From: Bacillota bacterium
Lineage (GTDB): Bacteria > Bacillota > Clostridia > Lachnospirales > Anaerotignaceae
Direction of reading: 5' to 3'
Assembly (NCBI GenBank): GCA_017534115.1
Contig: JAFWDD010000036.1
Location: 1 to 32,785 of the forward strand
Length of the DNA: 32,785 bases
In this document: piece after piece, positions 1 to 32,785 of the stretch
Layout: each line of letters starts with the position of its first letter
Position numbering within the stretch: the stretch's first letter is position 1
Notes under the pieces: generated by a model
Databases searched by the model: none
Seen by the model: the letters and a program-made list of their open reading frames with translations, nothing else
What the model was told of the DNA's origin: nothing
Translations under genes and position numbers: made by a program

Positions 1-533
1 GCGATAATATGGGCCGGCTTCATACCTGCGTCAGCGCAGGCTTGTATAGATGCCGTATTTGGCAGTACTCTCGCGTAAATGCGGTTCTCGAAATCATGTA
101 TTTCAACGAATTTCGTTATTTCCTTGCTTCCTGTTGTGATAAGGATATTCCCCTGGGTCTTATCGAGAAATTCTGCCGCTTCTTCGGCATCGGACACAAA
201 TACAACTTCTGATGTTATATTGGAATGGTCTCTCGCAAGTCTTATATATTCCGTACCTGTTTCCCTGCATGCAGATGAAATGTTTTTGGTCGCTTCCACC
301 GCATAGGGATGCGTCGCATCGATTACCAAATCAAATTTTGCCTTTGAAAAAAGCTCTTTCATCTCATCAAAAGAAAGCCTTTCCGCAAGGATTGTCAGGT
401 TTTCCGAGGATTTTATCATTGCCTCTCCATATTCAGTTGCGACGCAGGCCGTAAGCAACGCAGGCTGTCCGCTCAAAAACTCCGTCAGCTTCCTGCCCTC
501 GGTCGTGCCCGCAAATATACAAATATTATACAT
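1..533 (-). CDS. cbiJ: Cobalt-precorrin-6A reductase CbiJ/CobK, 3' end beyond the window
   Basis: Partial gene read on the minus strand from an ATG at 533, with GAGAGG 9 bases upstream; it stays open for 177 codons to the window edge. The N-terminus MYNICIFAGTTEGRKL is the typical nucleotide-binding start of precorrin-6A reductases, and the motif DATHPYA near residues 79-85 is also characteristic. The family reduces the macrocycle of (cobalt-)precorrin-6A with NAD(P)H in the cytoplasm. Family members are about 250 residues, so roughly 70 residues are missing. It lies 55 bases after cbiH in the same direction and should be cotranscribed with it. The aerobic homologue is CobK; the surrounding cbiD and cbiG favour the anaerobic form. 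Confidence 0.9.
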   Translation of the reverse strand, partial: MYNICIFAGTTEGRKLTEFLSGQPALLTACVATEYGEAMIKSSENLTILAERLSFDEMKELFSKAKFDLVIDATHPYAVEATKNISSACRETGTEYIRLARDHSNITSEVVFVSDAEEAAEFLDKTQGNILITTGSKEITKFVEIHDFENRIYARVLPNTASIQACADAGMKPAHII

Positions 534-588
534 CTTTATATCCTCTCGGCGTTATCATATTTTTGCCTATACATTTTGTCATTTCGTT

Positions 589-1257
589 TCAGATAAATAT
601 GGTGCAGAACATATTGGCGTCTGCGTCCTTCAGTTCCCTTAGTGTCAGAATCCTTCTGTTTTCTCCCATTCTTCCGATATTTTCCGCTATCCCGCATATA
701 CGGTCTTCAGGGAGATGCTTAAGAAGGATTTCGCAGGCTTTTTTCAGATTATCCGGCCGGCCTTTGCTTCGGGGATTGTAAATCACTATTGACATATCCG
801 CAAAAGCCGCCGCCTCAAGCCTCTTTTCGATTTTTCCCCAGTCCGTCAGACGGTCGCTGAGGCTTATTACGGCAAAATCATGGGTAAGAGGAGCTCCAAG
901 CAAAGCGCCTCCGCCCAGCGCCGCCGTAATGCCGGGTATTATCTCTATTTCAGGGGTCATACACTCACCCCGCAATTCATATACCAAAGCCGCCATGCCG
1001 TAAACTCCGCTGTCTCCGGAACATATCAAAGCGGCGTCTTTTCCGTTTTTCGCCATATCAAGAGCCATTTGGCACCGTTTTTTCTCCTGTGTCATGGGAG
1101 TTGTCAGGAATTCCTTATCCGGGTATCTTTCCCTGACCAAATCCACATAAACATTATATCCGATTATTACGCTGCATTCCTTCAGGGCTCTGTCAGCCTT
1201 GATTGTCATATTTTCATAATCTCCGGGACCTATTCCCACTATACTTAACTTACTCAA
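589..1257 (-). CDS. cbiH: Cobalt-precorrin-3 C17-methyltransferase CbiH
   Basis: SAM-dependent tetrapyrrole methylase that methylates C17 during ring contraction of the anaerobic B12 pathway. The protein opens with SKLSIVGIGPGD, the standard first motif of the family. It also has ICSGDSGVYGMA (the SAM-binding GDSGVYG motif), IPGITAALGGGALLGAPLTHDF and IVIYNPRSKGRP, all diagnostic of CbiH/CobJ. I chose the TTG at 1257, giving 222 residues, because the family begins right before this motif; it overlaps the cbiG stop region. The frame remains open to another TTG at 1284, which would add nine residues without family support. No extra C-terminal iron-sulfur domain is present, so this is the short form. 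Confidence 0.93.
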   Translation of the reverse strand: MSKLSIVGIGPGDYENMTIKADRALKECSVIIGYNVYVDLVRERYPDKEFLTTPMTQEKKRCQMALDMAKNGKDAALICSGDSGVYGMAALVYELRGECMTPEIEIIPGITAALGGGALLGAPLTHDFAVISLSDRLTDWGKIEKRLEAAAFADMSIVIYNPRSKGRPDNLKKACEILLKHLPEDRICGIAENIGRMGENRRILTLRELKDADANMFCTIFI

Positions 1258-2269
1258 ATCCCACACAGCACCCTTCCGACGCAATCGCCACGGTCACACC
1301 GTTTGCGGCTCTTTTCTTCACTACCAGATTTTCCGCTCCTGTTAAGGCGGCTCTTTCGCACACATTGTCGACGCCTGTAACAGTTTTTACAAATTCGGAA
1401 GCAGAAAAATCCCCCGATACTTTTTTCAATTCTTCCGCGGAATAGAATGAAATATCCCAGTTGTTCTCCCTGCAGAATTCCAGAAGTCCCGCTTCATTGG
1501 ATTTAATGTCAATGGAAGCGGCGCATTTTATGGCGCGTTTGTCTATATTGTTCTCTTCAAGAACAGCTTCCACAAGTTCGCGAACAGTATTGGCTTCCGT
1601 ACCCTTCCGGCATCCGATTCCCAGATGAAGAACAGGCGTTATGATCCTTAATGTTCTGTCAAATGGAGTTTTTTTCTTCGTACCCACATATATTCCGAGT
1701 TTTCCGCTTTCTCCGGGTATAATGCCGTCAGGATAAGGCGGAAATATTTCAAACTCGCTTGCAAGCGGTACGTCTTTTTCAAGAATTTCCGCGGAAACAG
1801 CCTTTGCCAGTGACATATCATCAATAATAAATCCCTGCTTTTTTGCCCATGCGTCTACGGAAAATCTGTTATTTATGTCGGTTGCCGTTGTAATAACGCA
1901 GACAGAGCCAAGCTTTTTGGCAATTGTTTTCGCGTATTCATTTGCGCCGCCTATATGCCCCGACAAAAGGGGAATAACAAATTTTCCCGATTCATCAATG
2001 CAGATGACGGCCGGGTCTTCGCATTTATTCCTAATATACGGCGCTATTTTGCGGACGGCAATTCCGCAGGCGCTGACAAATATTATTAAATCAGACCATG
2101 AAAACATTCCTGCGTAAATCTTTTCGTGTCCCGATTCCAAAGGCAGAAAGCCGTCCTTTGAAAACCGTTCCGGAGCATAGGCCTTCTTTTCGGCGTCCTC
2201 AAAGCAGTTAAGAACCTTTTCGGCGGTCTCGCATCCGTTTTTTGTATATGTAAAAAGAGAAATCTTCAT
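1250..2269 (-). CDS. cbiG: Cobalt-precorrin-5A hydrolase CbiG
   Basis: Opens the delta-lactone of cobalt-precorrin-5A, releasing acetaldehyde, a step specific to the anaerobic pathway. The 339-residue protein has the three-part CbiG layout. The N-terminal part contains LIIFVSACGIAVRKIAPYI and IPLLSGHIGGANEYA (near residues 62-115). A variable middle follows, then a C-terminal CobE-like domain starting at LHLGIGCRKGTEAN (about residue 216). It overlaps the cbiF stop codon by four bases (ATGA), which suggests translational coupling. It ends with a TAA that overlaps the TTG start region of cbiH. Length and motifs match complete family members. Confidence 0.95.
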   Translation of the reverse strand: MKISLFTYTKNGCETAEKVLNCFEDAEKKAYAPERFSKDGFLPLESGHEKIYAGMFSWSDLIIFVSACGIAVRKIAPYIRNKCEDPAVICIDESGKFVIPLLSGHIGGANEYAKTIAKKLGSVCVITTATDINNRFSVDAWAKKQGFIIDDMSLAKAVSAEILEKDVPLASEFEIFPPYPDGIIPGESGKLGIYVGTKKKTPFDRTLRIITPVLHLGIGCRKGTEANTVRELVEAVLEENNIDKRAIKCAASIDIKSNEAGLLEFCRENNWDISFYSAEELKKVSGDFSASEFVKTVTGVDNVCERAALTGAENLVVKKRAANGVTVAIASEGCCVGFE

Positions 2270-3021
2270 TTTAATCCCTCACGAAACTCAGTTGTAAATG
2301 CCGGATCGTACAGAAGAGAACGGGAATATTTTTCACCCATGCAGTCTCCGACAATAATCAGCGATGTATTTTTAAGTCCGTTTTTCACTACTGTTTCATG
2401 CAGTGTTCCCACTGTGCAGCGGTATATTTTTTCATCGGGCCATGTAGCTTTATAAACTACGGCAGCCGGCGTTTTTTCGGAATATCCTCCGGAAATGAGG
2501 TCTTTCTGAAGCTTTTCCGTCAGCGATGTGCTTAAAAACAACACCATTGTCGCTCTGTGGGCCGCGAGAGACCTAATGGACTCCTTTTCCGGAACAGGTA
2601 TCTGGCCTGCCGCTCTTGTAATTATTACAGTCTGGCTTACATCCGGCAGAGTATATTCCGTTTTTAAAGATGCCGCCGCTCCGCAGAACGAGCTGACTCC
2701 CGGGCAGACGTCATAGCTTATTCCAAGCTTTTCCAACGCGTCAAACTGTTCCCGAACAGCTCCGTAAATGCTTGAATCTCCAGTGTGTAAGCGTACAGTG
2801 GTTTTGCCGTCTTTTTCGGCTTCCTTAATAACCTCAATTACCTCTTCCAATGTCATTTCCGCGCTGTTATATACTTCGCAGTTCTTTTTCGCATAGGAAA
2901 GAAGCTCAGGATTAACCAGAGATCCGGCGTATATGACAACATCGGCCTCACCCAGAAGGCGCGCGCCTCTTACGGTTATTAGATCAACTGCGCCGCTTCC
3001 GGCTCCAACAAAATGTACCAT
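2266..3021 (-). CDS. cbiF: Cobalt-precorrin-4 C11-methyltransferase CbiF
   Basis: SAM-dependent methylase acting on C11 of cobalt-precorrin-4 in the cytoplasm. Visible family motifs are MVHFVGAGSGAVDLITVRG at the N-terminus, VVIYAGSLVNPELL, VRLHTGDSSIYGAVREQ (SAM site) and CPGVSSFCGAAASL. The tail VVGDCMGEKYSRSLLYDPAF is typical of CobM/CbiF. The 251-residue length is normal. The ATG start has a GGAGTAATTT-type site upstream and lies three bases after the cbiD stop. The downstream cbiG start overlaps its stop by four bases. Confidence 0.95.
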   Translation of the reverse strand: MVHFVGAGSGAVDLITVRGARLLGEADVVIYAGSLVNPELLSYAKKNCEVYNSAEMTLEEVIEVIKEAEKDGKTTVRLHTGDSSIYGAVREQFDALEKLGISYDVCPGVSSFCGAAASLKTEYTLPDVSQTVIITRAAGQIPVPEKESIRSLAAHRATMVLFLSTSLTEKLQKDLISGGYSEKTPAAVVYKATWPDEKIYRCTVGTLHETVVKNGLKNTSLIIVGDCMGEKYSRSLLYDPAFTTEFREGLK

Positions 3022-3024
3022 AAA

Positions 3025-4155
3025 TTACTCCTCCGTTATATGCTTTAATAGCTGACGGGCGTTTTCCGTTTCGCACAAAAGCCCGTATTCTCTGGAAAAA
3101 ACAATCGCTCCCGTTTCCATGCTCCCCAATACCCGATTATCCAGAATAAAGGAAATCTTTCTGGCTATGCTTTCAAGAGTCTGTTTATCAAGATCCTTTT
3201 CCTTCAAAATCCGGACCACTTCATCACATGTGGCGCTATCCAGAATCTCTTTAATATGTTCCGGGTCAAGACCAGCCGCTCCCGCGTGGGACGCCATTAT
3301 TTCCATTCTGCAGTCTCCGTATTTGGAATGAGTGTTCAGCATACCGCCGGCAATTTTCACAAGCTTGCCTATATGACCCACCAGCAGAGCTCCCGAAAAG
3401 CCCAATTCCTTGCAGATATCAAGGCTGTCTCCGATATAGTTTGAAGTCATGACCGCTATGTCCGGGCTGACATTTATATTCTTTCTTATATATTCCATGC
3501 CGTAGTTACCGGGAGTGAGCAAAGCATATTTCGCGCCATTTTTCCGTTTCTGATTGAGTTCTATTCTTATAGTATCTATTAATGCCTGCTCACTCATAGG
3601 CTCTACAATGCCTGTTGTTCCGAGAATTGAAATGCCGCCCACAATTCCAAGCCGCGGATTGAAAGTCTTTTTGGCAAGTTCCTCTCCGCCGGGAGCTGAG
3701 ATCGTTACCTTCAGACCGCCTCTGTAATCCGTAATCCTGCAGATTTCCTCCACATTTTCACGAATCATCCTCCTTGGAACGGAATTGATAGCGGCTGAAC
3801 CCACGGGCTGGTCAAGGCCGCGCTTAGTTACGGTGCCAATGCCTTTACCTCCGAATATTTCGATTCCTTCTTTATCAGAAAATCCGACTTCCGCAAAAAT
3901 ATGGGCTCCCTTTGTAATATCAGGATCGTCTCCGCTGTCTTTCTGTATAGAGCAGGAAACAGATGTCTCGTTCACAGTAATATTCGAAACATTCAAATCA
4001 AGCTCTATGCCTTTGGGCGTCTGAAGCTTTATTTTTTCCTTCCTCTGACCGGAAAGAAGCATCCAGCAGGCCGCCTTTGCCGCTGCCGCCGCGCATGAAC
4101 CCGTAGTGTATCCCAGTTTCAGCTTTTTTCCGTCTTTAACTATATATTCTTCCAT
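3025..4155 (-). CDS. cbiD: Cobalt-precorrin-5B C1-methyltransferase CbiD
   Basis: Methylates C1 of the ring with SAM; CbiD is unrelated in fold to the other methylases and is a marker of the anaerobic pathway. The N-terminal LGYTTGSCAAAAAKAACWML, the central DDPDITKGAHIFAEV and GGKGIGTVTKRGLDQPVGSAAIN, and GTTGIVEPMSEQALI are all CbiD signatures. I use the ATG at 4155 (376 residues) with GGTGA five bases upstream. A GTG at 4164 overlapping the cbiC stop as GTGA is an alternative that adds three residues. It is tightly packed between cbiC and cbiF. Confidence 0.95.
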   Translation of the reverse strand: MEEYIVKDGKKLKLGYTTGSCAAAAAKAACWMLLSGQRKEKIKLQTPKGIELDLNVSNITVNETSVSCSIQKDSGDDPDITKGAHIFAEVGFSDKEGIEIFGGKGIGTVTKRGLDQPVGSAAINSVPRRMIRENVEEICRITDYRGGLKVTISAPGGEELAKKTFNPRLGIVGGISILGTTGIVEPMSEQALIDTIRIELNQKRKNGAKYALLTPGNYGMEYIRKNINVSPDIAVMTSNYIGDSLDICKELGFSGALLVGHIGKLVKIAGGMLNTHSKYGDCRMEIMASHAGAAGLDPEHIKEILDSATCDEVVRILKEKDLDKQTLESIARKISFILDNRVLGSMETGAIVFSREYGLLCETENARQLLKHITEE

Positions 4156-4160
4156 AAAAA

Positions 4161-4784
4161 TCACCGCATAATCTGATAAAGAAGAGCATTAACTATTGCC
4201 GCCGCTACATTGCTTCCGCCTTTTTGGCCTCTTGCCACAATGTAAGGCGCGTTTGAGGAAATTATGAGCTCTTTGCTTTCCACAACATTCACGAACCCAA
4301 CGGGAACACCGATAATTAAGGCAGGTTCGATTTCTCCCGCGTCCAGAAGCTCTCTGAGACGGATAAGAGCCGTGGGAGCGTTCCCGATCGCGAATATGCA
4401 TGGTTTTTCTATTTTAGCTCCACGCTCCATGGAAACATATGCTCTTGTGACTCCCCGCATTTTTGCTTCTTCCGCCACATCGGCGTCGGACATAAAGCAA
4501 TGGACCCTTCCGCCAAGTTTTTCCAATATGGATTTATTGATCCCTGCTTTTGCCATCTGGGTATCTGTGACAATATCGCATCCGGCCTTCAATGCGGAAA
4601 GGCCTTTTTTTACCGCGTTTTTCGAAAACACAAGATTATCGGCATAATCGAAATCCGCTGTTGTGTGGATAGCCCTTTTGATAACAGGCTCCTCTTCCGG
4701 CGGAAAAATTCTTCCGCCCAGCATTTCCGTAATAATCTCAAAGCTTCGTTTTTCTATATCCATAGGTTTGATGTTTTCAATCAT
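4161..4784 (-). CDS. cbiC: Cobalt-precorrin-8 methylmutase CbiC
   Basis: Moves a methyl group from C11 to C12, giving (cobalt-)cobyrinate. The 207-residue protein contains VIKRAIHTTADFDYADNL, in which the histidine is the family's catalytic residue. It also has IVTDTQMAKAGI, AIGNAPTALIRLRELL and IIGVPVGFVNVVESKEL, which continue the conserved core to the C-terminal GGSNVAAAIVNALL. The ATG at 4784 overlaps the 3' end of cbiA by eight bases and has AAAGGAG about ten bases upstream, inside cbiA. Its TGA overlaps the possible GTG start of cbiD. Confidence 0.95.
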   Translation of the reverse strand: MIENIKPMDIEKRSFEIITEMLGGRIFPPEEEPVIKRAIHTTADFDYADNLVFSKNAVKKGLSALKAGCDIVTDTQMAKAGINKSILEKLGGRVHCFMSDADVAEEAKMRGVTRAYVSMERGAKIEKPCIFAIGNAPTALIRLRELLDAGEIEPALIIGVPVGFVNVVESKELIISSNAPYIVARGQKGGSNVAAAIVNALLYQIMR

Positions 4785-6138
4785 GACGGTGTTTCTCCTT
4801 TAAACGGGCTTCGTAAAAATTCACTGCAAACTCCGGATTTGCCCGGAAATGAAAATGGGGATATCCGGCGTAAATATGCTCCGACGCATAAACGCAGTCC
4901 CATGACTTTCCGGTAATTTTCTCAGCACGGAAATCCTCTCCCGAAAATTCAGAATCCCAATAGTGAAATTCATGGGCAGGAATCTTCTCGCCGGCTTTGC
5001 ACAGCATATTGTCCTCTTTTGCCTTAAGCGTCACATATCCGAATCTGGTAAGCTTTTTGTTGTCGAAGCACTTTCCCTTTAAAAATCCGGCCATGGGATA
5101 TTCCCCGATATATTCAGTCAGATACATAAAGCCTCCGCACTCCGCGATACATGGCATTCCCCTTTGAAGAGCTTTTTTTACAGAAGTCCGCATTTCCGAA
5201 TTACAGCTCAGTTCATCTGCATAAAGCTCCGGATATCCGCCGCCTAAATATATTCCATGTATATTCTCTGGGAGTGATTTGTCCTTAAGAGGACTGAATT
5301 CCACGATTTGGGCTCCCATATCCTCAAGGAGCTTCAGACTGTCCTTATAATAAAAGCAGAATGCATTGTCCTTCGCAACGGCAATTCGGATTTTATCTTC
5401 ATATTTTTGGATTTGAATTTCTTTGAATACGACCTCGGGAGCTTTGTCCGCGATTTCCAAAATCCCGTCTATTTCTATGGTTTTCTCTGCCTGTGACGAA
5501 AGCATCTCCAGCTTTGTCTTCAAATCTTTTATTTCATCCGCTGTTACAAGCCCGAGATGCCGGCTTTCAATGGAACACCCTGCCATAGCAGGAAGAAATC
5601 CCAGAGGTTTTACCCGGTTTTCAAAATGCTTTTCAATCTGCGGTTTCAGCATTTCATAGGTTCCGGCTGTGCATCTGTTCAGTATGACGCCGCAAATTCC
5701 GTTATCGGGAAAAAACGTCAGAAAACCATGTATAACCGCCAGAATGGAAGCGGACGCGCCTTTCGCGTCTATAACCAGCAAAACAGGACTCTGGGTAATC
5801 CTGGAAATCTCACAGGTGCTTGCCTTGCCGGATGTCATGGCCATACCGTCATAAAATCCCATTACGCCTTCAATAATGCTGACATCACAATCTTTGGCGT
5901 TTTCGGCCAGCAGATATTTCAATGTGTTTTCATCAAAAAAGAAGGAGTCAAGGTTTGCGGATTCAGCACCTATGATCCGGCTGTGGAACATAGGGTCTAT
6001 GTAGTCGGGACCGCATTTGAACGCACAGGGATTAAGTCCTCTGTTTACCAGAGCCTGCAAAACAGCGCAGGTCACCGTGGTTTTCCCGCAGCCGCTGCCT
6101 GTTCCCGCTATAACGATTCGTGGGATTTTTGCTTTCAT
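4777..6138 (-). CDS. cbiA: Cobyrinate a,c-diamide synthase CbiA
   Basis: ATP- and glutamine-dependent amidation of the a and c carboxylates of cobyrinate. The first half is a dethiobiotin-synthetase-like P-loop domain: VIAGTGSGCGKTTVTCAV at residues 8-25, then AFKCGPDYIDPMFHSRI and EGVMGFYDG. The second half is a class I glutamine amidotransferase domain with LGGGYPELYADEL and the nucleophile cysteine in CIAECGGFMYL (about residue 330), ending with HFHFRANPEFA. The 453-residue length is normal. The start overlaps the ATPase gene upstream by four bases (ATGA), which ties the corrin synthesis genes to the importer genes. Confidence 0.95.
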   Translation of the reverse strand: MKAKIPRIVIAGTGSGCGKTTVTCAVLQALVNRGLNPCAFKCGPDYIDPMFHSRIIGAESANLDSFFFDENTLKYLLAENAKDCDVSIIEGVMGFYDGMAMTSGKASTCEISRITQSPVLLVIDAKGASASILAVIHGFLTFFPDNGICGVILNRCTAGTYEMLKPQIEKHFENRVKPLGFLPAMAGCSIESRHLGLVTADEIKDLKTKLEMLSSQAEKTIEIDGILEIADKAPEVVFKEIQIQKYEDKIRIAVAKDNAFCFYYKDSLKLLEDMGAQIVEFSPLKDKSLPENIHGIYLGGGYPELYADELSCNSEMRTSVKKALQRGMPCIAECGGFMYLTEYIGEYPMAGFLKGKCFDNKKLTRFGYVTLKAKEDNMLCKAGEKIPAHEFHYWDSEFSGEDFRAEKITGKSWDCVYASEHIYAGYPHFHFRANPEFAVNFYEARLKEKHRHD

Positions 6139-7253
6139 AGACTGTTCTCCTTTTCTCTCCTGCTGATCGGAATATTGTTTTGCTCCGCCAGCTCCAGAAG
6201 CTTTCTGTTGTAGTGATTAAATGTTCCGCCGCTTCCTCCCGCGTCTATGACCACACGGCATTTGAGAAGCTGGTCCGAAGCCGTGTTAAAAAGCTCTTCC
6301 GTTACAGGCTCAAAGGCAGGAGCGGATATGACATGATCCGAAAGCTTTGACGCCACCTGAAAATCAATATCATTCTCAAATATAATTCCTGCCGCAAAAG
6401 GAATCTGCTCTTTCTGAAGGGCTCTGTAATATGGGATTCCTCTCCCCGCTCCGCCTACAACGAAGACTTTAGGCTCTCCTTCGGGCTTCGCCAGCTCCAC
6501 GCTTCCGAAATTCAGATTATAGGAGCCTTTTTCCATATTATAAAGGTTTTCGATGGTATTTTCCCTCAAAATCTCTTCCGGAGTGCCGAAAGCCTGTATT
6601 GTGTCGCCTTTCACACACAAAAGATAGTCCGAGATTTTTGCCGCCAGGTCAATTTCATGCAAAGACATGATAACCGTTACATTCTTTGCTCTCGCCATTT
6701 CGGAAAGAGTGTCCAGAAGCTCAATTTTGTGCTTCACATCCAGATAGGCGGTAGGCTCGTCCAGAATGATCACTTCCGGCTCCTGGCATATGGCGCGCGC
6801 AAGCAGTATCCTCTGCTTCTGCCCGTCAGATAATGTGTTGAAATCCTGATTCGCGTGAGATGTCATGCCTACGCTTTCAAGGGAAGAAACTACAATTTCC
6901 TTATCCTCGTCCGTCAGTCTGCCAACCACATTCGTATATGGATACCGTCCCATAGATACCACATCAAAGCAGGTCATCATATCTGTGCGTATCCTGTCCG
7001 TAAGCATTACGGAAACTGTTTTTGCCATTGTTTTCAGATCCCAGCGGGAAATGTCTCTGCCGTCTATGCATACCCTGCCGCCGATCAAGGGAATCTGTCT
7101 GGATATGGACTTTAATATTGTGGATTTTCCGGAACCGTTCGGGCCGATAAGGGTAAGGATCTTTCCTTTTTCAAGAGATATGTTTATATCCCTGATAAGG
7201 ACTTTTTTGTTATAGCCTACGGACAAATTTTCCGTTTTAAAATAAGCGTTCAT
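6135..7253 (-). CDS. ABC transporter ATPase of FecE/BtuD type with a C-terminal extension
   Basis: ATP-hydrolysing subunit of the importer, acting at the inner face of the membrane with the permease upstream. Walker A is GPNGSGKST (residues 37-45), the signature is LSDGQKQRILLARAI, Walker B is VIILDEPTAYLD, and the switch histidine lies in VIMSLHEIDLA. After the usual end of such ATPases (near residue 250) there is an extra region of about 115 residues starting around PKVFVVGGAGRGIPYY. Its alternating strand/helix look resembles a Rossmann-like unit with glycine-rich turns, including VVIDAGGSGGTFNHY. I chose the ATG at 7253 because AGGGGGA lies six bases before it; a TTG at 7259 overlaps the permease stop. 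The substrate is not shown by sequence; the B12 riboswitch points to a corrinoid, other tetrapyrrole or metal chelate. Confidence 0.9.
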   Translation of the reverse strand: MNAYFKTENLSVGYNKKVLIRDINISLEKGKILTLIGPNGSGKSTILKSISRQIPLIGGRVCIDGRDISRWDLKTMAKTVSVMLTDRIRTDMMTCFDVVSMGRYPYTNVVGRLTDEDKEIVVSSLESVGMTSHANQDFNTLSDGQKQRILLARAICQEPEVIILDEPTAYLDVKHKIELLDTLSEMARAKNVTVIMSLHEIDLAAKISDYLLCVKGDTIQAFGTPEEILRENTIENLYNMEKGSYNLNFGSVELAKPEGEPKVFVVGGAGRGIPYYRALQKEQIPFAAGIIFENDIDFQVASKLSDHVISAPAFEPVTEELFNTASDQLLKCRVVIDAGGSGGTFNHYNRKLLELAEQNNIPISRREKENSL

Positions 7254-7255
7254 AT

Positions 7256-8368
7256 TCAATCCCCCTGCATTCTGCGGCGTTTGACCATAATATAAATAAC
7301 AATGGGAGCTCCGAATACTGCCGTTACCGTACTAATGGCCATTTCCGTAGGAGCGAAGACCGTTCTCGCCAGAAGGTCGCAAAAAACACAGAATACGGCG
7401 CCAGATATAAAGCTTGCCGGAATTACATGGACCGGCTTGGAGCTTTTAAGCATTGTTCTGGTTATATGGGGAACGGCTATTCCAACAAAGGAAACAGGTC
7501 CGGCGATGGCCGTAACACAAGCGGAAAGTATGCTGGAAAGCAGAATCAGCACAATGCTGAAGGGTTTAATATTGATACCCATGCTTTTCGCGTATCCTTC
7601 ACCGAGGGAATATGCTTCCATAGGCTTGGCGAGAGGCCAGCAGATAAAAATCACCGGAATACAGATCGCGAAGCTGAGAACTACACTGCCCCAGTCCGCG
7701 CCTGAAAATGTTCCCATTGACCATCCCGTCAGATTCAGAATATCGTGGTCATTGGCAAAGGTTATGCAGAAATCCGTAACGGCGCTGCATATGTAACCAA
7801 CCATAATTCCTATTACCAGAAGCATGGACATGTTTTTTACACGTCCCGCGAAAACCACTACAATGGACGTAATAATCAGAGAACCTATGAAAGCCGCAAT
7901 GACCAGCATTCCCGGATTCAGGTATCCTATATACCCCGACAGAAATATCAGGGTTATTCCCACGAGCATTTTCGCTCCGGATGAAATTCCCAGAACAAAA
8001 GGTCCCGCAATAGGATTGCGGAAAAAGGTCTGGAGCAGAAAACCCGATACCGAAAGGGAACCGCCTAAAATCGCGGCTAAGAGCATTCTGGGCATACGGA
8101 TACTGAAAATAATCTGGCTTTCCGTAGACGCGCTGACTACCGCCGAAAACTCACCCGCGTATTTTCCGCCGGAAAAGATATTCATTAATCCATATAAAAC
8201 TGATTTCCCGATCATGGAAAATATTTCCCGCGCGCTTATATGGACAGAGCCTATATTTATGTTCAGGACAAGCCCAAAAAGCAAAAGCGCCACAAGAATC
8301 ACCATTACCGCCGCGAAACGGACCGGTCTTTCTTTTATATAAGGTTTTGCGGTTTCGTTATTAAGCAT
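7256..8368 (-). CDS. FecCD/BtuC-family ABC transporter permease
   Basis: Integral membrane permease of a type II importer (iron-chelate, heme or cobalamin class). The 370 residues carry about ten hydrophobic segments, and family motifs include RMPRMLLAAILGGSLSVSG, LQTFFRNPIAGPFVLGISSGA, GWSMGTFSGADWG and GPVSFVGIAVPHITRTM. The last of these is the ATPase coupling helix region with GLxxPH-like character. An N-terminal tail of about 15 charged residues precedes the first membrane segment. It sits directly between the binding-protein gene and the ATPase gene and overlaps the ATPase start region. The sequence alone does not decide between corrinoid and iron-chelate transport. Confidence 0.93.
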   Translation of the reverse strand: MLNNETAKPYIKERPVRFAAVMVILVALLLFGLVLNINIGSVHISAREIFSMIGKSVLYGLMNIFSGGKYAGEFSAVVSASTESQIIFSIRMPRMLLAAILGGSLSVSGFLLQTFFRNPIAGPFVLGISSGAKMLVGITLIFLSGYIGYLNPGMLVIAAFIGSLIITSIVVVFAGRVKNMSMLLVIGIMVGYICSAVTDFCITFANDHDILNLTGWSMGTFSGADWGSVVLSFAICIPVIFICWPLAKPMEAYSLGEGYAKSMGINIKPFSIVLILLSSILSACVTAIAGPVSFVGIAVPHITRTMLKSSKPVHVIPASFISGAVFCVFCDLLARTVFAPTEMAISTVTAVFGAPIVIYIMVKRRRMQGD

Positions 8369-8383
8369 TACAAAACATTTCCT

Positions 8384-9523
8384 TTACTTCAATTTATGCA
8401 AATATTCCACGCCTTCGGGCTCCGCGCCGTCATTTGTAAATATTTTGTTGAAATCACTTATCATCTGGCCCAGCTGCATGGTCTCCTGGAACATATTTTT
8501 GCTTGTGCACCAGACATTTCCTTTTTCGACTGCCTTGAAATTCTTCAGCAGATCGTTCAGAGCCAGAAACTCTTCCATTGTGTTTATCTCACCGCCGATT
8601 GTACTGTTGTATATTACAAAATCGGCATCTTTAGCGGTTTCGTAAAATGTTTCCATTTCCACATTGACTGTGGATGTATCCTTTTCCGGGTCGCCAAGAT
8701 TGTCAAACACATATTTGCCGCCCGCAAGCTCTATCATTTTGCTTACATAATCACCGGACTTTCTGGCTACAACATAGCCCGATGAATTTATATAGAAAAA
8801 CGCAACAGTTTTTCCTGTGTCTACGTTTTCCGGAAGCGCCTCAAGATATGAAACCTGCTCCGAAAACAGCTCATCAGCTTTTTCCTCTTCATTTAAGAGC
8901 GCTGAATACAATTTGATCCATTCGCCTCGCGCCAGAGGATGCTTTTCCCTGCTGGACTGGTCCGTTAAAACAGGCACTCCCAGCTTTTCCAGCTTTTCCT
9001 TGACTTCGGACGCGTGACCTATCATTGTGGATTCTATTGCCAGCGGACAATTATTTTCAAGAATCAGTTCATAATCCGGTTCGCTGTATTTGCCCGCATA
9101 TATAATCTCTCCGTTTTCCATGGCTTTTCTCGCGTTTTCTATGTACCAGCCCTCAGCCTTTGTGCCGGAAAGCTTTATGGCGTCAAGCCTGTCCATTGCG
9201 TCAAAAAGACACATGGCGGATGTCGCAGCCAGGTATATGTTCTCCACAGGCTGATATATAGGCGTAATATCGCCGGAAATGCCTTTGGGAACATCCTTAC
9301 CTTCCGGAACTACCAGAAAACGGCTGCCGTCCCCAAGAGTGATGAGCTTATATCCGTCTTCATAATAATCAACGCCGAATTCCTCTGCGTATTTGAGCTC
9401 CATTGTGCCGGCAGGTTCCCAGCCGTTTCCAAGACCGGAAACTTCGCTTTTTTCCGCAGCGCATCCGCACATCACAGAAACAGCCAGGAAAAATGTTAAT
9501 AAAACAGACGCTGTTCGTTTCAT
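8384..9523 (-). CDS. Substrate-binding lipoprotein of the importer (FecB/BtuF-like)
   Basis: Extracytoplasmic binding protein expected to deliver ligand to the permease encoded next. The signal peptide ends at VMCGC, with the lipidated cysteine at residue 21. The mature part has the periplasmic-binding-protein-2 pattern: IYLAATSAMCLFDAMDRLDAI, then YELILENNCPLAIEST, then LAGGKYVFDNLGDP, with a long helix between the two lobes. I use the ATG at 9523, because AAAGGGAG lies seven bases before it. The ATG at 9529, six bases earlier, overlaps the previous stop as ATGA but sits almost on top of the ribosome site. The ligand cannot be assigned from sequence; the operon's B12 control favours a corrinoid or tetrapyrrole, while ferric chelates remain possible. 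Confidence 0.88.
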   Translation of the reverse strand: MKRTASVLLTFFLAVSVMCGCAAEKSEVSGLGNGWEPAGTMELKYAEEFGVDYYEDGYKLITLGDGSRFLVVPEGKDVPKGISGDITPIYQPVENIYLAATSAMCLFDAMDRLDAIKLSGTKAEGWYIENARKAMENGEIIYAGKYSEPDYELILENNCPLAIESTMIGHASEVKEKLEKLGVPVLTDQSSREKHPLARGEWIKLYSALLNEEEKADELFSEQVSYLEALPENVDTGKTVAFFYINSSGYVVARKSGDYVSKMIELAGGKYVFDNLGDPEKDTSTVNVEMETFYETAKDADFVIYNSTIGGEINTMEEFLALNDLLKNFKAVEKGNVWCTSKNMFQETMQLGQMISDFNKIFTNDGAEPEGVEYLHKLK

Positions 9524-9525
9524 AT

Positions 9526-9924
9526 TCATTCTCCCTTTAATGTCCCGCTGTCAAAAAACAGTGTGTAATCAATGAGATGAGGCTGGCTCATAGCAACAGT
9601 GCACGCGGATACTTCCATCTTTTCATCTAATACGACAGGAATTTCAAAGGTTGAGTTGCCTTCCGTATTTATGGGTTCATACCGCACATCATCTACTATC
9701 ATGTACTCGTAATAAGGACTGCTCCATACAATGGTTCCCACAGCCTCTCCGCCGGAGATTTCAACCGCCGCATCCTCGATGGAACTTCTGCCGGAGCCTC
9801 CCTCAAGGGTTACATCCACTGAATATGTTCCGTCGGGAATTTCTTTGGGTTTGCAGGCGGAAAAGCTTATACATAAAATTATAACAGATAATATACAAAT
9901 AGTCTTATTTTTAATATTCTTCAT
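9526..9924 (-). CDS. Small lipoprotein, paralogous to the C-terminal half of the preceding lipoprotein
   Basis: 132-residue protein with a signal peptide ending in FSAC (cysteine 24). The mature part is one small, probably all-beta domain. It begins DGTYSVDVTLEGGSGRSS, continues through VEISGGEAVGTIVWSSPYYEYMIVDD and FEIPVVLDEKMEVSA, and ends TVAMSQPHLIDYTLFF. This order of motifs (DGxYxVxV, V-x-GG-x-AxxxxxSxxYxYM, F-x-IPxxLDE, closing tYtLxF) is shared with the neighbouring gene at 9929-10510, so the two are probably diverged duplicates. The fold resembles NEAT-type tetrapyrrole-binding domains in size and layout, but I cannot establish homology by eye. GGAG lies seven bases before the ATG, inside the end of the upstream gene. 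It may hand a ligand to the binding protein encoded next. Confidence 0.8.
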   Translation of the reverse strand: MKNIKNKTICILSVIILCISFSACKPKEIPDGTYSVDVTLEGGSGRSSIEDAAVEISGGEAVGTIVWSSPYYEYMIVDDVRYEPINTEGNSTFEIPVVLDEKMEVSACTVAMSQPHLIDYTLFFDSGTLKGE

Positions 9925-9928
9925 AACG

Positions 9929-10510
9929 TTACTCCGAAATCAATGAATCCTCAGGTATGGAATCTGCTTTGAATATAAGGGTGCGGTCATACCATTTTTC
10001 CTTTTTTATGCTCCATGCGGCGCAGTCTGTCTCCACATTAAGAGCCTCAAGGGGAACCGTAAATGTTTTCTGTCCCTCTTCATTCAAAACAAAGGGAATG
10101 TATGTATCTTCAGTATCATTTAAAGCATCTTCGCCGGTACCCATATAAAGCATACCGTATCCCTGGCCGCTCATTGTCATATCCGCCGTCATTTTACCGC
10201 TTTCCACATTCACTATACACTTAACCACTTTGAACATGGATGAGCTGGATTCAACCTCTATTTCATAAGAACCGTCCTTGAGTTCATCCGCGTATATGGG
10301 AGTAAGTCCTTCATCGCTAACTTCCACTGCCGTACTTGTTGAGCTTTCAGTATTTTCGGATTTTTCTGTATCTTCTGTCTTTTCCGTAGTTTCCGCCTTT
10401 TCAGAAGTTTCTGCAGGCGCCGTCTGGGCTTCCTGTACTTCCTCTTTACCGCATCCTGCCGCGGATAAAATCATAGCAGCTAAAACAAAACCAACAAATA
10501 TTTTCTTCAT
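9929..10510 (-). CDS. Lipoprotein with charged linker and a small beta-rich domain
   Basis: 194-residue surface lipoprotein. The signal peptide ends LSAAGCGKE with the lipid cysteine at residue 20, nearly identical to that of the CbiK lipoprotein upstream. A spacer rich in Glu, Thr, Ser and Ala (about residues 21-60) lifts the folded part off the membrane. The domain starts at DGSYEIEVESSSSMFKVV, has VNVESGKMTADMTMSGQGYG and IPFVLNEEGQKTFTVP, and ends EKWYDRTLIF. It matches the layout of the next gene's domain. I place the start at the ATG at 10510 with AAGGTG upstream; the open frame extends 14 codons further without support. Its function is unknown; location and B12 control suggest binding or relay of a tetrapyrrole or metal at the cell surface. 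Confidence 0.8.
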   Translation of the reverse strand: MKKIFVGFVLAAMILSAAGCGKEEVQEAQTAPAETSEKAETTEKTEDTEKSENTESSTSTAVEVSDEGLTPIYADELKDGSYEIEVESSSSMFKVVKCIVNVESGKMTADMTMSGQGYGMLYMGTGEDALNDTEDTYIPFVLNEEGQKTFTVPLEALNVETDCAAWSIKKEKWYDRTLIFKADSIPEDSLISE

Positions 10511-10537
10511 TATTTTCACCTTTTCATATAGAAACAG

Positions 10538-10573
10538 GGCTTCTGCACCCACAAAAGTGTATGCACAGAAGCC
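10538..10573 (-). other. Intercistronic hairpin between cbiK and the next lipoprotein gene
   Basis: GGCTTCTG (10538-10545) and CAGAAGCC (10566-10573) are perfect inverted repeats of eight bases in the 82-base gap after the cbiK stop. No clear T-run follows on the minus strand, so it is not a standard terminator. It could be an RNA processing or stability element that sets different levels of cbiK and downstream genes. Confidence 0.5.
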
Positions 10574-10592
10574 TCAATTAACTAATTTACAA

Positions 10593-11534
10593 TTATTTTG
10601 CGATTGCGTCAGCGCAGTGGCCCACGATCATCTGCTGAACGCCTTCATACTGGCCGAGGCCTTTAAGCACGCACTCAACCTCAAAACCTTCAGCCTCAAA
10701 CTGGCTCTTCCATGAATCGTCATCATCGCCTGCCATATCATTGTTAGCGTGGTCTCCCGCAACGATCATAAGGGGCATAAGTACAACTTTTTTAGCGCCG
10801 TATTCTTTAGCCATACCAATAACATCTTCTAAATCGGGCTCTGCTTCAACTGTTCCGATGAAAATATTATCGTATCCGGCTTCTGTTATTTTTTCCTGAA
10901 GTTTAGCGTATGTAGCGTTTGCTTCATGCTCTGTTCCGTGACCCATGAATACAATGGCTGTGCCTTCTTCATTATAGGAAGCTGTTTCATCCGCAAGAAC
11001 TTTTACCAAAGCGTCATAATCGCTGTCGGATGCAAGAAGGGTATCACTGAAATTCAATGTATCGAATTTATCGCTGTACTTATTAACTTCAGCAACAATG
11101 TCATCATACTCAAAACCATTCATAACATGAGTGGGCTGAATAATAACATCTTTGACTCCGTCTGCAACAAGACGGTCCATAGCTTCCGTTACGTTATCAA
11201 TTTCAATATTGTCTCTGTCTTTTAATTTATCAATGATGATCTGGCTTGTGAAGGCTCTGCGCACTTCATAATCAGGGTTTGCGTCCTGAAGGGCTTTCTC
11301 AACAGCGCCGATTGTTAATTCACGGCTGTCATTATAGCTTGTACCGAAGGAAACCGCTAAAATAACGGGTTTCTGTTCTGTTACATCCTCAGAAGCTTCC
11401 TCCTGAACAGCTTCAGCCGTCTCTTTTACCGCTTCCTGAACGGCTTCTTCCTCTTTTCCGCATCCCGCAGCTGAAAACATCATGCCTGCGGCAAGAATCA
11501 TGGGAATTACTTTTTTAATTAAATTTTTCTTCAT
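10593..11534 (-). CDS. cbiK: Exported lipoprotein sirohydrochlorin cobaltochelatase CbiK
   Basis: Family reaction: insertion of Co(II) into sirohydrochlorin at the entry of the anaerobic B12 pathway. The mature part matches CbiK: PVILAVSFGTSYNDSRELTI, VRRAFTSQIIIDKL, VIIQPTHVMNGFEYD, IVFMGHGTEHEANATYAKL, GTVEAEPDLEDVI, and MPLMIVAGDHANNDMAGDD. The two histidines in MGHGTEHE and GDHANND and the glutamate of EAEPDLED correspond to the metal-site region. Unusually for a B12 synthesis enzyme it has a signal peptide ending AAGC (cysteine 25) and an acidic linker, so it should sit outside the membrane. Periplasmic CbiK forms are known in Desulfovibrio. The start is the ATG at 11534, GGAGG eight bases upstream. 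It is the first gene after the riboswitch. Confidence 0.92.
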   Translation of the reverse strand: MKKNLIKKVIPMILAAGMMFSAAGCGKEEEAVQEAVKETAEAVQEEASEDVTEQKPVILAVSFGTSYNDSRELTIGAVEKALQDANPDYEVRRAFTSQIIIDKLKDRDNIEIDNVTEAMDRLVADGVKDVIIQPTHVMNGFEYDDIVAEVNKYSDKFDTLNFSDTLLASDSDYDALVKVLADETASYNEEGTAIVFMGHGTEHEANATYAKLQEKITEAGYDNIFIGTVEAEPDLEDVIGMAKEYGAKKVVLMPLMIVAGDHANNDMAGDDDDSWKSQFEAEGFEVECVLKGLGQYEGVQQMIVGHCADAIAK

Positions 11535-11586
11535 TTTCTGTACCTCCATTAATAATTACAATCTTAATTACAATTCTTCATCAATC

Positions 11587-11616
11587 GCCGGTAAAGCTTT
11601 GTTTTCTTAAACCGGC
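11587..11616 (-). other. Small hairpin in the cbiK 5' leader
   Basis: GCCGGT (11587-11592) and ACCGGC (11611-11616) can pair, with extra pairing just inside. It lies between the riboswitch terminator and the cbiK ribosome binding site. Its role is unknown. The stretch 11535-11726 otherwise holds no convincing gene. Confidence 0.35.
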
Positions 11617-11726
11617 TCAAAAGTAAAATCAAAGTATTAAAAACGCATAAAAATCCGTTTCACGCCTTGACACTTTTGGAAATCTCAGTCTGTTTGCAAC
11701 ACCTCCAATCATCCTGCCGCGGCAAA

Positions 11727-11772
11727 CAAAAAAAGCCGCGGTAAAATTTAGTAATAAAATTTACCACAGCTG
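11727..11772 (-). terminator. Intrinsic terminator of the riboswitch expression platform
   Basis: On the minus strand, arms AGCTGTGGTAAA and TTTACCGCGGCT (plus positions 11760-11771 and 11734-11745) form a 12-bp stem with two G-U pairs, followed by seven T residues. It lies after the riboswitch aptamer and before cbiK, the usual place for transcription attenuation. A second CCGCGG copy just downstream (11716-11722) could pair with the 3' arm instead, offering an alternative fold. Confidence 0.75.
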
Positions 11773-11892
11773 AGTTTTCCTGTGATTATCACAATTTGCA
11801 CGCACCAAAACCAAGCCCTTAGCATATGTCTTTTTCAAGCGGACAAAGTTAAGCGCATACAAAAACGCTGACCCTATGCGGATTGCGCACTT

Positions 11893-12110
11893 GCGGGACA
11901 ACATCAGAGCAGGTCTTGTGGCTCGCACCATATAGATATAAATATCCGCGTCCTTATATCCTGCCTTCTCAGTTTCCCAATGACCGGCTTTCACCGACGG
12001 ATATAAAAACATTCGATGCATACACCGACAGAATTACGCAGGGGATTCTCACCCCATTCCCTTTTCACGAACTATGCCTTGACAAAAAAATCCTTTGCAC
12101 CATAGCCCGC
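11893..12110 (-). ncRNA. Cobalamin (AdoCbl-type) riboswitch
   Basis: Read on the minus strand, the 5' part has GGTGC, then the conserved core GGAATGGGGTGAGAATCCCC (plus 12041-12060), then GAAAGCC and a GGGAA-type element. The B12 box GAGCCACAAGACCTGC lies at plus 11910-11925. GCGGG (12106-12110) and CCCGC (11893-11897) can form the closing P1 stem. The B12 box differs from the common GCCAGAAGACCTGCC at only a few bases. It precedes a terminator and the CbiK, transporter and cbi operon, so high cobalamin should stop transcription early. The subclass is not certain by eye. Confidence 0.88.
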
Positions 12111-12144
12111 ACTCTGTGTGAAAGTATTTAATTTTTATATACTT

Positions 12145-12173
12145 ATTTTAGCACTTATTTAAGCGGAAAGCAA
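12145..12173 (-). promoter_or_regulatory. Sigma-A-like promoter of the B12 operon
   Basis: On the minus strand TTGCTT (plus 12168-12173) is separated by 17 bases from TAAAAT (plus 12145-12150). Initiation about seven bases downstream would start the RNA just before the riboswitch. The -35 box is imperfect but the spacing is ideal. Confidence 0.6.
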
Positions 12174-12313
12174 TAAAAACCGCTTATTTGCGGGATTTAA
12201 AATATTTCCTCTTAGGTCAACATTTTCTCCAACTTTTGGGGTTCACTTTAGTTTTGTGCGGTGTTTTTTTGCCTTTTTACTATATATCTAATGGCTTTTT
12301 AATACAGCCGTTT

Positions 12314-12342
12314 TTGTATTTCACATAAAATGATGTTATACT
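12314..12342 (+). promoter_or_regulatory. Sigma-A-like promoter of the plus-strand flavoprotein unit
   Basis: TTGTAT (12314-12319), 17 bases, TATACT (12337-12342). It is about 45 bases upstream of the ATG at 12392. The intergenic stretch 12131-12391 otherwise holds only the divergent promoter of the B12 operon. Confidence 0.6.
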
Positions 12343-12391
12343 TATTTTAAGAATATTTATTCGGGCACTGCATATAACTGAGGAGGCTCTT

Positions 12392-12934
12392 ATGAGTAAT
12401 ATAGTTGTAATTTCTACGAGCCTGCGGGCAAAAAGCAATTCGGATATTTTAACGGAAAGGCTCATTTCTGGAGCTTTGGACGCGGGACATAACGTTGAGC
12501 ATATCAGCCTTAAGGGAAAAGAGCTTAAATTCTGCATCGGATGCCTTGTGCGTCAGAAAACCCAAAAATGTGTGCTGAATGACGATGCCGTCCTGATTGC
12601 GGAGAAGGTCAGAAATGCCGACACTCTGGTTTTTGCCACACCAATTTATTATTATGAAATGAGCGGACAGATGAAAACTCTGCTGGACAGAATGAATCCA
12701 CTTTATCCGTCGGATTACAGGTTCCGCAAAGTCTATATGCTCATGACGGCGGCAGAAGACGAGGATTTTGTTCCCGAAAAGGCCGTAAACGGTCTGCAGG
12801 GCTGGATCGACTGTTTTGAAAAGGCCGAGCTTGGCGGATATCTCTTTTGCGGAGGTATAGACGCTCCCGGCGAAGCGGCGGAGAAGTATGAAGCACTTGA
12901 AAAAGCTTATCAGTTCGGCAAAGAGATTGTATAA
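12392..12934 (+). CDS. NAD(P)H-dependent FMN reductase-like flavoprotein
   Basis: 180-residue flavodoxin-fold protein of the FMN-reductase/iron-sulfur-flavoprotein superfamily. The N-terminus VVISTSLRAKSNSDILTE is the phosphate-binding loop of this fold. FATPIYYYEMSGQMKTLLDR is the second flavin-contact segment and is highly typical. A cysteine trio, CIGCLVRQKTQKC (about residues 49-61), is placed as in relatives that bind an iron-sulfur cluster or use redox cysteines; which applies is unclear. Expected to be cytoplasmic. GGAGG lies eight bases before the ATG. It is the first gene of a unit with the exported aldo/keto reductase and SLH-flavodoxin downstream. Confidence 0.85.
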   Translation: MSNIVVISTSLRAKSNSDILTERLISGALDAGHNVEHISLKGKELKFCIGCLVRQKTQKCVLNDDAVLIAEKVRNADTLVFATPIYYYEMSGQMKTLLDRMNPLYPSDYRFRKVYMLMTAAEDEDFVPEKAVNGLQGWIDCFEKAELGGYLFCGGIDAPGEAAEKYEALEKAYQFGKEIV

Positions 12935-12997
12935 TATGCCGCAAAGACAGAATACCAGGAATTGCAATAAAATCATACAAATTCGGAGGTGTTTTAC

Positions 12998-14005
12998 ATG
13001 ATAAGGAAAATACTGCCTGTCATACTATGCATGTTCATAACGATTTCCGCATCGGCATGCGAAGCATCAGGCGAAACCTCTTCCGGCATACGGGAAAGCA
13101 GGATCCAGTTCATAGAAACTGAAGCAGGCAGACTGTATAAAATCGCAAGAAAACAGCAGGAAGATAAAGGTACAGGTATATTTGATTTCGAAAAAAAGAC
13201 CGTCCTGTTAAACAGCGGGTATAAGATGCCCATAATCGGGCTCGGCACATGGACTCTTTCCGATGATGAAGCCGAAAACTCCGTATACCATGCTTTAAAA
13301 TCCGGAATGCGTCTTATTGATACGGCAAGGTATTACGGCAATGAAAAAGGAGTCGGCCGCGGACTCAGAAAAGCTGTCGATGAAGGCATAGTGACCCGGG
13401 AGGAAGTATTTATTACTTCAAAAATAATGCCTTCGGATTACGACAGAGCGGCAAAAGGCATAGAAGATTCACTTTCCGACCTGGACGTTGATTATATAGA
13501 CCTTATGCTGATACATCAGCCGGGATGGAATGATGAAGCAGTATATAAAGCCATGGAAGATGCTGTGCGTAACGGAAAGATAAAGTCCATAGGCATATCC
13601 AATTACTATACAAGGAAGGCTGTGGACGAAGTTCTTTCCTATGCAGAGATACCGCCTTCAGTCATCCAGAATGAAAATCATCTGTATTATCAGAATACGG
13701 ACCTTCGGGATTATGTGAAGCAGTATGGAATTGTAATCGAATCGTGGTATCCTTTCGGAGGCAGAGGACATACATCAGAGAACTTTAATAATGATGTTAT
13801 AGTGGAATTGGCAGAAAAATACAACAAATCCTCAGCGCAGATCATACTGAGATGGCAGCTGCAGGCAGGGTTTATCGCCATTCCGGGCTCTTCCAATCCG
13901 GAGCATATCGCAGAAAATTATGATATATTCGATTTTGAACTTACAAATGAAGAAATCCAGCGCATAGGATGGCTCAACAAACACAAAAGATATGAAAACT
14001 GGTAA
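12998..14005 (+). CDS. Aldo/keto reductase with N-terminal lipoprotein signal
   Basis: 335-residue protein. The N-terminus MIRKILPVILCMFITISASA looks like a signal peptide, followed by Cys21, a probable lipidation site (ASAC, not the strongest lipobox). A linker of about 45 residues leads to a complete AKR domain starting near VLLNSGYKMPIIGLGTW. The catalytic tetrad is visible: Asp and Tyr in DTARYYGNE, Lys in ITSKIM, His in LIHQP. The cofactor-side motifs SIGISNYY and QIILRWQLQAGFIAIPGSSNP are also there. AKRs are normally cytoplasmic and NADPH-dependent, so an exported copy is odd: the cofactor source outside the membrane is unclear. The start is set by GGAGG eight bases upstream of the ATG; a GTG nine bases earlier is less likely. 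Confidence 0.85.
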   Translation: MIRKILPVILCMFITISASACEASGETSSGIRESRIQFIETEAGRLYKIARKQQEDKGTGIFDFEKKTVLLNSGYKMPIIGLGTWTLSDDEAENSVYHALKSGMRLIDTARYYGNEKGVGRGLRKAVDEGIVTREEVFITSKIMPSDYDRAAKGIEDSLSDLDVDYIDLMLIHQPGWNDEAVYKAMEDAVRNGKIKSIGISNYYTRKAVDEVLSYAEIPPSVIQNENHLYYQNTDLRDYVKQYGIVIESWYPFGGRGHTSENFNNDVIVELAEKYNKSSAQIILRWQLQAGFIAIPGSSNPEHIAENYDIFDFELTNEEIQRIGWLNKHKRYENW

Positions 14006-14076
14006 TATGTGCAGACTAATATACATATTGCCGAAAAAACATCAGAATAAAAAAACAACAGAAAGGATTGAAAAAA

Positions 14077-15270
14077 ATGAAACAAAGAAAAATTTTTACC
14101 AGCATGATCCTGTCAGCAGCGATTATGTTCAGCACGGCCGTATCGGGTTTTGCCGCATCATCCGGCGGATATGACGACGTAAAAGAAACGGACTGGTATT
14201 GCAGCGCAGTTGCGGACATGAAAGAAAAAGGACTTATGTACGGCGTATCCGATACCGAATTCTCACCGGACGGAGACCTGACCCGCGCGATGCTCGTTAC
14301 AATAATCTACAGAATGGCCGGAGAGCCTGCTGTGTCCGGAGATGATGATTTTGAGGACACAAAATCCGGATCATGGTATTCCAACGCTGTTCTCTGGGCT
14401 TCCCAGAAAGAAGTTGTTGCAGGTTACGGCAACGGAAATTTCGGCACCAACGACCCTGTGACACAGGAACAGCTTATTGCTATTTTATGGCGTTATGCGG
14501 GAGAACCGGCTTCCGAAACAACCGAAACAGGTTCAGCTTCCTCATGGGCAATAAAAGCAGTTTCATGGGCAAAGACAAATGAACTTATTGATGAAAATTC
14601 TTATGAATTCGCACCAAAGGAAAATGCATCCCGTGCGCAGATCGCATCTATCCTCAGCAAATATTTAGCAGAGCCTGCCAAAACAGATACTCCCGAAGTG
14701 CAGAATCCCGAAACAGATTCTCCCGAAAAAGGATCCAAAGCTCTGGTAGCTTACTTTGCTGTTGCGGAAAACAGCGATGTTGATGCGGTTTCTTCCGCAA
14801 GCAGGCTTACGGATGGCGGAGAAACAAAGGGTATGGACAGATTCATCGGAGAAATCATCGCGGAAAAAACAAAGGGTGATCTGTTCTCTATTCAGACAGA
14901 AGAAAAGTTCTCAGGAGAATACAACACTCTTCTGGACAACGCACAGGAAATGAAAAACAACGGCGAGATGCCCGCATTGTCATCACACATCGAAAATCTT
15001 GATGATTATGATGTGATTTTTGTGGGATACCCTATCTGGTGGGGAGCTTTGCCCCAGGTTATGGAAAGCTTTTTCAGCGAATATGATTTTTCGGGAAAAA
15101 CCATCGTACCCTTCTGCACCCACGGAGGCAGCGGCAACAGCGGAACTTTCAGCAAAATCGCCGAACTCGAGCCCAATGCAGACGTAAAAGACGGCATTGC
15201 CATCAACATGGATAATGTTTCCGGCTCGAAGCAAAATATTCTTGACTGGCTGGATAAGTTAGGCTTTTAA
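14077..15270 (+). CDS. Exported SLH-domain protein with C-terminal flavodoxin domain
   Basis: 397-residue cell-surface protein. A Sec signal peptide ends near SGFAAS (about residue 28). Three SLH repeats follow: DVKETDWYCSAVADMKEKGL, FEDTKSGSWYSNAVLWASQK and SASSWAIKAVSWAKTNEL (about residues 30-200), each closing with an ALLxxxYRxAGEP-like segment. These bind secondary wall polymers. After a short Thr/Glu/Pro linker a flavodoxin domain begins at KALVAYFAVAEN (about residue 222). It has VIFVGYPIWWGALPQ and FSGKTIVPFCTHGGSGNSG, the FMN-contact loops. The ATG at 14077 has AAGGA eight bases upstream; a TTG nine bases earlier is an alternative. A flavodoxin anchored to the wall would be an extracytoplasmic FMN protein, possibly partnered with the other exported redox proteins nearby. 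Confidence 0.9.
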   Translation: MKQRKIFTSMILSAAIMFSTAVSGFAASSGGYDDVKETDWYCSAVADMKEKGLMYGVSDTEFSPDGDLTRAMLVTIIYRMAGEPAVSGDDDFEDTKSGSWYSNAVLWASQKEVVAGYGNGNFGTNDPVTQEQLIAILWRYAGEPASETTETGSASSWAIKAVSWAKTNELIDENSYEFAPKENASRAQIASILSKYLAEPAKTDTPEVQNPETDSPEKGSKALVAYFAVAENSDVDAVSSASRLTDGGETKGMDRFIGEIIAEKTKGDLFSIQTEEKFSGEYNTLLDNAQEMKNNGEMPALSSHIENLDDYDVIFVGYPIWWGALPQVMESFFSEYDFSGKTIVPFCTHGGSGNSGTFSKIAELEPNADVKDGIAINMDNVSGSKQNILDWLDKLGF

Positions 15271-15306
15271 TTGAATCCAAGATACATATAAAAAGTTTAT
15301 ACAGAC

Positions 15307-15345
15307 AAAAAACTCGGAATCCCCAATCAGGATTTCGAGTTTTTA
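15307..15345. terminator. Bidirectional intrinsic terminator
   Basis: CTCGGAATCC and GGATTTCGAG pair with one mismatch, flanked by A-run and T-run, so it can end the plus-strand unit and the convergent minus-strand unit. Another small AT-only hairpin lies nearby (AAAAATATT and AATATTTTT, about 15354-15374). Confidence 0.8.
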
Positions 15346-15411
15346 TTATCAGTAAAAATATTCATAATATTTTTCTGTTCTCACAAGCTTTTTGTCCGTT
15401 GAATATTTAAA

Positions 15412-15780
15412 TTACCATACGGAAGCCTCCGCTTTGGTAAATTTCCACTTGCCATTTGACTTTTTCGCTTCCAGCCTTAAGGCAAGACGCCATGTATGCC
15501 TTCCTCCGCCGAACACAGCAGCAGATACTCTGGAATTTCCGGTCATGACAGCTCTGTCACCGTCGATATCAACATCAATGTTTTCCGTTTCCTCCGAATA
15601 ATAGTTCAATGTTCCGTTCATAACGGCACAGATATATTCCTGCTTTCCCTGGCGCATTCCCGTCATATGTACAAGCACAAAGGAATCATCGTGCACCCGG
15701 TTGAGCTCAGCCTCGTTCTTTGCCGTCATTGCGGCATACATTTCATGATATAGTTTTATTATCTGCTCCCTGTCGTTCAT
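15412..15780 (-). CDS. NTF2/SnoaL-like (DUF4440-type) protein
   Basis: 122-residue single-domain protein: N-terminal helices (MNDREQIIKLYHEMYAAMTA), then DDSFVLVHMTGMRQGKQEYI and beta strands ending with WRLALRLEAKKSNGKWKFTK. This is the cone-shaped NTF2-like layout used both for small-molecule binding and for ketosteroid-isomerase-like chemistry. No function can be named. GAAGG lies before the ATG. It is the last gene of the run flavodoxin, acetyltransferase, AKR, this protein, and lies 75 bases after the AKR stop, so it is probably cotranscribed. Confidence 0.75.
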   Translation of the reverse strand: MNDREQIIKLYHEMYAAMTAKNEAELNRVHDDSFVLVHMTGMRQGKQEYICAVMNGTLNYYSEETENIDVDIDGDRAVMTGNSRVSAAVFGGGRHTWRLALRLEAKKSNGKWKFTKAEASVW

Positions 15781-15855
15781 CTTGTTACCTTCTTATTTCT
15801 TTTCATATTCAGGCTGCCAGCCCGCAAACTGCACAAGCTGCTCGTCGGTACGGTG

Positions 15856-16635
15856 TTAATATCTCATGCCCTTGTCAAGCTTTGCTATTTCCGCCATTTC
15901 ATCAGGCGTAAGCGTGAAATCCAGAATATTCAGGTTGTCCCTGATGTGGTCCACATTTTTGCTTCCGGGAATTACGGCAAATCCCATCTGAGTATGCCAG
16001 CGCAGAATTATCTGTGCTTCGCTCTTCCCGTATTTTTTCGCCAGGTCCTTGAAAACAGGCTCTTCGAGAAGAGTTTTATCGCCGTGTCCCAAAGGATACC
16101 AGCTCATGAGCTTGATGCCGTATTTATCCAGAGTCTTGCGGAGCTCTTTCTGGGTGAAATAAGGGTGAGCCTCCACCTGAATAAACTGAGGTACTATTTC
16201 CCATTTCGTCTGAAGCTCATCGAGGTATTTTCCCTCAAAATTGGAGATCCCTATGGATTTTGCCTTTCCTTCCCTGTATGCCTTTTCAAGCTGTCTGTAT
16301 CCCGCAAGCCAGTTTCCCGCAGGCTGATGGATATACAAAAGGTCCACATAATCAACGCCAAGTCTCTCCAGGGTCTCGTCCACGGCGTTATCATTTTCAT
16401 ATTCGCTGGGCCAGAGCTTTGTGGAAAGGAACACATCCTCCCTTTTAACGCCGCTGTCCTTAATTCCTCTTCCGCAGGCACGCTCATTTACATAAGCGTT
16501 AGCCGTATCCACCAGAGAATATCCCATTTTGAGAGCTTCTCTTACGCTGTTTTCCGCTTCTTCGGGAGAAAGCATAAATGTTCCGATTCCGACAGAAGGG
16601 CATTTGATTCCGTTGTTTAATACTAAATATTCCAT
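15856..16635 (-). CDS. Aldo/keto reductase (AKR5-like, 2,5-diketo-gluconate reductase family)
   Basis: 260-residue cytoplasmic NAD(P)H-dependent oxidoreductase. The catalytic tetrad is intact: Asp43, Tyr48, Lys73 and His103 (DTANAYVNE, LSTKLW, YIHQP). KSIGISNFEGKYLDEL, SWYPLGHGDKTLL and VIPGSKNVDHIRDNLNI complete the family pattern. I start at the ATG at 16635 with GGAGG eight bases upstream; the frame is open a further 35 codons into the upstream gene's end, which looks non-coding. The true substrate is unknown; family members reduce aldehydes, ketones and sugar derivatives. It is more similar in layout to the lipoprotein AKR at 12998 than to the larger AKRs at 22-24 kb. Confidence 0.9.
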   Translation of the reverse strand: MEYLVLNNGIKCPSVGIGTFMLSPEEAENSVREALKMGYSLVDTANAYVNERACGRGIKDSGVKREDVFLSTKLWPSEYENDNAVDETLERLGVDYVDLLYIHQPAGNWLAGYRQLEKAYREGKAKSIGISNFEGKYLDELQTKWEIVPQFIQVEAHPYFTQKELRKTLDKYGIKLMSWYPLGHGDKTLLEEPVFKDLAKKYGKSEAQIILRWHTQMGFAVIPGSKNVDHIRDNLNILDFTLTPDEMAEIAKLDKGMRY

Positions 16636-16660
16636 ATTTTTCCTCCTTATATTATAACAC

Positions 16661-17245
16661 TCACTCTTTCTGTTCCGACGGATCAAGGATTTTGATAACT
16701 TTTGCCGGCACGCCTCCTGCAACCGCATAATCAGGAACATCCTTTGTTACAACCGAACCTGCGGCAATTACGGCATATTCGCCAATGGTCACTCCGGGAC
16801 ATATGGTAACATTCATCCCAAGCCAGGCGTTTTTCTTTACAAGCACCTTTCCGTAGGTATATTTTGTATGACGCTCGTTCATGTCATGATTGATAGTCGC
16901 AATACGAAGTCCGGGAGCTGACATTGCTCCGTCCTCAAACTCGATTCCGCCTGATGCGGAAAACATCGCAGAATGGTTTATGAATACGCCTTTTCCGAAT
17001 TTTACACGATTCCCAAAATCGCATATAAATGGCGTCAGTATTATTACATCATCAAGATTTCTTCCAAAGAGCTCTTCCAGATCCTTTACATACGACGGAT
17101 CATCCGGCATTTTCGCATTTGCTTTTGCGCAAAGTACTCTTGCTCTCATCATCTCATCAACTGCCTCCTGGAAATATGGCTCTCTGACATCCATAGGTCC
17201 GCCGCCGGCCATCAATTCATATACATATCCTTTTTTATATTCCAT
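16661..17245 (-). CDS. Maltose/galactoside O-acetyltransferase-like hexapeptide transferase
   Basis: 195-residue LacA/Maa-type acetyltransferase using acetyl-CoA. The N-terminal helical part is followed by the left-handed beta helix made of hexapeptide repeats: FGKGVFINHSAMFSA, then GLRIATINHDMNERH with the catalytic-type histidine. AWLGMNVTICPGVTIGEYAV and AAGSVVTKDVPDYAVAGG close the domain. The ATG at 17245 has AGGAG nine bases upstream; an ATG six bases earlier (17251) is possible but very close to the site. It lies between the flavodoxin and AKR genes in the LysR-linked unit. The acceptor is unknown; such genes often accompany oxidoreductase clusters. Confidence 0.88.
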   Translation of the reverse strand: MEYKKGYVYELMAGGGPMDVREPYFQEAVDEMMRARVLCAKANAKMPDDPSYVKDLEELFGRNLDDVIILTPFICDFGNRVKFGKGVFINHSAMFSASGGIEFEDGAMSAPGLRIATINHDMNERHTKYTYGKVLVKKNAWLGMNVTICPGVTIGEYAVIAAGSVVTKDVPDYAVAGGVPAKVIKILDPSEQKE

Positions 17246-17258
17246 GATCATACGCTCC

Positions 17259-17780
17259 TTACATTAAACCGTTTCCTTTGAGCCATTTCTCTACTGCCGC
17301 GCCTGAATCCGCCGCTCTGCTTCCCGTAACGGCAAGTCCCTTTTTGATGTTTGCCCCGGGAGCACATTTTTTGATGTCTCTTTCGCTCACTCCCATTCCG
17401 CTGCCTTCGTTTGTGCACAGAGGAAGAATGGTCTTTCCGGAAAAGTCGTATCTTTCCAGAAATGTGAACACCGCCATGGGCATGGTTCCCCAGTAATTGG
17501 GATACGCCAGAATAATTGTATCGTAAGCGTCAATGCTTTCAAGGTAATTTACAAGCTCCGGTCTTACATTAGCCCTGAGGTCCTCTTTCGCCTCATCGAT
17601 ACAGGTCATATATACCGGCGAATAGGGATCTTTCATTTCTATTTTGAAGCTGTCCGCATCTATCATATCTTTCATGCCGTTCACAACTATCTCCGTGTTG
17701 CCCACCTTTACATATCTCATTGCTCCGCCGAAATAATTTTCATCCGCTCTTGAAAAGAACGCTATTAATGTTTTTGCCAT
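17259..17780 (-). CDS. Cytoplasmic flavodoxin-like protein
   Basis: 173 residues, one flavodoxin-fold domain and no export signal. MAKTLIAFFSRADENYFGG is the FMN phosphate loop, TIILAYPNYWGTMPMAVFTF the central flavin segment, and FSGKTILPLCTNEGSGMG the third flavin loop. This is the same subfamily as the flavodoxin domains in the SLH protein and the lipoprotein nearby. GGAGG lies eight bases before the ATG at 17780; the open frame starts five codons earlier within that site. It is the first gene after the shared promoter region with the LysR gene, and so its likely main target. Confidence 0.9.
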   Translation of the reverse strand: MAKTLIAFFSRADENYFGGAMRYVKVGNTEIVVNGMKDMIDADSFKIEMKDPYSPVYMTCIDEAKEDLRANVRPELVNYLESIDAYDTIILAYPNYWGTMPMAVFTFLERYDFSGKTILPLCTNEGSGMGVSERDIKKCAPGANIKKGLAVTGSRAADSGAAVEKWLKGNGLM

Positions 17781-17830
17781 ATCTATATCCTCCATATCCT
17801 TTTGATTGATTATTTTCTTTCTATGACATT

Positions 17831-17877
17831 ATTATCTCATTTTGTTATTGCAAAGTCCAATCAAAATATTATATAAT
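17831..17877. promoter_or_regulatory. Divergent promoters sharing a LysR-type operator
   Basis: Plus strand: TTGCAA (17848-17853), 18 bases, TATAAT (17872-17877), driving the LysR gene. Minus strand: TTGGAC (plus 17855-17860), 18 bases, GATAAT (plus 17831-17836), driving the flavodoxin unit. The dyad ATTG-N7-CAAT (17847-17861), which fits the LysR T-N11-A rule, covers both -35 boxes. Confidence 0.7.
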
Positions 17878-17909
17878 CTATTTAATTATTAAATATCAGA
17901 GGTGAGCAT

Positions 17910-18797
17910 ATGAACACAAAACAGATTGATTACTGCATAGAACTGGCACACACGCTGAACTTCAGCCGCGCGTCAGAAAATATGTTCGTCAGCCAGCCTA
18001 CTCTAACCTATCAGATAAAACTTTTGGAGGATGAAGTCGGCTTTGCGATATTTGAAAGAAGCGGAAAAGGCGCATCTCTCACGCCTGCCGGCGCTCAGTT
18101 TGTCTCCTTCCTTACAGGAATGCGTGAGGACCTGAAGCGTGCCATTGAGCAGGGACAGAATTTCAGCGCAAAGTACCGTGACACAATCTCCATAAGCCTC
18201 ATGGTGTGGCAGGCTTTGTATTTTCTTCCGGAGGCGATGCGCATTTTCGCCGAAACATATCCGGATATCCAGATACTGCCCATGTTCCAGTATGAAAACG
18301 GCATGGAATCCTTTCTGCGAAACAAAGCCGATATATTGTTCGCCCTGAAGGAGCAGACAAAACAGATTCCGTCGATTCATGTGCATGATCTGTTTGAAAG
18401 CCGCATATACCTTATCACACAAAGGGATGATCCTCTCGCCGCAAAAAACCTTATCACGGAATCTGACCTCTACGGACGCACTCTCATGGTTGGAGGAGGC
18501 TCGCCTGCCGCGCTGAAGGCTGTTCAGCACCGTCTAATTAGTTCCGGAAAAATCGATTATTTCAACAGCGCAGACCACGACACTACCCGCACCAATGTTG
18601 CCGCCGGAAAAGGCATCTGTCTTGCGCCCGGTTTCCTCAACGACCACAGCGGTCAGTTCGCGTGGCTACCTTTCGACTGCAAAGAGAGTTTTTCCTGCGT
18701 ATTGTGCGTGCATAAAAATGATAACCGTCCCGGCACAGCCGCTTTTATTAGCATTTTGAAAAAGCTCTATCAGGACGCTGTCGCTTTTCCGCTGTAA
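17910..18797 (+). CDS. LysR-family transcriptional regulator
   Basis: 295 residues. The N-terminal winged helix-turn-helix is textbook: YCIELAHTLNFSRASENM, VSQPTLTYQIKLLEDEVG and FERSGKGASLTPAG. The C-terminal two-lobe effector domain spans about residues 90-290 and contains IRILPMF-like and KGICLAPGF segments. The ligand is unknown. AGAGGTGA lies before the ATG. It is divergent from the flavodoxin-acetyltransferase-AKR unit, and the dyad between them overlaps its own -35 box, so autoregulation and control of that unit are likely. It could also respond to the electrophile or carbonyl the AKR reduces, which is inference. Confidence 0.93.
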   Translation: MNTKQIDYCIELAHTLNFSRASENMFVSQPTLTYQIKLLEDEVGFAIFERSGKGASLTPAGAQFVSFLTGMREDLKRAIEQGQNFSAKYRDTISISLMVWQALYFLPEAMRIFAETYPDIQILPMFQYENGMESFLRNKADILFALKEQTKQIPSIHVHDLFESRIYLITQRDDPLAAKNLITESDLYGRTLMVGGGSPAALKAVQHRLISSGKIDYFNSADHDTTRTNVAAGKGICLAPGFLNDHSGQFAWLPFDCKESFSCVLCVHKNDNRPGTAAFISILKKLYQDAVAFPL

Positions 18798-18814
18798 ACC
18801 ATAGTTGGAAATAT

Positions 18815-18854
18815 TAAAAATCCCGCCGGTTTTCCGCCAGCGGGACTTTTGTTT
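18815..18854 (+). terminator. Intrinsic terminator of the LysR gene
   Basis: TCCCGC and GCGGGA arms (18821-18826 and 18839-18844), with an additional inner GG/CC pairing, followed by ACTTTTGTTT. It lies just after the LysR stop codon. Confidence 0.8.
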
Positions 18855-19077
18855 AAAAACTCTTTTTCTCTTCGAGGGTGCAGGACTCTGCCCGCTTTTC
18901 GGGTTCCCTGAAATGCTGGAGCAAAACACGATGAAGCAAAAGCATTTTAGGGTGAAAGTCCCTACAAGGGACTTCGCCCCTTGACCTCATATGCACTTCG
19001 CGCCCAAAATCTTAAAACCCTTGATTCCGCGCAATTCTTTGGAATTTTAAAATCTACGTATCAGTACCCAAAGGTTT
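18855..19077. other. Non-coding intergenic stretch with strong secondary structure
   Basis: No credible gene on either strand. It holds nested inverted repeats. CTGAAATGCT (18908-18917) can pair with AGCATTTTAG (18941-18950) with one G-U pair. AGGGTGAAAGTCCCT (18949-18963) pairs imperfectly with AGGGACTTCGCCCCT (18967-18981). A GGGTGCAGGACTCTGCCC segment lies upstream. The look recalls repeated palindromic intergenic elements of Clostridia; only one copy is in this window. No function is assigned. Confidence 0.5.
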
Positions 19078-19815
19078 CTACACAATCACATTCAGCGCCA
19101 GACCGATTATAACTGCAATAATAATGAAAATCAGAGGAGCCTTCTTATCTTCCTCTTTCCCGGAAGGCATCCTGCATATGGAGACTGCCTGAGCGCCTAT
19201 AAACGTCCAGAATATCAGCGTCAGGATGTTTTCCAGAAATACTGCGCCTCCCGGTTTTCCATAATCAAAAAATGCAAATGGAACACGGAAAAACAGATAG
19301 GCCGGCATACCGTTTCGCAAAAACAGAAATAATCCAATTCCTGCGATACAGCCGAATACAGCCGAAAGCAGCCTCTTCTTTTTGCCGTCAAGTCTCAAGC
19401 CTGCCGTTATCATGGGAATATGCAGGCCAATATGCGCGCCCATAAGAACAAACGCCCAGTGGGACATGGAAAGGTGCATTCTTCTTGCAAATGAAACCTT
19501 TGCCATACCGTACAAAAAAGGCACAGCGTGTCCGCTCATGGACATCCCGCAAAACGCCGTCAGCCCAAAGGACAATATAAGAGATATGTTGACTGCTGTT
19601 GCCAGGACCCTGTACGGATTATATCTGCCTTTAAAAACAGCGCTGTACCATCTGCGGTTCAGAATCTGGTGGATAACCACAAGAACCGTCATACATATGC
19701 CTATCCACTCATGGGCCGCCTCGCCTGTGACCTGATACGCCATGAGACACAGCAAAAGGACGGTCATGCAGATATCAACGCTCCTTTTTGTTCTGTTATT
19801 CTGTTTTCTCCGCAT
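19078..19815 (-). CDS. DUF4405-type membrane protein, possible b-type cytochrome
   Basis: 245 residues with about six membrane segments. The N-terminal half has the DUF4405 pattern: VTGEAAHEWIGICMTVLVVIHQILNRRWY, with two histidines one helix-length apart. RMHLSMSHWAFVLMGAHIGLHI follows, giving further histidines in the membrane, as expected for di-heme ligation. Heme binding is inference from the family pattern and histidine spacing. It would link membrane electron carriers to the outside. GGAGG lies eight bases before the ATG. It is the last gene of the TetR-headed unit, 20 bases after the lipoprotein flavodoxin, which would be a natural outer-face partner. Confidence 0.8.
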   Translation of the reverse strand: MRRKQNNRTKRSVDICMTVLLLCLMAYQVTGEAAHEWIGICMTVLVVIHQILNRRWYSAVFKGRYNPYRVLATAVNISLILSFGLTAFCGMSMSGHAVPFLYGMAKVSFARRMHLSMSHWAFVLMGAHIGLHIPMITAGLRLDGKKKRLLSAVFGCIAGIGLFLFLRNGMPAYLFFRVPFAFFDYGKPGGAVFLENILTLIFWTFIGAQAVSICRMPSGKEEDKKAPLIFIIIAVIIGLALNVIV

Positions 19816-19835
19816 AAGACCGACCTCCGTTTATT

Positions 19836-20504
19836 TTACTGCAGTTCGTTTATCCATGCCTCAAGCTCCTCCTGGGATGCTCCTGCGCCGAATCTCTGGC
19901 CGTTCAGCCAGTTTCCGCTTCCTGCGTTATCCGCAAGATTTTTTCCGCTTCTGCCGATTCCGCTGCTGCTTGAGGTGCAGAAAGGAATCACGGTAATACC
20001 GTCAAAACTTTGGCTTTCCACAAATGTATCCATTATTCTGGGTTCTTCTCCCCACCAGATGGGATAGCCAATATAAATAACGGAATACCCGGCAAGGGAT
20101 ATATCTTCGCTTCCGATTTTCGGCCGCACCGATGGATCATTCTGCTCAAGAGTAGTACGGCTTTGCGGGTCATTATAGTTCAGGTCGTCGGTAGTATATT
20201 CCTGCTCCGCCTTTATCTCATAAACATCTGCGTCTGTAATCGCCGCTATCTTTTCTGCAACCCCTCTTGTTGTTCCCGTTGCGGAAAAATATATTACCAG
20301 AACGTCATTATCTGCCTGGGAAGGCTCGGTTTCAGCTTCGGCAGGCGCGTTTTCCGCTGTCTTTTCATTTTCATTCTGCGCTTTTGCATCATTTGCTTCC
20401 GCAGATACGCTTTTCTCCGCGGTATCTGAGCTTTTTGCGCTTCCACAGGCTGTCAGCCCCATAACCAGAAGCACAGATATCAGTAAAGGTATTATTTTTT
20501 TCAT
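19836..20504 (-). CDS. Lipoprotein flavodoxin
   Basis: 222 residues. The signal peptide ends LTAC with the lipid cysteine at residue 20. An Ala/Glu/Lys-rich linker (about 21-66) leads to a flavodoxin domain starting VLVIYFSATGTTRGVAEKIA, a standard FMN phosphate loop. VIYIGYPIWWGEEPRIMDTF and VIPFCTSSSSGIG are the other flavin loops. NWLNGQRFGAGASQEELEAWI at the C-terminus matches cytoplasmic relatives, so the domain is complete. AAGGAGAGA precedes the ATG. Flavodoxins are normally cytoplasmic; membrane anchoring outside the cell suggests a role in surface electron transfer. It sits between an AKR gene and the DUF4405 membrane gene. Confidence 0.9.
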   Translation of the reverse strand: MKKIIPLLISVLLVMGLTACGSAKSSDTAEKSVSAEANDAKAQNENEKTAENAPAEAETEPSQADNDVLVIYFSATGTTRGVAEKIAAITDADVYEIKAEQEYTTDDLNYNDPQSRTTLEQNDPSVRPKIGSEDISLAGYSVIYIGYPIWWGEEPRIMDTFVESQSFDGITVIPFCTSSSSGIGRSGKNLADNAGSGNWLNGQRFGAGASQEELEAWINELQ

Positions 20505-20517
20505 TTATCATCTCTCC

Positions 20518-21381
20518 TTACATCTTTCCGCCGAACACAGGGAAAAATCCATGTTCGCCATAATCCTTTATGTGTTCTATATTTTTCAGTGTTTCCATAT
20601 CCTCATCGGAGATTACAAAATCCACATCACCATTAGTCTTCATGTGCGCCGGATCTGCCGTTTTGGGCAGTACTATCATTCCCAGCTGAATATCGTATCG
20701 AATACAGAGCTGAGGTACAGAAACGCCGTACTTTTCCGCCATTTCAGCTATTTTCGCGTTTTTCAAAGCCTCTCCGTGAGCAATGGGCGAATAGGCCTCC
20801 ATAACTATTCCCTTGTTTTGGCAATACTCAATAAGCTCAAGAGGCGTATTGGAAATATGGCAGAGCACCTGATTTACCATAGGCTTGACCTCCGCATTAT
20901 TCCATATGTTTTCTATATCCTCTTTCAGAAAATTGGATACGCCTATGGCACGTATTTTACCGGCTTTATAGGCATCCGTAAGGGCTCTCCATGCTTCCAG
21001 ATTGCCTTCAAAGTATCTGTCGTCGGACTGATTCACCTTTACCCATGGCTGAGGACTGTGGATTATCATCATATCGATGTAGTCCAGACCCAAAGCCTGA
21101 AGGGAGCCTTCGATCCCTGCCATGGCAGATTCATAATCCTTATGCTCCGCGGCCGCTTTTGTTGTGATAAAAAGCTTCTCTCTCGGCACTCCGCAGGTTC
21201 TGATGCCTTCTCCGACACCTTCTTCATTCATATATGCCTGGGCCGTGTCAATATGCCTGTAGCCTGTTTTTACTGCCGCTCTTACGGCTTCGGCGGCTTT
21301 GTTGTTATCAATGAGCCATGTTCCCAGAGCAAGCTGAGGAACAACAACGCCATTTGCCAAAGTTATTGTTTTATTAAACAT
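20518..21381 (-). CDS. Aldo/keto reductase (AKR5-like)
   Basis: 287-residue cytoplasmic NAD(P)H oxidoreductase. The tetrad is intact: Asp45, Tyr50, Lys75 and His108 (HIDTAQAYMNE, ITTKAA, IIHSPQPW). RAIGVSNFLKEDIENI and VLPKTADPAHMKTNGDV are the family cofactor regions. The ATG at 21381 has AAAGGAGG seven bases upstream; the six upstream codons overlap that site and the previous gene's end. The substrate is unknown. It follows the CMD-cupin gene and precedes the lipoprotein flavodoxin by 13 bases. Confidence 0.9.
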   Translation of the reverse strand: MFNKTITLANGVVVPQLALGTWLIDNNKAAEAVRAAVKTGYRHIDTAQAYMNEEGVGEGIRTCGVPREKLFITTKAAAEHKDYESAMAGIEGSLQALGLDYIDMMIIHSPQPWVKVNQSDDRYFEGNLEAWRALTDAYKAGKIRAIGVSNFLKEDIENIWNNAEVKPMVNQVLCHISNTPLELIEYCQNKGIVMEAYSPIAHGEALKNAKIAEMAEKYGVSVPQLCIRYDIQLGMIVLPKTADPAHMKTNGDVDFVISDEDMETLKNIEHIKDYGEHGFFPVFGGKM

Positions 21382-21395
21382 TTCAAGGCCTCCTT

Positions 21396-22151
21396 TCATT
21401 TCAGTTTGTTATAATCTTCATCTGATACAGCTTCCAGCCATTCAGTATTAGTTTCCTCTCCTGCCACCTCTACCGCCAGATGGGAAAACCATGAATCGGC
21501 TGCCGCTCCGTGCCAGTGCTTCACTTCAGGCGGAATGTTGATCACCGTTCCGGGAGTCATCTCTACCGCCTCTTTGCCCCATTCCTGATAACAGCCTCTT
21601 CCGCCGACACATATGAGTATCTGTCCGCCGCCGTTTTTGGCATGGTGAATATGCCAGTTGTTCCGGCATCCCGGCTCAAAGGTTACATTAAATACAGGCA
21701 CCTGCCTTTCCGAAACAGGCGCAAGATAGCTCTGCCCAACAAAAAACTCTCCGTAGGGATTCGGCTCTCCAATGGGGAAACATATGGTATTCTGAAATCT
21801 GTCTTTATCCGTCAGCTCCGGAACCTCTTCATTCCAGACTTCCTTTGCAAGGCGGAACACCGCCCAGCCTTTGGGCCAGCCAACATACATTGCCGAATGG
21901 GTGATAATGGCGGCGATCTCTTCCTTCGTTACGCCATGAGCCTTTGCATTCTGAAGATGATATGTGAGAGAAGAATCCGTTATGCCCGATGCCATGAGCG
22001 AAACAACTGTGACAATACATTTTGTCTTTACATCAATGGCTTCCTCGTTCCAAACCTCTCCGAAAAGCACATCATCATTCAAATGGGCAAACATCGGTGC
22101 AAAATCTCCAAGCTGTTCTCTACCCGCCGTCTGTATTATTTTCTTATTCAT
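21396..22151 (-). CDS. Carboxymuconolactone decarboxylase-like and cupin fusion protein
   Basis: 251 residues with two domains. Residues about 20-110 are CMD-like: LFGEVWNEEAIDVKTKCIVTVVSLMASG and HLQNAKAHGVTKEEIAAIITHSAMYVGWP. The CxxC pair of peroxidase-type AhpD relatives is absent, with only one cysteine (Cys45) in that region. Residues about 135-240 are a cupin: NNWHIHHAKNGGGQ gives metal-binding histidines, and IPPEVKHWHGAAADSWFSH the second motif. The metal and reaction are unknown. Such CMD-cupin proteins commonly neighbour AKR and flavodoxin genes. The ATG directly follows the AKR stop, and GGGAGGA lies inside the AKR end, so coupling is likely. Confidence 0.88.
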   Translation of the reverse strand: MNKKIIQTAGREQLGDFAPMFAHLNDDVLFGEVWNEEAIDVKTKCIVTVVSLMASGITDSSLTYHLQNAKAHGVTKEEIAAIITHSAMYVGWPKGWAVFRLAKEVWNEEVPELTDKDRFQNTICFPIGEPNPYGEFFVGQSYLAPVSERQVPVFNVTFEPGCRNNWHIHHAKNGGGQILICVGGRGCYQEWGKEAVEMTPGTVINIPPEVKHWHGAAADSWFSHLAVEVAGEETNTEWLEAVSDEDYNKLK

Positions 22152-23201
22152 TTATCTTCCTCCCAGCTTCTGGTCGCCTATGGACCAGACGTGTTTTTCC
22201 TTTGACGCTTCAGGCTTGTTCTGAGCCATAACTCCCGCAAGAGGATGGGGAACATAGAGCTCCTCCAGATATGCTGTCTCCTCATCCGTCAGCTCCAGCT
22301 CCACGGCCTTTGCCGCGCCCTCGATATGATGCAGTTTCGTTGCGCCCACAACAGGTGATGTCACTTTTTTAAGAAGCCATGCCAGAGATATTTCGGTCAT
22401 GGTCACATCCCGCTTTCGGGCAAGCTCTGCGACTCGGGCGATTATAAGATTATCCTGCTCGGCCGTTGCGTCATACTTGAATTTTGCATATGCGTCCTCG
22501 GAAGCGCGTTTTGTGCCGTTTTCTCCGGGAAGCCTGGAAAGCCGTCCGCTGGCAAGGGAGCTGTATGGCGTGAGAGCGATGTTTTCCTCCCTGCAGTACG
22601 GAACCATTTCCCGTTCTTCCTCTCTAAATATGAGATTATAATGTCCCTGAACGGAAACGAATTTTGCAAAACCTTCCTTTTCCGCCAGCGCGTTTGCCTT
22701 TGCTATCTGCCAGGCGAAACAGTTGGAAATGCCGATATACCTTGCTTTCCCGGCCTCCACAACACGGTTCAGCCCGTCAAGTATGTCGTAAATAAGTGTA
22801 TTCCAGTCCCACATATGATATATATATAGATCCACATAATCCATACCCAGATTCTGAAGGCTCGTATTTATCATGTTTTCAATATGCTGCTGTCCGCTGA
22901 TTCCCTTTTCAATCTCGTCCTGAGTACGTGGAAGGAATTTTGTAGCAACGACAACATCCTCGCGTTTTGCGAAATCCCGAAGGGCTCTTCCCAGGAACTG
23001 CTCGCTGGTGCCGCTCTGATAGCCGATCGCCGTATCAAAAAAATTGACTCCAAGCTCCAGTCCCCGTTTTATTATCTCTCTGGAATGCTCCTCGTCTATG
23101 GTCCAGCTGTGCTGACCCCTTGCCGCATCCCCGAAACCCATGCATCCCATACAGATACGGGACACAGTAAGGTCTGAACTGCCAAGCTTTGTATATTTCA
23201 T
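22152..23201 (-). CDS. Aldo/keto reductase (YajO/IolS-like, large form)
   Basis: 349 residues. It begins MKYTKLGSSDLTVSRICMGC, typical of the longer AKR subfamily. Catalytic residues: Asp and Tyr in FFDTAIGYQSGTSE, Lys in VVATKF, His in YIYHMWDW. ARYIGISNCFAWQ and SPVVGATKLHHIE are the cofactor-end motifs, and VSVQGHYNLIFREEEREMVPY is the substrate-side segment seen in this group. I start at the ATG at 23201 with GGAGGA upstream; the eight preceding codons overlap that site. It is the third gene of the TetR-headed unit, 67 bases after the previous AKR stop and directly abutting the CMD-cupin gene. The substrate is unknown. Confidence 0.92.
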   Translation of the reverse strand: MKYTKLGSSDLTVSRICMGCMGFGDAARGQHSWTIDEEHSREIIKRGLELGVNFFDTAIGYQSGTSEQFLGRALRDFAKREDVVVATKFLPRTQDEIEKGISGQQHIENMINTSLQNLGMDYVDLYIYHMWDWNTLIYDILDGLNRVVEAGKARYIGISNCFAWQIAKANALAEKEGFAKFVSVQGHYNLIFREEEREMVPYCREENIALTPYSSLASGRLSRLPGENGTKRASEDAYAKFKYDATAEQDNLIIARVAELARKRDVTMTEISLAWLLKKVTSPVVGATKLHHIEGAAKAVELELTDEETAYLEELYVPHPLAGVMAQNKPEASKEKHVWSIGDQKLGGR

Positions 23202-23268
23202 AGTTTCTCCTCCATCAAAAAACATTCAGGCGCGCCGGAATGCCTTTCATCCCTGAATAAAATTCCGA

Positions 23269-24204
23269 TTATTTCATTTCCTTTTCCCAGAAACGGATGG
23301 CATTTATATTAAGGCTGTCTGCCAGTTTTTCAAGGTTTGCCGTTTCTTCCGTGGTAAGAGTCACATTCACGGCTTTTACCGCATCCTCCACATGGGAAGT
23401 CTTTGTTACGCCGATTATGGGCAAAGTGCCTTTTGCGATGGCCCAAGCAACAGGTATCTGCGCCGGACTTACATTATATTTGTCCGCCAGCTTTTTCAGC
23501 TCGCCGTTGAGGATCTCCAGCTTGTCAAGCACCGGATTGTAAGTCTCGGCCCTGGCAGAGCCTTCCGGCATTGGATGCGCCCTGTCATATTTTCCCGACA
23601 AAGCTCCCTGCTCCAACACCATATACGCAAAGAAATAAATCCCATTCTCTTTACAGTAATCCAGAATTCCGGAATCCTCCGAGGAACGGTTTATAAGGCT
23701 GAAATGGTTCTGGACCGCAGAAAGCTTTAGTCCGTGGCTTTTAAGTATCTCGTCCGCCTGCCTTATTTCCGCAAGGTTGTGATTGGATACTCCGAGGAGA
23801 GGCACATTTTCTTTGCCTTCGAAGTATTTAGCCATCTCTTCAGTCCATTTTGGAGCATCCCATACATTGTGTATCCAGTAAATATCGAACTGGTCCAGCT
23901 CCATCAGCTTAAGCTGCATTTCTATCATATCTTTCATTGCAGTCTTTGAAGAAGCATCCGCGCACTGAGGCGTGAATTTGTCCGAAACAAGGTAGGAATC
24001 CCTGGGCAGTCCTTTCAAAAATCCCGCAAGCACCTTCTCCGATGTTCCCATACCGTACGCGTATGCCGTATCCCAGAGGTTGAGTCCGTGTTCCATTGCC
24101 GTATCAAAAATCGGTTTCAATGTTTCAGCCGTGAAATCGTTTCCGAATGTTCCGTCGTTGCCCCAAGCCCACGCGCCAAGAGCTATTTTAGGTAAATTTT
24201 TCAT
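23269..24204 (-). CDS. Aldo/keto reductase (Tas/YdhF-like)
   Basis: 311 residues. It starts MKNLPKIALGAWAWGNDGTF. Catalytic residues: Asp and Tyr in LWDTAYAYGMGTSEK, Lys in LVSDKF, His in YWIHNVWD. LLGVSNHNLAEI, VQNHFSLINRSSE and LPIIGVTKTSHVEDAV are family motifs. AAAGGAGG precedes the ATG. It is the second gene of the unit, 16 bases after the TetR stop, so the repressor and AKR must share a transcript. The substrate is unknown. Confidence 0.92.
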   Translation of the reverse strand: MKNLPKIALGAWAWGNDGTFGNDFTAETLKPIFDTAMEHGLNLWDTAYAYGMGTSEKVLAGFLKGLPRDSYLVSDKFTPQCADASSKTAMKDMIEMQLKLMELDQFDIYWIHNVWDAPKWTEEMAKYFEGKENVPLLGVSNHNLAEIRQADEILKSHGLKLSAVQNHFSLINRSSEDSGILDYCKENGIYFFAYMVLEQGALSGKYDRAHPMPEGSARAETYNPVLDKLEILNGELKKLADKYNVSPAQIPVAWAIAKGTLPIIGVTKTSHVEDAVKAVNVTLTTEETANLEKLADSLNINAIRFWEKEMK

Positions 24205-24220
24205 CTTTGAATTCCTCCTT

Positions 24221-24844
24221 TTATTTTTCCAAAAGCCTCATAAGGCAGTTATAGGTTATCTCATAAACGGACTGGTATACATAGTCCACTTTCGCTTCCT
24301 TCATTGCCTGCCGTTGTTTTTCCGTCACGGCAGTATAAGGATAAATGCCGAACATAAACGGAAAAAATACATAAATGAAATTCTGCTTTTCGGCATCGCT
24401 CATATCCGGACAGAATTTGTCCAGAATATTCCGCACTTTTCTGATAGATTTTCCGTATGCAGTCTTGAAGCTTGTAAGAAGCTCCGGACGGCTGTTGGCT
24501 TCCATATCATAATTGTTCATGGAAAGAAGCTTAAGAAGCTGTATTCTTTTTTCCAATGAACGGGCTATATTTTCCGCCACCTGATCCCGTGTCAGCTCTT
24601 CGTTTCCTTCAATTATCCGTTCCAGCTCCTCATTCCAGCGGTCATACTCAAGCTCAAACAGCGCCAGAAATATCTCTTCCTTCGTCTGAAAGTAGTTATA
24701 TATGGCCGGCCGTGAAAAGGAAGTCTCTTTCCCTATCTCTTTCAGTGTAATTTCTTTGAAACTCATAGTCTGGTAAAGCTTTTCACATGAGCTTATGATT
24801 TCTTCCCTTCGCGCGGCGGTTCTTTCCGGTGATCCTTTTGGCAT
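24221..24844 (-). CDS. TetR/AcrR-family transcriptional regulator
   Basis: 207 residues. The N-terminal helix-turn-helix is clear: ITLKEIGKETSFSRPAIYNYFQTKEEIFLALFE at about residues 32-64. The C-terminal effector domain is all-helical, with GNEELTRDQVAENIARSLEK and a hydrophobic C-terminal half (FIYVFFPFMFGIYPYTAV) suited to a nonpolar ligand or dimer interface. AAAGGAGG lies before the ATG. It heads the operon of three AKRs, CMD-cupin, lipoprotein flavodoxin and DUF4405 membrane protein. Two palindromes flank its promoter, so it is very likely an autorepressor released by a substrate or toxicant handled by these enzymes. Confidence 0.93.
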   Translation of the reverse strand: MPKGSPERTAARREEIISSCEKLYQTMSFKEITLKEIGKETSFSRPAIYNYFQTKEEIFLALFELEYDRWNEELERIIEGNEELTRDQVAENIARSLEKRIQLLKLLSMNNYDMEANSRPELLTSFKTAYGKSIRKVRNILDKFCPDMSDAEKQNFIYVFFPFMFGIYPYTAVTEKQRQAMKEAKVDYVYQSVYEITYNCLMRLLEK

Positions 24845-24878
24845 ATTATCCTCCTTTATGATTCCCTGCGTTGCATTC

Positions 24879-24926
24879 TGACATCGTGTCAGTTTATATT
24901 ATAAACTCATTCTGACACGGTGTCAA
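24879..24926 (-). promoter_or_regulatory. TetR-operon promoter between two operator dyads
   Basis: Minus strand: TTGACA (plus 24921-24926), exactly 17 bases, TATAAT (plus 24898-24903), a full consensus sigma-A promoter. TGACACGGTGTCA (24913-24925) overlaps the -35 box, and TGACATCGTGTCA (24879-24891) lies just downstream of the -10 box. Both are TGACA-N3-TGTCA palindromes, 34 bases apart centre to centre. Confidence 0.85.
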
Positions 24927-24968
24927 GATATGTTTTGGATTTATTCCTGCCGATGCAGTATTTTCTCT

Positions 24969-25005
24969 AAAAAAAGGACGTACGCGACTTAAGGTCTGTA
25001 CGTCC
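24969..25005 (-). terminator. Intrinsic terminator after the minus-strand lipoprotein gene
   Basis: GGACGTAC (24976-24983) and GTACGTCC (24998-25005) are perfect arms. On the minus strand the stem is followed by seven T residues. It separates the lipoprotein gene at 25124 from the TetR promoter. Confidence 0.85.
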
Positions 25006-25123
25006 AAAGCTTATTTTAAGGCAAATACATATCATTTATTCTATCCTCAGCAAATTGATTTCTGTATTATTCTGTCTTTTTTACTTTTTCACACTGTATC
25101 CATGTTATGTCCTTGTCTCCCTG

Positions 25124-26380
25124 TTAATCCTTATAGTATTCATTCCATTCATCATCTGTAAAACGGTCTGCATGCCACCAAAGATCAGATTCATCGATAT
25201 CGTCAATTTCATTTGAGAGATAATAAATCTTACCGTCCTCATCCTTTACCGTAACCTTATGGGTAAATAATTTAGATGTGTTACCATTGGGATATACGGC
25301 GTTTACGAAGAGAGTTACTGAACCATCTGCATTTTCCTCATATGCCTGTACTTCAGGATAAGGAATCTCGGCATAATCAAACTCATAAAATCCCCTCGGT
25401 CTGAAAATATAGCTGTCAGTATCAGCATTATATCTTAACAAACTGCGCAGTTTTTCACCTGACAACCGAAAATGCAGTTTAACTACGCTCTCAAACTCAT
25501 CTGCCGGTATTGCATACTCATTACCAATGGACAGATTCTCATTCATAAGATAAGGAAATTCTTTATTATACATTTCCGGGTAAAACTTTTCGAAAATATC
25601 ATAAAAGTCCAAATTGTCAAAATCCTCTTCATTCCAGTTTGTTATGAACATATTGTTAAGCCCGTAAGAAATCGGCATTATATATTTCTCACATAAATCT
25701 CTGCATTTTCCATCCAGCGGAAATACTCTCAAAGCAATGTGCTCATACTGCTCTCTCATCGTAAGAGCATATTGCACAGGCGAATGCCATGAACCTTCAA
25801 TCAACAGATAGCCTTCTTCCGTAAAATCAAAATAATCCGTCTCAAAATCGCTTCTGAGCGTTTCATTCAGTCTATTATTCTCAAAAGAATAATAAATCCG
25901 TTCAACAACGACTTTCCCTGCATCTGTTTTCAGTCTGTATAATGTAAATCCGCCCAAGTAAGAAACCCTAAGCACAGATGCTTCTGCCCTGCCGCCGGAT
26001 TCTCCGGTTTTGACAAATGAAAGCATTTCTTCCATATTAGTCATATCAATTTTATTTTCGCTGTCCACCGCAATATATCCCTTTTCACCAAGTTTTTTGA
26101 TAATTTGCGGAACACATTTTGCGTTATCCTTTTGTTCTGCATACTCATTTATATATATTTGTTCTATTTCAGATATATCCATATCCGGATCGCTTTCATC
26201 AAACCCGGATAAAATCGTATTTTCCTCTGTTCCTGAAATATCTGCCTTCGGATTGTATTCGTATGCCTCTGATAAAACCGCATTATCTTCATTGGATGTC
26301 TTTTTCTCTATTTCATTGCCGCAGCCGCTTGCCGCCAAGCACATAACGATTACTGACACCATTCCCATTAATCTTTTCAC
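25124..26380 (-). CDS. Lipoprotein of unknown function (DUF6070-like)
   Basis: 418 residues. The signal peptide MKRLMGMVSVIVMCLAASGC has the lipid cysteine at residue 20. A poorly conserved acidic region follows, then a domain with VLRVSYLGGFTLYRLKTDAGK, YFDFTEEGYLLIEGSWHSP, IMPISYGLNNMFITNW and FRPRGFYEFDYAEIPYPEV. The tail after NADGSVTLFVNAVYPNG is beta-rich and ends very acidic. The look fits the DUF6070 lipoproteins of Clostridia, from memory of that family; no activity is known. The GTG start has AGGAG eight bases upstream. The gene is followed by a terminator and separated from lysS by another, so it is its own unit. I saw no clear promoter in 26381-26425. Confidence 0.72.
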   Translation of the reverse strand: MKRLMGMVSVIVMCLAASGCGNEIEKKTSNEDNAVLSEAYEYNPKADISGTEENTILSGFDESDPDMDISEIEQIYINEYAEQKDNAKCVPQIIKKLGEKGYIAVDSENKIDMTNMEEMLSFVKTGESGGRAEASVLRVSYLGGFTLYRLKTDAGKVVVERIYYSFENNRLNETLRSDFETDYFDFTEEGYLLIEGSWHSPVQYALTMREQYEHIALRVFPLDGKCRDLCEKYIMPISYGLNNMFITNWNEEDFDNLDFYDIFEKFYPEMYNKEFPYLMNENLSIGNEYAIPADEFESVVKLHFRLSGEKLRSLLRYNADTDSYIFRPRGFYEFDYAEIPYPEVQAYEENADGSVTLFVNAVYPNGNTSKLFTHKVTVKDEDGKIYYLSNEIDDIDESDLWWHADRFTDDEWNEYYKD

Positions 26381-26425
26381 TATGTCATCTCCTATACCTG
26401 TTCCTTTAATAACGGATCAATGCAA

Positions 26426-26468
26426 TAAAAATCGGAGCTTAGATATTGTAATCAGAGCTCCGAATTGT
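26426..26468. terminator. Intrinsic terminator downstream of lysS
   Basis: CGGAGCT (26433-26439) and AGCTCCG (26456-26462) form the stem. In the minus direction it is followed by ATTTTTATT. In the plus direction a run of seven T residues follows, so it may work both ways. Confidence 0.75.
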
Positions 26469-26493
26469 TTTTTTCTGTGAAGTTTTTTATGCT

Positions 26494-27999
26494 TTATTCC
26501 AAAGGTTTCATAGTCGGGAACAGAATTACGTCTCTGATGGAAACAGACTCTGTAATGAGCATAACAAGACGGTCGATACCAATTCCCATTCCTCCTGTGG
26601 GAGGCATACCGTATTCCAAAGCCGTCATGAAGTCTTCGTCAATCATGTTGGCCTCTTCATCGCCTGCGGCACGCATTGCTTCCTGATGCTCAAAACGTTT
26701 TCTCTGGTCTATGGGGTCGTTAAGCTCCGAATACGCGTTCGCATACTCACGTCCAACTATGAAAAGCTCGAAACGCTCCGTATAATCGGGTTTATCAGGT
26801 TTTCTCTTTGTAAGAGGAGAAATCTCAACGGGATAATCCATTATGAATGTGGGCTGAATGATATTCTTCTCAACATATTCCTCAAAGAAAAGATTGAGAA
26901 TATCGCCCTTTCCGTGTCTTTCCTCAAACTGGATTCCATGCTCTTTCGCAAGGGCGCGAGCCTCCTCAAGAGTCTTGACTTCATCGAAATCTATATTTGC
27001 GTACTGTTTTACAGCGTCAATCATTGTAAGTCTCTCGAAAGGTTTGCCCAGATCGATCTCATATCCGCCGTAATTAACAACCGTTTTGCCCAAAACATTC
27101 TGAGCGGCGCTTCTGAAGATTCCTTCTGCCAAATCCATCATTCCGTAATAATCCGTGTATGCCTGATAGACCTCCATAAGAGTGAATTCAGGGTTATGAC
27201 GAATATCTATGCCCTCATTTCTGAAAACGCGTCCGATTTCGTAAACTCTTTCAAGTCCGCCGACTATGAGACGCTTCAGAGGCAGTTCAAGGGCTATTCT
27301 AAGATACATATCTATATTAAGGGCATTATGATGAGTGATGAAGGGTCTTGCGGCAGCTCCTCCCGGAATTGTCTGCAAAACGGGCGTTTCAACCTCGATA
27401 AAGCCCATATTGTCAAGGTAATTACGAACCTCTTTGATGATCGCGGAACGTTTCAGGAATGTATCCAGAACCTCCGGATTAACAATAAGGTCTGTATATC
27501 TCTGGCGGTATCTCAGTTCCTGATCCTTAAGTCCGTGATACTTTTCGGGGAGTATCTGAAGGCTCTTGGAAAGAAGTGTCATGGAATGCGCCTTTACGGA
27601 AATCTCGCCCTTCTGGGTCTTGAAAACTTCGCCTGTGATTCCTACTATATCGCCTATATCATATTTTTTGAACTCAGCGTAAGGCTCGTCGCCTATCTGG
27701 TCCTTTCTTACATAGCTCTGGATTTTTCCGGATTTATCCTGAATATGAATGAAAGAAGCCTTGCCCATGAGACGTTTGGACATGATCCTTCCGGCAATCG
27801 TTACTTCCTTGCCTTCATACTCATCAAAATTCTCTGTTAAATCAGCGCCGTGGTTTGTAACGTCAAATTTAACTATCTGAAAAGGGTCCTTGCCCTCTGC
27901 CTGCAAATTGAAAAGTTTTTCTCTTCTTATTTTCACCTGTTCAGTCAGCTCCTGAGCTGTTAATTCAACAGGCTCCTGCTGGGGTTTATTATTACTCAC
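26494..27999 (-). CDS. lysS: Lysyl-tRNA synthetase, class II
   Basis: Charges tRNA-Lys in the cytoplasm. The 501-residue length is normal. The N-terminal OB-fold anticodon domain includes [18 protein letters not shown] and [15 protein letters not shown]. The catalytic core has [20 protein letters not shown] (motif 1 region), [20 protein letters not shown] (motif 2) and [18 protein letters not shown] (motif 3). The ATG is preceded by GGAGG. It follows greA by 33 bases and must depend largely on the greA promoter. A terminator lies just downstream. Confidence 0.98.
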
Positions 28000-28032
28000 T
28001 TTTTATTCCTCCCAAACTAAAAATGTTTCTCT

Positions 28033-28512
28033 TTACTGCTTGCTTATCTCAAGTACTTTGAAAATTACCTCTCCCTGAGGGGCGTTGATAACTACTGTGT
28101 CTCCCGATTTATGTCCCAAAAGTCCTCTGCCTACAGGTGATTCATTGGAAATTCTGCCTTCTACGGGGTCTGCCTCGGCTGAACCTACGATGGTATATTC
28201 AACCTCTTCTTCGAAGTCCTCGTCAAAAAGCTTCACTGTAGAGCCGACTGTAATAACATCGGAGCTTACCTCATTGTCATCGATAACCTCTGCATTTCTG
28301 AGCATTTTCTCAAGAACGAGGATCTCTGTTTCCATTTTTGCCTGTTCTTCTCTCGCTGCGTCATACTCAGCATTCTCGGAAAGGTCTCCCTGTCCTCTTG
28401 CTTCTTTGATTCTCTCGGCGATCTCTTTTCTTTTGACTACTTTTAAGTATTCTAATTCTTCTTCGATCTTTCGAAGACCTTCATATGTTAAAACAGTCTT
28501 TTTATCGGACAT
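28033..28512 (-). CDS. greA: Transcription elongation factor GreA
   Basis: Rescues backtracked RNA polymerase by stimulating transcript cleavage. The 159-residue protein has the N-terminal coiled-coil (YEGLRKIEEELEYLKVVKRK) and the loop DLSENAEYDAAREEQ that carries the acidic tip. The C-terminal domain includes SPVGRGLLGHKSGDTVVINAP. I use the ATG at 28512, with AAGGAG eight bases upstream; a GTG three codons earlier is less likely. It pairs with lysS downstream, a common clostridial arrangement. Confidence 0.97.
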   Translation of the reverse strand: MSDKKTVLTYEGLRKIEEELEYLKVVKRKEIAERIKEARGQGDLSENAEYDAAREEQAKMETEILVLEKMLRNAEVIDDNEVSSDVITVGSTVKLFDEDFEEEVEYTIVGSAEADPVEGRISNESPVGRGLLGHKSGDTVVINAPQGEVIFKVLEISKQ

Positions 28513-28568
28513 TTTTTTCACTCCTTAAATTGTTTTGGCATTATTTTTTAAGAAAAATCACTTGTAAA

Positions 28569-28597
28569 ATTATATCCTAACAAAAAATCATTGTCAA
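28569..28597 (-). promoter_or_regulatory. Consensus sigma-A promoter of greA-lysS
   Basis: Minus strand: TTGACA (plus 28592-28597), 17 bases, TATAAT (plus 28569-28574). It lies about 55 bases upstream of the greA start, in the gap after dusB, and makes greA-lysS independent of dusB transcription. Confidence 0.85.
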
Positions 28598-28643
28598 TGC
28601 TTTGGGAAATTACTTACATTATAATAACGGAAAATCTTTTTCA

Positions 28644-29606
28644 TCACACAAAATATTCCGTAATTATCCTCTCCAGATCCGAAAAGCTTTCCGCACGGTT
28701 CACCATATTACGGATTCTTGCCGCGCCTTTGAGGCCTTTTGAGTACCATGTGACATGCTTGCGCATTTCCCGTACGCCTATATACTCTCCTTTGTAATCT
28801 ATGAGCATTTTCCCGTGGCAGAGCGCCATTCGGCCTTTCTCCGCAGGCGTAGGCTCGGTCAGGATCTCTCCCGTTTCCAGATAATGCAGGATCCTGCTGA
28901 ATATCCACGGATTCCCCTGAGCTCCTCTGCCAACCATTATAGCGTCACAGCCTGTATAATCCAGAAGTCTTTTTGCGGATATCGGGTCGAAAACATCACC
29001 GTTTCCGATAACGGGTATGGAAAGAGCCTCCTTTACGGCTTTTATTACATCATAATCAGCGTTTCCGCTGTAAAACTGCTCTCTTGTCCTGCCGTGGACC
29101 GCAACTGCCGCCGCGCCGTTTTCCTCTGCGGCTTTCGCGATTTCAACTGCGTTTATGTGGTCCGCGTCGAAGCCTGCTCTTATTTTAATGGTCACAGGTT
29201 TTGGCTGAGCCTCGGAAATCGCCTTTACTATATCGCCAACCAGCTTTGGAGATTTCATTAGTGCAGAGCCTTCTCCGTTTTTAACGATTTTCGGCGCGGG
29301 ACATCCCATATTCACATCAATTATATCTATGGGAAGCTGCGAAACAGTCTTTGCCGTTTCCGCCAATATTTCAGGGTCGGAGCCGAAAAGCTGCACCGCA
29401 GACGGACGCTCATCAGGATGAGACTGCATAAGGCTTTCCGTCTTTTTATTCTTATATGAAAGTGCCTTTGCGCTGACCATTTCCGTATACACCAGCCCAC
29501 AGCCCTGTTCTTTGCATAAAAGTCTGAAAGGCAGGTCTGTTACGCCTGCCATTGGTGCTAAAAATATGTTGTTTTCCAGTTCTACATTACCTATTTTCAT
29601 AGTCAT
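28644..29606 (-). CDS. dusB: tRNA-dihydrouridine synthase
   Basis: FMN- and NADPH-dependent reduction of uridines in tRNA. The TIM-barrel core motifs are FLAPMAGVTDLPFRLLC, PSAVQLFGSDPEILAE, DIIDVNMGCPAPKIVKNGEGSAL (catalytic cysteine), TIKIRAGFD, VHGRTREQFYSGNADYD, VIGNGDVFD and IMVGRGAQGNPWIF. The 320-residue length is normal. The ATG at 29606 overlaps the coaX stop as ATGA; the ATG six bases later (29600) is also plausible, and neither has a strong ribosome site, so coupling to coaX is likely. The dusB assignment within the DUS family follows its neighbours and is less sure than the family. Confidence 0.95.
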   Translation of the reverse strand: MTMKIGNVELENNIFLAPMAGVTDLPFRLLCKEQGCGLVYTEMVSAKALSYKNKKTESLMQSHPDERPSAVQLFGSDPEILAETAKTVSQLPIDIIDVNMGCPAPKIVKNGEGSALMKSPKLVGDIVKAISEAQPKPVTIKIRAGFDADHINAVEIAKAAEENGAAAVAVHGRTREQFYSGNADYDVIKAVKEALSIPVIGNGDVFDPISAKRLLDYTGCDAIMVGRGAQGNPWIFSRILHYLETGEILTEPTPAEKGRMALCHGKMLIDYKGEYIGVREMRKHVTWYSKGLKGAARIRNMVNRAESFSDLERIITEYFV

Positions 29607-30376
29607 TTCTTTCTGTTTTTCTCGTAAATTATTCTCAGGCCCTTCAAGGTAAGAAGCGGATCCCTGACATCGAAGATTTCGCCTGTTTCATCAATGATTC
29701 CGGCAAGTCCGCCTGTTGCCACAACTTTAAGATTGGGCAGGTTGAACTCCTTTTTGATTGCGTCGATTATATAAACCGTCTCGCCTATGTGGCCATAAAC
29801 TATGCCTGCCTGAATGCTTCCGATAGTGTTTTTAACATGCAGAGATTCGGGCTTTTTTATCTCCGTTTTTGGAAGCTGCGCCGCAGAGTTGTAAAGAGCG
29901 TCCGCGCAGACCTGTATTCCGGGCGCCGTAAGTCCCGTTATGAACTGCCCGTTTTCCAGAATAACATCAAATGTAGTAGCTGTGCTGTAATCTATTACAA
30001 TAGCCGGTCCTCCGTAAAGAGTGTATGCCGCCACAAGATTAACTATTCTGTCCGCGCCCATTTCCTTGGGGTTTTCCATGAGGAGATTTATACCGGTTTT
30101 TATTCCGGCCTCGACAATAATAGGCTCCAGCTTCAGGTATTTCCTGAGTCCGTGGGTGAGAGAATACATTACGGTGGGTACAACGGAAGCGATAATGGCA
30201 TCGTCGATCTCGTTTATATCGATATCCGAATGGTCAAAGAGAGAATGAATGAAAATACCTATTTCATCGGCAGTCTGGTTGTCGGATGTGGACATCCTCC
30301 AGTGCGCAACCAGCTCCTCGCCGTCATATACTCCCAAAACAATATTTGTATTTCCCACATCTATTACTAAAAGCAT
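29603..30376 (-). CDS. coaX: Type III pantothenate kinase
   Basis: Phosphorylates pantothenate, the first step of coenzyme A synthesis. Family motifs: VIDVGNTNIVLGVYDG (phosphate loop), NPKEMGADRIVN and VIDYSTATTFDVI, where many relatives have GTATT instead of STATT. The C-terminal ITGLTAPGIQVCADAL and VVATGGLAGII complete the ASKHA fold. The 257-residue length is normal. GGAG lies eight bases before the ATG at 30376. It lies 49 bases after the VOC gene and overlaps dusB. Confidence 0.97.
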   Translation of the reverse strand: MLLVIDVGNTNIVLGVYDGEELVAHWRMSTSDNQTADEIGIFIHSLFDHSDIDINEIDDAIIASVVPTVMYSLTHGLRKYLKLEPIIVEAGIKTGINLLMENPKEMGADRIVNLVAAYTLYGGPAIVIDYSTATTFDVILENGQFITGLTAPGIQVCADALYNSAAQLPKTEIKKPESLHVKNTIGSIQAGIVYGHIGETVYIIDAIKKEFNLPNLKVVATGGLAGIIDETGEIFDVRDPLLTLKGLRIIYEKNRKK

Positions 30377-30425
30377 ATTTTTCACTCCTCTCTCAAATAA
30401 TTAATCATTCCAATCCGGTTCTATT

Positions 30426-30779
30426 TTACATATTTTCGCAGAGCTGCACAGTATATCCGTCTGGATCCTTTACAAAGAAAAACCGAAGATGAGGATTGGG
30501 CGAAACGGGCCCAATCACACTGATTCCCAGTCCTTTTATCTTATCTATCATTTTTCCGAGGTCATCATAAACTATACCAACAGAAACGCCTTCTCCCGGA
30601 TTTGCGGGACAGCCTTCACCCTCTATAAGCTCAAGAGCGTTTTCCTGTTCGCCCAGAAAAGTTATCTTTCTGGGACCTGCGTTGATTTCGCCCACTACGG
30701 GAAGCTCTAAAATATCCCTGTAAAACTCAAGGCTTTTTGTCATGTCTGTAATTTTGAATGTTGTCCAGCTTATTTTCAT
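30426..30779 (-). CDS. VOC-superfamily (glyoxalase/dioxygenase-like) protein
   Basis: 117 residues with two beta-alpha-beta-beta-beta units: KISWTTFKITDMTKSLEFYRDILEL at the start, and GVSVGIVYDDLGKMIDKIKGLG with FFFVKDPDGYTVQLCENM at the end. The last motif is the usual VOC signature with a terminal glutamate that can bind metal. Specific function is unknown; glyoxalase-type or resistance-type roles are possible. GGAGG lies seven bases before the ATG. It is 12 bases after the GNAT gene. Confidence 0.85.
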   Translation of the reverse strand: MKISWTTFKITDMTKSLEFYRDILELPVVGEINAGPRKITFLGEQENALELIEGEGCPANPGEGVSVGIVYDDLGKMIDKIKGLGISVIGPVSPNPHLRFFFVKDPDGYTVQLCENM

Positions 30780-30791
30780 GAAAAGACCTCC

Positions 30792-31280
30792 TTATTTTTT
30801 GCCTGTAAACTGATACGCTATCCTCGGGGAGCCGTCCTCCACATAGATGACGCCGCACCTTTCGAATCCGTTTCTTTCAATGATACGCTGCATGATTTTG
30901 TTGTCAAAATGGGTATCGATTCGGACATTTTCTATCTTTTCCTTGCAGAAATCAATGCAAAAATCGAATATTTTCGCCTGCCCTGCGGAAGCGATTCTGT
31001 GGATTGTGCCGTAAGGGCAGTCATTCTTCCAGCTTCCGTTTTCAATATATGAATAGGTAGGCTCGGTCCCTGTTATAAATGCGAAAACACCCATTATACC
31101 GTCATTTTCTCCGCACACGTAAAGGTTGCCTTTTTCAATATCATCGCAAAGCATTTCCTCTTTGGGATAGATGTCTCCCCACTGGGTCGGGTTGCCTGTA
31201 CGCTTCATAAAATCCCTCGCGTATGCGTAAATCTCCAATATTTTTTCCATATCTTTCTGTTTAGCTTTCCTGATATTCAT
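30792..31280 (-). CDS. GNAT-family N-acetyltransferase
   Basis: 162 residues. The GNAT fold can be followed: MNIRKAKQKDMEKILEIYAYARDFM (first strand and helix), ENDGIMGVFAFITGTEPTY, PYGTIHRIASAGQAKIFDFCIDF (acetyl-CoA-binding segment, without a full RxxGxG/A) and NKIMQRIIERNGFERCGVIYV. The acceptor is unknown. I start at the ATG at 31280, GGAGG four bases before it; the upstream open frame of 48 codons covers the promoter and is not coding. Confidence 0.87.
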   Translation of the reverse strand: MNIRKAKQKDMEKILEIYAYARDFMKRTGNPTQWGDIYPKEEMLCDDIEKGNLYVCGENDGIMGVFAFITGTEPTYSYIENGSWKNDCPYGTIHRIASAGQAKIFDFCIDFCKEKIENVRIDTHFDNKIMQRIIERNGFERCGVIYVEDGSPRIAYQFTGKK

Positions 31281-31313
31281 GGCGCCTCCGGAGAATTCAA
31301 ACTTATTTCTTTT

Positions 31314-31341
31314 ATTATACCACATTAAAGGACTAATGCAA
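31314..31341 (-). promoter_or_regulatory. Sigma-A-like promoter of the GNAT-VOC-coaX-dusB unit
   Basis: Minus strand: TTGCAT (plus 31336-31341), 16 bases, TATAAT (plus 31314-31319), about 35 bases upstream of the GNAT start codon. Short gaps downstream suggest that it serves coaX and dusB as well. Confidence 0.7.
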
Positions 31342-31425
31342 AAATGATATGACTTTATTTTTAAACCGCTGTCAAAACGCGGCCGAAATTCGTAATATGA
31401 TATAAAGCCACCGAGGTGCCTCAAA

Positions 31426-32073
31426 TTGAAAAATCAACCTAATTGTCCCGAAAACCCGGAACTGACGCGGCGCGGAATCATTATGCGTACAGCAGTTTTG
31501 AGCATAATCTCAAACGTCGTCCTTGCTTCTGTAAAAATTTCCATAGGGATGCTAATTCCGTCTGTGGCAATACTTTCTGAGGGTATTAATAATCTGGCCG
31601 ATTCTTTGTCATCTGTAATAACGATTCTGGGCATAAAGCTTTCGGAAAGAAGCTCGAACCACAAATTCACTCTATATGCAGAGGGTTTTTGCGGACTTAT
31701 AATATCCCTGATCATTTTGTATACAGGTATACAATTTCTGAGGAAATCCGTGCTGCTCATATTTTATCCCCAGGAGATGCGCATAGCTCCATATGTCATA
31801 ATTATCATGGGCGTATCGGCTGTATTCAAAATTTTCCTGTCGAGACACACCATAAAACAGGGCAAACGGACAAAGTCCACATCGCTCATCGCAATCGGAA
31901 TAGAATGCAGAAATGATTTCATAATATCGGCCATTACACTGTTATCCTGCATTTTGTTCGTGTTGTTCAATGTTTCGGCTGATGCCTATGCAGGTATTAT
32001 ATCGGCCGGGTTCATTCTGAAATCGGATATCGGGGTTCTGCTGGATTCCATAAAGGAACTCAGAGGCAGCTGA
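31426..32073 (+). CDS. CDF-family cation transporter-like membrane protein lacking the C-terminal domain
   Basis: 215 residues with about five or six membrane segments. SVAILSEGINNLADSLSSVITILG has the NNxxD form of the first CDF metal motif (manganese/iron-type relatives). SERSSNHKFTLYAEGFCGLIIS is the loop and third segment. IAIGIECRNDFIISAITLL matches the second metal motif, usually DSxND, with the first Asp replaced by Glu. The protein stops after FILKSDIGVLLDSIKELRG, where normal CDF proteins continue with a cytosolic domain of about 80 residues. The TTG start has GAGGTG seven bases upstream. It is the only plus-strand gene here. Confidence 0.75.
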   Translation: MKNQPNCPENPELTRRGIIMRTAVLSIISNVVLASVKISIGMLIPSVAILSEGINNLADSLSSVITILGIKLSERSSNHKFTLYAEGFCGLIISLIILYTGIQFLRKSVLLIFYPQEMRIAPYVIIIMGVSAVFKIFLSRHTIKQGKRTKSTSLIAIGIECRNDFIISAITLLSCILFVLFNVSADAYAGIISAGFILKSDIGVLLDSIKELRGS

Positions 32074-32100
32074 AATTATTCTGTTACGGAAAACTGAAAA

Positions 32101-32125
32101 AAACGGCACTGTCAAAAGCACCGTC
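32101..32125 (-). terminator. Intrinsic terminator of the small downstream gene
   Basis: On the minus strand ACGGTGCT and AGTGCCGT form an eight-pair stem (two G-U) with a six-base loop, followed by a run of T residues. It lies 15 bases after the stop of the gene at 32140. Confidence 0.65.
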
Positions 32126-32139
32126 TTTCAGTCTGAATT

Positions 32140-32484
32140 TTAATAGCCGTATTCCTCGATTATGGCTTTTACCTTGTCTTTTGCGACAACGAAGTCCTCA
32201 AGGTTATCCGTATAGGTCTCGGGAAGATCGAAGTCCGGCGAAAGGCCTGAGGCAAAGAGCATTTTATACTCCGTATTAATGATTACAGGACAGCCCTTTA
32301 TAAGGTTAGTTAAGGCTATTCCGTCCTGGCCGTTGTATTTTACGAGGTATACCTTATATGTTGTGAAGCCATTCAGCGCTTCATCGATCTTTTTGGTGAA
32401 TTCCATTGCTTTTTCGCCGAAAATCTCTACTTTTTTCGAGTACAGCATCATTTTTACCGAAGAAATGATATATAAGTCGTCCAT
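32140..32484 (-). CDS. Small protein of unknown function
   Basis: 114 residues, no signal peptide and no membrane segment. It has a mixed helix/strand look: KMMLYSKKVEIFGEKAMEF, then a beta-type stretch FTTYKVYLVKYNGQDGIAL, then CPVIINTEYKMLFASGL, and a C-terminal helix VVAKDKVKAIIEEYGY. I do not recognise the family. GGAGG lies nine bases before the ATG at 32484. The frame remains open upstream through both tRNA genes, so a longer call would be wrong. A tRNA terminator (32523-32545) lies just upstream and a terminator just downstream, making it its own small unit. Confidence 0.75.
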   Translation of the reverse strand: MDDLYIISSVKMMLYSKKVEIFGEKAMEFTKKIDEALNGFTTYKVYLVKYNGQDGIALTNLIKGCPVIINTEYKMLFASGLSPDFDLPETYTDNLEDFVVAKDKVKAIIEEYGY

Positions 32485-32522
32485 ATTAACAAACCTCCTT
32501 GCCGATAGTCGTAAGCAACAAC

Positions 32523-32545
32523 AAAAAAAGACCTTTGACGGTCTC
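32523..32545 (-). terminator. Intrinsic terminator of the tRNA unit
   Basis: On the minus strand AGACC, a six-base loop and GGTCT are followed by a run of T residues. It lies 20 bases after the end of tRNA-Trp. Confidence 0.75.
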
Positions 32546-32564
32546 CTGCGTTTTTTTGTAAAAA

Positions 32565-32637
32565 CAGGGGCAAAAGGACTCGAACCCTTGACATTCGGTT
32601 TTGGAGACCGACGTTCTACCAACTGAACTATGCCCCT
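32565..32637 (-). tRNA. tRNA-Trp (CCA anticodon)
   Basis: 73 bases on the minus strand. The acceptor arms AGGGGCA and TGCCCCT pair fully with discriminator G. The D-arm has TAGTTCAGTTGGTAGAAC, the anticodon loop CTCCAAA gives CCA, and the T-arm has the standard GGTTCGAGTCC. The 3' CCA is not encoded. Confidence 0.95.
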
Positions 32638-32648
32638 ATAAAAAAGAG

Positions 32649-32720
32649 CTCCCCGAGCGGGACTCGAACCTGCAACCCTCCGGTTAACAGCCGGATGCTC
32701 TGCCATTGAGCTATCGAGGA
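32649..32720 (-). tRNA. tRNA-Asn (GUU anticodon)
   Basis: 72 bases on the minus strand. The acceptor arms TCCTCGA and TCGGGGA pair with one T-G. The D-arm has TAGCTCAATGGCAGAGC, the anticodon loop CTGTTAA gives GUU, and the T-arm has GGTTCGAGTCC with discriminator G. It is 11 bases upstream of tRNA-Trp and probably on the same precursor. Confidence 0.95.
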
Positions 32721-32785
32721 TTATTTTTTGTATTTGCTAACGCCTCACGTACGGTTTGTACCTTATACAACCTTTGCCCTACACA
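32721..32785. other. Window end upstream of the tRNA genes
   Basis: No gene is seen. An imperfect dyad, GGTTTGTA and TACAACC (32753-32772), is present; I cannot say whether it belongs to a promoter or to another RNA beyond the window. Confidence 0.3.

Follow-up and report, generated by a model that had tools for sequence, protein, structure and literature searches.

In 2024, Huang and colleagues reported that in extracytosolic Flavodoxin_4 proteins a motif-bearing insert separates strand 1 from helix 1, and for two Flavodoxin_4 proteins they demonstrated by experiment that FMN is covalently attached there (PMC11334425). They argued that loosely held FMN would be lost outside the cell. Members of this family cluster with apbE and with DUF4405 cytochromes; DUF4405 binds heme b, occurs with flavinylated Flavodoxin_4, and is likely its electron donor (PMC11334425). 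ApbE puts FMN on the last residue of the motif D-x-x-[S/T]-G-A-[S/T]; one substrate loses half of its flavinylation when the motif Gly is changed to Ala, and Thr is a better acceptor than Ser (PMC12052999). Cell-wall redox chemistry with SLH anchoring has been proposed for multi-flavinylated clusters with SLH proteins, where SLH is found in large unannotated proteins of multi-FMN_bind clusters rather than fused to a flavodoxin as in the protein described here (PMC8238504). The main text of PMC11334425 makes no mention of SLH, S-layers, or aldo/keto reductases, and our literature search returned nothing relevant on SLH with flavodoxin, SLH with flavinylation, or a flavodoxin-AKR-lipoprotein cluster.

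The window, meaning the whole stretch of 32,785 nucleotides that we analyzed, encodes what we take to be a wall-anchored member of these recently described exported flavodoxins, probably with a covalent flavin. Its 397-aa open reading frame opens with ATG at 14077, with a ribosome-binding-like site, GAAAGGA, at 14061-14067, and is organized as follows:

14077-15270, + strand: protein of 397 aa with signal peptide, three SLH repeats and Flavodoxin_4 (open reading frame, translation, Pfam)
14077-14154, + strand: predicted Sec signal peptide, aa 1-26, hydrophobic, ending VSGFA before AS (read from the sequence)
14170-14664, + strand: three SLH repeats, about aa 32-75, 92-133 and 153-196 (PF00395; outer edges approximate)
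14725-15267, + strand: Flavodoxin_4 domain, aa 217-397 (PF12682, AlphaFold2, Foldseek)
14758-14844, + strand: inserted loop that separates strand 1 from helix 1 and replaces the canonical phosphate loop (alignments; low pLDDT)
14782-14802, + strand: ApbE-type flavinylation motif, D236-A-V-S-S-A-S242 (alignment; motif of PMC12052999)
14824-14844, + strand: degraded phosphate loop TKGMDRF, xGNTxY in relatives (alignment)
15025-15045, + strand: second flavin loop (W-loop) GYPIWWG, aa 317-323, kept (conserved columns)
15112-15135, + strand: third flavin loop FCTHGGSG, aa 346-353, kept (alignments)

The original prediction had placed a signal peptide, three SLH repeats, and a flavodoxin at 14077-15270, and its coordinates were right. 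The Pfam SLH profile matches three stretches (100.2 bits, E 5.9e-29), this part resembles the Sap SLH structures 3PYW and 6BT4, and a linker joins it to the Flavodoxin_4 domain, which passes its profile PF12682 at 90.8 bits (E 8e-26) against a cut-off of 24; the NCBIfam model PRK06934 'flavodoxin' scores 167.7 bits, slightly below its cut-off of 172. Structure prediction, which had been proposed as a check, bears this out: the AlphaFold2 model of the domain has a flavodoxin fold (pLDDT 88.6), and its nearest PDB structures by Foldseek are 4ICI (E 9.8e-13, TM 0.75), 4J8P, and 3KLB (E 2.6e-11), the last with FMN bound. Given the signal peptide read from the sequence and the SLH repeats, the protein is presumably exported: Sec would carry it across the membrane and the three SLH repeats would bind secondary wall polysaccharide. 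A PF04230 pyruvyl transferase in the source genome (G000:C76, 165 bits) fits SLH anchoring and may be CsaB itself.

The flavin-binding loops tell us how FMN is likely to be held. The original prediction had all three intact; the W-loop and the third loop are indeed present, but the phosphate loop has given way to an insertion with a degraded G-N-T. Strand 1, KALVAYF, is followed by AVAENSDVDAVSSASRLTDGGETKGMDRF where SxTGNT is usual, and the PF12682 match starts only at profile position 11. A canonical GNT-like phosphate loop is absent, G-N-T being degraded to K-G-M-D with Asp where Thr is usual. The window protein has the same fold as 4ICI, 4J8P, and 3KLB, the last with non-covalent FMN, and two of its flavin loops match theirs; it lacks their phosphate loop, and these structures lack its insert. 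The inserted loop is poorly modelled, with pLDDT 57 at residues 21-30 of the domain model and below 50 at residues 23-25. Within it, D236AVSSAS242 fits DxxS/T-G-A-S/T everywhere but at the Gly position, which is Ser; the predicted FMN acceptor is Ser242 (codon 14800-14802). Because this ApbE-type motif loop replaces the phosphate loop, the protein probably carries its FMN covalently and does not hold it by three intact loops.

Conservation of the motif is consistent with this assignment. The motif Asp is present in 41 of 44 aligned domains, all 41 of which have Ser or Thr at the acceptor position, and the Gly position is Ser in 21 and Gly in 18 rows of the same alignment; in our first alignment, the Ala and Ser of the motif are invariant across 8 relatives. 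In the window's clade (L110, L111, L113, L114, L118, L126), G-N-T is gone and the acceptor Ser is retained in every member, as expected if a covalent bond took over phosphate binding. The motif also tracks with export: among 203 domains, an export signal is present in 51 of 59 with the motif versus 78 of 144 without it (Fisher p 1e-5). The 8 motif domains that lack such a signal look, for the most part, like cases of a mis-set start or a short signal. A quick tree places the window domain within a set of 43 rows (support 98), 33 of them with the motif.

Taken together, we consider it likely that the product of 14077-15270 is exported, anchored by SLH, and carries FMN covalently set on Ser242 by ApbE. 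ApbE would move FMN onto the inserted loop, and a flavin bound in this way could not be lost outside the cell, which would make the ordinary phosphate loop dispensable. The fold, the predicted export, and the placing of a motif insert after strand 1 and before helix 1 are those of the ApbE-flavinylated proteins of Anaerocolumna xylanovorans and Desulfosporosinus lacus (PMC11334425); unlike them, the window protein has a three-SLH anchor, a degraded canonical loop, and S for G in the motif, and apbE was not found in its assembly. Covalently flavinylated flavodoxins would thereby extend from lipoproteins to the cell wall. The best reading is still the earlier suggestion of FMN on the wall and apart from the NAD(P)H pool, although that suggestion missed the covalent-type motif loop.

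Where the electrons would come from was raised by the original prediction, which called for an extracellular donor or an alternative role. The window itself offers a candidate donor, of a class already described (PMC11334425), in the first of two genes on the reverse strand:

19078-19815, - strand: DUF4405-like membrane cytochrome, candidate donor (weak PF14358, conserved His)
19836-20504, - strand: lipoprotein Flavodoxin_4 with canonical SATGTT loop (PF12682 163 bits; LTAC lipobox)

PF14358 matches the cytochrome-like protein at E 0.002, with 19.0 and 21.8 bits falling below the cut-off of 26.7. Alignment with 32 relatives, of which the tested members L110, L111, L114, and L126 pass PF14358, shows His49, His114, and His128 in 33 of 33 rows and His35 in 32 of 33. 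The AlphaFold2 model is helical (pLDDT 89); a PDB fold search with it found no match at E 0.001 or better, and the weak matches include heme proteins, which we do not count as evidence. The lipoprotein flavodoxin lies 20 bp upstream on the same strand. Of 80 relative loci, 29 have a DUF4405-type gene no more than about 5 kb from the flavodoxin; in L111 and L179, a motif flavodoxin, an AKR, DUF4405, and ApbE are found all together. About 4 kb separates the cytochrome gene from the SLH-flavodoxin gene, which lies on the other strand, and so we infer a link in function rather than an operon. The electron-source puzzle thus gains a concrete candidate answer: electrons would exit the membrane via the DUF4405-like cytochrome and then, through the lipoprotein flavodoxin or directly, reach the wall-bound FMN, the direction of flow being presumably outward.

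A DUF4405 cytochrome and a C-terminal Flavodoxin_4 also occur in one protein, at L161:3192-5447, L171:3252-5492, L187:3252-5444, and L135:23-2170. By Pfam, the L161 fusion has an FGE-sulfatase domain between DUF4405 and Flavodoxin_4, and L187 reads alike.

On the acceptor side, the wall-bound FMN would pass electrons to an extracytosolic acceptor, and the likeliest route runs through the adjacent exported aldo/keto reductase (AKR), a partner on which the original prediction is silent and which is unusual and the most interesting part of the locus:

12989-14005, + strand: lipoprotein-like exported AKR (PF00248, E 1.1e-47; N-terminus MIRKILPVILCMFITISASAC)

This gene lies 71 bp upstream of the SLH-flavodoxin gene on the same strand, and a scan of that strand between the two genes gave no terminator-like site. 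In a residue table, the AKR retains the catalytic D-Y-K-H tetrad and the nicotinamide contacts; the NADPH 2'-phosphate contacts (Lys270/Arg276 type) are absent, with Gly and His in their place. We rejected this loss as a mark of exported AKRs, since cytosolic AKRs of the same group also show it, and it is not decisive for AKR membership.

Do the two proteins work together, or are they mere neighbours? Three relatives have an exported flavodoxin fused to an AKR of the same clade: L046 encodes SP-SLH-Flavodoxin_4-AKR, and L050 and L095 encode lipoprotein Flavodoxin_4-AKR proteins. The window AKR groups with these fused AKRs (support 100/98), its nearest relatives in the set, which argues against mere proximity. 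That the four exported AKRs form a strict clade of their own was rejected (p 0.004), because L046:7661-8506, a neighbouring AKR without an evident signal, nests inside. If the AKR has a separate role, the flavodoxin would directly reduce extracellular quinones, metals, or organic acceptors; the AKR's catalytic and nicotinamide-contact residues are all kept, suggesting nicotinamide rather than FMN as the hydride source, and an AKR gene close to a flavodoxin is a frequent arrangement overall (37 of 80 relative loci). We give this explanation not quite even chances. It concerns the acceptor only and is compatible with a covalently flavinylated wall protein.

The whole chain, from membrane cytochrome to wall FMN to AKR, is a tentative proposal that we consider less likely than not. 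Slightly less probable still is its most specific form, an extracellular carbonyl reductase without a soluble NAD(P)H pool, in which a cytochrome-fed, wall-anchored, covalently flavinylated flavodoxin re-reduces the exported AKR, the two being separate proteins here and one fused protein in relatives. If true, the AKR must either keep a nicotinamide trapped as its prosthetic group or receive hydride or electrons from the FMN; to our knowledge, neither has been described for AKRs. The exported AKR-flavodoxin fusions turn this into a testable question: how does an NAD(P)H-type enzyme work outside the cell?

We return to the covalent flavin, for which the distribution of the motif and of apbE has to be weighed. 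The search for SLH plus Flavodoxin_4 that had been proposed earlier found such fusions in at least 10 of 58 family genomes, the window's own included, with family examples at L041, L043, L045, L046, L049, L051, L066, L067, and L069, as well as in one Oscillibacter MAG (L126). Most of those seen have a canonical GNT-like loop and lack the motif; the two with it are the window protein and L041:8012-9619. A covalent flavin is thus not general to the SLH-flavodoxin architecture. Nor was apbE found in the source assembly (1.86 Mb, 95% complete, 91 contigs), either by profile or with a relative's protein as query. Yet ApbE is encoded in 54 of 58 genomes of the family, and the source genome encodes three proteins that would need ApbE: RnfG, which has a TGAT-type motif, and two other FMN_bind proteins, which have SGAT. 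An assembly gap is therefore the likeliest reason for its absence. The Rnf contig stops about 1 kb past rnfA, and the surroundings of apbE in ten relatives are too variable in gene order to explain the absence. In the same genome, a 1441-aa frame (L103, C58, near 49117) starts with an FMN_bind domain carrying DVVSGATKSS.

The missing apbE and the motif-less majority would both be accounted for if the wall-anchored flavodoxin held FMN non-covalently, with the DAVSSAS loop an unmodified family insertion; two of three flavin loops are retained, and other relatives have motif-less inserts at the same place (e.g., the EENS and EDNS rows). We regard this as improbable, because the phosphate-binding G-N-T is lost here, the clade conserves both the Asp of the motif and its acceptor Ser, and loosely held FMN would be lost outside the cell (PMC11334425). 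That the fold has lost its flavin and now acts as a domain for the surface or for ligand binding, as the degraded phosphate loop and the 35-44% identity to other domains of the first alignment might suggest, is very unlikely given the intact, conserved aromatic W-loop and third loop, the redox genes around, and the flavinylation motif retained by the clade.

With a covalently flavinylated wall protein as the preferred reading, we asked how its architecture is distributed. The combination of Flavodoxin_4 with SLH or AKR is recurrent and, as far as we have searched, not described in the literature; our class-wide fusion search scored four candidates per genome and so cannot show the absence of fusions outside the family. 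Several SLH-Flavodoxin_4 relatives have extra C-terminal domains: an AKR, a cyclophilin-like domain, or a second flavodoxin. The SLH label takes 10 changes on the quick tree, whose support is modest, and SLH anchors have therefore probably been exchanged repeatedly. These proteins have the appearance of a modular extracytosolic redox kit of Clostridia-like bacteria, with lipobox, SLH, and Cu_amine_oxidN1 as anchors and AKR, cupin, esterase, and cyclophilin-like proteins as partners.

Several individual loci deserve mention. L041:8012-9619 is an SLH3-Flavodoxin_4 (motif)-cyclophilin-like fusion and adjoins a second SLH-flavodoxin without the motif. L042:8798-10357, in the source genome (C58), encodes an exported protein in which two Flavodoxin_4 domains come after Cu_amine_oxidN1; its gene is clustered with those of exported esterase-like proteins. 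The proteins at L110:3852-4805 and L092:1996-3006 are double cupins that carry export signals, and exported flavodoxins are encoded close to them. Finally, the window encodes at 10593-11549 on the reverse strand a CbiK-type cobaltochelatase whose signal peptide (MFSAAGC) is lipoprotein-like, apparently an exported chelatase; its gene adjoins cbi genes and an uptake set of Peripla_BP_2/FecCD/ABC type (6135-9529).
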